Origin: Erysipelotrichaceae bacterium
Lineage (GTDB): Bacteria; Bacillota_I; Bacilli_A; Erysipelotrichales; Erysipelotrichaceae
Assembly: GCA_017404205.1 (NCBI GenBank)
Contig: JAFRCV010000015.1
Location: forward strand, 1-42,802
DNA: 42,802 nt
Reading direction: 5' to 3'
In this document: positions 1 through 42,802 of the stretch, piece after piece
Layout: every line of letters starts with the position of its first letter
How positions within the stretch are numbered: the stretch's first letter is position 1
Notes under the pieces: model-generated
Seen by the model: the letters and a program-made list of their open reading frames with translations, nothing else
The model's database searches: none
Told to the model about the DNA's origin: nothing
Translations under genes and position numbers: made by a program

Positions 1-690
1 ATCATTATTTTTAACTAACCAGTATTTAACGGTGTCGCCTTTTTTAAATGTAATGCCATCACTTGTTGAATCATAAGCATAAACAGTGCCTGTTTGATAC
101 TTAGAACTTGTATAAGTTTGAGATTGCTTAGAAGCTTTTAAGCCTAAAGCTTCAATGGCTTTAATGAAATTAGCTTCTGTATAGCCAATATATGAGTCTG
201 GAACATTAATCTCAGTTTCAATTGATTCACCATTATTTACTAAATAATATTTAACTGTATCGCCTTTCTTAAAAGTAATGCCATCACTAGTTGAATCATA
301 AGCATATACTGAACCAGTTGAATATTTTTTACTAGTATAAGTCTTGGATTGTTTAGATGCCTTTAAGCCTAATGTTTCAATAGCTTTAATAAAATCAGCT
401 TCACTATAGCCAATATAAGAATCAGGAACTGTAACTGTTTCTGAACTTGTATCATTATTTTTAACTAACCAATATCTTACTGTATCACCTTTTTTAAATG
501 TAATGCCATCACTTGTTGAATCATAAGCATATACACTACCTGTTGAATACTTTGTGCTTTCATATGTTTGACTTTGCTTCGATACTTTTAAGCCAAGTTC
601 TTCAATGGATCTTACAAAGTTATCTTCGCTATAGCCAATATATGAATCTTTTACCACAACTTCTTGGTCACTACTTTCTTTGCCTTTTGA
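1..690 (-). repeat. Tandem 225-bp coding repeats (three units) in the PASTA-like gene
   Basis: The same stretch, reading GATGGCATTAC and neighbouring bases on the minus strand, recurs at exact 225-bp spacing (for example the cgcc/cacc position at 36, 261 and 486). Each unit is 75 codons and is strongly conserved at DNA level, including the block YAYDSTSDGITFKKGDTV. This points to recent duplication or ongoing gene conversion, and copy number could vary between strains. The array may continue beyond base 1. Confidence 0.85.
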
Positions 691-1206
691 AAGTACAATC
701 ATTATGATTTTATCTTTATTGATTGTTGAACCTTTTTCAACATTTGCTTCAATGACTTTACCTTTTTCAACTGTATCTGAAAAATTATATTCAATAGATA
801 GATTTATATTATTATCATTTGCCCACTTTTTTATTTCATCTTCACTTAAATTATTAAAATCAGGCACTTCGATTAAATCAGCTTTTTTTGGATCTACGCC
901 TTTAGAATAGACTAGTCTAATAGCACTAGTTAATTTTTCATCTGCTTTTATCGATTGATAAATTAGTTTTCCTTCTTTTACCTCATCATCGTATTCATAA
1001 TCTATTACATATTGTTTATCTGTAAGGTTGTTATCGGCAAACCACCGTTTGGCTTCTTCAACATTCATTGTCGAAAAATCAGGAACGATAATATCTTGTT
1101 TTCCTAAGTCCAAGAAATTAATGCCTAAATAAATAATTATAAATAGAATAGCAGCTAAACTAATTGTTAAAATAATGTTCATCGAATTGGAAAAAAATCT
1201 TTTCAT
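1..1206 (-). CDS. PASTA-like repeat membrane protein (partial, C-terminus outside window)
   Basis: 402 codons are present and the reading frame is still open at the window edge. A short cytoplasmic N-terminus (MKRFFSNSMN) is followed by one membrane segment at about residues 10-32 and then an extracellular part made only of PASTA-like repeats. The first two are divergent, with VPDFSTMNVEEAKRWF and VPDFNNLSEDEIKKWA starts. The next three are near-identical 75-residue units starting at DSYIGYSE or DSYIGYTE and ending KKGDTVKYW. PASTA domains in Bacillota bind peptidoglycan or muropeptides; here no kinase or transpeptidase domain is seen, so a cell-wall sensing or anchoring role is inferred. The ATG shares one base with the stop of the glucosaminidase gene (TAATG), so translation is probably coupled. 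Family assignment is good; the function is open. Confidence 0.82.
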   Translation of the reverse strand, partial: MKRFFSNSMNIILTISLAAILFIIIYLGINFLDLGKQDIIVPDFSTMNVEEAKRWFADNNLTDKQYVIDYEYDDEVKEGKLIYQSIKADEKLTSAIRLVYSKGVDPKKADLIEVPDFNNLSEDEIKKWANDNNINLSIEYNFSDTVEKGKVIEANVEKGSTINKDKIIMIVLSKGKESSDQEVVVKDSYIGYSEDNFVRSIEELGLKVSKQSQTYESTKYSTGSVYAYDSTSDGITFKKGDTVRYWLVKNNDTSSETVTVPDSYIGYSEADFIKAIETLGLKASKQSKTYTSKKYSTGSVYAYDSTSDGITFKKGDTVKYYLVNNGESIETEINVPDSYIGYTEANFIKAIEALGLKASKQSQTYTSSKYQTGTVYAYDSTSDGITFKKGDTVKYWLVKNND

Positions 1207-3752
1207 TATCTGACCTCCAACATAATACGATCTCTTATCTTGCTCACAAAGAAACGGAATGTTTTATTATTAATATTTATTTCAGGAACATCTAACATAG
1301 AAATAGTAGTCATTTCTAAATAATCAACATAATTTCCATTTTCAATCTTAATTAATAATTGATAATATCCTTTATTTAAATCTTTAATATTTGCCTTAGC
1401 TTCAAAACAAATATTATCCATATTAAATGATGACTTTAATAATTTTTGATAATCAAAATTTGATTTTAATGTTGTACATGCGATTTCTAAATAATTATCT
1501 TTGTCATCAATTAAATAGATCGTATATTTAATATCATCTTGATTATTATAGTTAAGATAATAAATCATTGCTTGGCCATAAATATTTAAATCGCCATCAT
1601 TATTTAATTTAAAATCATCAAACGAGAATAAAGACAATCTAGTGCTTGGCTTATTTATAGAATTATAGTTAATCATGTCAGGAAGAGAATCAACATTTAA
1701 TTCTACACGATATGCATATATTTCATTTGTGCTTAAATGATAATGCAAATTATTTAATGATGTATTTATATTAGCGTAAGCATCATTGTTAGATATCAAA
1801 TTAGTAGACATACTAATTTGATTATTTATGATATTAATATCTAAATAATAATTTCCGCTATTAATATCTGCCAATGATATTTTTACATCATAGCCAACAT
1901 AGTTATATACATGATTATCATTAAATTTAATGCCTGCATATTCTTTAGTATTGGCTATAAATGATTTTACAGTATTATTATTTGAAATGTTCTTTAATAA
2001 TATTTCGTGTTTAATATTATTCTTATTCACAAAGTCCATTCCTTTAATAAAGGCACAGCCACTAATTATTAAATTATTATTTTCAATTTTTAAATCATCA
2101 ATAGAAGAAAATACACTTAAGTTTTCATCAATTATTTCTACATTATTTGTCACATCTTTTAAAGATGTTAAATAATCATTTTTTATATAGGCGACACTTA
2201 AATCATAATCATATGTTGAAATAGGATTTAAATTGCCCGTTGTGATTGGAGTACGATGTGTTTTAATATTTCCGTTTTCATCTATTGCATTTGTTGATTG
2301 AACTTTAGTATAAGCATCTTGTCTTTCAAGACAAATCACAATAAAGTCTTTTTGATAATATGGACCATATTGAGTTGTATATAATGTTTGGCTATCATCT
2401 TTAGCTTCTTTCTTAACATCAATATCAAAAGTGTTGATTAAAGCTAATTCATATTTATCTAAATCAGTATAGTTTCCATTTTTATTTTGACTTGTTTTAT
2501 CAATTGTATAAGCAATACCAGCAATCTTCATTCCCCAATATGGATCGCTCGCATATTTAACATTTAAACCAGATCCTTTATTGCCAAGTGATGATGAAAA
2601 GAATCTGCCATCAGTTATATCCAAATAGCCTCTTAAATTAATGCCAGCTTGTTCATTTATACAAGTGCTAATGTTTTCAAAATGACTTGCACTATTTGGG
2701 CTAGCATCAAAAGCATTCCAACCAAATAAGTTATTGTAATTTCTAGCGTAACCACTTGTACCAAATGCTGATTCATGAGCTGCCATCGCAAACAACAATA
2801 AAGCATTTACTCCATATTGATTTTGAGCATTAATAAAGTCTTCACCATGATTGGCCATGACTGAATTTGAATATGATTTTAAATAATCATTAAATACAGA
2901 AGCATCAATATTTGTTTTAGAACGCAAAGGCAAGAATTGATAGTAATTATAATAAGTTATACATGTTCCACTTAAATCTTCATTAGTATAAAAATTTATA
3001 CCATCTATTGAATAATATTTAATTCCGATCTTCATTTGTTCACTTGCTTTTCCAATCACAAATGATGCACTATTTGCTTCACCATTATCTTGTGGATAAG
3101 CACGATAATAATGGAATACTAAATCTTTATATGATCCATTATTTATAACTTCATAATAATTTCGATGTGTTTTAACTAAGAAAGCATCTTCTTCTTCATA
3201 ATCATTGTTGCCACCTAAATAAATGGCTATTCCTTTATCTAAGAATTTGCTTGGAACAAGATCGGTATATTCAAGATCAGTATAACCTTCAAATCCATTT
3301 ATATTAACTTTAATAATACCAACGCCATGATTATTCTTATCAATAAAATATTTTTCCGTATCGTAATAATACATTTCATAGTGGTTGGCAATATATGTTT
3401 GTTTATAATAAATGCTTCTTTCGCTATTGTTTTGATAGATGTTTAATGTTTTTGAATTAGCTCTTCCAGGATATGAATAAGCTACACCAGAATTCATCGC
3501 GATGATTTTACTTGGCGATAAAGATGCATCTTGTCTAACAACATAGTCTTCACCAAATTCTTGCATAGCTTTTTTGGCACTTTCAAAATCGCTGTAACAA
3601 CCTTTATTTGTGAAGCTTCCATCATCTTCAATATAAGAAACTTCATATTCTAGACCACATGATGTCTCACCACTTATTTGTTCAGTATTAAAACTACCAA
3701 TTATTGGTATTAATAATAAACAAATAAGTAGTAGTTTTAATATCTTTTTCAT
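1206..3752 (-). CDS. Secreted N-acetylglucosaminidase (GH73-type) cell-wall hydrolase
   Basis: 848 residues with a signal peptide (MKKILKLLLICLLLIPIIG, then a polar stretch). An N-terminal 290-residue region has no clear family. A glucosaminidase domain follows at about residues 295-450, with the typical AMAAHESAFGTSGYA block; the Glu of AHES (residue 327) is the expected catalytic acid, followed by NNLFGWNAFD and the YWGMKIAGIAYTID segment. The last 350 residues look like two related beta-rich, Ig-like repeats that probably bind the wall or other surface proteins. The family cleaves the GlcNAc-beta-1,4-MurNAc bond of peptidoglycan. One base separates it from the upstream gene's stop, and its own stop overlaps the PASTA gene start, so the three are one transcript and probably work together at the cell surface. 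Confidence 0.85.
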   Translation of the reverse strand: MKKILKLLLICLLLIPIIGSFNTEQISGETSCGLEYEVSYIEDDGSFTNKGCYSDFESAKKAMQEFGEDYVVRQDASLSPSKIIAMNSGVAYSYPGRANSKTLNIYQNNSERSIYYKQTYIANHYEMYYYDTEKYFIDKNNHGVGIIKVNINGFEGYTDLEYTDLVPSKFLDKGIAIYLGGNNDYEEEDAFLVKTHRNYYEVINNGSYKDLVFHYYRAYPQDNGEANSASFVIGKASEQMKIGIKYYSIDGINFYTNEDLSGTCITYYNYYQFLPLRSKTNIDASVFNDYLKSYSNSVMANHGEDFINAQNQYGVNALLLFAMAAHESAFGTSGYARNYNNLFGWNAFDASPNSASHFENISTCINEQAGINLRGYLDITDGRFFSSSLGNKGSGLNVKYASDPYWGMKIAGIAYTIDKTSQNKNGNYTDLDKYELALINTFDIDVKKEAKDDSQTLYTTQYGPYYQKDFIVICLERQDAYTKVQSTNAIDENGNIKTHRTPITTGNLNPISTYDYDLSVAYIKNDYLTSLKDVTNNVEIIDENLSVFSSIDDLKIENNNLIISGCAFIKGMDFVNKNNIKHEILLKNISNNNTVKSFIANTKEYAGIKFNDNHVYNYVGYDVKISLADINSGNYYLDINIINNQISMSTNLISNNDAYANINTSLNNLHYHLSTNEIYAYRVELNVDSLPDMINYNSINKPSTRLSLFSFDDFKLNNDGDLNIYGQAMIYYLNYNNQDDIKYTIYLIDDKDNYLEIACTTLKSNFDYQKLLKSSFNMDNICFEAKANIKDLNKGYYQLLIKIENGNYVDYLEMTTISMLDVPEININNKTFRFFVSKIRDRIMLEVR

Positions 3753-3753
3753 C

Positions 3754-4701
3754 TTAGTTTAAAGTCGCTTTAATTGTTACGCTGCTATTATCACTAAAGT
3801 AAATAGTAATATCTCCATCATATGTTGGCTTTTCGTTATCATTTGAGAAAACTTCAAAGAATAAGGCATATTTATCACCAACGTGTAAATCTTTATTAAT
3901 AATATTCTCAATTTTACTTGAAGAATAAGAAGCATCCAAAGCATTCCAAGTGCTACCTGTTGAAGCTTGTTTAAATTTAGCATCGACAATTTTGATGCCA
4001 TCATTTATTTGTTCAACTGTTAAATTGTATGTATATACTGACAACATTGAACTATCATATGGTTCACCATTATGCTTCATCATGGTTGAAATATAATTGT
4101 CTGACACTTTAAATTCATATGAAGCTGTCTTAATTTCTTCAGGTGTTGATACATATTTTATAGAATTTATATCTTCTTTATTCTTACTTAAGTCAATACT
4201 GAATGAGTTGCCACTTATTTTTTCAGTAATTATCAAGATATCTTTTTGTTTAGAATATGGAATAAAGATATTTGTTTCTAATTCGTTATCATCACTTTTA
4301 ATATCAATAGTTGTATCTAATTTTTCATAATCATATGAATTTATTTTCATCTTCTTTTGATAATCAAGAATATCATTTAATTTAATCATTTCATCAGTTA
4401 AAAGATTATTTAAGTCATAGTTGATATTATTTTCATCGCTAAATTTAAGTTTGGCCACAACAAAATTAAATCCTAATTCATTTTGACTATCTTCATATAC
4501 TTTATAGTCTAGTAATTCAACTATTAATTTTGAATTATTTATAGGTTCTACTATTTTAGGATTATTACTTATAGGTTTATCATCACTAAATAAGTCAAAA
4601 AGAGCTTTTACCGCAAATATTAAAATTATGACCAATAATATTGACAATAAAATCATTAAGACTAGACGATCAACCCTTAATTTCCTTCTCTTTTTAGCCA
4701 T
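3754..4701 (-). CDS. Membrane-anchored extracellular protein of unknown function
   Basis: 315 residues: a basic cytoplasmic tail (MAKKRRKLRVDR), one strong membrane segment at about residues 13-35, then an extracellular domain rich in Asn, Ser and Asp. The last 120 residues (VSDNYISTMMKHNGEPYD through DGDITIYFSDNSSVTIKA) have the beta-strand pattern of Ig-like or DUF4352-type surface domains, but I do not recognise a family. It overlaps the Phd-like gene by 8 nt and ends one base before the glucosaminidase start, so it belongs to the same surface operon. A role in wall remodelling is inferred from position only. Confidence 0.7.
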   Translation of the reverse strand: MAKKRRKLRVDRLVLMILLSILLVIILIFAVKALFDLFSDDKPISNNPKIVEPINNSKLIVELLDYKVYEDSQNELGFNFVVAKLKFSDENNINYDLNNLLTDEMIKLNDILDYQKKMKINSYDYEKLDTTIDIKSDDNELETNIFIPYSKQKDILIITEKISGNSFSIDLSKNKEDINSIKYVSTPEEIKTASYEFKVSDNYISTMMKHNGEPYDSSMLSVYTYNLTVEQINDGIKIVDAKFKQASTGSTWNALDASYSSSKIENIINKDLHVGDKYALFFEVFSNDNEKPTYDGDITIYFSDNSSVTIKATLN

Positions 4702-4912
4702 TTCCTTCTCCTTTTAATGTTTCTTCAGCTTCAATAAGTTCTGAAAAACGTGAAATAGGAATAATTGCCGCCATTGGTTCATTATTCTTAACGATAATCT
4801 TAATGTCATCAGGTCCAAGACTTGAAATGATCTTTGCTGCCTTTCCTTGATTTAAATAACTAATAGGCACCAAAGATTCTAACATTGTTCCAACATATGA
4901 CTTCTTTTTCAT
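4694..4912 (-). CDS. Phd/YefM-family antitoxin-like protein without a toxin partner
   Basis: 72 residues. From Met10 onward (MLESLVPISYLNQGKAAKII, then IKIIVKNNEPMAAIIPISRF and a Glu-rich end) it matches the fold of Phd/YefM antitoxins: an N-terminal DNA-binding half that begins with a serine/leucine turn and a beta strand, then a C-terminal helix that would bind toxin. No RelE, YoeB, Doc or other toxin gene lies next to it; the next gene is a membrane surface protein that it overlaps by 8 nt. Two starts are possible: 4912, used here, which lies exactly 6 nt after a TATAAT box, or Met10 at 4885. The family normally represses its own promoter, and a perfect inverted repeat sits between the -35 and -10 boxes. 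It may therefore act as a regulator of the surface operon. Confidence 0.75.
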   Translation of the reverse strand: MKKKSYVGTMLESLVPISYLNQGKAAKIISSLGPDDIKIIVKNNEPMAAIIPISRFSELIEAEETLKGEGNG

Positions 4913-4915
4913 AAA

Positions 4916-4948
4916 AAAATTATAGAATTATATCTATAATTTTGTCAA
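4916..4948 (-). promoter_or_regulatory. Promoter and palindromic operator of the Phd-like/surface operon
   Basis: On the minus strand TTGACA (4943-4948) and TATAAT (4919-4924) are separated by 18 nt. A perfect 11-bp inverted repeat, AAAATTATAGA / TCTATAATTTT (4916-4943, 6-bp spacer), fills the space between the boxes and covers the -10. This is the layout expected for autorepression by a Phd-type dimer. The expected +1 falls on or next to the A of the ATG at 4912. Confidence 0.75.
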
Positions 4949-4966
4949 TTTTTATATATTATAATT

Positions 4967-4998
4967 TATAGTTAAATTTATATATAAATTTAACTATA
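4967..4998. repeat. 32-bp perfect palindrome between galE and the surface-operon promoter
   Basis: TATAGTTAAATTTATA is followed immediately by its exact reverse complement, centred at 4982/4983 and ending just past the galE stop. It has no GC-rich stem and no strong T-run, so it would be a weak terminator. It could be a bidirectional terminator for galE or a protein-binding site upstream of the 4943-4948 box. Confidence 0.6.
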
Positions 4999-4999
4999 T

Positions 5000-6013
5000 T
5001 TATTCAATACCGTTTGGGTTCTTTTTAATGAAGTTATATGCATCTTTACACATATCTTCAATTCCAAGTTTGGTATTAAAACCAAGTAATTCACTAGCTT
5101 TATGAGTATCCGCAAAGCATGTAGCTATATCGCCAGGTCTTCTTTGAGAAATAACATATGGAATCTTTTTATTACTTGCTTTTTCATAAGCTTTAATTAC
5201 TTCAAGTACTGAATAACCATTGCCAGAACCAACATTTATTGTATCGACACCTACTTGTTTTGCCGCATGTTCAATTGCCAAAACATGAGCTTTAGCTAAA
5301 TCAACAACATGTATATAATCTCTTACACCCGTGCCATCTCTTGTATCATAATCATCGCCAAAGACATTTAAATGATCAAGTTTACCTACAACAACATCAG
5401 AGATATAAGGCACTAAATTATTTGGAATGCCATTAGGTCTTTCACCAATCAAGCCGCTTTCATGTGCGCCTACCGGATTAAAATAACGCAAGATAATAGC
5501 ACTAAAGTCTTTATTAGCTTTGCCGATATCTTCAATAATCATTTCATTTATAGCTTTAGTAGATCCATATGGATTTGTTGTTTTACCACGACCATATTCT
5601 TCTTTTAATGGTGAAGTAAATGAATCGCCATAAACTGTAGCACTACTTGAAAATACTAAACGATTCACATGATATTTAATCATAAGTTCATATAAAACAA
5701 TTGAACCAGAGATATTGTTTTCATAATATTCAAGTGGTTTAGCTACTGATTCACCTACAGCTTTTAAGCCCGCAAAATGAATAACGGCATCAAAATTGTT
5801 TTCTTTGAATACTTCTTCTAAAGCATCTTTATCACGAATATCAACTTTATAGAATTTAACTTCTACTCCTGTAATTTGTTTAATGCGTCCCAAAACTTTA
5901 TCACTAGAGTTATAAAGATTATCAACAATTACACATTCATGTCCCTTGTTGATTAGTTCAACTACTGTATGGCTACCAATATAGCCAGTTCCACCTGTTA
6001 CTAAAATTTTCAT
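5000..6013 (-). CDS. galE: UDP-glucose 4-epimerase
   Basis: 337 residues, close to the usual 338. It interconverts UDP-glucose and UDP-galactose using bound NAD. The Rossmann motif GGTGYIGSH is at the N-terminus; SSSATVYG and YGSTK give the catalytic Ser/Thr and Tyr-x-x-x-Lys of short-chain dehydrogenases; LRYFNPVGAH and RDYIHVVDLA are GalE hallmarks. A GTG at 6025 is possible, but the ATG at 6013 is preferred because AGGTG lies 4 nt upstream and the family begins MKILVTGG. It is the last gene of the rpsB-led operon, lying 8 nt after the exporter gene. No other galactose genes are in the window, so a role in making surface polysaccharide sugars is the likely one. Confidence 0.95.
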   Translation of the reverse strand: MKILVTGGTGYIGSHTVVELINKGHECVIVDNLYNSSDKVLGRIKQITGVEVKFYKVDIRDKDALEEVFKENNFDAVIHFAGLKAVGESVAKPLEYYENNISGSIVLYELMIKYHVNRLVFSSSATVYGDSFTSPLKEEYGRGKTTNPYGSTKAINEMIIEDIGKANKDFSAIILRYFNPVGAHESGLIGERPNGIPNNLVPYISDVVVGKLDHLNVFGDDYDTRDGTGVRDYIHVVDLAKAHVLAIEHAAKQVGVDTINVGSGNGYSVLEVIKAYEKASNKKIPYVISQRRPGDIATCFADTHKASELLGFNTKLGIEDMCKDAYNFIKKNPNGIE

Positions 6014-6021
6014 AATGCACC

Positions 6022-6504
6022 TCACATAAATATGTTAATAGTTCCTTTAAAAACAACTGTTACAAGTCCCATAATAATACCCGCCAGTATTACACCAAGA
6101 ATAACGGCAATTACTGATTTCTTAAAATCAAGGTCTAATAAACTTGCGGCCAAAGTTCCAGTCCATGCGCCCGTTCCAGGTAGTGGTATGCCTACAAATA
6201 GCATTAAGGCAATATAGACATTTTGTTTATATTTTGATAATAATTTTTCTTTGCCTTTTTCACCTTTGTTTATACAAAAATTACAGAATTTAGCCAAAGG
6301 TTTTATTTTTAAATCCTTACCCCAAAGTAATAAACGATGAGCGAAGAAAAAGATAAATGGTACAGGTATCATATTACCGATAATTGCTACAATATATGAA
6401 GGAAAAAGCGGAAGGCCAAAACCAATCGCATATGGAATAGCTCCTCTTAATTCAATAAGTGGCACCATTGATATAAAAAAGACAAATAAAAATTTCTTTA
6501 ACAT
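6022..6504 (-). CDS. Small multidrug-export family membrane protein (COG2426-like)
   Basis: 160 residues with about four membrane segments. The conserved N-terminal block MVPLIELRGAIPYAIGFGLP and the central GIPLPGTGAWTGTLAASLL are typical of the COG2426 small multi-drug export family; what those proteins carry is not firmly known. It starts directly after the rseP stop with no spacer and is followed by galE after 8 nt, so it is translated from the same mRNA. In this position it could also serve lipid or envelope homeostasis, but that is only inference from the operon. Confidence 0.8.
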   Translation of the reverse strand: MLKKFLFVFFISMVPLIELRGAIPYAIGFGLPLFPSYIVAIIGNMIPVPFIFFFAHRLLLWGKDLKIKPLAKFCNFCINKGEKGKEKLLSKYKQNVYIALMLFVGIPLPGTGAWTGTLAASLLDLDFKKSVIAVILGVILAGIIMGLVTVVFKGTINIFM

Positions 6505-7602
6505 CTAATTACCTCTAAACAAACGTAATATATCGCTACCTGTAGCAAATAGCATTAATAATATAAATATTAATACTGATATTGTCATTATAATATTTTC
6601 TAATTTTTTATTTATTGGTCTTCTGATAATTGCCTCAACTAATGTTAAGATAACTCTTCCTCCATCAAGTGCTGGTATTGGCAATAAATTAAATATACCA
6701 ATATTTAATGATATAGCTCCTATAAGTAATACATATGTTGACATTCCTGCATTAACAGCATCGCTTGTGGCTCTATATATACCTACAGGTCCTGATAAGT
6801 TATCAAAGCCAACACCTCTAAATAATCCTAACAATGTAGTCCAAATCAATTTTGTCATCATCACCAAATAAGAAAAACCATATTGGAAACAATTAAGAAT
6901 ATTCATCTCAACCACTTCAACTTCATATGAACTTATACCAATGACATAATATTCACTTTCTTCATCATATATTGGTGTAACTTTAAATTCTATCTTTTTA
7001 CCATCACGATTAATCAATAAGGTAATTTCGCCTTTTTCGTAAAGACTCATAAAGTTAGAAAATTCATTCATTGTTTCAGGAGAAAAAGAATAACCATTTT
7101 CTAATTTCACTTCTAATATTTCATCATCTTTTATAATTCCAGCTTCATATGCTGGATAGCCAACTTTTACTTCATTGACAATTGGCTTAGGTGAATTATA
7201 AATTTTTCCATATGATAAGAAAACCATTGAAACTATTAATAAAGCTAAAAGGAAATTCATAAAAACACCACTTAATAAGATGATTATTTTTTTCCATTTA
7301 GCGATACCGTTTAATGTTCTTTCAGGAGGTATCGAAGAAATATCTACATCAATATCTGGATTATTTTGTAGATCGTTATCCTCTTCACCAGCTAATGAAC
7401 AATAGCCGCCAATCGGCAATAGTCGTATTGAGAATAATGTTTCTTTTCCTTTTTTAGAAAATAGTTTTTTACCCATTCCAATTGAATATTCAAAAACATA
7501 AACATTAAATAATTTAGCAGTTATAAAATGTCCAAATTCATGAATAGATATGATGATTGTTAACATCAATATAAATAAAATAATAGTTAATATAGTTTTC
7601 AT
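6505..7602 (-). CDS. rseP: RIP metalloprotease RseP/RasP (site-2 protease)
   Basis: 365 residues. A polytopic membrane zinc protease that cuts within the membrane, processing anti-sigma factors and leftover signal peptides in Bacilli. The first membrane segment carries HEFGH (zinc ligands and catalytic Glu), the GxG strand IRLLPIGGYCSLAGEEDN follows, a PDZ domain spans about residues 130-220, and the C-terminal LDGG motif (PIPALDGGRVIL) gives the third metal ligand. A TTG at 7614 is open, but the ATG at 7602 makes a 4-bp ATGA overlap with dxr and begins MKTILTIILF, so it is preferred. The order uppS-cdsA-dxr-rseP is conserved in many bacteria. Confidence 0.95.
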   Translation of the reverse strand: MKTILTIILFILMLTIIISIHEFGHFITAKLFNVYVFEYSIGMGKKLFSKKGKETLFSIRLLPIGGYCSLAGEEDNDLQNNPDIDVDISSIPPERTLNGIAKWKKIIILLSGVFMNFLLALLIVSMVFLSYGKIYNSPKPIVNEVKVGYPAYEAGIIKDDEILEVKLENGYSFSPETMNEFSNFMSLYEKGEITLLINRDGKKIEFKVTPIYDEESEYYVIGISSYEVEVVEMNILNCFQYGFSYLVMMTKLIWTTLLGLFRGVGFDNLSGPVGIYRATSDAVNAGMSTYVLLIGAISLNIGIFNLLPIPALDGGRVILTLVEAIIRRPINKKLENIIMTISVLIFILLMLFATGSDILRLFRGN

Positions 7603-8741
7603 TTGTTTGCCCAACGATTCTTTACATAATCTTTAGCCCATCTATTAGCTTCAATAATGTCTTTGACATTTGGATTTTGAATAAAATGGGCATGTTTTAA
7701 TGTATCAAAAATATATTCTTCAATTTCCATAAATTTTATATGCCTATTTAGGAATAAGCTTACAGCTTCATCATTAGCACCAATTAGTATTGCACCAAAA
7801 CTGCCTTCAAGTGAACCAACTTCTTTAGCTAATTTCACAAGTGGATAGCGTCCATAATCAACTGGTCTAAAATCTAAATTAAGCATCTTAGAAAAATCTA
7901 AATACTGGCTGTTTTCATCTTTTAAATTATTTGGAAATAATAATGCATAACGAATTGGTAAATGCATATCAGGATTTGACATTTGAGCAATTACGCTTCC
8001 ATCTTCATATTCAACCATTGAATGGACTATTGATGAATAATGAAGTACTGGTTCAATCTTATCAAATGGTATGTCAAATAGATAATGTGCTTCAATAATC
8101 TCAAAACCTTTATTCATCATAGTTGCACTATCAATGGTAATCTTTGAACCCATTGACCAGTTTGGATGATGCAAGGCATCTTCAAGTGTAACATTTTCAA
8201 GTTCATCACGCCTTTTGTCTCTAAATGAACCGCCAGAAGCTGTAATGATCAATTTTTTTACATCTTTTTTATTATGTCCTTGTAGACATTGAAGAATGGC
8301 AGAATGTTCAGAATCTATAGGAAATAATTTAACACCCTTTTCTTTTATGGCTTTCATGATGATTTGACCACCTGCAACAAGCGTTTCTTTATTAGCTAAA
8401 GCAATGTCTTTATTTGCGTTAATAGCATTTAATGTAGGTACAAATCCTACAAAGCCAACTAAAGCATTAACTAATAAATCATAGTCTTCTTTAACGATTT
8501 CTTCTAAACCATTGTCACCATAAAAAAACTTAGTGTTAGGATATAGATTGTTTAATTCTTCATTGTAGTTTTTTAAATAAGCGAATTTAATATCAAATTC
8601 AGCTAACAATTCTTTTAAATAATCTACATTGTTATAAACACTAACACCTACAAGTTGTAAACTGTCTTTATGTTCTTTAATAATATCAATTGTTTGTTTG
8701 CCAATTGATCCAGAACAGCCAAGTAATAAAATCTTCTTCAT
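7599..8741 (-). CDS. dxr: 1-deoxy-D-xylulose 5-phosphate reductoisomerase
   Basis: 380 residues, normal length. It converts DXP to MEP with NADPH, the committed step of the non-mevalonate isoprenoid route. Visible are the NADPH-binding GCSGSIGKQT, ALANKETLVAGG, and the metal and substrate loop PIDSEHSAILQCL, followed by ITASGGSFRD and the GSKITIDSATMMNKGFE segment. The ATG forms an ATGA overlap with the cdsA stop. Together with uppS two genes upstream it supplies the undecaprenyl carrier for wall synthesis, so this lineage makes isoprenoids by the MEP route. Confidence 0.97.
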   Translation of the reverse strand: MKKILLLGCSGSIGKQTIDIIKEHKDSLQLVGVSVYNNVDYLKELLAEFDIKFAYLKNYNEELNNLYPNTKFFYGDNGLEEIVKEDYDLLVNALVGFVGFVPTLNAINANKDIALANKETLVAGGQIIMKAIKEKGVKLFPIDSEHSAILQCLQGHNKKDVKKLIITASGGSFRDKRRDELENVTLEDALHHPNWSMGSKITIDSATMMNKGFEIIEAHYLFDIPFDKIEPVLHYSSIVHSMVEYEDGSVIAQMSNPDMHLPIRYALLFPNNLKDENSQYLDFSKMLNLDFRPVDYGRYPLVKLAKEVGSLEGSFGAILIGANDEAVSLFLNRHIKFMEIEEYIFDTLKHAHFIQNPNVKDIIEANRWAKDYVKNRWANK

Positions 8742-9502
8742 CTCAAAAATACCGAAATTGCTCCAAAAATAATTAGTGTGAATGTTAATGAATCAAAACG
8801 ATCCAATATTCCACCATGTCCAGGTATTAAATTTGAAAAATCTTTAACACCATAATGTCTTTTAATTAAACTAAATGCTAAATCACCAATTTGTGAGAAA
8901 ATTGGTGCAATAATACTACATATAACAACAAAACTAATATCTAAGCCAAAGAAATCACAAGCTAAAGCATAGATAAAAGAAATAAGTCCACCACATAGCC
9001 AACCACCAATAAAGCCTTCAATAGTTTTCTTTGGTGATATGCGCTTATTTAATTTATGTTTACCAAATAATTTTCCACTAAAGAATGCGAAAACATCAGT
9101 AACTAAAGCAATGATAACAATATAGCCAAATAGCCATTTATTTAATACTTCAATAGAAAACATCTCGTGGATTGCAAAGCCTAACAAAATGCTTTCTGCA
9201 AAAGATACACTGGCATCTTCAAAATCAATATTTTCATTATAAATAGCTAAAATCATTAAGCAAATAAACAATAATAACACTAAACCAATGGCTTTTTCAT
9301 AGAATAGATTCAACAATAGGATGAATATAACCATGATGGCAAATTCAAACCAATCAATTTTTCTATTTCTTGTCTTGCAGAATTCATAAGATCCAAGAAG
9401 TGCTATTAAAGTTACAACAGCAGCAAAATAAAAGCCACCAATATAAATTGATGTTAAAGCGATAACGCCAATAATTATTCCACTTATAACTCTATTTTTC
9501 AT
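8738..9502 (-). CDS. cdsA: Phosphatidate cytidylyltransferase (CDP-diacylglycerol synthase)
   Basis: 254 residues with about seven to eight membrane segments. It makes CDP-diacylglycerol from phosphatidic acid and CTP, the precursor of phosphatidylglycerol and cardiolipin. The C-terminal signature is clear: SPKKTIEGFIGG, then GDLAFSLIKRHYGVKDFS and PGHGGILDRFDS. A TTG at 9514 is open, but the ATG at 9502 (MKNRVISG) is the usual start and has GGTG upstream. It overlaps uppS by 11 nt and dxr by 4 nt. Confidence 0.95.
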   Translation of the reverse strand: MKNRVISGIIIGVIALTSIYIGGFYFAAVVTLIALLGSYEFCKTRNRKIDWFEFAIMVIFILLLNLFYEKAIGLVLLLFICLMILAIYNENIDFEDASVSFAESILLGFAIHEMFSIEVLNKWLFGYIVIIALVTDVFAFFSGKLFGKHKLNKRISPKKTIEGFIGGWLCGGLISFIYALACDFFGLDISFVVICSIIAPIFSQIGDLAFSLIKRHYGVKDFSNLIPGHGGILDRFDSLTFTLIIFGAISVFLR

Positions 9503-10193
9503 CAACGGCACCAAACCTTCTATTTCTATTCATATATGTTTCTATGGCTTTATCTAAATCTGTACATGTAAAATCAGGCCAATATGTATCTACAAATACA
9601 AGTTCACTATAAGCAACTTGATATAAAAGGAAATTAGATATACGTTCTTCATTAGAAGTCCTTATCATTAAATCAAGTTCTGGCAAATCCTTTGTATATA
9701 GATAATTATTAAATGTTTTTTCATTTAATGTTTTTATTTTGCCATCTTTATAATCTTTGGCAAATTGTTTACAAGCTCTAACAATTTCACTTTGGCCACC
9801 ATAATTAAGCGCAAAATTTAAAATCATTCCTGTATTTTTGCTTGTTTGTCTAATTGCATCTTTAAAGATGTTTTTAGCTTCTAAAGGTATTTTATTTAAG
9901 TCACCTATCATTGTGACTTTAATATTATTCTTCATTAATTCTTTTAAATATTTATTAAAGAATATTTTAGGAAGCGACATCAGATAATTAACTTCTTTTT
10001 CTGGTCTTTTCCAATTCTCTGTTGAGAAAGCATAAAGAGTTAGGCACTTAATGCCTAACTTATTCGCATATATAGCTATTTCTCTAACTTTTTCAACGCC
10101 CTTTTTATGGCCCATAGATCTAGGCAATCCACGTTTTTTCGCCCAACGTCCATTGCCATCCATAATAATGGCGATATGATTTAAATTGTTCAT
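9492..10193 (-). CDS. uppS: Undecaprenyl diphosphate synthase (isoprenyl transferase)
   Basis: 233 residues. It condenses isopentenyl diphosphate onto farnesyl diphosphate to give undecaprenyl diphosphate, the lipid carrier for peptidoglycan. HIAIIMDGNGRWAKKRGLPR holds the catalytic Asp and substrate loop; YAFSTENWKRP and ISNFLLYQVAYSEL are conserved. The usual RTSGEQR is RTSNEER here, a mild variation. The start shares one base with the frr stop (TAATG). Confidence 0.96.
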   Translation of the reverse strand: MNNLNHIAIIMDGNGRWAKKRGLPRSMGHKKGVEKVREIAIYANKLGIKCLTLYAFSTENWKRPEKEVNYLMSLPKIFFNKYLKELMKNNIKVTMIGDLNKIPLEAKNIFKDAIRQTSKNTGMILNFALNYGGQSEIVRACKQFAKDYKDGKIKTLNEKTFNNYLYTKDLPELDLMIRTSNEERISNFLLYQVAYSELVFVDTYWPDFTCTDLDKAIETYMNRNRRFGAVDEK

Positions 10194-10732
10194 TAGATCT
10201 TCATTATTTCATCTTCTTTTTGTTTGCCAACTTCATCAATTAATTTGATAAACTTGTCAGTAGCTTTTTGAATTTTGTCTTGTAGATCTTTAGCTAAGTC
10301 TTCAGGAATTGTCTTGTCCTTTTTGACTTCGTCATTACCATCGCGACGAATATTTCTAATCGCAACTTTAGCTTCTTCAGCCATCTTAGATACTTCTTTA
10401 CAATAACCTTTTCTTGTTTCTTCGGTTAATGCAGGAACAGTAATTCTAATTACTGAACCATCATTTTGAGGAGGAAGTCCTAAATTAGATGTATTGATTG
10501 CTCTTTCGATATCTTTTAAGCTACTTGCATCATATGGCTTAATAACGATTGTTTTACCTTCTTGAACAGATACAGAAGCAATTTGATTAATTGGTGTTGG
10601 ACTGCCATAATAATCAACTTCAATTCCGTTTAAAATTGTTGGATTTGCACGTCCAGTTCTTACCTTATCTAAACCAGTTTTAAAGTTTTCGATTGCTTTT
10701 TCCATTCTTGCTTCAATATTTTTAATTTCCAT
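10193..10732 (-). CDS. frr: Ribosome recycling factor
   Basis: 179 residues, slightly shorter than the usual 185. It splits post-termination ribosomes together with EF-G. KVRTGRANPTILNGIEVDYYG and the C-terminal VRNIRRDGND-like segment (AIRNIRRDGNDEVKK) are diagnostic. AGGAG lies upstream of the ATG. It follows pyrH by 9 nt, the usual order pyrH-frr in bacteria. Confidence 0.97.
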   Translation of the reverse strand: MEIKNIEARMEKAIENFKTGLDKVRTGRANPTILNGIEVDYYGSPTPINQIASVSVQEGKTIVIKPYDASSLKDIERAINTSNLGLPPQNDGSVIRITVPALTEETRKGYCKEVSKMAEEAKVAIRNIRRDGNDEVKKDKTIPEDLAKDLQDKIQKATDKFIKLIDEVGKQKEDEIMKI

Positions 10733-10741
10733 AATTCTCTC

Positions 10742-11431
10742 CTATTTAATTACGGTGCCAATTGCTTTTCCTTTAGCTGCTTTCACAATATTATTTTTAA
10801 CGGCCATATCGAAGACGAAAGCTTCAATGTGGTTCTTCTTGCAAATCTCAGCAGCTTTCAAATCAATTACCCCTAATTTATTAATAATTATATCATTAAA
10901 AGTCATTTCATTGTATCTTGTAGCATTAGGATTAGTGTCAGGATCATCAGTATAAACACCATCAACTCCATTTTTTGCCATTAAAATAACATCAGCATTT
11001 ATGTCTTTAGCTCTTAATGCACTTCCGGTATCCGTAGAGAAAAATGGTTTGCCAGTTCCTCCACCAAAAACACAGACTACTTTTTTCTTCAATAATGACA
11101 ATGCTTTTTCTTTTGAATAATCTAATACTCTTTGAACTTTAACCGTTGATAATGTTTTAGCGCTGACACCATTTTTAATTAAAGCTGCTGTAAGCATTTG
11201 TGCATTCATAATAGTAGCTTCCATACCAATATAATCGGCTTCTTTTCTATCTAATCCAAGTTTTTCAAAAGTCTTGCCTCGACAAATGTTTCCACCGCCA
11301 ATAACAACGCCCACTTCAATTCCTTCTTCAACTAACTTCTTAATTTGTTTAGAAATTGAATCCAAGATGTTAATATCATATGGACAACCCATAGCTTCAC
11401 CAGATAATTTTAATAAAACTCTTTTATACAT
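10742..11431 (-). CDS. pyrH: UMP kinase
   Basis: 229 residues. It phosphorylates UMP to UDP; the bacterial enzyme belongs to the amino-acid kinase fold and is controlled by UTP and GTP. Seen are LKLSGEAMG, VVIGGGNICRG, CVFGGGTGKPFFSTDT and MAKNGVDGVYTDDPDTNP. AAAAGGAG precedes the ATG. A strong terminator-like hairpin separates it from tsf, so pyrH and later genes are probably reached by partial read-through. Confidence 0.97.
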   Translation of the reverse strand: MYKRVLLKLSGEAMGCPYDINILDSISKQIKKLVEEGIEVGVVIGGGNICRGKTFEKLGLDRKEADYIGMEATIMNAQMLTAALIKNGVSAKTLSTVKVQRVLDYSKEKALSLLKKKVVCVFGGGTGKPFFSTDTGSALRAKDINADVILMAKNGVDGVYTDDPDTNPNATRYNEMTFNDIIINKLGVIDLKAAEICKKNHIEAFVFDMAVKNNIVKAAKGKAIGTVIK

Positions 11432-11444
11432 AATATAATTCTCC

Positions 11445-11477
11445 TTTTAAAAAAGAGACTAAATAATAGTCTCTTTT
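11445..11477 (-). terminator. Intercistronic hairpin with T-run between tsf and pyrH
   Basis: A perfect 10-bp stem AAAAGAGACT / AGTCTCTTTT with a 7-nt loop (11451-11477) is followed on the minus strand by more T residues and then by the pyrH Shine-Dalgarno. It is a good intrinsic terminator, likely partial, giving more S2 and EF-Ts than the downstream enzymes. Confidence 0.8.
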
Positions 11478-11479
11478 AA

Positions 11480-12364
11480 TTATTGACCCATTTGTTTAGC
11501 AACTTCTTCAGCAAAGTTTTCTTCACGCTTTTCAATGCCTTCGCCAACTAAATATCTAACAAAGCATTTAACAGTTGCGTTAGCAGCTTTTAATACAGCA
11601 GCGACTTTTTGACCAGGATCTTTGAAGTACTCTTGATCAACTAAACACATTTCTTTTAATGATTTAGAAACTTTACCATTGATAGCACCTTCAATAACCT
11701 TTTCTGGCTTGCCAGCAAATGAAGGATCATTCTTAACGATTTCTGTTTGAATTTCTCTTTCATGAGCTACAACATCAGCAGGCATATCATCACTTGATAC
11801 ATATGTAGGAGCCATAGAAGCAATTTGCATAGCCATATCTTTAGCTAAAGCTTCATCACCCTTAACGATACATAAAGTAGAAATCTTACCACCTAAATGA
11901 ATATAAGAACCAAATACTTCATCATCAGCTTTTTCAACAATTGCGAATCTTCTTAAAACGATCTTTTCGCCAATAGTTGCAGTTGCTTCAATGAATAAAT
12001 CATTTAAAGTCTTGCCATCAACACTTAATGCTAATGCTTCATCATTTGTTTTTGCATTGCTAGCTAAAATAGTTTTTGCAGTTTTATCAACTAATGCTAA
12101 GAATTGTTCATTTTTAGCAACGAAGTCAGTCTCTGAATTAATTTCAACTAGACATGCTCTATTTCCATCAACAACAACTTTTGATAAGCCTTCAGCAGCA
12201 ATTCTACTTGCTTTCTTGATTGATTTAGCGATACCTTTTTCTCTTAACCAGTCAATAGCTTTATCCATATCGCCATCAGATGCTGTAAGAGCATTCTTAC
12301 AATCAAGCATGCCGGCACCAGTCTTTTCTCTTAATTCTTTTACTTGAGCAGCAGTAACAGCCAT
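11480..12364 (-). CDS. tsf: Translation elongation factor Ts
   Basis: 294 residues. EF-Ts reloads EF-Tu with GTP. The N-terminal UBA-like domain has ELREKTGAGMLDCKNAL; the core has EINSETDFVAKNEQF, the contact region with EF-Tu. Its ATG overlaps the last base of the rpsB stop (TAATG), with the Shine-Dalgarno AAGGAGG inside the rpsB end, so S2 and EF-Ts are tightly coupled. Confidence 0.98.
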   Translation of the reverse strand: MAVTAAQVKELREKTGAGMLDCKNALTASDGDMDKAIDWLREKGIAKSIKKASRIAAEGLSKVVVDGNRACLVEINSETDFVAKNEQFLALVDKTAKTILASNAKTNDEALALSVDGKTLNDLFIEATATIGEKIVLRRFAIVEKADDEVFGSYIHLGGKISTLCIVKGDEALAKDMAMQIASMAPTYVSSDDMPADVVAHEREIQTEIVKNDPSFAGKPEKVIEGAINGKVSKSLKEMCLVDQEYFKDPGQKVAAVLKAANATVKCFVRYLVGEGIEKREENFAEEVAKQMGQ

Positions 12365-13404
12365 TATTCTTCCTCCTTAACTACTTTTTTAGGACGTCCA
12401 CGTTTTTTAGGAGCTTCTTCTACAGGAGCTTCTTGAACTGGAGCCTCAACACTTTCAACAACTTCTTCAACTACTGGAGCTTCTTCTACAGGAGCTTCAA
12501 CAGCTTCATCAGCTTTTACATCATTATTTTCTTTTTTATTGATATAGCGTTTTTCTGAATTGCGATTGAAACGGCCTTTTTGATTTTGTTGGCGATTTCT
12601 TTCTTCATTACGAGCTTTTCTTCTCTTTTCTTGTTCTTCAGCATGCTTTTCAACATTGATGATTACATCTTCCATAGTGATGTCTTCAACATCTTCACCT
12701 TCTTGATAAGCATCTTGTAAGATACCACCTTTAGCTTCAACAATAGCATCAGCCAATAAAGAGATGATTAATTTGATTGATTTAATAGCATCATCATTAG
12801 CAGGAATTGGATAATCAACAAATGCAGGATTGCAGTTTGTATCAGTTAAACCAAATACAGGAATGTTTAATTTACGAGCTTCTAAAACAGCGTTGTGATC
12901 TTCTTTTGGATCAACTACTACAACGGCATCAGGAAGCTTCTTCATTTCTTTAATACCACCTAAAAAGTTATCAAGACGAGTTGCTTCTTTACGAATTAAT
13001 ACGACTTCTTTTTTAGGATAAACATTTATAGTACCAGATGTTTCCATCTCGTTGATTTCAAGTAATCTTTTGATTCTTTTTTGGATAGTTCTGAAGTTTG
13101 TTAATGTTCCACCTAACCATCTTTGGTTAATGTAGAAACTACCAGATCTTGTAGCTTCATCAAGCACGATTTGTTGAGCTTGTTTCTTAGTACCTACAAA
13201 TAATACTTTACCGCCATTTTCAGCGATTTCTTTTAGCTTGTTATAAGCTACTTGTAAATCTTCTTGTGTCTTTTCTAAGTTGATGATATAAACACCATTC
13301 TTAGCAGTGTAAATAAATGGTTTACACTTAGGGTCCCATCTTCTAGTTTGATGTCCGAAATGAACACCATTTTCTAAAAGTTTACGCATTGAAACTAATT
13401 GCAT
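12364..13404 (-). CDS. rpsB: Ribosomal protein S2 with long Ala/Glu/Pro/Val C-terminal tail
   Basis: 346 residues, whereas S2 is usually 230-260. Residues 1-230 are normal S2 ([66 protein letters not shown]). After that comes a basic, coiled-coil-like stretch ([19 protein letters not shown]), then a low-complexity part rich in EAPVEEAP, and an end KKRGRPKK that matches an AT-hook core (RGRP). The tail is encoded in frame with no sign of a frameshift. It is the first gene of the operon and has its own promoter and leader. Confidence 0.97.
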
Positions 13405-13509
13405 TAAAAAATTTCCTCTCTTTCCGTTTCTCCTCCACTATTTCAAACATCACTAAGCAAATTGCCACGGAATGATGAATTCATAGTGTGCGTTTTCGCC
13501 TAAATAGGC
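13405..13509 (-). promoter_or_regulatory. Untranslated leader of rpsB
   Basis: About 105 nt lie between the predicted start of transcription and the rpsB ATG. It holds short inverted repeats, for example GCCTA-TT-TAGGC and GCG-AAAA-CGC near the 5' end and ATGAATTCAT in the middle, and a purine-rich GGAGGAG about 30 nt before the true site (AGAGGAAA). S2 is autoregulated in many bacteria, so a regulatory leader is plausible, but I see no match to a leader family I can name. Confidence 0.4.
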
Positions 13510-13515
13510 TTAATT

Positions 13516-13544
13516 ATTATATAAAAAACAATATTGTTTATCAA
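13516..13544 (-). promoter_or_regulatory. rpsB operon promoter
   Basis: TTGATA (13539-13544) and TATAAT (13516-13521) are spaced by 17 nt on the minus strand, a near-consensus vegetative promoter, placed 110 nt before rpsB and just after the xerC stop. The spacer includes the 12-bp palindrome AACAATATTGTT. Confidence 0.8.
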
Positions 13545-13547
13545 TAG

Positions 13548-14453
13548 CTACTTCTTAGAATGTGGATGTGAAATATCGACAGTCTTTTTTAGACGATCGA
13601 ATGTTAAATGTGTATAGATTTGTGTAGTGCTTAAATTCTCATGTCCTAATAATTCTTGGACTGTTCTTAAGTCTGTTCCATTGTCTAATAAATGAGTCGC
13701 AAAAGAATGTCTTAACATATGTGGATGCAAATTCATATTTAGGCCACATTTTACTCTTGTATTTTCCAACATTATTTGGATCATTCTTGGAGATATTCTT
13801 GTGCCCCTTTTTGAAATAAATAGATTTTCGACACCATCTTTAACATAAATAGTTCTAAATTCATTTACATATCTTTCAATAAGTTCATCTAAACCATCAT
13901 AATATGGAGCGATTCTTTCTTTATTGCCTTTTCCAATAACTCTAATAATTAATTCTTTACGATCAATTTGATCTATTTTTAAATCACATAGTTCAGATAT
14001 TCTAAGCCCACATGCATACATCATTTCAATAATTGTCCTATCCCTTAATTCAATAGGATTATCCAAATCAAAAGAATATAGAATTCTTTCAATTTGTTCA
14101 AAAGTTAAGACATCAGGTAATTTTTTCTCTACATGAATCTTTTTGAATTGACTGAAAGGATTATGATCAACTTTATTGAAGATTTCTAAATATTTATAAA
14201 AAGAACGTAACGCACTCAAGTTTCTTGAATATGATGAATTACTAATCTTGCCTCTTGTGATCTTACCTGAACGCAATAAAGATATATAATCCAAAGATTC
14301 TTCTTTTGAAACATCATTAAAAGATTTGATGTTTCTTTCTTCAAGAAACTCAATGAAGCGGGCTATATCGCGATAATATGCATCAGCGGTTTTATTTGAG
14401 CCCGTTCTTTTTGCGCTTAAATATTTTATAAAATCATCAAGTGTTTTATACAT
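13548..14453 (-). CDS. xerC: Tyrosine recombinase XerC (CodV-type)
   Basis: 301 residues from the ATG at 14453; a TTG at 14474 is less likely. It resolves chromosome dimers at dif together with XerD. An N-terminal SAM-like core-binding domain (TADAYYRDIARFIEFL) is followed by the catalytic domain with Arg in ACGLRISEL, Lys in GKGNKER, His-x-x-Arg in HMLRHSFATHLL, and GHENLSTTQIYTHL, which contains the nucleophilic Tyr. It overlaps trmFO by 8 nt; topA-trmFO-xerC is the order around codV in Bacilli, so XerC is preferred over XerD. Confidence 0.92.
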   Translation of the reverse strand: MYKTLDDFIKYLSAKRTGSNKTADAYYRDIARFIEFLEERNIKSFNDVSKEESLDYISLLRSGKITRGKISNSSYSRNLSALRSFYKYLEIFNKVDHNPFSQFKKIHVEKKLPDVLTFEQIERILYSFDLDNPIELRDRTIIEMMYACGLRISELCDLKIDQIDRKELIIRVIGKGNKERIAPYYDGLDELIERYVNEFRTIYVKDGVENLFISKRGTRISPRMIQIMLENTRVKCGLNMNLHPHMLRHSFATHLLDNGTDLRTVQELLGHENLSTTQIYTHLTFDRLKKTVDISHPHSKK

Positions 14454-15744
14454 ATTGTTCTTTATATTTATCAATGTTTTCTAATGCCACTTTAACATAA
14501 TATGCTTTCTTATCTTTCTTTGGTCCTTTATACAAACATTTAAAGATTCCAAAGTTGGCATTCATTGGCACAAGTTTAGTGATATTCTCATCACTTATAT
14601 AATTAGCCATAGCACCCATCATTGTATCAGCACCTAATTCATTTTTGATTTTACCATCTAAATATTGTTTCATACATAAAGCGCCATATAGACCACTAGC
14701 AGCCGATTCAACATAACCTTCAACGCCACTAATTTGCCCAGTTACAAAGATATTGGGATAATTAATCATTTGATATTTATTATTTAATACTTTTGGTGAA
14801 TTAATGTATGTATTTCTATGCATTACGCCATATCTAACAATTGAAACATTTCTTAATGCTGGAATTAATTTAAGCACTCTTTCTTGTTCACCAAAGGTAA
14901 GGTGTGTTTGAAAACCAACAATATTATATAAAGTATCAATAGCATTGTCTTTCCTTAATTGAACAACAGCATAAGGTCTACTTCCATCATGTTCTAGTCC
15001 TACTGGTTTCATCGGGCCAAACAATAAAGTTTCAAAACCTCTTCTAGCCATTTCTTCAAAAGGCATGCAACCTTCAAAATATATTTCTGAATCAATATCA
15101 TGAACTTCAATCTTTTTGGCTTTTACTACTTCGTCATGGAAAATAGCATATTCTTCTTTAGTTAATGGACAATTAATATAGTCTCCTTTAGATTCTTCAT
15201 CATATCTTGATTTATAGTAAGCACTATTAAAATCAATAGAATCTTTTTCAACAATTGGCGATACAGCATCATAAAAATAAAGATAGTCTTTGCCACATAG
15301 TTTCTTTATTTCTTTTGATAAATCGCCATCACATAAAGGACCAGCTGCAATTATTGTGGGAGTGTTTATATCTATTTGTTTAACTTCTTCGTGTATAACT
15401 TCAATGTTTGGATTATTATTAATTACATCAGTTATATATTTAGAAAAGCCAACACGGTCAACAGCTAATGACTTGCCGGCTTCAACTCTATTTTTATCAG
15501 CAGCTTCCATAATTAAAGAATCAAGATGACGCATCTCTTCTTTTAATAAGCCAACAGCATTATTAATATCATCACTTCTTAAAGAGTTTGAACAAATAAG
15601 TTCACTATATAAGTCAGTTTTAAAAGCCTCATGTTTTTTGATTGGCTTTTGTTCATAAAGTTTTACTTTGATGCCTTTTAAAGCTAGTTGATAAGCAGCT
15701 TCACACCCAGCTAGTCCCGCACCTATTACTCTTACTTCTTTCAT
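14446..15744 (-). CDS. trmFO: tRNA (m5U54) methyltransferase, folate/FAD-dependent
   Basis: 432 residues, normal length. It methylates U54 in the T-loop of tRNA using methylenetetrahydrofolate and FAD. The N-terminal FAD site VIGAGLAGCEAAYQLA, then ELICSNSLRSDDINNAVGLL and GVMHRNTYINSPKVL are typical, with GQISGVEGYVESAASGL near the end. It overlaps topA by ATGA. Neighbours topA and xerC match Bacilli. Confidence 0.96.
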   Translation of the reverse strand: MKEVRVIGAGLAGCEAAYQLALKGIKVKLYEQKPIKKHEAFKTDLYSELICSNSLRSDDINNAVGLLKEEMRHLDSLIMEAADKNRVEAGKSLAVDRVGFSKYITDVINNNPNIEVIHEEVKQIDINTPTIIAAGPLCDGDLSKEIKKLCGKDYLYFYDAVSPIVEKDSIDFNSAYYKSRYDEESKGDYINCPLTKEEYAIFHDEVVKAKKIEVHDIDSEIYFEGCMPFEEMARRGFETLLFGPMKPVGLEHDGSRPYAVVQLRKDNAIDTLYNIVGFQTHLTFGEQERVLKLIPALRNVSIVRYGVMHRNTYINSPKVLNNKYQMINYPNIFVTGQISGVEGYVESAASGLYGALCMKQYLDGKIKNELGADTMMGAMANYISDENITKLVPMNANFGIFKCLYKGPKKDKKAYYVKVALENIDKYKEQYV

Positions 15745-17858
15745 TTTTTCTTTTTATAATTACGTTTTGGTGTTTCGCCTTCTATTTTTTCAACATATTT
15801 ACATTTAGGATAAGCTGAACAGCCAATGAAATATGTTCCATAACGGCTTTTTCTTTTTAATAATGGTGAACCACAATCTGGGCAGTTCCTACCAATTTCT
15901 TCTGGTTTTTCTTTTTCAATCTTTTCAATATATTTACATGTTGGATAGTTTGAACAAGAAATGAATTTGCCAAAACGTCCTGTACGATAAATAAGTGGTG
16001 AACCACAATCTGGGCAGTTCCTGCCAACTTCTTCAGTTACGATATAACTACAATTTGGATAGTTTGAACATGCTTCAAATTTGCCATAGCGACCTTCTTT
16101 ATATACTAAATCGCCTCCACATTTTGGACATTTATTGCCAGACTTTTCATCTTGTTTCTTTTCCATATTCGCATAAGCTTCATCTACTAATGGTTGAAAG
16201 TCTTTATAGAAATCGCTTAAATATTTAACATTATCTTCTTTTGCTTCCGCAATTTTATCTAAGCCATCTTCCATTTTGGCTGTATATTTAGTATTGATTA
16301 CACTGCTAAAGAATTCTTTTAATTTTTCATCAGTTAATCTTCCCTGTTCTGTAGGGAAGAAATACTTGGTTTTTGAATTATCTGAAGCTTTCTTTAATTC
16401 AACATAATTACGACTGATGATTGTATCAATCGTGCTAGCATAAGTACTTGGTCTGCCAACACCTTCTTCTTCAAGAGCTTTGATTAACTTGGCTTCAGTA
16501 TACCTGCTTGGGCCTTCAGTGAAGTGTTGTTCCTTATCCGTTTTAATTAATTTTAAAACATCACCTTTATTCAATTTAGGTAATAAAGTATCTTTGCTTG
16601 AATCATATTCTTTATAAACTTTTAAGAAGCCATCAAAGACAAGCTGACTGCCACTAACTGTAAATACTAAATCTTTATCAACAATACTATATGTAAGTGT
16701 GTTGTTAACTGCTTCAGACATGAGTGAAGCTAAAGCACGATAATAAATAAAACGATATAGTTTATATTGATCATTTGTTAAAAATGATTTAATTTTTTCC
16801 GGTTCATTAGCTAAAGATGTAGGTCTAATTGCTTCATGGGCATCTTGACTTGACTCATCATTTTTAACACGATAAAAACCCTTATATTCTTTACCATATT
16901 CATTTTCAATTTTTGAAAAAGCGTTTGTGACAAATTCATCAGATAATCTAGTAGAATCTGTACGCATATAAGTGATTAAACCAACTGTCTCATTTCCTAA
17001 ATCAACACCTTCATATAACCCTTGAGCAATAGTCATTGTTTTCTTTGAACTAAAGCCAAGTTTAGATGAAGCTTCTTGTTGAAGAGTTGAAGTAATAAAA
17101 GGCAAATATGCAGCTCTCTTCTTTTTCTTTTCGGCAACTTCATCAATAATTGCTTCATTGCTGATTGTTTTTAAGATTTTATTAGCTTCTTCTTCATTTT
17201 TTATTTCAGCCTTCTTAGCACCAATTTTAGATAAGATAGTCTCCAATTCATTTTTATCTTTTGAATAATTTGCTTTAATTGTCCAATATTCTTCAGGTAT
17301 GAAATTTTCTATTTCATTTTCTCTATCACAAATCATTCTTAACGCAACCGATTGTACTCTACCAGCTGATTTAGATTTGATTTTTCTTTTTAATAAATTC
17401 GAAAGTTTAAAACCAATAATTCTATCTAAGATTCTTCTTGTTTCTTGTGACCTAACTAAATCCATATCAATCTTACGTGGATTATCCATTGCTTTTAAGA
17501 TTGCCTTCTTTGTTATTTCATTAAAAACAACTCTATTAACATCATTAATATCTAATCCAAGCTCATCTGCTAAATGCCATGAGATAGCTTCACCTTCTCT
17601 ATCTGGGTCGGTTGCAAGTAATACATTGTTTGCTTTAGCAGCAAGCTGTTTTAATTCTTTAACAGTATCTTTTTTATCTTTAGATACCACATAATTTGGC
17701 TTAAAGCCATTATCTATATCTACGCCTAGGCCCTCTTTGCCTTTTGTTGCCAAATCTCTTATATGGCCTTTAGAAGAAACGACTTTATAATCGTTTCCAA
17801 GGTATTTTTCTATCGTTTTTGATTTTGATGGTGACTCAACAATTACTAAATTTTTCAT
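15741..17858 (-). CDS. topA: DNA topoisomerase I
   Basis: 705 residues. It relaxes negative supercoils by single-strand passage. The Toprim domain (VIVESPSKSKTIEKYLG, ATDPDREGEAISWHL) is at the start; the catalytic Tyr is in GLITYMRTDSTRLS; GVGRPSTYASTI follows. The C-terminus has three four-cysteine zinc ribbons beginning CPKCGGDL, CPDCGSPL and CPDCGSPL, each ending CSNYP or CSAYP, and a lysine-rich end. AAAGGA lies upstream of the ATG. Confidence 0.97.
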   Translation of the reverse strand: MKNLVIVESPSKSKTIEKYLGNDYKVVSSKGHIRDLATKGKEGLGVDIDNGFKPNYVVSKDKKDTVKELKQLAAKANNVLLATDPDREGEAISWHLADELGLDINDVNRVVFNEITKKAILKAMDNPRKIDMDLVRSQETRRILDRIIGFKLSNLLKRKIKSKSAGRVQSVALRMICDRENEIENFIPEEYWTIKANYSKDKNELETILSKIGAKKAEIKNEEEANKILKTISNEAIIDEVAEKKKKRAAYLPFITSTLQQEASSKLGFSSKKTMTIAQGLYEGVDLGNETVGLITYMRTDSTRLSDEFVTNAFSKIENEYGKEYKGFYRVKNDESSQDAHEAIRPTSLANEPEKIKSFLTNDQYKLYRFIYYRALASLMSEAVNNTLTYSIVDKDLVFTVSGSQLVFDGFLKVYKEYDSSKDTLLPKLNKGDVLKLIKTDKEQHFTEGPSRYTEAKLIKALEEEGVGRPSTYASTIDTIISRNYVELKKASDNSKTKYFFPTEQGRLTDEKLKEFFSSVINTKYTAKMEDGLDKIAEAKEDNVKYLSDFYKDFQPLVDEAYANMEKKQDEKSGNKCPKCGGDLVYKEGRYGKFEACSNYPNCSYIVTEEVGRNCPDCGSPLIYRTGRFGKFISCSNYPTCKYIEKIEKEKPEEIGRNCPDCGSPLLKRKSRYGTYFIGCSAYPKCKYVEKIEGETPKRNYKKKK

Positions 17859-17904
17859 ATTATTCCTTTTCTAAATATAAAGTTTTACACAAAACAATAT
17901 TTCT

Positions 17905-17921
17905 TGTCAATCATATTGACA
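17905..17921. promoter_or_regulatory. Perfect inverted repeat and -35-like box before topA
   Basis: TGTCAAT-CAT-ATTGACA is a 7-bp perfect inverted repeat with a 3-bp spacer directly after the dprA stop. Its minus-strand TTGACA (17905-17910) could be a -35 box for topA, but I see no strong -10 17 nt further on (TAAAAC). It could be an operator or a weak hairpin. Confidence 0.4.
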
Positions 17922-18617
17922 TTAATTGATGATTGTGGCACCTTCATAAATTAACTCGTTATTATACTTTCCACATTTATCAAATATATTAAATGGCAAG
18001 ACTTTTATCTCTTTTCCTAACTCTAGAGCTTCATTAATTGTCGTCAAAGTTCCGCTTTTTTCATGAGCTTCCATAATCAATATTTCTTTCCCTAAAGCCG
18101 CTATCAATCGATTACGGAAAGGAAAATTTGAAGGGAAGGGCTTAACCGTATGTGGATATTCCGATAATATCAGTCCGTCCTTTTCTAATCTTTTATATAA
18201 ATAATAATTTTCAAAAGGATAAATATAATCAATTCCACACCCTATTACACCAATACTTTTACTAGCATAGCAATGAGCTACACCGTCAATTCCTTTCGCT
18301 AAGCCTGATACTATTACTTCTTTTCTATTAGTAGCGATATATTTGGTAGCCTCTATTGAATATTCACACGGCTTCCTAGATCCAACTATGGCAATTTTAT
18401 CTTCTTTTAATAATTCAAGATTTCCTTTATAAAACAACACAAAAGGTGGACTTTTTAATTGCAAAAATTCATTTGGATAAATATCATCAAATATCGTAAT
18501 ACAATTAGAATAATCTTTTTCTTCAACCTTTTCGCTTAATTCAATTGCTTTTTTGATGGCATTATAATTGCCATTATATTTTAATGCATAACTAATTAAT
18601 CTTTTTCTGCTATCCAT
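17922..18617 (-). CDS. dprA: DNA-processing protein DprA/Smf, short form
   Basis: 231 residues, shorter than the usual 280-370. The Rossmann-like core is complete: KIAIVGSRKPCEYS, VSGLAKGIDGVAH, GVIGCGIDYIYP, FPFRNRLIAALG and KSGTLTTINEALELG. The C-terminal winged-helix domain is absent, as in other compact genomes. DprA loads RecA on incoming single strands in transformation. No other competence gene is in the window, so natural transformation cannot be claimed. It lies 9 nt after rnhB and 63 nt before topA. Confidence 0.9.
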   Translation of the reverse strand: MDSRKRLISYALKYNGNYNAIKKAIELSEKVEEKDYSNCITIFDDIYPNEFLQLKSPPFVLFYKGNLELLKEDKIAIVGSRKPCEYSIEATKYIATNRKEVIVSGLAKGIDGVAHCYASKSIGVIGCGIDYIYPFENYYLYKRLEKDGLILSEYPHTVKPFPSNFPFRNRLIAALGKEILIMEAHEKSGTLTTINEALELGKEIKVLPFNIFDKCGKYNNELIYEGATIIN

Positions 18618-18626
18618 AATTCATTA

Positions 18627-19241
18627 TTATCGAATTATTGATAGATTCCTTTTTTTATTTTGACAAGGTTTATAAGACATGCGGTAAATATCAAATATGC
18701 CAATATCTTCAATTATTTCAAGATGTCTTTTAGTTGGATAGCCTTTATGTTTTATTAATTCATATTCAGGATAAAGATGATTATAGCCCCACATAATATG
18801 ATCTCTTAAAACTTTAGCTAAAATGCTAGCTGCAGCAATTGAAATTGATTTAGCATCTCCTTTAATAATAGGTATGACTTTTGGATTGTCTTCAATTTTC
18901 ATTGCGTCTGTTAATACCTTTTTAACTTCATAAGTTTTAGCTAAATCAGCCATAGCTTCTTTTGTAGCAGCATAAATATTCAATTCATCAATTCTTGAAG
19001 GAGAAACAATACGAAAATCAAAATATAAAGCATCTTTGATGATAACTTTAAATAATTCGTTCCTTTTCTTTTCACTTATTTTCTTAGAATCATTAATATC
19101 CTCATTTTTATAACCTATAGGCAACACTGCACAAGCCACAACTAAAGGTCCACAAAGTGGTCCTCTCCCTGCTTCATCTATGCCCATAACTAAATCATTA
19201 TTAGGCCAATTTATATTCTCATATTCATTGATTAGACTCAT
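18627..19241 (-). CDS. rnhB: Ribonuclease HII
   Basis: 204 residues from ATG 19241; a GTG at 19277 would add 12 residues and overlap rbgA further. It removes ribonucleotides and RNA primers from DNA. LVMGIDEAGRGPLCGPLV carries the first catalytic Asp-Glu pair, KVLTDAMKI the next Asp, and SIAAASILAKVLRDH is conserved. No strong Shine-Dalgarno is seen for either start, so coupling to rbgA, which it overlaps by 17 nt, is likely. rbgA-rnhB is a conserved pair in Bacilli. Confidence 0.94.
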   Translation of the reverse strand: MSLINEYENINWPNNDLVMGIDEAGRGPLCGPLVVACAVLPIGYKNEDINDSKKISEKKRNELFKVIIKDALYFDFRIVSPSRIDELNIYAATKEAMADLAKTYEVKKVLTDAMKIEDNPKVIPIIKGDAKSISIAAASILAKVLRDHIMWGYNHLYPEYELIKHKGYPTKRHLEIIEDIGIFDIYRMSYKPCQNKKRNLSIIR

Positions 19242-20073
19242 ATTTTTCAAATGTGATGTTTCCGATACTTGCACCACGAATATCTTTTAAAATCATCTTA
19301 TAAGTTTTATCCAAATCTATGTTGCCATCATTTGTAAGACATTTTTTGCTTAAACCAATTTCTTTGATTAGATCACTTTTGTTTTCATCAATATCGTAGC
19401 GTTTGTTTAACAACATTGGATAATTATCTTTAATGTAATTAATTCCAAAATTAGCTAAAGCTTCTTTATCTAATATTTCATCATTGATGCTTCCGAGTAA
19501 AGCTAATATTAAAGCTTGTCTTTGGTCATCTATCTTTGGCCACAATACACCTGGTGTATCCAATAATTCAACATCTTCATTTATCCTAATCCATTGAAGA
19601 TTCTTTGTGACACCTGGCCTATTTTCTGCTTTGGCAATTTTTCTATTAACAATATTATTAATAAAAGTGGATTTGCCGACATTTGGTATTCCGACAACCA
19701 TCGCTCTCAATACCTTTTTTCTAATACCGCGAGCTTTAGCTTTTTCTAATTTCTCTTTTAATATGTCTTTAACTTCATTAATAATTCTATTTGTGTTTTT
19801 TTCATTTAAAGAATCAATCAAAAGTGCTCTTTCAAAATAATTGAGCCATTTTTTATTCTCCTCTTTATCTGCTTTATCAGCTTTATTAAGAATAATTAAA
19901 TGTTTCTTATCTTTCGCTAAAGAATTTAAAAGTGGATTGCCGCTCGCCAAAGGCATACGGGCATCTCTTAATTCAATAACAATGTCGACAAGCTTTAATT
20001 GTTCTTCCATTTGACGATTGGCTTTAGCCATGTGTCCTGGATACCAATTTATAATAGTTTTATTTTCATTCAT
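19225..20073 (-). CDS. rbgA: Ribosome biogenesis GTPase RbgA/YlqF
   Basis: 282 residues. It acts in late assembly of the 50S subunit. The circularly permuted GTPase order is visible: NKAD (G4) comes before GIPNVGKSTFIN (G1) and LLDTPGVLWP (G3). NWYPGHMAKANRQ at the N-terminus is the family signature. It overlaps the stop of the BRO-type gene by 8 nt and therefore depends on that gene's transcript and perhaps its translation. Confidence 0.96.
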   Translation of the reverse strand: MNENKTIINWYPGHMAKANRQMEEQLKLVDIVIELRDARMPLASGNPLLNSLAKDKKHLIILNKADKADKEENKKWLNYFERALLIDSLNEKNTNRIINEVKDILKEKLEKAKARGIRKKVLRAMVVGIPNVGKSTFINNIVNRKIAKAENRPGVTKNLQWIRINEDVELLDTPGVLWPKIDDQRQALILALLGSINDEILDKEALANFGINYIKDNYPMLLNKRYDIDENKSDLIKEIGLSKKCLTNDGNIDLDKTYKMILKDIRGASIGNITFEKYESNQ

Positions 20074-20938
20074 CTTTTTTACCTTTTTTATCTTCTATTT
20101 GTTTTTGCTCATCTATATACTTATAATTTAAACTATTACTTTTAGATATTGCAGATTTTTTTGTTTCTTTTTCATATAAATTTTTTGCTCCCTTTGCAAC
20201 TCCTCCACCGCGTTTTGCTACATTTAAATTTTCTTTTAATCCTTGTGGTCGTTCTTCTCTTGCTATATCCCTTGTTGCAATCTCTCCTAAATTAGTAAGT
20301 GCCACTTCTATATCTGTCATATTATCTCTTAATGATTCTTTTCTAAGTCCTTTTAACTTTTTGTATTCACTAGCCCTCATTCCAGACCAACCTTTATATA
20401 TCTCATTTGTTAAAAGAGCATATTCATAATTTTTAGTAATGCCATTTTCTTTCCAAGTATCTGTTAATTTTTTTCGATTTAATATTCCATTTAGTCTTTC
20501 TGAAATCCATTTATCACTATAGCCTTTATTACGATAATAATCTATTGCTCGATTAACAGCTATCTCTGGATCAAATGCTTCATCAACTCTTTCTTTTCCA
20601 AGTGAAGCTAACCATATTTTAAAAGGTTCAGCTTTAGGTGAAGGAACTGATTCAATAAGTCTAAAAATATTTCTCATATCTAGCATATCAGTTTTACGCA
20701 TTTTGCCATCTTTTGCCTTAAATTTGAAAGTGTCACAATTTGTGACAGTTTGGTTTCCTTCTTTTATCATTCTTGATTTCAATGTTCTCCAATAATGTGC
20801 TGCATCTTTACTATCCGTCAATGCACTTATAACATCTACAACACTAAAAAAATATTCTTCTTTTTCACTGTCCCATACACTTCTAATCTCTTTATCTTCA
20901 AATAAATTTGAAATTGTTTCTATTTTGTTATTATCCAT
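20066..20938 (-). CDS. BRO-N / DinD-like antirepressor-type protein
   Basis: 290 residues. Start at 20938 because AGGAG lies 7 nt upstream; an ATG further up has none. The first 100 residues resemble BRO-N/phage antirepressor domains (IRSVWDSEKEEYFFSVVDVI, AAHYWRTLKSRM, TDMLDMRNIFRLIESVPSP). The remainder, with RAIDYYRNKGYSDKWISERL and a Gly-rich GGGVAKGAKNLYE near residue 250, resembles the C-terminal region of DNA-damage-inducible DinD and related BRO proteins. Such genes are typical of phages and mobile regions. Here the gene overlaps rbgA by 8 nt and leads a housekeeping operon (rbgA, rnhB, dprA, topA, trmFO, xerC), with no phage gene nearby. Its role is unknown; a regulatory or damage-response role is inferred from the family. 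Confidence 0.75.
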   Translation of the reverse strand: MDNNKIETISNLFEDKEIRSVWDSEKEEYFFSVVDVISALTDSKDAAHYWRTLKSRMIKEGNQTVTNCDTFKFKAKDGKMRKTDMLDMRNIFRLIESVPSPKAEPFKIWLASLGKERVDEAFDPEIAVNRAIDYYRNKGYSDKWISERLNGILNRKKLTDTWKENGITKNYEYALLTNEIYKGWSGMRASEYKKLKGLRKESLRDNMTDIEVALTNLGEIATRDIAREERPQGLKENLNVAKRGGGVAKGAKNLYEKETKKSAISKSNSLNYKYIDEQKQIEDKKGKKDE

Positions 20939-21020
20939 AAAGTTTCTCCTTTCTATTGATATAAAATGTGTCGGCATATTACAAGCCGGTACCCTAATTC
21001 CTTTTAAAAATGAATATATT

Positions 21021-21165
21021 TTAACCTGTTTTTATTATTTCTTCTTTTTTTATTAAAACTTGCAAGATCTCATTTGCTAAAAAGTCTCATTTTATAAGGA
21101 TTTCCTTTATGTACAGTATAAATACAAGGCAAGCAATTAATAACTTTCTCAAAATCCTTTTCCAT
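21021..21165 (-). pseudogene. Possible small gene or frameshifted remnant
   Basis: From the ATG at 21165 a 31-codon frame (begins MEKDFEKVINCLPCIYTVHK) stops at 21070. In a neighbouring frame the next stretch reads ANEILQVLIKKEEIIKTG up to a TAA at 21021. The two halves together look more protein-like than the intergenic background, as if one small gene had suffered a frameshift. No Shine-Dalgarno is evident and I recognise no family. Confidence 0.25.
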
Positions 21166-21205
21166 ATTTCTACTTATTAATTATAAAATATCTTTATTTA
21201 AACAT

Positions 21206-21233
21206 AAAAAAAGACAAACATCGCTGTTTGTCT
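21206..21233 (-). terminator. Intrinsic terminator of the GntR/ABC operon
   Basis: On the minus strand AGACAAACA-GCGA-TGTTTGTCT (perfect 9-bp stem) is followed directly by seven T residues, 6 nt after the permease stop. Confidence 0.9.
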
Positions 21234-21238
21234 AGTTG

Positions 21239-22030
21239 CTATTCGACATTTACACCTTTATTAAGTTCTTTTTTACAGATGATACTAGTAATAAAGATAA
21301 TTACAACATATAAAATAATCGCCAATATCATTAATAATTTAAATGCATTTGTATCAACTAAATAATTAAACTTAAATAAATTCATGATACTTTCATTAAA
21401 TAAGCCAACAACATATGACATTGCCAACACCAAGCTTTGAGAAACAAGATAAACAACAAAACCAAACAATACAGAGAAAGCTGTCTTATTTTGATATTTT
21501 TTATGGCCCAAAATAATTCCTAAAAAGCCACATTGAATAGCATTAAATAATTCTAAAAAGACAACTGCCAAAAAACCACTTATAAAAACAACAGGCTTGA
21601 AATCTAGACCAGTAGTAATTGTATTAATGAATTCTTTTAAAAGTTGCCATCTTTCTTTTGTATAGTAAGCAATAAATAAAGCCAATATTATTACCATAAA
21701 GCCAGCAATAAAGAAAACTAATGTTTGAATAAATTTAGAATCATAAATATTATTCTTACTTACTGGCAAAGTGTGAGTTAAATATGCTTCATCTTTATAG
21801 ATTGAATCTCTAAACCTTAACCAACTTCTCATTAAAGTATTGATAAGTGTGTTTGCGATAAGCGCATACATAATGCCAACACTTATTTGGCTAATTACTT
21901 GAATAATAATTGTTTGATTTAATGAAAAGAATAATCTAGTTGTTAATGCAAAAAAGATTGTCAATATATAGAATACGCTCATATTTTTAAGCATATATTT
22001 TAAATCATATTTTAATAATTTCTTTAGCAT
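21239..22030 (-). CDS. ABC transporter permease (ABC-2 type)
   Basis: 263 residues with six membrane segments (LKYMLKNMSVFYILTIFFAL start, and a run of strong hydrophobic stretches through VVIIFITSIICKKELNKG). It is the membrane half of the exporter whose ATPase gene ends 7 nt inside it. The layout GntR regulator - ATPase - permease matches the ytr-type clusters of Bacilli, often induced by cell-wall antibiotics, but the cargo cannot be read from sequence. Confidence 0.85.
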   Translation of the reverse strand: MLKKLLKYDLKYMLKNMSVFYILTIFFALTTRLFFSLNQTIIIQVISQISVGIMYALIANTLINTLMRSWLRFRDSIYKDEAYLTHTLPVSKNNIYDSKFIQTLVFFIAGFMVIILALFIAYYTKERWQLLKEFINTITTGLDFKPVVFISGFLAVVFLELFNAIQCGFLGIILGHKKYQNKTAFSVLFGFVVYLVSQSLVLAMSYVVGLFNESIMNLFKFNYLVDTNAFKLLMILAIILYVVIIFITSIICKKELNKGVNVE

Positions 22031-22719
22031 TTAAACATCCTCCTAAATATTTCATCTATTGATGAATGTTCTTTATTTCTTAAGCTATCAGCGTCACTTT
22101 GTAGGATTACACTTCCATCTTTTATAAAGATAATTTCATCCAAAATTCTTTCAATGTCAGAAATCAAATGTGTTGAAATAATGACACTTGCATTTTCTTT
22201 AAAATTAGATAAGATTGTATCTAAAATATAATCTCTAGTAGCTGGATCTACTCCTCCTAAAGGTTCATCTAAAATATACAAATCAGCATTCCTGGACATC
22301 ACAAGAACTAATTGAACTTTTTCTTGCATGCCCTTACTCATTGTTGATAATTTTTGATTAATATCTAAATTTAAATCTAATAATAGTTTCTTGGCTTTTT
22401 CTAGATCGAAATCATCATAGAAGTCCTTGAAGTATTCCAATACTTCAACAACTTTCATTTGTTTGTTTAAATATGTCTTTTCTGGTAAGTAAGCAATAAT
22501 CTTTTTTGATTCAATACCAACTTTTTTACCATTTACTAGTATTTCGCCTTTATCAGGTGTAAGTAAATCATTAATGAGTTTAATCAGCGTAGTTTTGCCA
22601 GCACCATTTTGTCCAAGTAAACCAACAATTTTTCCACTTTCAATTTTAATGTTGATATTATTTAATGCTATCTTTTTATCATAGCTTTTAGTTAAATCTT
22701 TAATCTCCAATAATTCCAT
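22024..22719 (-). CDS. ABC transporter ATP-binding protein (YtrB-like)
   Basis: 231 residues. Walker A GLLGQNGAGKTTLIK, signature LSTMSKGMQEKVQLVLV (a variant with SKGM), Walker B LYILDEPLGGVDPATRD and the switch His in IISTHLISDIE are all present. Its ATG shares a base with the GntR stop. It powers the permease encoded downstream. Confidence 0.92.
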   Translation of the reverse strand: MELLEIKDLTKSYDKKIALNNINIKIESGKIVGLLGQNGAGKTTLIKLINDLLTPDKGEILVNGKKVGIESKKIIAYLPEKTYLNKQMKVVEVLEYFKDFYDDFDLEKAKKLLLDLNLDINQKLSTMSKGMQEKVQLVLVMSRNADLYILDEPLGGVDPATRDYILDTILSNFKENASVIISTHLISDIERILDEIIFIKDGSVILQSDADSLRNKEHSSIDEIFRRMFKC

Positions 22720-23078
22720 TAGTCACCTAACTCCTTTAGATATTTAATTGATTCTGCTTTGCCTAAGCCTATCCTTTTCATTCCTTGAAAATAACTCTTA
22801 GCCAAAGTTATTGCGTAATCATCTTTTAACTTTTTAATTAATTCTTCATCTTCAGTAACATATTTACCATTAGTTCTTTCAGTATAGATAAGTTTCATAT
22901 CTTCAAGTTCACCTAAAGCTTTCTGCATTGTGTTAGGATTAACCTTAAATATATTCGCAAACTCTCTAACTGAAGGAAGCTTATCACCGGCTTTAAATGT
23001 TCCTGAAATAAGATAAATTTTTAAATATTCTAATAATTGAATATAAATAGGAATATTATTATCAAATACAAAATCCAT
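22719..23078 (-). CDS. GntR-family transcriptional regulator (YtrA-like)
   Basis: 119 residues, the short YtrA type: an N-terminal winged helix (PIYIQLLEYLKIYLISGTFK, AGDKLPSVREFANIFKVNPN, TMQKALGELEDMKLIYTERT) and only a small C-terminal helix pair instead of a ligand domain. It most likely represses its own operon; an inverted repeat overlaps the predicted transcription start. GAGG lies before the ATG. Confidence 0.92.
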   Translation of the reverse strand: MDFVFDNNIPIYIQLLEYLKIYLISGTFKAGDKLPSVREFANIFKVNPNTMQKALGELEDMKLIYTERTNGKYVTEDEELIKKLKDDYAITLAKSYFQGMKRIGLGKAESIKYLKELGD

Positions 23079-23089
23079 AGATACCTCAC

Positions 23090-23142
23090 TGTATTACATC
23101 ATTAATACAATAATATTATATACACATTTTTTATATATGCAA
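23090..23142 (-). promoter_or_regulatory. Promoter and operator of the GntR/ABC operon
   Basis: TTGCAT (23137-23142), 16 nt, TATAAT (23115-23120) on the minus strand. The inverted repeat TGTATTA-N6-TAATACA (23090-23109) covers the expected transcription start, as is usual for a YtrA-type repressor site. Confidence 0.7.
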
Positions 23143-23165
23143 TCAAAAAACGCTAATAAGCGTTT
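23143..23165 (-). terminator. Terminator of the copA operon
   Basis: Minus strand AAACGCT-TATT-AGCGTTT (7-bp stem) followed by TTT, 31 nt after the lipoprotein stop. It also lies directly upstream of the GntR promoter. Confidence 0.7.
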
Positions 23166-23196
23166 CTTAATATCACATAAATAATTAAAAGATAAA

Positions 23197-23640
23197 TTAC
23201 TTTTCTAGTCTAAGCACGATACTGCTATTTCCTATATCATCAAGATCATCAATATGGCCTAATTTCGTATATGTATAATTTGTGTTAAATGATTTATAAA
23301 AAATGACTAAACAGTTATCGCCAAACAACATCACATCACCTTTTTCTATTTTTTTAGGAGCATAAGAATATGTCGGGAATGATTCATCTAAATATGCATA
23401 TTTTTCATTACCATTTAATTCATTCATTTTAATTTCAATCGGTAATAATGAATACAAATATTTGGCTGCATCATTGTCCTCCATATGGATTTGATAATTT
23501 TTATCATTTATAAATATCTTCATATCATTAGTCTTGTTTTCTATTACTATTTCTTCTTGATTATTATCAGTTATATTATCTTCTTTTATATTACATGAAC
23601 ATAACAAAAGAATAAACAAACACATTATTATCTTTTTCAT
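23197..23640 (-). CDS. Lipoprotein with cyclophilin-like domain
   Basis: 147 residues. A lipoprotein signal peptide (MKKIIMCLFILLLCSC, lipobox LCSC) is followed by an acidic linker and a domain from about residue 38 with MKIFINDKNYQIHM, LLPIEIKMNELNGNEKYAYL, GDVMLFGDNCLVIFYKSF and YTKLGHIDDLDDIG. This is the pattern of the bacterial cyclophilin-like fold family, for which I know of no established substrate. It overlaps the copA stop by ATGA, so it is made from the copper-inducible transcript. A role in handling extracellular copper or in folding is only suggested by that link. Confidence 0.8.
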   Translation of the reverse strand: MKKIIMCLFILLLCSCNIKEDNITDNNQEEIVIENKTNDMKIFINDKNYQIHMEDNDAAKYLYSLLPIEIKMNELNGNEKYAYLDESFPTYSYAPKKIEKGDVMLFGDNCLVIFYKSFNTNYTYTKLGHIDDLDDIGNSSIVLRLEK

Positions 23641-25817
23641 TTTCTAAGCCTCAATGAATTCAAAACAACTGTTAAGCTGCTTATTGTCATCGCCATAGAG
23701 GCAAACATTGGACTAATAGAAATACCAAAAGATTTAAATAGTCCCATAGCAAGAGGAATCATTAAAATATTGTATATAAATGCCCAAAATAAGTTTTGTT
23801 TAATTATGGAAATTGTCTTTTTACTAATATTCAATAATGAAACAATCTTTAATAAATCATCTTGCATTAAAATAACATCAGCAGAATCAGCAGCAATATC
23901 TGTTCCTTCATTAATTGAAACGCCAATATTTGCACTAGCTAATGATGGAGCATCATTAATCCCATCGCCAACCATCATAACATTATGTCCATTTTTCATT
24001 AATTCTTTTAATACCTTTTCTTTTTGTGATGGCAAAACATTAGCGATGACTTTTTCGATGCCAATTTGTGAAGCGACAATCTTAGCTGTTTTTTCATTAT
24101 CTCCTGATAACATGATAATTTCTTTATGCATATGTTTTAAAGCTTCAACTGTTTTTAAAGCGTTATCTCTAATAATGTCCTTAACACCAATTAGCCCAAT
24201 TATTAGATTATCTTCTACAACATAAATGATGCTGTTTCCTTCATTTAGTAATGTTTCTTCATCTTGTTTATGATCATTTTTTATATTTAATTCATTAAAT
24301 AATTTACTATTTCCTAAATATATCTCTTTATTATCTATTGTGGCTTTTAAACCAAATCCAGCAATATTTTTAAAATCCCTTATGACAATATTTGAATCAT
24401 AATAATCTTTAAATGCTAACGCAATTGGATGGCTTGATTTATTCTCAATAGCGGAAACTATATTTAATAATTGATCATTGTGATAATTTGAATAATTAAA
24501 AATTTTAGAAATTCTTAAATTACCATAAGTTAAAGTGCCCGTCTTATCAAAAACAATTGTATCTACCTTATGAGCATTTTCTAATGTTTCACTACTCTTA
24601 ATTAAAATGCCTTCTTTTGCGCTTTTTCCTTCAGATACAACAACAGCCAAAGGTGTAGCTAATCCTAATGCACAAGGGCAAGCAACAACTAACACGGTAA
24701 CAAATGAAATGATACTCTCATTGAAACTTTTTCCTATTAATAAATAAACAACAAGTGTTAATAAGGCGATTATCATGATAGAAGGCACAAAATAACCAGC
24801 AACAATATCAGCTAGTCTTTGAATTGGAGCCTTGGTGTTTGTTGCCTCAACTACTAATCTGACAATTTCTGAAATAGTTGAATTAGGACCAATGCGTTTA
24901 GCTTTATACTCGATATAGCCATCAATATTAATAGAACCTGCAATAACATTATCATTAACACTCTTTTTACTTGGAATTGATTCACCAGTAATAAAGGCTT
25001 CATTTAAATGAGTTTCTCCTTTTGTGATAATGCCATCAACTGCCACTTTCATTCCTGGCTTACAAATTAATACATCATCTACATTGACTGTATCAATAGT
25101 TACTTCTTTCTCACCTGTTTCTGTTTTAATCAAGGCACTTTGAGGAGTGATTTGAACCAGTTCTTTAATGGCTTCTTTAGTCTTTTCTTTTGACTTTTTA
25201 TCGATAAAACGCCCTAGTTTTATAAAATAAATGATCATTGCTGAACCTTCAAAATATAATTGTTCAACAAATTCATTATTTCCCATTATTATCATAATTA
25301 AATTAAAAAGACTGTATATTAAACTAGCCAAAACGCCAATAGAGACAAGTGAATCCATATTTGGACTTCCATGAAACAATTTTGTTATGCCACTTTTAAT
25401 GATGTCAAAACCAAATATCACAAATGGCAAAGTAAGTAACAATAAAGCGATGCCATAATTAATTGGATAATTAATCATATGTAAGAATGGAATTACTGGA
25501 AGATGGACCATGTGTGACATAGACACATACATCAAAATTAGTATCAATATTCCAAAAACAATTAATTGTATTTTACTGTTGTCTTGTTTCTCTTGTGTTT
25601 TTTCATCATAGACACCTAAACTTTTATAACCAGATTCTTCAACAAAACGATCTAAGTCTTTAAGGCTTACTTTATTCTCGTCATATTCAATTAAAGCTTG
25701 AGCCATTACTAAATTAACTGATGCATTTACGCCTTCTTGTTTATTCAAATATTTTTCGACTCTGTTTGAGCATGCGCTACAACTCATGCCATCTATTTTT
25801 AAAATAACCTTTTTCAT
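23637..25817 (-). CDS. copA: Copper-exporting P1B-type ATPase
   Basis: 726 residues. One N-terminal heavy-metal domain with GMSCSACSNRVEKYL, eight membrane segments, the TGES actuator motif (ITGESIPSK), the Cu(I)-specific CPCALGLATP in membrane segment six, DKTGTLTYG with the phosphorylated Asp, and GDGINDAPSLA. CPC together with the CSAC domain indicates Cu(I) export. A CsoR-type operator sits in its promoter. The csoR gene and a copper chaperone are not in the window. Confidence 0.95.
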   Translation of the reverse strand: MKKVILKIDGMSCSACSNRVEKYLNKQEGVNASVNLVMAQALIEYDENKVSLKDLDRFVEESGYKSLGVYDEKTQEKQDNSKIQLIVFGILILILMYVSMSHMVHLPVIPFLHMINYPINYGIALLLLTLPFVIFGFDIIKSGITKLFHGSPNMDSLVSIGVLASLIYSLFNLIMIIMGNNEFVEQLYFEGSAMIIYFIKLGRFIDKKSKEKTKEAIKELVQITPQSALIKTETGEKEVTIDTVNVDDVLICKPGMKVAVDGIITKGETHLNEAFITGESIPSKKSVNDNVIAGSINIDGYIEYKAKRIGPNSTISEIVRLVVEATNTKAPIQRLADIVAGYFVPSIMIIALLTLVVYLLIGKSFNESIISFVTVLVVACPCALGLATPLAVVVSEGKSAKEGILIKSSETLENAHKVDTIVFDKTGTLTYGNLRISKIFNYSNYHNDQLLNIVSAIENKSSHPIALAFKDYYDSNIVIRDFKNIAGFGLKATIDNKEIYLGNSKLFNELNIKNDHKQDEETLLNEGNSIIYVVEDNLIIGLIGVKDIIRDNALKTVEALKHMHKEIIMLSGDNEKTAKIVASQIGIEKVIANVLPSQKEKVLKELMKNGHNVMMVGDGINDAPSLASANIGVSINEGTDIAADSADVILMQDDLLKIVSLLNISKKTISIIKQNLFWAFIYNILMIPLAMGLFKSFGISISPMFASMAMTISSLTVVLNSLRLRK

Positions 25818-25839
25818 AATCTACCTTCTTTTCGTAATT

Positions 25840-25868
25840 ATTATATACCCTATAGGGGTATTAGTCCA
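25840..25868 (-). promoter_or_regulatory. copA promoter with CsoR-type operator
   Basis: TGGACT (25863-25868), 17 nt, TATAAT (25840-25845). The spacer holds ATACCC-TATAG-GGGTAT (25845-25861), a palindrome with the GC-rich flanks typical of CsoR operators. CsoR would block RNA polymerase and leave on binding Cu(I). Confidence 0.85.
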
Positions 25869-25883
25869 CCTTAGTAATCATAT

Positions 25884-25922
25884 AAAAAAATGGCCTCCAA
25901 AGTTTTCAATCATTGGGGCCAC
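25884..25922 (-). terminator. Terminator after lepB
   Basis: Minus strand TGGCC-CCAA pairs with TTGG-A-GGCCA (9 bp with one bulged A) around a 13-nt loop and runs into seven T residues. It lies 11 nt after the lepB stop and isolates the copper operon promoter from upstream transcription. Confidence 0.85.
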
Positions 25923-25932
25923 TTACTAGTTA

Positions 25933-26439
25933 TTACTTTAATCCAAAATCAGAAAATGGATAATATATAAAAATATTTGATGCTCTTAATTCTTTTAGAT
26001 GAAAAGGACCATAGAATCTTGAATCTCTTGACACATCACGATTATCACCTAAACAAAAATATTCATCTTCACCTAATTGCTTTTCAAAGTCACCTGTATA
26101 AACGTCACCTAAGAAATCTTCTTCAACATATTCACCATTAATATATAATTTATTGTCTTCATATTTAATTATTTCATTTGGCATACCAATCACTCTTTTA
26201 ACTAGTAAGGCATCTGATTTATCAGAATCAATTACCACTATATCAAATCTATTGATGCCAAAATTCTTAGTGATAATAAAACTAACTCCTCTTTGTTTAG
26301 CATATAGATTTGGCTCCATTGATGATCCTTCAACTTCAACAGAAATGAGTACAAATTGAAATAATATGAAAACAATTATAATAGCGATTATTAACGATTG
26401 AACTAAATCCTTGATAAAACCCTTTAACTTTTCACCCAT
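25933..26439 (-). CDS. lepB: Signal peptidase I
   Basis: 168 residues from the ATG at 26439. It removes signal peptides at the outer face of the membrane. One membrane segment at residues 13-32 is followed by SSMEPNL with the nucleophile Ser40 and by LLVKRVIG with the general base Lys81, then YFCLGDNRDVSRDSRFYG. A longer open frame upstream would start inside rplS and is unlikely. No Shine-Dalgarno precedes the ATG; TACAAT stands exactly 6 nt upstream, so a leaderless mRNA is likely. Confidence 0.93.
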   Translation of the reverse strand: MGEKLKGFIKDLVQSLIIAIIIVFILFQFVLISVEVEGSSMEPNLYAKQRGVSFIITKNFGINRFDIVVIDSDKSDALLVKRVIGMPNEIIKYEDNKLYINGEYVEEDFLGDVYTGDFEKQLGEDEYFCLGDNRDVSRDSRFYGPFHLKELRASNIFIYYPFSDFGLK

Positions 26440-26445
26440 ATTTAT

Positions 26446-26478
26446 ATTGTATATTAAAAGCCGTCTAATTGACGGCTT
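26446..26478 (-). terminator. rplS terminator fused with the lepB -10 box
   Basis: Minus strand AAGCCGTC-AATTA-GACGGCTT (perfect 8-bp stem, 26458-26478... ending in TTAATAT) lies 7 nt after the rplS stop, and TACAAT (26446-26451) follows 6 nt before the lepB ATG. The hairpin occupies the place where the lepB -35 would be; no good -35 is seen. Confidence 0.7.
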
Positions 26479-26485
26479 ATTTTGA

Positions 26486-26833
26486 TTAACGAACTTCTTT
26501 GATTCTAGCTGATTTACCAGCACGATCTCTTAGATAATATAATTTAGCTCTTCTAACTTTACCTACTCTTACAACTTCAATATTATCAATCAATGGTGAA
26601 TGAACTGGGAATGTTCTTTCAACACCTACACCATTAGATAATTTTCTAACTGTAAATGTTTCACCAATACCACTACCCTTAATACGGATAATAATTCCTT
26701 CAAATGCTTGAATACGAGTTTTGTCGCCTTCCTTAATCTTTACGCCAACTCTTACAGTCATACCAGGACGTAATTCAGGAAGATCAGATTTCATTTGTTT
26801 TTTAGTAATTTCATTAACTAAATTTAGATTCAT
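26486..26833 (-). CDS. rplS: Ribosomal protein L19
   Basis: 115 residues. [59 protein letters not shown] and [17 protein letters not shown] are diagnostic. L19 sits at the 30S-50S interface. AAAAGGAG precedes the ATG. It has its own promoter, separate from trmD upstream. Confidence 0.98.
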
Positions 26834-26942
26834 CTTTCTTCTCCTTTTAACATGTATTAATTACTGCTCATATTCTTAAAGAAAAGCGGAACAATAATGC
26901 GAAACGCTTAATTATGATATAACAATTATCTTAATTAATCAA
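26834..26942 (-). promoter_or_regulatory. rplS promoter and leader
   Basis: TTGATT (26937-26942), 17 nt, TATCAT (26914-26919), the -35 overlapping the stop of the Cof-type gene. The leader of about 75 nt has an AAGCG/CGCTT stem near its 5' end. L19 leaders exist in Bacilli; I cannot confirm a match. Confidence 0.5.
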
Positions 26943-27759
26943 GAAAACCTTCATCTTTTAAGAAATGATATAGCCCATCTTCCAAAACGCTAGGATAATG
27001 ATATGCGATTTCTTCATCATCGCATTTGACATCGTCACCCAATAATAAACCTGTTCCTTTTTTAAGAGCTGGTAAATCGCTTTCGGCATCGCCAACACAC
27101 AATATTTCTTTTGGATCAATATTAAGTATTCTTGAATATTCCAAAACCGAACGTCCTTTATTTATTCCTTTTGGAACAATTTCCATAACATCAACGCCTG
27201 ATAAAAAGAAATCTATCTTATCATTTTTCAAATTTTCAATCTTTTTAAGAAAATCTTCTTTTCTTTTTAATTCAAAAATAACAACTGTTTTAGGATAATT
27301 CTTTTCATTCTTTTGAAAATCAATTAAACCTGGTTTAGAAAACCTTTGTTTACACCAAAGTTGATATAAATATTCATCGTGGGGATAATGATTAAACAAC
27401 AAGCCATCTGCGCCATTATAAACACACAATGATAAATAATCTTCATTAAAAAATTTGTCTAATTCTTTTATTGTATCAGCACTTACATATGCTAAATAAT
27501 CAGTTGTCTTGTTTCTAACATTATATTTTTCAACTCCATTACAACAAAAGAAATATTCAAAATCATTTTCAAAACTATTAGTATTAAGAACATTTTCAAC
27601 CGCAAATGCTGGTCTTCCAGTATTAATAGATAAGTGATAGCCTTTTTCTTTTAAAACCATTAGAGCCTTTTTTAAATTATCGGTCATCTTTATTTCACGA
27701 TTTACTAAAGTTCCATCAATATCAAATAAAAATGCTTTAATTCTCTTGTTTAAGTTCAT
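26935..27759 (-). CDS. Cof-type HAD-superfamily phosphatase
   Basis: 274 residues. The four HAD motifs are visible: FLFDIDGTLV with the nucleophile Asp, SINTGRP (Thr), GINKGRSVLEYS (Lys) and CVGDAESDLPALKKG (acidic pair). The cap region matches the Cof/YidA group, which dephosphorylates sugar phosphates and flavin or PLP phosphates; the substrate is not readable. It starts 23 nt inside trmD, so it is probably coupled to it. Confidence 0.9.
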   Translation of the reverse strand: MNLNKRIKAFLFDIDGTLVNREIKMTDNLKKALMVLKEKGYHLSINTGRPAFAVENVLNTNSFENDFEYFFCCNGVEKYNVRNKTTDYLAYVSADTIKELDKFFNEDYLSLCVYNGADGLLFNHYPHDEYLYQLWCKQRFSKPGLIDFQKNEKNYPKTVVIFELKRKEDFLKKIENLKNDKIDFFLSGVDVMEIVPKGINKGRSVLEYSRILNIDPKEILCVGDAESDLPALKKGTGLLLGDDVKCDDEEIAYHYPSVLEDGLYHFLKDEGFLD

Positions 27760-28468
27760 TAATGATCTCCTTTAGCAATTCTTTTTCTTCATCATTTAAT
27801 TCTTTTTTATCTAATAAATCCTTTCGATAAAGATATGTATCTCTTAATGACATTTTAAGATTGTATTTTCTTATTTCTTCATGATTTCCATTTGTTAAAA
27901 CAAAAGGAACTTCTTGTCCATCATATTCATAAGGTCTTGTGTATTGTGGATATTCTAATAAGCCATTAGTATAAGACTCTTCTTTTAAGCTATCAGCATT
28001 TATGCCATCATCAATAAGCCTCATTAAAGAATCCATTACAACCATGGCTGCAAGTTCACCACCTGTTAAAACATAATCGCCAATTGATATGTTTTCATCG
28101 ATGTATTTATCGATTCTTGCGTCAACACCTTCGTAATGGCCACAAATAATGACAATATCATCCATTTTTGATAAACGATAAGCATCTTCTTGAATAAAGG
28201 GTTTAGCTTTAGGCGAAGTTAATAAAACATAAGAATTTGGGCTTCGATTATCCTTAATTGCTCTATCTAGTACATCCACTTTCATAAGCATACCTGCGCC
28301 ACCACCATAAGGCGTATCATCAACATGTCGATGCACATCTAATGAATAATCGCGTATATCAACGACTTTAACTTCTACTAAGCCTTTTTCAATAATTCTT
28401 TTAATAATTGATGTATTTAAAAAACTATCAAATTGTTCCTTGAATAATGTCAAAACGGTTATTTTCAT
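27737..28468 (-). CDS. trmD: tRNA (guanine-N1)-methyltransferase
   Basis: 243 residues. It methylates G37 next to the anticodon and so prevents frameshifting. The SAM-binding trefoil-knot region has DDTPYGGGAGMLMK, IICGHYEGVDARID, SIGDYVLTGGELAAM and EYPQYTRP. It overlaps rimM by ATGA. The rpsP-KH-rimM-trmD order is conserved in Bacilli. Confidence 0.97.
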   Translation of the reverse strand: MKITVLTLFKEQFDSFLNTSIIKRIIEKGLVEVKVVDIRDYSLDVHRHVDDTPYGGGAGMLMKVDVLDRAIKDNRSPNSYVLLTSPKAKPFIQEDAYRLSKMDDIVIICGHYEGVDARIDKYIDENISIGDYVLTGGELAAMVVMDSLMRLIDDGINADSLKEESYTNGLLEYPQYTRPYEYDGQEVPFVLTNGNHEEIRKYNLKMSLRDTYLYRKDLLDKKELNDEEKELLKEIINELKQEN

Positions 28469-28959
28469 AAAAGACCTTCCATTTCAACAATATCAATTCT
28501 GGAATTATTTAAATCGACATTTAATATAAATTGTTCAATAAAAGGGATTAATCTTTCTTTATCTCTAACAGTTATTCTTAAGAAATTGTAACGATTTCCT
28601 TCTTCACAGTTTTTTACTTTTCCAATTAGAATTCCATTTTGATAAACATCAAGACCTTTTAAATCACGGAAATAATATTCACCATTTTTTAAGGGCTTGA
28701 TATCATCACTTGATTTATAAATAAAACTATTTTTATATTTTTCAACAAGATTTATATCTTCATTATTGACAAGTTTAATTAAGATGTTGTTTTTATGAAG
28801 ACGATATTGTTTTACTTCAAATTCTAAATGATTTTCACCAATATAAATCTTTGTGCCTTTTTTAAAACGTTCATCATAAAAATCAGTATATGATTCTACT
28901 TTTAATTCACCATTTATACCATGTGTATTAACTATTTTTCCAATTAGTATATATTCCAT
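28465..28959 (-). CDS. rimM: 16S rRNA processing factor RimM
   Basis: 164 residues from the ATG at 28959, where the family starts (MEYILIGKIVNTHGINGELK). It helps mature the 30S head. The N-terminal RimM domain is followed by a PRC-barrel with YYFRDLKGLDVYQNG and LIPFIEQFILNVD. A longer open frame to 29037 lies inside the KH gene and is rejected. There is no Shine-Dalgarno, but TATAAT lies exactly 6 nt before the ATG, right after the terminator of the KH gene. Confidence 0.93.
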   Translation of the reverse strand: MEYILIGKIVNTHGINGELKVESYTDFYDERFKKGTKIYIGENHLEFEVKQYRLHKNNILIKLVNNEDINLVEKYKNSFIYKSSDDIKPLKNGEYYFRDLKGLDVYQNGILIGKVKNCEEGNRYNFLRITVRDKERLIPFIEQFILNVDLNNSRIDIVEMEGLL

Positions 28960-28965
28960 AAACAA

Positions 28966-28998
28966 ATTATATAAAAAAGAGATGTATTTTACATCTCT
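28966..28998 (-). terminator. Terminator of rpsP-KH fused with the rimM -10 box
   Basis: Minus strand AGAGATGTA-AAA-TACATCTCT (perfect 9-bp stem) and six T residues (28973-28998), with the KH gene stop at the hairpin base. TATAAT (28966-28971) starts 2 nt after the T-run and lies 6 nt before the rimM ATG. Confidence 0.8.
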
Positions 28999-29245
28999 AT
29001 AGTGCTTCAAATTTAACCGTGATTCTTTTCTTTTCAATCTTTGAAGCTACTTGTAACATTTGACGAATTGAATTAGCCATTGTACCTTGTCTACCAATTA
29101 ATCTAGCTATATCTTCGCTTTGGGCATAAACATATAATAGAATTTCATTATCATTTAATGATTCCATTTGTTTAACCATCACGCCTTCGCTATCAGAACA
29201 AATTGGTTTAACAATGTTCAATAATACTTTTTCAAGATCAATCAT
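28997..29245 (-). CDS. khpA: KH-domain RNA-binding protein KhpA/YlqC
   Basis: 82 residues, a single KH domain with VYAQSEDIARLIGRQGTMAN, where the GRQG loop binds RNA. It is found next to rpsP in most Bacilli and pairs with KhpB/Jag in others to control cell division transcripts. Its ATG shares a base with the rpsP stop. Confidence 0.9.
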   Translation of the reverse strand: MIDLEKVLLNIVKPICSDSEGVMVKQMESLNDNEILLYVYAQSEDIARLIGRQGTMANSIRQMLQVASKIEKKRITVKFEAL

Positions 29246-29517
29246 TATTTAGCGGCTTTCTTACCATCTGCATATTTTTTCATAACACCTTGTTTAGTTA
29301 AGATATTACGAACTGTATCAGTTGGAAGTGCTCCATTATTTAACCATTTAAGAACTTTTTCTTCGTCAATATTTACAGTAGCAGGATTTGTCTTAGGATC
29401 ATAATTACCTACAACTTCAATCTCGCGGCCATCTCTTCTATCTCTAGAATCAGAAACTACTACACGATAGAAAGGAGACTTTTTAGCACCCATTCTTTTT
29501 AATCTAATTTTTACCAT
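29245..29517 (-). CDS. rpsP: Ribosomal protein S16
   Basis: 90 residues, start at 29517 ([20 protein letters not shown]) with AAGGAGG 6-7 nt upstream. [20 protein letters not shown] and [15 protein letters not shown] are diagnostic. S16 is needed for 30S assembly. Confidence 0.98.
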
Positions 29518-29562
29518 AATAATCCTCCTTGACTTTATTATCTTTACATATTTATAGAATAC

Positions 29563-29583
29563 TGTCAAGTATTTTTACTTGAC
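29563..29583. promoter_or_regulatory. Inverted repeat and -35 box upstream of rpsP
   Basis: GTCAAGTA-TTTT-TACTTGAC is a perfect 8-bp hairpin placed right after the SRAP gene stop. It overlaps TTGACA (29563-29568, minus strand), which is a likely -35 for rpsP; the matching -10 is weak (AAAGAT at 17 nt). It may act as both a hairpin at the end of the ffh transcript and a promoter element. Confidence 0.5.
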
Positions 29584-29584
29584 A

Positions 29585-30127
29585 TCAAAATAAAGATATT
29601 TCTTCATTGACTTGATTAATCACAAATTCCTTATCCATTATTTCCATATTTTTATTCAATAAATAATCTTTAATTTCTTCCAAATTCAAGACTAGCGGTT
29701 GGCGATTATGAATGTGTTTAAATGAATCGTTAGCTTCTTTAGTAATAATCAACAATTCATTATCATTGTTATAGATAGCTGCTAAATACATATAATCTTC
29801 TTTAAAACTTATGAGATATTTGTTTTTATATTCATCCCATTCATAAAAGCCATCACATATTAAAACGCAACGATTATCTTTAATGCCCTTGTAAGTATTT
29901 TTATCTTTTATTGTTTCTATACGAGCATTAATTTGAAAAGTTTTATTTTTGATACCCCACTTCTTAACAGCTAAATCTAATTTAGAGCCAACATTCATGA
30001 TACATAAAACTTTATCATTAGGAAAAATCTCACCTGTCTTATAAGTGAGATTTAATTGTTTAGTCCTTTGTTTAATTATTTTTCCTATTTGGTTATCATC
30101 AACACCAAAATGATATCTACCACACAT
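29585..30127 (-). CDS. SRAP/HMCES-family abasic-site shielding protein (YedK-like)
   Basis: 180 residues. It forms a thiazolidine link through Cys2 with abasic sites in single-stranded DNA, protecting them. MCGRYHFG gives Cys2 after Met removal; INARIETIKD, ICDGFYEWDEY and KHIHNRQPL contain the conserved Asn, Glu and His. The ATG overlaps the ffh stop by one base (TGATG), so its production follows the SRP protein, an unusual partner. Confidence 0.93.
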   Translation of the reverse strand: MCGRYHFGVDDNQIGKIIKQRTKQLNLTYKTGEIFPNDKVLCIMNVGSKLDLAVKKWGIKNKTFQINARIETIKDKNTYKGIKDNRCVLICDGFYEWDEYKNKYLISFKEDYMYLAAIYNNDNELLIITKEANDSFKHIHNRQPLVLNLEEIKDYLLNKNMEIMDKEFVINQVNEEISLF

Positions 30128-31440
30128 CAGAATAGACCTTTAGTCATTGATGAAAGTGATCTCATCATTTTCTTTGATCTTTCAAATTGATTAATTACTC
30201 TATTTACATCATCAACGCTTGTTCCACTACCTTTAGCTACCCTTCTTTTGTGTGTTCCACGCATTATCGAAGGATCTTTTCTTTCTTCTTTTGTCATTGA
30301 TTGAATGACAGCTTTAGTAACTTTTGTAGCCTTATCAGCATCAGCATCATTTATTTTGCCACTAAAATCACCAAGTCCTGGAATCATGCCCATAATTGAA
30401 GATAAAGGACCTAATTTTTTAGTTTGTTCTAATGAATATAGCATATCATCAAGGGTCATCTTGCCAGATAACATACGCATCGTCATTTCTTCAGCAGCTT
30501 TTTCATCAAATTCTTCTTGAGCTTTTTCTACTAACGAAACAACATCGCCCATTCCCAATATACGATCAGCTAATCTATCAGGATGGAAAACATCAATATC
30601 ACCGATCTTTTCACCTACACCTGTATATTTTATTGGCACACCAGTAATCGCTTTTACTGATAAAACAGAACCGCCTTTACTATCGCCATCAAATTTAGTA
30701 ACAACTAGTCCCGTTACATTTAGTCTTTCATTAAAAGTCTTGGCTACATTGACAATATCTTGTCCGGTCAAAGCATCAACTGTTAACAATATTTCGCAAG
30801 GGTTTGTAGCTTTCTTGATGTTTTCTAGTTCTTGCATAAGGGCATCATCAATTTGAAGACGACCAGCAGTATCTATTAAAACTACATCAAAGCCTTCATT
30901 TTTTGCGTACTTGACACCCTCAATACTTGTATTTAAGGCATCAACAAACAATCCTCTCGAAAATACTTCTACATTAATTTCATTTCCAAGTGTCTTAAGT
31001 TGTTCAATAGCAGCTGGTCTAACAACATCCCCAGCAATCATTAAAACCTTTTTACCTTCCTTACGCATTAAATTAGCGATTTTAGCTACTTGGGTTGTTT
31101 TACCTGTACCTTGTAGACCAACAACCATCATCACACTTAAGCCACTAGAATTGTATTTTATTGAGTTGTCATCATCACCTAATAATTTAATAATTTCATC
31201 ATGAACAATTTTTACTAATAGTTGTCCTGGATCAATAGCGTTTAAGACATCTTGGCCTTCTGCTTCTTTAGAAACAGACTTTAAAAAATCTTGAACAACA
31301 CCATAATTAACATCAGATTCAAGTAAGGCAACTCTTATTTCTTTTAGCGTTTCTTCCATATTGCGTTGCGATAATTTGCCTTTGCCAGCAATATTACGCA
31401 TTACCTTGGTTAAACGATCTTGTAATGAATTAAAAGCCAT
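30127..31440 (-). CDS. ffh: Signal recognition particle protein Ffh/SRP54
   Basis: 437 residues. It binds nascent signal sequences and the FtsY receptor. NG domain: MMVVGLQGTGKTTQVAKIA (G1), GDVVRPAAIEQL, VVLIDTAGRLQID, VVTKFDGDSKGG. The M domain has DFSGKINDADADKATK and a methionine-rich end (KMMRSLSSMTKG). The start MAFNSLQDRLTKVMRNIAGK fits the family. There is no Shine-Dalgarno; TATAAT lies exactly 6 nt before the ATG. The usual partner ylxM is not beside it. Confidence 0.97.
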   Translation of the reverse strand: MAFNSLQDRLTKVMRNIAGKGKLSQRNMEETLKEIRVALLESDVNYGVVQDFLKSVSKEAEGQDVLNAIDPGQLLVKIVHDEIIKLLGDDDNSIKYNSSGLSVMMVVGLQGTGKTTQVAKIANLMRKEGKKVLMIAGDVVRPAAIEQLKTLGNEINVEVFSRGLFVDALNTSIEGVKYAKNEGFDVVLIDTAGRLQIDDALMQELENIKKATNPCEILLTVDALTGQDIVNVAKTFNERLNVTGLVVTKFDGDSKGGSVLSVKAITGVPIKYTGVGEKIGDIDVFHPDRLADRILGMGDVVSLVEKAQEEFDEKAAEEMTMRMLSGKMTLDDMLYSLEQTKKLGPLSSIMGMIPGLGDFSGKINDADADKATKVTKAVIQSMTKEERKDPSIMRGTHKRRVAKGSGTSVDDVNRVINQFERSKKMMRSLSSMTKGLF

Positions 31441-31446
31441 ATCTAA

Positions 31447-31477
31447 ATTATAAGAAAAACCTTGTCTATAAACAAGG
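31447..31477 (-). promoter_or_regulatory. ffh promoter overlapping a hairpin terminator
   Basis: TTGTTT (31470-31475), 17 nt, TATAAT (31447-31452), then 6 nt to the ffh ATG. The same stretch forms CCTTGT-TTATAG-ACAAGG (31460-31477) followed by TTTTTC, a short intrinsic terminator for the transcript coming from ssb. The promoter therefore lies in the terminator. Confidence 0.7.
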
Positions 31478-31500
31478 ATTTAAAGCTTAGCATAATAAAT

Positions 31501-31557
31501 AAAAGACCGATATTGTGTAGTGAACTAAATGGTGTCCACTGTCTTGTTCGGTCTTTT
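31501..31557. repeat. Nested stem-loop between ssb and ffh
   Basis: AAAAGACCGA (31501-31510) and TCGGTCTTTT (31548-31557) form a perfect 10-bp outer stem. Inside, AGTGAAC / GTCCACT (about 31519-31541) form a second 7-bp stem with one G-T pair. Ends rich in A or T make it a possible bidirectional terminator, but the long structured loop is unusual. The inner piece resembles ends of IS3-type elements (…GTGTCCACT), so a MITE-like relic is an alternative. Confidence 0.55.
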
Positions 31558-31618
31558 AGATTTAAAACCCTAGGATTATTTAAATCATTTAATTAATCAA
31601 ATGCCAGTTGCTTGATTA

Positions 31619-31924
31619 TTAAATATATTCAATTCTTTCACCTACAAGTTCTGTTTTATATGATGGTTCTCCATTATCTTTTAGGTACTTGTTTTCTTGT
31701 AGGCGCCCTTTGACGATAACTCTAGAACCTTTTTTCATCTTTTCACAGACATCTTCAGCAATTGTTTTAAAACATGTAATTTTGAAATTGTCTGTATCTT
31801 TACCTTCGGCAGTTTTGTAGTTCTTTTCAACACTTAATAGTAAATTACAGTATTTATTACCACTTTCTGATTCAAGTAAAGTAGGTTTTTCTAGAGCTGT
31901 TCCGTAAAACTTAAATTCGTTCAT
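31619..31924 (-). CDS. Short single-stranded DNA-binding protein
   Basis: 101 residues, an OB-fold with FYGTALEKPTLLESESGNKY, NFKITCFKTIAEDVCEKMKK and GSRVIVKGRLQENKYLKDNG. It ends shortly after the OB domain and lacks the acidic DDDIPF-type tail by which the main SSB recruits repair proteins. It is not in the usual rpsF-ssb-rpsR setting, so it is probably a second, specialised SSB. AGGGGG lies before the ATG. Confidence 0.85.
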   Translation of the reverse strand: MNEFKFYGTALEKPTLLESESGNKYCNLLLSVEKNYKTAEGKDTDNFKITCFKTIAEDVCEKMKKGSRVIVKGRLQENKYLKDNGEPSYKTELVGERIEYI

Positions 31925-31949
31925 ATACCCCCTTTCTATCCCTGTAACA

Positions 31950-31975
31950 AAAAAATAACATCAAAGTGATGTCAT
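31950..31975 (-). terminator. Terminator of the M16 peptidase operon
   Basis: Minus strand TGACATCA-CTT-TGATGTTA, an 8-bp stem with one G-T pair, followed by TTTTTTT. It lies 29 nt after the ymfH-like stop and before ssb. Confidence 0.85.
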
Positions 31976-32003
31976 TAATTATCATATCTATATCAACTTT
32001 TAA

Positions 32004-33278
32004 TTATTTGTCTTGTGGATATACGTGGATAAGTGCAAAATTATCTGTATTCAAGTCTTCTTTAATTTGTCTTAAAGCATCAACATCAATATCTTTCATT
32101 ACTTCTAATATATCAAAATAATCAAAGCCATTTAAATAATCACGAATATAAAAAGATCCAAAAATGCCAATATCATTAAAAGGCCTAAATGAAGCGCCAA
32201 TATACTGTCTTTTTATCTGATTGAGTGATTCTTCATCAATTAAATCTTCATTTAATTCATTATCAATTAATTCTTTAAGATTAATATCATCACTTTCGCA
32301 TAAGAATAAGATATTTGCATAATTCATATCAAAATCAACATCATAAGCAAAATAATCGTTTATAATTCCTTCATCTAGCCATTTTTGATAATGAGGATTA
32401 AATGGCGAGAAATATAAGCGCATTAAAATATTCATGCATCTTTCTTTATATGCACAATCTTTTTTATCTTTAAAATCAGCTTTCAATTTTAAAGCATAAA
32501 CATGTTTAGCTTTTTGAATATTCATTTTAAAAGAGTATTCTTTTCTATTAACTTCAAGAGGCTCTTTTTCAAAAACAGTTATTGATTTAATAATCTTTCT
32601 TTCAAATGTTTTTTTAGATTGATTGCCCTTAATAGTTTTAATTATTTCATTTGGATTATTTGGGCCAACAACAAGCAAAACCATATTACAAGGATGATAA
32701 TTTAAACTATACGCAAGTTCTAATTCACCCTTTGTTATTGAATTAATGCTTTCGATACTACCGCCAATATCATATATTAAGGGATATGTGTGATATAAGG
32801 ATTTGTATGTCTCTTCAAGTAATCGACTTTCAACTTCTTGTTTATGCATCATTACTTCTTGAATGATGATGCCTTTTTCTTTTTCAACAGATTCTTCGTT
32901 GATATCTAAATCTTGAACAAAATCTAATAATAAATTTAATGGTTCTTTAATGTCTTGATTTGTTGTTTGAAAATAATAAACGGTTTCATTATATGAAGTA
33001 AAAGCATTTATATCGCATCCTAAATTAGAAAATAAATCAAAGATATTCTTTTCTTCACTTTCAAATAGTTTGTGCTCTAAAAAATGAGCTACGCCAGGAT
33101 TAAAATAAAAATCTTTATCTAGATATTTCTGATGCAAATTCAAAGCTCCGAAATTAGTTCCAATTCCCACAAACGACGATATAAAGTTCGGTTTATGAAA
33201 GATTAATACTTCTAAACCATTATCAAGTATTTCTTTATAATATGTTTCATCAAATTGTTTATTATATATCTTGTTCAT
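32004..33278 (-). CDS. M16-family zinc peptidase, active member (YmfH-like)
   Basis: 424 residues. The inverzincin motif HFLEH is at residues 65-69 with the downstream Glu in EKGIIIQEVMMHKQEVESRL. The following GSIESINSITKGEL and LVVGPNNPNEI are typical. It probably forms a heterodimer with the inactive partner encoded just upstream, as in Bacilli ymfF-ymfH. It overlaps that gene by 17 nt with AAAGGAAAA as Shine-Dalgarno. Confidence 0.9.
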   Translation of the reverse strand: MNKIYNKQFDETYYKEILDNGLEVLIFHKPNFISSFVGIGTNFGALNLHQKYLDKDFYFNPGVAHFLEHKLFESEEKNIFDLFSNLGCDINAFTSYNETVYYFQTTNQDIKEPLNLLLDFVQDLDINEESVEKEKGIIIQEVMMHKQEVESRLLEETYKSLYHTYPLIYDIGGSIESINSITKGELELAYSLNYHPCNMVLLVVGPNNPNEIIKTIKGNQSKKTFERKIIKSITVFEKEPLEVNRKEYSFKMNIQKAKHVYALKLKADFKDKKDCAYKERCMNILMRLYFSPFNPHYQKWLDEGIINDYFAYDVDFDMNYANILFLCESDDINLKELIDNELNEDLIDEESLNQIKRQYIGASFRPFNDIGIFGSFYIRDYLNGFDYFDILEVMKDIDVDALRQIKEDLNTDNFALIHVYPQDK

Positions 33279-34506
33279 TTAGTTTTCCTTTTAATAAATA
33301 TGTCAAACGATGTTTATATTGTTTAAATACATTCGATATATCTTCAACACTGACACTTAGTAACTTATTTTCAAGTTCTTCTAGAGTTAATACTTTTCCA
33401 TTTAATTCATCTCTAACTATGCCATTTTTTAATTGTGAAAAATCATCTTGTTCAGATCTCAAAGCATCTATTATCATCTTTTTAGATAATTCTAATTTAT
33501 TTGGATCATAATCTTTATTGATTAGTCTTTGAATTTGAATATCTACTTGTTTAACAACTTCTCTATAGTTTTTTTCATCAATAGCAGTTGAAATAACAAC
33601 GATACCGTTGTGCTTTGAGTATTCAACATTGATGTAATAACATAATGACAACTTTTCTCTAACTTCTTCAAATAATAGAGATGTTGGTAGATTGCCAAGC
33701 AAGATATTTCCTAAAGCATAAGCCTCATATGATGAATCGTGTCTTGTGAATGGCGTTTCATAGACAATATCTAAAATTGATTGTGATATTTCTTTTTCTT
33801 CAATTGTTTCGTTGTGATTTTTAAGCTCTATCGCCTTATTAGTGATTAAGAATCTTTTATTATTCTTAAATGTTTTTACAAATTCCAACATTTCATCATC
33901 ATAATCGCCAAATAAGAAAACATCAACAGCGAAATCTTTTAATAAAGAATTATAAATATTTACAATATCTTCTAATTTAATATCTTTTATTTCTTCAATG
34001 TAAGTATTAGCTTGAATTTCTAATTCTTTATTGTCCTTGGCTAAAATTTCAAATACATGTTTATAGGCATAATATGAAGGCTGATCATATCTACGTGTTA
34101 AATCATCAATACTATTTCTCTTAAATTCTTCTAATAATTTTTCATCAAAGTAGCAATTAAAAAAACATTCTTTAAAAAAGTCTATAAAATCATTAGTCTT
34201 AATTCCTTCAATAAACTTTGGATTGACAAAAGCATAATCAATATTTAGCACTAAAACATCACCATCAACAAGAGATTGACAATTAAAAGTTGTTGCATAT
34301 AGATTACTCTTTTGTCTCATCATAGCTTCTTTATTAGGATAATTCTTTGAATATTCGCCTAAAAAGAATTTAAGTAATCTTAAACACAAACGATTCTTAA
34401 TTGAATAGGGAATAGTAAAGGTCAAATAAAAATCAATCGTCTTGTACTTATTGTTTTTAAATAAATATATATTATCTTCTTTTTTATAAGATATTTTATT
34501 GTTCAT
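33262..34506 (-). CDS. M16-family peptidase, inactive partner (YmfF-like)
   Basis: 414 residues. The M16 fold is recognisable (TIPYSIKNRLCLRLLKFFLG, LFEEVREKLSLCYYINVEYS, DYDPNKLELSKKMIIDALRS) but HxxEH is missing at the N-terminal position, so it cannot bind zinc. In M16 pairs the inactive subunit gives the second half of the chamber and the Arg/Tyr pair (here REKLSLCYY). It ends 11 nt inside the start region of its neighbour's transcript order and begins 11 nt inside the CNNM gene end. Confidence 0.88.
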   Translation of the reverse strand: MNNKISYKKEDNIYLFKNNKYKTIDFYLTFTIPYSIKNRLCLRLLKFFLGEYSKNYPNKEAMMRQKSNLYATTFNCQSLVDGDVLVLNIDYAFVNPKFIEGIKTNDFIDFFKECFFNCYFDEKLLEEFKRNSIDDLTRRYDQPSYYAYKHVFEILAKDNKELEIQANTYIEEIKDIKLEDIVNIYNSLLKDFAVDVFLFGDYDDEMLEFVKTFKNNKRFLITNKAIELKNHNETIEEKEISQSILDIVYETPFTRHDSSYEAYALGNILLGNLPTSLLFEEVREKLSLCYYINVEYSKHNGIVVISTAIDEKNYREVVKQVDIQIQRLINKDYDPNKLELSKKMIIDALRSEQDDFSQLKNGIVRDELNGKVLTLEELENKLLSVSVEDISNVFKQYKHRLTYLLKGKLNEQDI

Positions 34507-35749
34507 CTTTATCTTCTAATACTTCAATTTTAATTTCATTAACTGTTTTTTCATCGCTATCTGTAACCGTTACTAAAAAATTCTTATATGTAAAGCTATC
34601 GCCTTTATTAGGAATTTTATCTAAATTATGTATAACCCATCCAGAAACGGTATTAAAGTCATATTCATCATCTTCGCTTATATTAAAGTATTCAAACATA
34701 TCTTCAATATCAGCATCGCAATTAACGATGTATGTTTTTTCATCTATCTTCTTAAAATATTCTACAACTTCATCGTGTTCATCATAAATCTCACCAACAA
34801 TTTCTTCCAAAACATCTTCCATTGTGATGATTCCAGCAGTGCCACCATATTCATCTAAAACAACTGCCATATGTGATTTAGTTTTTTGAAGTTGTTTTAA
34901 AAGTGCAGATATTTTTACATGTTCGCTTGTATAAACCGGTTTTTGTAAAATCTTTCGAATATTTGTCTTGGCATTATTACGATATAAATAATAGAAATCC
35001 TTTTCATGAAGAACACCAACGATATTATCTAATGATTCTTCATAAACAGGTAAACGTGAATATCCCGATTCTCTAAATAATTCATCGATTTTTTCTAATG
35101 AATCTATTATTTCTACTGCAATTACATCAACTCTAGGTGTAAATACTTTGCCGACATCTAAATCATTAAACTCAAGAGCATTAGTTATCAAATCGGCTTC
35201 ATCTTCATCCATATCACCATCTTCTTGAGCTTCTTCAACCATTGTGATAAATTCTTCGCTTCTAAACTCATCTGAATCTTCACTTTTGAATAGTTTTCCA
35301 AAAAAAGATCCAATTCCATTTAATACAAACACAAGTGGTTTTAAAACAATTACTAGAAATCTTAATATGCCGTTAACAGACATGGCAAATTTTTCAGGTG
35401 AAGCTTTCGCAATTGTCTTTGGCGCTATTTCACCAAAGATCAAAACAATAATAGTCATGATAACTGTCGAAATGGCAACACCATTTTCTTTAAAATAATA
35501 TACAAATAAGATAGTAGCTAAAGAAGCACTCAAAATATTGACAATATTATTGCCAATCAACACTGTACTTAAAACGGTATTAAAATCTTCAGCTAATTCT
35601 AATGTTTTCTGAGCTTTTGAATCACCATTATTAGCTAAATATTTAAGTCTTATTTTATTTAATGAACTATATGCTGTTTCGCTAGCGCTAAAAAAGGCAC
35701 TCAAAAAAACTAGAATGACTAGAATTATAATTATTGTTGTATTATTCAT
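34496..35749 (-). CDS. CNNM/CorC-type membrane protein (hemolysin family)
   Basis: 417 residues from the ATG at 35749. DUF21/CNNM membrane domain with SASETAYSSLNKIRLKYL, LIGNNIVNILSASLA and FGEIAPKTIAKASP; then two CBS domains (DVIAVEIIDSLEKIDELFRE, LLKQLQKTKSHMAVVLDEYG) and a C-terminal CorC/HlyC domain (FNTVSGWVIHN). Members export or sense Mg2+; despite the name they are not toxins. GGAG lies 8 nt upstream, inside a small hairpin. Confidence 0.9.
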   Translation of the reverse strand: MNNTTIIIILVILVFLSAFFSASETAYSSLNKIRLKYLANNGDSKAQKTLELAEDFNTVLSTVLIGNNIVNILSASLATILFVYYFKENGVAISTVIMTIIVLIFGEIAPKTIAKASPEKFAMSVNGILRFLVIVLKPLVFVLNGIGSFFGKLFKSEDSDEFRSEEFITMVEEAQEDGDMDEDEADLITNALEFNDLDVGKVFTPRVDVIAVEIIDSLEKIDELFRESGYSRLPVYEESLDNIVGVLHEKDFYYLYRNNAKTNIRKILQKPVYTSEHVKISALLKQLQKTKSHMAVVLDEYGGTAGIITMEDVLEEIVGEIYDEHDEVVEYFKKIDEKTYIVNCDADIEDMFEYFNISEDDEYDFNTVSGWVIHNLDKIPNKGDSFTYKNFLVTVTDSDEKTVNEIKIEVLEDKDEQ

Positions 35750-35863
35750 AAAAAGCACTCCTCAAGAGTGTTAATCTTATATCTAACTGACAGGATAAAG
35801 GAACTTCCAATTCGTCTCTCACTTTCAATAATACAATAATATCAAATATTAGATAATTTGCAA
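35750..35863 (-). promoter_or_regulatory. Promoter and structured leader of the CNNM gene
   Basis: TTGCAA (35858-35863), 16 nt, TATTAT (35836-35841) with an extended TG just before it. The leader of about 80 nt ends in the hairpin CACTC-TTGAG-GAGTG (35756-35770) followed by CTTTTT, which includes the Shine-Dalgarno GAGGAG. It could be a translation or transcription switch sensitive to an ion, but I match it to no known riboswitch. Confidence 0.45.
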
Positions 35864-35902
35864 AATAAATATCAGTGTTCTTTGACAAAAATTATTTTTA
35901 AA

Positions 35903-36616
35903 CTATTCTTTTTCTTTTAGCATTTCTATTATTTCATTAACATTAGATTCTTTAAGAACATTCTTGTATTTCTTATCAAACGAAATCAAAGATTGTCGTA
36001 TACTTGTCTCTTGCTCTTTTATGCTTGAATAATAGTCTTCATAGTTATTCTTTTTAATAGCATTCTCAATAAATTCCTTTGATTCTTCAGGAATATCATC
36101 CCAACTATTGTACAACTGACAAGCAGCCAATTTAATACTGTCGATTGTTATGGCCTTATTATTTTTTAGGTGTTCATTTAAAATTCCAAGAATGTCAGAA
36201 AAATCATTTTTATATTTTCTTCCAGAACGAAGTTTCATTGCGATTAAGTATTCAGCATTAATAGTATATATTCTTACAATATTTGAAAACGTTCTATAGT
36301 AACGAGCATATTTAAGCAGTTTTTTTGAATAGGAACTTGTATTCGAGAAATCTGCGTTAATCCAACCATTTGGAAGTCCATATTTATCGCTAATTTTATT
36401 TGCTGCTTCTTTCATTACAGAAGAGGCATTGATAATCGCATCAACATCATTTGTCATCTCTCTAAAACCATAATTAATAAGAATTGAAGCACCGCCAACA
36501 AGTACAATGTCGGCCGGTATTTTTTTACCACTTAATTTTCTATACTCTTTGGCCAATTCTTTCAAATATATTTCAAGATTTTGTTTTGTAAAGAATTCTT
36601 TTTCCTTAAGCGACAT
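35903..36616 (-). CDS. Nucleotidyltransferase-fold protein (DUF6036/AbiEii-like), probable toxin
   Basis: 237 residues. ADIVLVGGASILINYGFREM then TNDVDAI gives the Gly-Gly (41-42) and Asp-x-Asp (57-59) of the nucleotidyltransferase fold, followed by AEYLIAMKLRSGRKYKNDFS, where Lys and Asp are conserved in DUF6036-like proteins. Such proteins occur as toxins of type IV toxin-antitoxin and abortive infection systems (AbiEii, MenT), which modify tRNA or other targets. It overlaps the XRE regulator gene by 11 nt. Toxicity is inferred. Confidence 0.78.
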   Translation of the reverse strand: MSLKEKEFFTKQNLEIYLKELAKEYRKLSGKKIPADIVLVGGASILINYGFREMTNDVDAIINASSVMKEAANKISDKYGLPNGWINADFSNTSSYSKKLLKYARYYRTFSNIVRIYTINAEYLIAMKLRSGRKYKNDFSDILGILNEHLKNNKAITIDSIKLAACQLYNSWDDIPEESKEFIENAIKKNNYEDYYSSIKEQETSIRQSLISFDKKYKNVLKESNVNEIIEMLKEKE

Positions 36617-37175
36617 CTCTTACCTCGTTTTCGATTATGTTAAATCTTAGAAACTCTGGAATAGCTTTTTTTACTGCATCATTTATTGCTTTTTCATTTT
36701 TTTCAATTGAACTTATTGCTAAAACGCTTGTGGGATAAATTGGCTTAGATAACTTATAATTTCTTAAATCATCATAATCTTTACATATAGGTATTTTATT
36801 GATACGGCATAAATAATCGAGCATTCCAAGCATATATAAACTTTCAGGGTACTTTTTCCTTTTATATAAAGTACGTATTTCTTGGCTACTTAAAAGATCT
36901 AATAGAAATCGTCTATCGCCAAGCCTTTTTAATCGATGACAAGCATTACTTTTAAATAATTCAAAGTTAGAGAAACTATTAGTTTCACTTAAATACAAAT
37001 CTTCAAAAGTTGTTCCTAATGCTTTTGATATCTTATATACAGTCTCTGCACTACACTTTTTAATATCTGTTTTCCCATTGCATATATCGTTTATGGTTGC
37101 ATAAGGAATGGAACTAATCTTTGATAAACGATATTTTGTAATGTTCTTTTTCTCCATGTGATCAATAATGTTCAT
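36606..37175 (-). CDS. XRE-family regulator, probable antitoxin
   Basis: 189 residues. A Cro/CI-type helix-turn-helix at about 12-60 (ITKYRLSKISSIPYATINDI, KISKALGTTFEDLYLSE) followed by an uncharacterised domain of 120 residues (RRFLLDLLSSQEIRTLYKRK, PESLYMLGMLDYL). It precedes and overlaps the nucleotidyltransferase gene. Its promoter carries a perfect 12-bp inverted repeat, so autoregulation is likely. GAGGA lies before the ATG. Confidence 0.82.
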   Translation of the reverse strand: MNIIDHMEKKNITKYRLSKISSIPYATINDICNGKTDIKKCSAETVYKISKALGTTFEDLYLSETNSFSNFELFKSNACHRLKRLGDRRFLLDLLSSQEIRTLYKRKKYPESLYMLGMLDYLCRINKIPICKDYDDLRNYKLSKPIYPTSVLAISSIEKNEKAINDAVKKAIPEFLRFNIIENEVRDVA

Positions 37176-37191
37176 GTTTTATTCCTCAACT

Positions 37192-37222
37192 TCATTATAA
37201 CGGTATTCCGTTATAATGACAA
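37192..37222 (-). promoter_or_regulatory. Promoter with perfect palindromic operator of the XRE pair
   Basis: TTGTCA (37217-37222), 17 nt, TATAAT (37194-37199). The perfect inverted repeat TCATTATAACGG-TATT-CCGTTATAATGA (37192-37219, 12-bp arms) covers the spacer and the -10, so a bound XRE dimer would block transcription. Confidence 0.88.
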
Positions 37223-37236
37223 GTTGTGGTTTTATA

Positions 37237-40200
37237 TTATCTTTCACTATAAATATCATCTAGTTTTTCTTCTAAAGTTCCATTTTCTGCATATGGTAAA
37301 GTATCGCACATCTTTAAGTTGTGCTTTTTAATAATGCAGTTTTTATCAAAACCTAATATGAAGTTTTTAGCGATATTATAAATAATCTGTGTTGGAGCTA
37401 ATCCATAAACTTGCTTTTCGAAAATATGTTTTAATCGCTCATTGTCATCAGGATATTTTTCTTTCATCTTCTTGCTTCTAAATAGACGTTTAACTATTTC
37501 GGCAATATATAAGCCCGACTTCATATATAAGTCAGCAAATGTTTTATCATCTTCATCAAAACATCCGGGATTTTCTTTTTCAAGTAAATCCACCATTTCA
37601 ATTACAACTTTCTTAGGGGTATATATTTGATTGGTTTTTTGTGGAGGAATGTAATCAAATATATCTTCATCTGCTGAATCATTAAAATAATCTGCTAATT
37701 CATCTTTTTTTCTTAAGAATTCTTTAATTGAATCATTGAAAACAACAGGTTCAAATAGATGGCCTTCAAAATGTCTCTTATTTCTTTCTTCATCTATATA
37801 GTCACCACCATCTCTTAAAAATCTAAATTCATCTAAAGAAATACTAGTAACTTCCTTAAAAACATCATCAGGAATAATTGAATCAAAATTTTCTAATGTA
37901 GTATCTTCGTTTCCGTAAGCCATAATAAATGATGGAATTGTTCTCGCAAAACCTCTTAAATGATCTCTAACGCTATCTTCAACGCCTTCTTTTTTTCTTA
38001 TTTGTTTCTTTTCTTCTGCTATTTTTAAAGCAGTTTCGCAAGATTCTTGAGCTAATTCATTAGTACCTTTACTAATAGCGTTTTTGAACTCTTGAGCAGC
38101 TTTTACTGTTTTTTCTTCATATTCTTTTTCTATTCGTTTAATGCTTTTTCCAGTTTCAAATCTGTTTTCTAATTCTTTCTCCTTTTCTGCTTCAATTTCT
38201 TTTTTGTTAGCATTAAAATTATCAACTATCTTTCTAACTGTATAATCAACGTTTGATTTTAATGTTCTTTCTATTTGCTTCTTATCGGAATTCTTTATTT
38301 CATTTGAATATTGTTGTTCAATCTTTTGACAAATTGGTTCAACTATCTTTTCAGTTAGTATTGCTTTATAAATATCTTCAACTGTATTGCTTTTTATAAC
38401 ATCATTAATTATGTCTTCAACTATCGTATTAACATCACCAAATATTTTTTCACCAAATAAATCTTTGGCGTCGCCAACTTCAACCACAACATTTCCATTT
38501 TCATCAACGTTTATATCGGTTGGAACTTCAACCTTACTCTTTTTGCTTTTAGGTTCACCAGTAGGTACAAATTGATTAATAATATCTAACACTTCTTTTG
38601 GAGCTGAAAAAATACTAGATATATTCTGAAATAAGAAATTAGACATAAATCCTCTTTTAACTACTTCTTGAGATTTTATCTTTCTTGGAACAGTTAGAAC
38701 CTTTTCAGCATCAAGTTCAACCATTTCGCCATTTTCATCTTCTCCTAAAACTGGAAAGAAATTTAATAGGTCCTTAATATTCTTTTTTCTTATCTCGCTA
38801 TCTCCACCACCATTTGCAGTATATTTATTTAGATTGTTTGCGAATTGTTCATAAACAATAAGTGTTCTAGCTGGATCAAAATCAAATATATAAGCATTCT
38901 CTTTTCTGTAGGCATTAACACCATCTTTGAATAGACATGGGTTTTGTGCTCTAAAAGCTGCTTGCATATATAAAGAAGGGCTTTCTAAATTACATAACAT
39001 TAAAACACCTGTCCATTCAGGAATTGTAACGCCTGTAGTTAATTGGCCAACCGATAATGTAATTGTCTTCTCGTGATTCTTAATGCCAATTCTTACTTTA
39101 TCAAAAGATTCTTTTGATTCAGCCTCTTCATCTTTCTTGCCATTCCCAGCTGCAAGAATTACATGATAATCTTTAAAAACAGGATGATTTTTGAGTTTTC
39201 TTTCTAAAGCTTTAGCACTATCAACCCTATTTAAAAACCAAAATGTATGTTTTAATTCATTTCTTAATTCTTCTGTAGAAAAAGGAAACTTTTCTAATGT
39301 AGTAAGAGCATCTAAAAACTTATCAACTGCTTCATTATGTACAAATGCACCACTTTCATTAGTCGCAAAGAATTCATTTAAATCAAAAGCATATTCTTCA
39401 ACTTCATCATCTATTGTTAAGCCTTTTTCAACCTCTTCTTTAACAATATCTGACATTCTATAAGTGAACATATTAAGTTTAGGCAAAACTTCATAAGGAT
39501 TCTCGCCCTTAGAATAATCCCATTCTTTCTTTTTTCTTTGTTCATCTGCATATGTCCAGTTATAAATGGCATTGTCATCGAATTTGTTGGTGGCAATTTG
39601 TTTAAATGGAGTTCCTGATAAATGTAAAGTAAATTTTCTTTTTATTCTATCAAGCACAACATCCGTTTTGTATGTATCTACCCCTTCATGAGCTTCATCA
39701 ATTACTAATAAGTCCCATTCAATATCTCTTATTTCTTTTAATTTGTCATAATCACCATTAAAATATTTGGAACCTTTAAGGTCTTGTAAACTAACAAATT
39801 CAATCAATCTCGTAATATCAGGATTGCCAGTTCTAGCTCTTAAATCATCGAATTCTTTGTATTTTAAAAGATACTTTTTGCCATACAAAGCACCTACACC
39901 AGATACAAAACGATATTTTTCTGTTCCAACAAATTGCACATAATCTGAATACCATGAATTAGCTATAGCTGGTCTATTAGTAATTATTAAAACATTATGA
40001 GCATCTATCTTCTGCATAAAATCATATACAGTTAAAGTCTTACCAAAACGTGGCTTACAATTCCATAAGAATTCAGTATTGTTGATACCATTTTTCATAT
40101 AAATAAATGTTTCATTAACGGCATCTTTTTGTTCATCACGAAGATTATAAGTAGATATACTATCAATTAATGTATCTATAATCCCCTTATTTGATCTAAA

Positions 40201-40533
40201 TTCATTAAATTCTTTTTTAGAAACATCAGGCTCTATTTTAAACCATTCGTTATTTTCGCCTTTTTCTTGTTTATAATCTTTCTTTCTTAGATAGCGATGA
40301 AAATCTTTATCAATAAATCTTTCATTAGAACCATCATCAAAAACAGCATTACCCTGCCACTCTTTTTTAGCACGTATACCAACAGTATGAGTTTGTTGTT
40401 TTATTCTTTCATCTACATTTTGTTCAGTATATCCAATTTTAATCCAACCATCATGATAAGTAACACCAGGAGTGGTATAAGCATATATCATTGGAACAAC
40501 TTTTTTAGTAGTCTCTAAACTAATCTTAGGCAT
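37237..40533 (-). CDS. GIY-YIG nuclease / SF2 helicase with C-terminal partial methylase domain
   Basis: 1098 residues. Residues 14-100 match the T5orf172-type GIY-YIG nuclease (IYAYTTPG, GWIKIGYT, Arg43, Glu96). A superfamily 2 helicase follows: Walker A CKPRFGKT (159-166), DEAH (279-282), LSGTPF, and LTTGVTIPEW with MQAAFRAQNP. A long charged region (about 700-860) has coiled-coil character. The end has IYTPKKVVIEMVDLLEK and TFADLYMKSGLYIAEIVKRL with YGLAPTQIIYNIAKNF, the pattern of an N6-adenine methylase from motif X to motif III, but it stops before an NPPY. It is therefore likely the restriction subunit that works with the upstream methylase. The two genes share a base (TAATG). Confidence 0.85.
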   Translation of the reverse strand: MPKISLETTKKVVPMIYAYTTPGVTYHDGWIKIGYTEQNVDERIKQQTHTVGIRAKKEWQGNAVFDDGSNERFIDKDFHRYLRKKDYKQEKGENNEWFKIEPDVSKKEFNEFRSNKGIIDTLIDSISTYNLRDEQKDAVNETFIYMKNGINNTEFLWNCKPRFGKTLTVYDFMQKIDAHNVLIITNRPAIANSWYSDYVQFVGTEKYRFVSGVGALYGKKYLLKYKEFDDLRARTGNPDITRLIEFVSLQDLKGSKYFNGDYDKLKEIRDIEWDLLVIDEAHEGVDTYKTDVVLDRIKRKFTLHLSGTPFKQIATNKFDDNAIYNWTYADEQRKKKEWDYSKGENPYEVLPKLNMFTYRMSDIVKEEVEKGLTIDDEVEEYAFDLNEFFATNESGAFVHNEAVDKFLDALTTLEKFPFSTEELRNELKHTFWFLNRVDSAKALERKLKNHPVFKDYHVILAAGNGKKDEEAESKESFDKVRIGIKNHEKTITLSVGQLTTGVTIPEWTGVLMLCNLESPSLYMQAAFRAQNPCLFKDGVNAYRKENAYIFDFDPARTLIVYEQFANNLNKYTANGGGDSEIRKKNIKDLLNFFPVLGEDENGEMVELDAEKVLTVPRKIKSQEVVKRGFMSNFLFQNISSIFSAPKEVLDIINQFVPTGEPKSKKSKVEVPTDINVDENGNVVVEVGDAKDLFGEKIFGDVNTIVEDIINDVIKSNTVEDIYKAILTEKIVEPICQKIEQQYSNEIKNSDKKQIERTLKSNVDYTVRKIVDNFNANKKEIEAEKEKELENRFETGKSIKRIEKEYEEKTVKAAQEFKNAISKGTNELAQESCETALKIAEEKKQIRKKEGVEDSVRDHLRGFARTIPSFIMAYGNEDTTLENFDSIIPDDVFKEVTSISLDEFRFLRDGGDYIDEERNKRHFEGHLFEPVVFNDSIKEFLRKKDELADYFNDSADEDIFDYIPPQKTNQIYTPKKVVIEMVDLLEKENPGCFDEDDKTFADLYMKSGLYIAEIVKRLFRSKKMKEKYPDDNERLKHIFEKQVYGLAPTQIIYNIAKNFILGFDKNCIIKKHNLKMCDTLPYAENGTLEEKLDDIYSER

Positions 40534-42521
40534 TATTCCATCTCCTTAACATTTCTTTCAATAAAATCAATTTCTTCATTAGATAAATCATATTTCTTAT
40601 ATAATTGTTTATCTATTTCTGGAATTGACTTTGACCAATCAATATCAGATTTTGAAGTGAAGTCTTGAAGCGGAACGTATTGATACACTTTTTGAGTAGT
40701 ATGCTGTGTCTGCTTTTTTATCCCGACTAGCGCCCTAAAAAACTTTGTTTTTATGTAAGAAATCATATTTCTTGCTTCTTCTTTAGTATCGAATGGTCCA
40801 ATTTGTAGGAATGTTTCTGTACATAGTTCTCCTGGCGTAGACAGGACTGGCGTAGACATTTGTTCCCCCATTTCACCGCAGCCGTAGGCTTCGGCAATAA
40901 ATACTTTGTATTTATTGAGGCCCAAATCTCTCCTAGGAATAGGATAATCTTTTGGTAGATATTTCCAACCTCTGTTGTGTCCATCTATAAGGCCAAGTAT
41001 TTTATAACAACCTTTTGTTGGTTCATTATCAAATTCCGGCAATTCATATTTGCTTGCATTACGCATCGTCTCGGCTGCGAAAGCATATGGCTTTCGCGCC
41101 GAGACGATTTTTGATACAAAATTTGAAGAATTGCTAATAACTTTATTTTTCACAGATACTAACTCGTTATATCTGATAAAAATATCTTCGCCTTTTTCAG
41201 ATAAGTATCTTTTTGAAATTGTTTCACCATTTGCATCAATTCTGTGGCATTCGCACATACCACTATAATTGCTATCTCTTAAATAAACACAAACCCCACC
41301 TTTTATATCGACTCCGTTAAAAATTTTATTGCTATCAGCATAATCAACAAGAATCTTGATACTTTTATCATCAAGCATCTGTCTTCTATATTCATCTAGA
41401 CCTTTCCCGCCTGTCATCCATCTTGATGGTTGTATTAAACAACTAATTCTCGAATTCTTTTTAGCTTCTTGAGAAAAATATTGGTAAACAGGTGATGCGC
41501 TTGCTTGTGCGCCACCATCCATAACCATATAAGGTGGATTTCCAATAATATAATCAAATTTCATTTTGTTGTCTCCTGTTAGTTCTTTAAATATTAATGT
41601 TCTATTTGTTTTCCAGTTTTTAATTCTTGCTAATTGTTTTTCTTTTTTTGTTTCATTTTCATCTTCTTCATATAAACCAAGTTTTATTTCTGTTGGTTTA
41701 ACATCTATTTCTGAATATGGGATGGTATAGTCGATTCCATCCATTTGCCAAATGTTCCATGTTACAATTTCCGCAAATTGTTTTAATATATCTAAATCTG
41801 GTTGATGCCCAAATTTGAATATCATATTGTCAATAAGCGTATACAATAAGTTTTCTCTTGCAATAACAACATTGTCACCTTGATAGTCATATCCATATGT
41901 TGATTCATAGGCTATTTTTGCTTGCTCTAGCCATTTTTTTTCATCTGCTATATTTTCGTTTAATATTCTTAGCTTTCGATCAAGGATACCTATTCTTTCT
42001 TCTACAGGAATAATTCTTCCTTTGACAACGTCATATCTACTCACAAGATAAGGAGCTTCACCACAAGTAATTTCAAGCCGAGTATTAGATATATATTCAT
42101 CCCACGTCTTTTTTAACTTTTTTGAAAATGTTATTTTTCTTTTATTGGTTTTCCAATCATTTTCTAATTCTTTATTGAAAACATTACTTCTTTCAAACCA
42201 ATCTTCATCTATGAAGTTATTCATTTTGTTGCACATCCAAGCTGGAGTAAAAACTTCACCTTTATCTTTGGTTCTTGCTTGTTGTTCTTGCATACTTTTA
42301 GAAACTCTTGGTGTTAAGATATTCGCATTAACAAGCTGTTCTATTTTCATCTCTCTTTCTGGCAAAAACCATTCACCAAATTTCTCATAAGTATTGGTAG
42401 CCCAATGCAAATTGCTGCCAGTCGTTTTATCTTTAATAAGAATCTTCATTAAAGATGGTGATAAAGTATAGATTTTATTTTCAATTGCATCAATAGGCTC
42501 ATTTAATACAGTATTTGTCAT
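40533..42521 (-). CDS. Eco57I-type adenine-specific DNA methyltransferase
   Basis: 662 residues. GEVFTPAWMCNKM (89-100) is motif X, LEITCGEAPYLV (149-160) a variant of motif I, and IGNPPYMV with NPPY at 328-331 is motif IV for N6-adenine methylation. The C-terminal half is a target-recognition type region, with IVSARKPYAFAAET, AEAYGCGEMGEQM, CTETFLQIGPFDTKEEA, YIKTKFFRALVGIKKQTQHT and VYQYVPLQDF, conserved in restriction-linked Eco57I methylases. It is the first gene of the cassette and has a GAGGA Shine-Dalgarno. It carries an unusual GC-rich hairpin in the coding sequence. The recognition site cannot be told. Confidence 0.88.
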   Translation of the reverse strand: MTNTVLNEPIDAIENKIYTLSPSLMKILIKDKTTGSNLHWATNTYEKFGEWFLPEREMKIEQLVNANILTPRVSKSMQEQQARTKDKGEVFTPAWMCNKMNNFIDEDWFERSNVFNKELENDWKTNKRKITFSKKLKKTWDEYISNTRLEITCGEAPYLVSRYDVVKGRIIPVEERIGILDRKLRILNENIADEKKWLEQAKIAYESTYGYDYQGDNVVIARENLLYTLIDNMIFKFGHQPDLDILKQFAEIVTWNIWQMDGIDYTIPYSEIDVKPTEIKLGLYEEDENETKKEKQLARIKNWKTNRTLIFKELTGDNKMKFDYIIGNPPYMVMDGGAQASASPVYQYFSQEAKKNSRISCLIQPSRWMTGGKGLDEYRRQMLDDKSIKILVDYADSNKIFNGVDIKGGVCVYLRDSNYSGMCECHRIDANGETISKRYLSEKGEDIFIRYNELVSVKNKVISNSSNFVSKIVSARKPYAFAAETMRNASKYELPEFDNEPTKGCYKILGLIDGHNRGWKYLPKDYPIPRRDLGLNKYKVFIAEAYGCGEMGEQMSTPVLSTPGELCTETFLQIGPFDTKEEARNMISYIKTKFFRALVGIKKQTQHTTQKVYQYVPLQDFTSKSDIDWSKSIPEIDKQLYKKYDLSNEEIDFIERNVKEME
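40832..40858 (-). repeat. 12-bp direct repeat within the methylase gene
   Basis: CTGGCGTAGACA occurs at 40832-40843 and 40847-40858, period 15, encoding STP-V-L-STP. It is close to the 9-bp perfect inverted repeat CAATAAATA-CTTTG-TATTTATTG (40895-40917). Confidence 0.7.
41065..41108. repeat. GC-rich 19-bp hairpin inside the methylase gene
   Basis: ATCGTCTCGGC-T-GCGAAAGC, loop ATATG, GCTTTCGC-GCCGAGACGAT: 19 paired bases with one bulged T. It encodes SARKPYAFAAET in a family-conserved place, but uses codons such as TCG, GCG, CGA, GCC, GAG and ACG that are rare around it. Confidence 0.85.
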
Positions 42522-42746
42522 ATATTCCTCATTGGTTTAAAAGAGTATCAATATGAAAGTGTTAAAATCTATAGAATAAAAAACTCTAATAAAACAATGA
42601 AAAAACAACGAAAAATATGATGATAGTACTAAAAATATGACATAATAATAGTGATAATAAAGAGGTATCAAAATGTATACATTTTGATACCTTTTCTTTT
42701 TCTAAATGATAATTATCTTAATTAATTATTAAGGAGGATGATTATT
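42522..42746. other. Divergent intergenic region of methylase and recombinase
   Basis: 225 bp. A possible methylase promoter on the minus strand is TTGTTT (42592-42597), 18 nt, TATAGA (42568-42573). AAAAATATGA is repeated at 42611-42620 and 42631-42640. The 30-bp palindrome at 42663-42692 and a second, similar but half copy (gtatcaatatg, about 42545) lie on either side. Shine-Dalgarno AAGGAGG at 42731-42737 serves the recombinase. Confidence 0.45.
42663..42692 (+). repeat. 30-bp perfect palindrome with T-run
   Basis: AGGTATCAAAATGTA and its exact reverse complement, centred at 42677/42678, followed by TTTTCTTTTTC on the plus strand. It can form a terminator hairpin, or be a recombinase or regulator binding site next to the resolvase gene. 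Confidence 0.75.
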
Positions 42747-42802
42747 GTGATTTATGGATATATAAGAGTTTCAACAAAGAATCAAAATATTGATAGACAA
42801 TA
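42747..42802 (+). CDS. Serine recombinase (resolvase/invertase), N-terminal fragment
   Basis: 18 codons to the window edge from a GTG: IYGYIRVSTKNQNIDRQ. YIRVSTxxQNxxRQ is the start of the resolvase/invertase catalytic domain, with the Ser of RVS as the nucleophile. It is the only plus-strand gene. AAGGAGG lies 9 nt before the GTG. It could serve resolution of a mobile element, inversion or integration; the rest lies outside. Confidence 0.85.
   Translation, partial: MIYGYIRVSTKNQNIDRQ

What the first reader, a model, noticed from the sequence alone, without database searches (positions are those of the whole stretch)
37237..42521. Restriction-like cassette with split methylase features and GIY-YIG/helicase fusion
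The helicase protein joins a T5orf172-type GIY-YIG nuclease, an SF2 motor and a methylase-like domain with motif X and I to III but no NPPY, while the partner has NPPY but a weakened motif I (ITCGEAPYL). The two may form one functional methylase in trans or the C-terminal piece may only bind AdoMet as an allosteric switch. It resembles Type ISP enzymes cut into two proteins with a different nuclease, so cleavage after translocation by GIY-YIG is predicted.
Basis: partly seen in the sequence, partly recalled or inferred. Interest (0 to 1): 0.62.

Follow-up and report, generated by a model that had tools for sequence, protein, structure and literature searches.

The report
Restriction system with two rival methylase halves
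This is a two-gene bacterial anti-phage restriction system, related to the known DrdVI "split methylase" enzymes, in which one DNA-reading methylase half appears to be shared between a working partner that marks the host's own DNA and a disabled look-alike partner fused to the motor that destroys foreign DNA.

Summary
37237-40533(-) encodes GIY-YIG nuclease + SF2 motor + a C-terminal "first half" of an adenine methylase (motifs X, I-III, no NPPY). 40533-42521(-) encodes an Eco57I-type methylase with NPPY. The partner's motif I is not weakened: LEITCGEAPY is invariant in its subfamily and the motif II acid is kept. The helicase's half is the degenerate one: K-[S/T/N]-G in motif I in every readable relative, motif II acid lost.

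In 86 non-redundant relatives there is one degenerate SAM half (PNH), nearly always one intact SAM half (NH) and one NPPY+TRD half (CH). CH is fused to NH, fused to PNH, or free; NH and PNH never share a chain. CH lineages changed partner at least 21 times on the tree. AlphaFold2 predicts PNH+CH to form one complete methylase fold. Three phage contigs keep NH+CH but show neither PNH nor helicase. So NH:CH is very probably the methylase, and PNH belongs to restriction.

Nearest characterised relative: DrdVI (M1/M2 "split methylase" plus translocase), with PNH on M2 instead of the motor. Preferred mechanism, inferred: PNH replaces NH on CH to give the restriction complex its reading head. The trans-methylase idea is not favoured. 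New variant of a known kind.

The parts
37237..40533 (-). restriction/translocase protein, 1098 aa: GIY-YIG + SF2 motor + helical linker + degenerate SAM half (PNH)
   Evidence: AF2 model pLDDT 73.9, pTM 0.49; motor matches LlaGI 5ffj, Z 17.5, rmsd 2.7 over 187 aa
40201..40488 (-). T5orf172-type GIY-YIG nuclease domain (aa 16-111)
   Evidence: Pfam PF10544 3.6e-7; Y17, K32-I-G-Y35, R43, D75 invariant in 37 homologues
38614..40161 (-). SF2 helicase-like motor (aa about 125-640), Walker A PRFGKT, DEAH 279-282, QAAFRAQ motif VI
   Evidence: PF04851 3.8e-12; motifs invariant; fold match to Type ISP and Snf2 motors
37939..38556 (-). variable long-helix region (aa about 660-865), possible coupler
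   Evidence: low conservation, helical in AF2 model
37240..37701 (-). PNH: degenerate SAM half of a gamma-class N6-adenine methylase (aa 945-1098), ends just before where NPPY would start
   Evidence: hhalign to the N-terminal part of M2.DrdVI-type proteins 99.6% probability, E 5e-25, and to the intact SAM half 95.5%
37507..37533 (-). motif I-like DLYMKSGLY (aa 1001-1009) with Lys1005
   Evidence: K-[STN]-G in 87 of 87 readable PNH of 86 systems plus window (L128 read)
40533..42521 (-). methylase 662 aa, NH-CH fusion
   Evidence: PADLOC MTase_II models PDLC03390 (aa 10-315) and PDLC03375 (aa 318-661) match the two halves separately
41580..42452 (-). NH: intact SAM half (aa 24-314), motifs X, I, II, III
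   Evidence: separate gene in about half of the relatives
42222..42257 (-). motif X, EVFTPAWMCNKM (aa 89-100)
   Evidence: alignment
42045..42077 (-). motif I, LEITCGEAPYL (aa 149-159)
   Evidence: EITCGEAP invariant in 11 diverse NH; canonical EPACGxGNF in the DrdVI-type NH
40536..41564 (-). CH: catalytic half plus target recognition domain (aa 320-662)
   Evidence: 58.7% identical to the CH of L093, which is fused to PNH instead of NH
41529..41540 (-). motif IV NPPY (aa 328-331), near the start of CH and at the natural split point

Best explanation
A complete two-gene, ATP-dependent restriction-modification system: a rearranged relative of the DrdVI 'split methylase' systems. Its methylase is built from two half-folds, a SAM half (NH) and a catalytic + target-recognition half (CH). 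NH:CH, here one chain, methylates adenine in the host's own sites. The motor protein ends in a second, disabled SAM half (PNH: Lys in motif I, motif II acid lost) that fits the same face of CH. When PNH pairs with CH in place of NH, the GIY-YIG/SF2 protein gains the same reading head without methylating; at an unmethylated site it hydrolyses ATP, translocates and cuts with the GIY-YIG domain. Because one CH serves both jobs, changing CH changes both specificities together. Shown here by sequence: the parts, their conservation, the one-NH/one-PNH/one-CH rule, CH partner switching, and phage methylases lacking PNH. Predicted: that PNH+CH form one fold. Inferred: partner exchange, translocation, cleavage, phage defence.
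For: Homology to DrdVI, whose M1+M2 were cloned in E. coli and assigned m6A at GCAGCC (PMC6430315), and to M1-M2.MaeIV by the authors' statement (PMC10113651). 86 non-redundant systems: 34 NH + PNH-CH + HEL, 19 NH + single-chain HEL-PNH-CH, 17 NH + CH + HEL-PNH, 12 NH-CH + HEL-PNH, 4 odd; one PNH in all 86, one NH in 83, one CH in 82, NH and PNH never in one chain. CH tree: at least 21 changes of partner label; window CH sister (98%) to a PNH-fused CH. AF2 of a PNH-CH chain: pLDDT 85, pTM 0.83; it superposes over residues 17-517 on CamA (Z 21.4) and 28-504 on M.TaqI (Z 16.4), so PNH sits where the SAM half sits. L174, L175, L176: NH+CH, no PNH or helicase found in the records. NH keeps its motif II acid in 84 of 85 by pattern (the exception reads FSIE, also acidic); PNH carries K-[STN]-G.
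Against: No complex was modelled: only single chains could be folded, so competition at one face is inferred from PNH folding with CH in cis and from NH-CH fusions. In the window NH is covalently linked to CH, which favours NH:CH and requires PNH to displace it. The phage contigs are fragments with no completeness estimate. No activity, methylation or phage protection has been measured for a window-type system. Why the Lys of PNH is kept is unexplained. Loci were collected with queries from the parts themselves and filtered for completeness, so the counts are not an unbiased census.
Confidence: 0.5

Rival explanations
1. Static docking: NH:CH is a permanent methylase and recognition module, and PNH is a pseudo-enzyme adaptor that anchors the motor to it without replacing NH (as Type I and III enzymes carry a fixed methylase). 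Methylation state is signalled through the contact.
For: In the window NH and CH are one chain. Known translocating enzymes such as LlaGI carry an intact methylase domain in the DNA-bound structure. PNH is helix-rich in the helicase model and could bind elsewhere.
Against: In 53 of 86 systems PNH is covalently in front of CH in exactly the order of a normal methylase, and such a chain is predicted as one complete methylase fold. A half Rossmann sheet without CH would be left exposed.
Confidence: 0.33
2. One reading: the helicase C-terminal half supplies the AdoMet site and forms one functional methylase in trans with the NPPY protein.
For: The halves are homologous to real split methylases (M1/M2.DrdVI) and PNH can fold with CH.
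Against: The partner has its own intact SAM half; PNH lost the motif II acid and has Lys in motif I in all readable cases; phage contigs show NH+CH without PNH.
Confidence: 0.06
3. PNH is vestigial, or the cassette is decayed and inactive.
For: PNH has lost canonical SAM residues.
Against: PNH is among the most conserved stretches of the protein (MKSG, PPQKTNQI) across several phyla; both ORFs are intact, with nuclease, ATPase and NPPY residues present.
Confidence: 0.04
4. PNH binds a different small ligand through the K-[S/T]-G loop (a sensor that gates restriction) rather than serving as a structural partner.
For: The loop is more conserved than a pure scaffold would need: K-[STN]-G in all 87 readable cases.
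Against: No ligand is known; the Lys may equally fill the empty SAM pocket or contact NPPY.
Confidence: 0.07

Closest known systems
DrdVI split methylase/RM system (M1.DrdVI, M2.DrdVI, DrdVI), Deinococcus wulumuqiensis 479, plasmid pDrdVI; also M1-M2.MaeIV
   Same: Same parts by homology: intact SAM half, degenerate K-S-G SAM half, NPPY+TRD half, SF2 translocase; the Bibersteinia paper describes DrdVI as a fused translocase and REase, in a passage on a GIY-YIG gene that resembles it
   Different: In DrdVI the degenerate half is on M2 in front of NPPY and the SAM half (212 aa) is a separate gene. In the window the degenerate half ends the motor protein and a longer SAM half (CGEAPY type) is fused to NPPY+TRD. 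Pfam did not find the GIY-YIG domain in DrdVI at 1e-3; the session's own GIY profile did
Bibersteinia trehalosi Btr188ORF1790/ORF1760
   Same: Described as a protein like M1.DrdVI at the N-terminus and M2.DrdVI at the C-terminus, plus a GIY-YIG translocase (PMC4996451): probably the window layout
   Different: Fragmented and inactive in those strains; its domain layout was not checked here
Type ISP enzymes LlaGI and LlaBIII
   Same: SF2 motor, gamma-class methylase and TRD; fold matches 5ffj and 4xqk
   Different: Single polypeptide with an Mrr nuclease and one active methylase; no second SAM half
[quoted passage not shown] OspHL35III (PMC4752239)
   Same: Single TRD, translocase, GIY-YIG endonuclease
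   Different: MmeI-like intact methylase chain; nuclease and translocase are separate proteins
PADLOC models PDLC03390, PDLC03375, PDLC03626
   Same: Match NH, CH and the single-chain relative separately
   Different: Filed as ordinary Type II methylases or Type IIG; the pairing of intact and degenerate halves is not expressed in these models

Membership tests
DrdVI-type split methylase/RM | chain with GIY-YIG nuclease and SF2 translocase | tested here: met
DrdVI-type split methylase/RM | SAM half and NPPY half on separate chains (M1, M2) | tested here: not met
   NH and CH fused in the window; separate in 17 close relatives
DrdVI-type split methylase/RM | degenerate SAM half in front of NPPY in the same chain (M2) | tested here: not met
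   PNH is at the end of the motor protein
DrdVI-type split methylase/RM | parts homologous to M1, M2 and the translocase | tested here: met
   hhalign PNH-PNHb 99.6%, NH-NHs 99.3%; window CH 39-59% identical to its nearest PNH-fused CH
DrdVI-type split methylase/RM | m6A methylation of a short asymmetric site | not testable with these tools
   needs methylome
Type ISP | single polypeptide | tested here: not met
   two genes
Type ISP | N-terminal Mrr-family nuclease | tested here: not met
   T5orf172 GIY-YIG instead
Type ISP | SF2 motor | tested here: met
Type ISP | helical coupler between motor and methylase | tested here: inconclusive
   helical region aa 660-865 in a low-pTM model
Type ISP | cleavage on convergence of translocating enzymes | not testable with these tools
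   biochemistry needed
Type IIG | nuclease and methylase in one chain, one TRD | tested here: not met
   nuclease and active methylase on different chains
Type I | separate HsdS with two TRDs, HsdM, HsdR | tested here: not met
   no HsdS or HsdM family match in the four genes scanned

The most novel reading that the evidence does not exclude
A restriction-modification switch by exchange of half-enzymes: one catalytic/target-recognition half is shared between an active SAM half (making a methylase) and a Lys-substituted pseudo SAM half carried by the nuclease-motor (making a cofactor-free reading head). The same half-fold is thus used for both modification and restriction, and swapping it re-targets both at once.
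Probability: 0.42. Interest if true: 0.8.

Novelty: new variant of a known kind. Interest (0 to 1): 0.6.

Why it matters
Open literature calls these enzymes 'split methylases' but, in what I could search, does not say that each system carries two homologous SAM halves, one intact and one systematically disabled, and a single NPPY/recognition half that has been attached to either. If the exchange model is right, it explains how such systems keep restriction and modification specificity matched, gives a mechanism for choosing between protecting and destroying DNA, and shows a pseudo-enzyme half used as a reading head. It is testable with DrdVI parts in laboratory E. coli. PADLOC models currently file the halves as separate Type II methylases.

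Tried and rejected
Truncation or frameshift of a once complete fused methylase at the helicase C-terminus: rejected, homologues end there too. Weakened motif I through decay: rejected. A natural chain holding NH, PNH and CH together, whose fold would have shown which half wins: none found among all loci. Viral homologues of the window helicase: none from a single-sequence scan. Viral scan with A2 failed for lack of conserved stretches. PDB by sequence: no relative at E 0.01 for the PNH-CH profile; nothing meaningful for the window proteins. NCBIfam: no equivalog. Coevolution between halves: not attempted, too few sequences. The VIA list for the helicase model is filled by motors, so it says little about the PNH region. 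The CH tree is the quick version because the careful search did not finish.
Full report
WHAT IS THERE. Two genes on the minus strand overlap by one base: a 662-aa methylase (40533-42521) followed by a 1098-aa nuclease-motor protein (37237-40533). Pfam gives T5orf172 and ResIII for the second and Eco57I for the first. In 37 homologues the GIY-YIG, Walker A, DEAH and motif VI residues are invariant, so both activities look intact. The metal-site acid of the GIY-YIG domain is most likely D75 rather than the usual Glu (sequence reading).

THE HELICASE TAIL. Residues 945-1098 are among the best conserved of the protein (PPQKTNQI.TP, FxDLYMKSGLY, QVYGLAPT, ILGF) and the homologues stop at the same point. 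By profile comparison the tail is homologous to the N-terminal part of M2.DrdVI-type proteins (99.6%, E 5e-25) and to the intact SAM halves (95.5%, E 1.5e-8), not to the catalytic half. It is therefore a SAM half (motifs X, I, II, III) that ends where motif IV would begin. It is degenerate: motif I reads K-[S/T/N]-G in all 87 readable cases of 86 systems plus the window, and the acid of motif II is missing. I call it PNH.

THE PARTNER. Its motif I (LEITCGEAPY) is invariant in its subfamily and its motif II acid (GYDYQGD) is kept; other members of the same family have the textbook EPACGxGNF. So the 'weakened' reading is not supported: this is the intact SAM half (NH), fused to the catalytic and recognition half (CH, NPPY onward). 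In about half of the close relatives NH and CH are separate genes, split just before MKFDxxIGNPPY.

THE RULE. Loci were collected by helicase, PNH-CH and NH profiles from genomes, plasmids and virus contigs and annotated with half-specific HMMs. After removing near-copies and requiring all parts, 86 systems remain: 34 NH + PNH-CH + HEL (DrdVI layout), 19 NH + HEL-PNH-CH (single chain, like a Type ISP enzyme plus a lone SAM half), 17 NH + CH + HEL-PNH, 12 NH-CH + HEL-PNH (window layout), and 4 odd ones. All 86 have one PNH; 83 have one NH; 82 have one CH. No chain holds both NH and PNH. In 12 of the 19 single-chain systems PNH was recognised only by its K-[S/T]-G motif, not by the profile. On a tree of 88 CH sequences the label (fused to NH, fused to PNH, free) needs at least 21 changes; the window CH is sister, with 98% support and 59% identity, to a CH fused to PNH. 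This is the quick tree, not the careful one.

TWO TESTS OF FUNCTION. First, AlphaFold2 on a natural PNH-CH chain (L116, 30 sequences) gives pLDDT 85.2 and pTM 0.83. The model superposes over nearly its whole length on CamA (Z 21.4, rmsd 4.6, 402 residues), M.TaqI (Z 16.4, rmsd 4.0, 337 residues) and LlaGI (Z 19.6). So PNH is predicted to take the place of the SAM half on CH. Second, phage contigs L175 and L176 carry an NH-CH fusion, and L174 adjacent NH and CH, with no PNH or helicase found in the records; L175 also carries a phage RNA polymerase and a gp2.5-like protein. The L176 CH is 82.5% identical to that of a full PNH-CH system. A phage needs only protection, so NH:CH is probably the whole methylase, and PNH travels with the motor. 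The records are fragments, so absence is suggestive, not proof.

KNOWN RELATIVES. The search led to plasmid pDrdVI. M1-2.DrdVI was cloned and assigned m6A at GCAGCC, listed as IIG. Fomenkov et al. [quoted passage not shown] A Bibersteinia pair resembling M1+M2 fused plus a GIY-YIG translocase is probably the window layout. I found no paper describing the second, degenerate SAM half or its relocation; my searches covered open-access papers only, and REBASE was not available.

MECHANISM. Both SAM halves should use the same face of CH (normal strand order 3-2-1 from the SAM half, 4-5-7-6 from CH; general knowledge of the fold), so they should be mutually exclusive. I therefore favour partner exchange: NH:CH modifies, PNH:CH reads for the motor and nuclease. 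The main rival is static docking of PNH onto an intact NH:CH. Translocation and GIY-YIG cleavage follow by analogy with Type ISP and are untested.

LIMITS. No complex modelling was possible; counts come from searches seeded with the parts and filtered for completeness; function in this organism is unknown.

Noticed in passing
L237:11190-15213: A single-chain relative is followed by two spare CH cassettes, one direct (12154-13202) and one inverted (13244-14218), with a 33-nt, 97% inverted repeat on the NPPY codons (12154-12186 / 14176-14208) next to a tyrosine recombinase (14359-15213, PF00589): looks like an invertible specificity cassette.
   Followed up: partly
L009:1946-2947: An inverted extra CH lies upstream of NH, with a decayed inverted repeat (39 nt, 79%) on the same NPPY codons; it is 61% identical to the window CH.
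   Followed up: partly
window 42748-42802: Start of a small serine recombinase (MIYGYIRVSTKNQNIDRQ), cut by the window end, beside the methylase; a similar resolvase precedes the methylase in L017 (PF00239) and L018, and recombinase genes are annotated near DrdVI and on pTEF3.
   Followed up: no
window 35903-37175: HTH_26/xre regulator (36606-37175) overlapping a DUF6036 nucleotidyltransferase (35903-36616), both minus strand, directly downstream of the helicase: toxin-antitoxin-like pair.
   Followed up: no
window 37192-37219: Perfect 12-nt inverted repeat TCATTATAACGG/CCGTTATAATGA just upstream of the xre gene, a likely operator.
   Followed up: no
L039:4191-4925; L015:4447-4818; L036:3972-4901; L013:5354-5998; L028:3250-3912: Extra nuclease-like or unknown genes inserted in or beside the split methylase: HNH, DUF559, DUF4268, and additional T5orf172 GIY-YIG proteins.
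   Followed up: partly
L174, L175, L176: Virus contigs with NH plus CH and no PNH or helicase found, possible phage self-protection methylases; L175 carries a phage RNA polymerase and a gp2.5-like protein.
   Followed up: yes
L109 (Enterococcus faecium pAT02-a): A single-chain relative with its small SAM half sits about 1 kb from an optrA resistance gene on the same plasmid.
   Followed up: no
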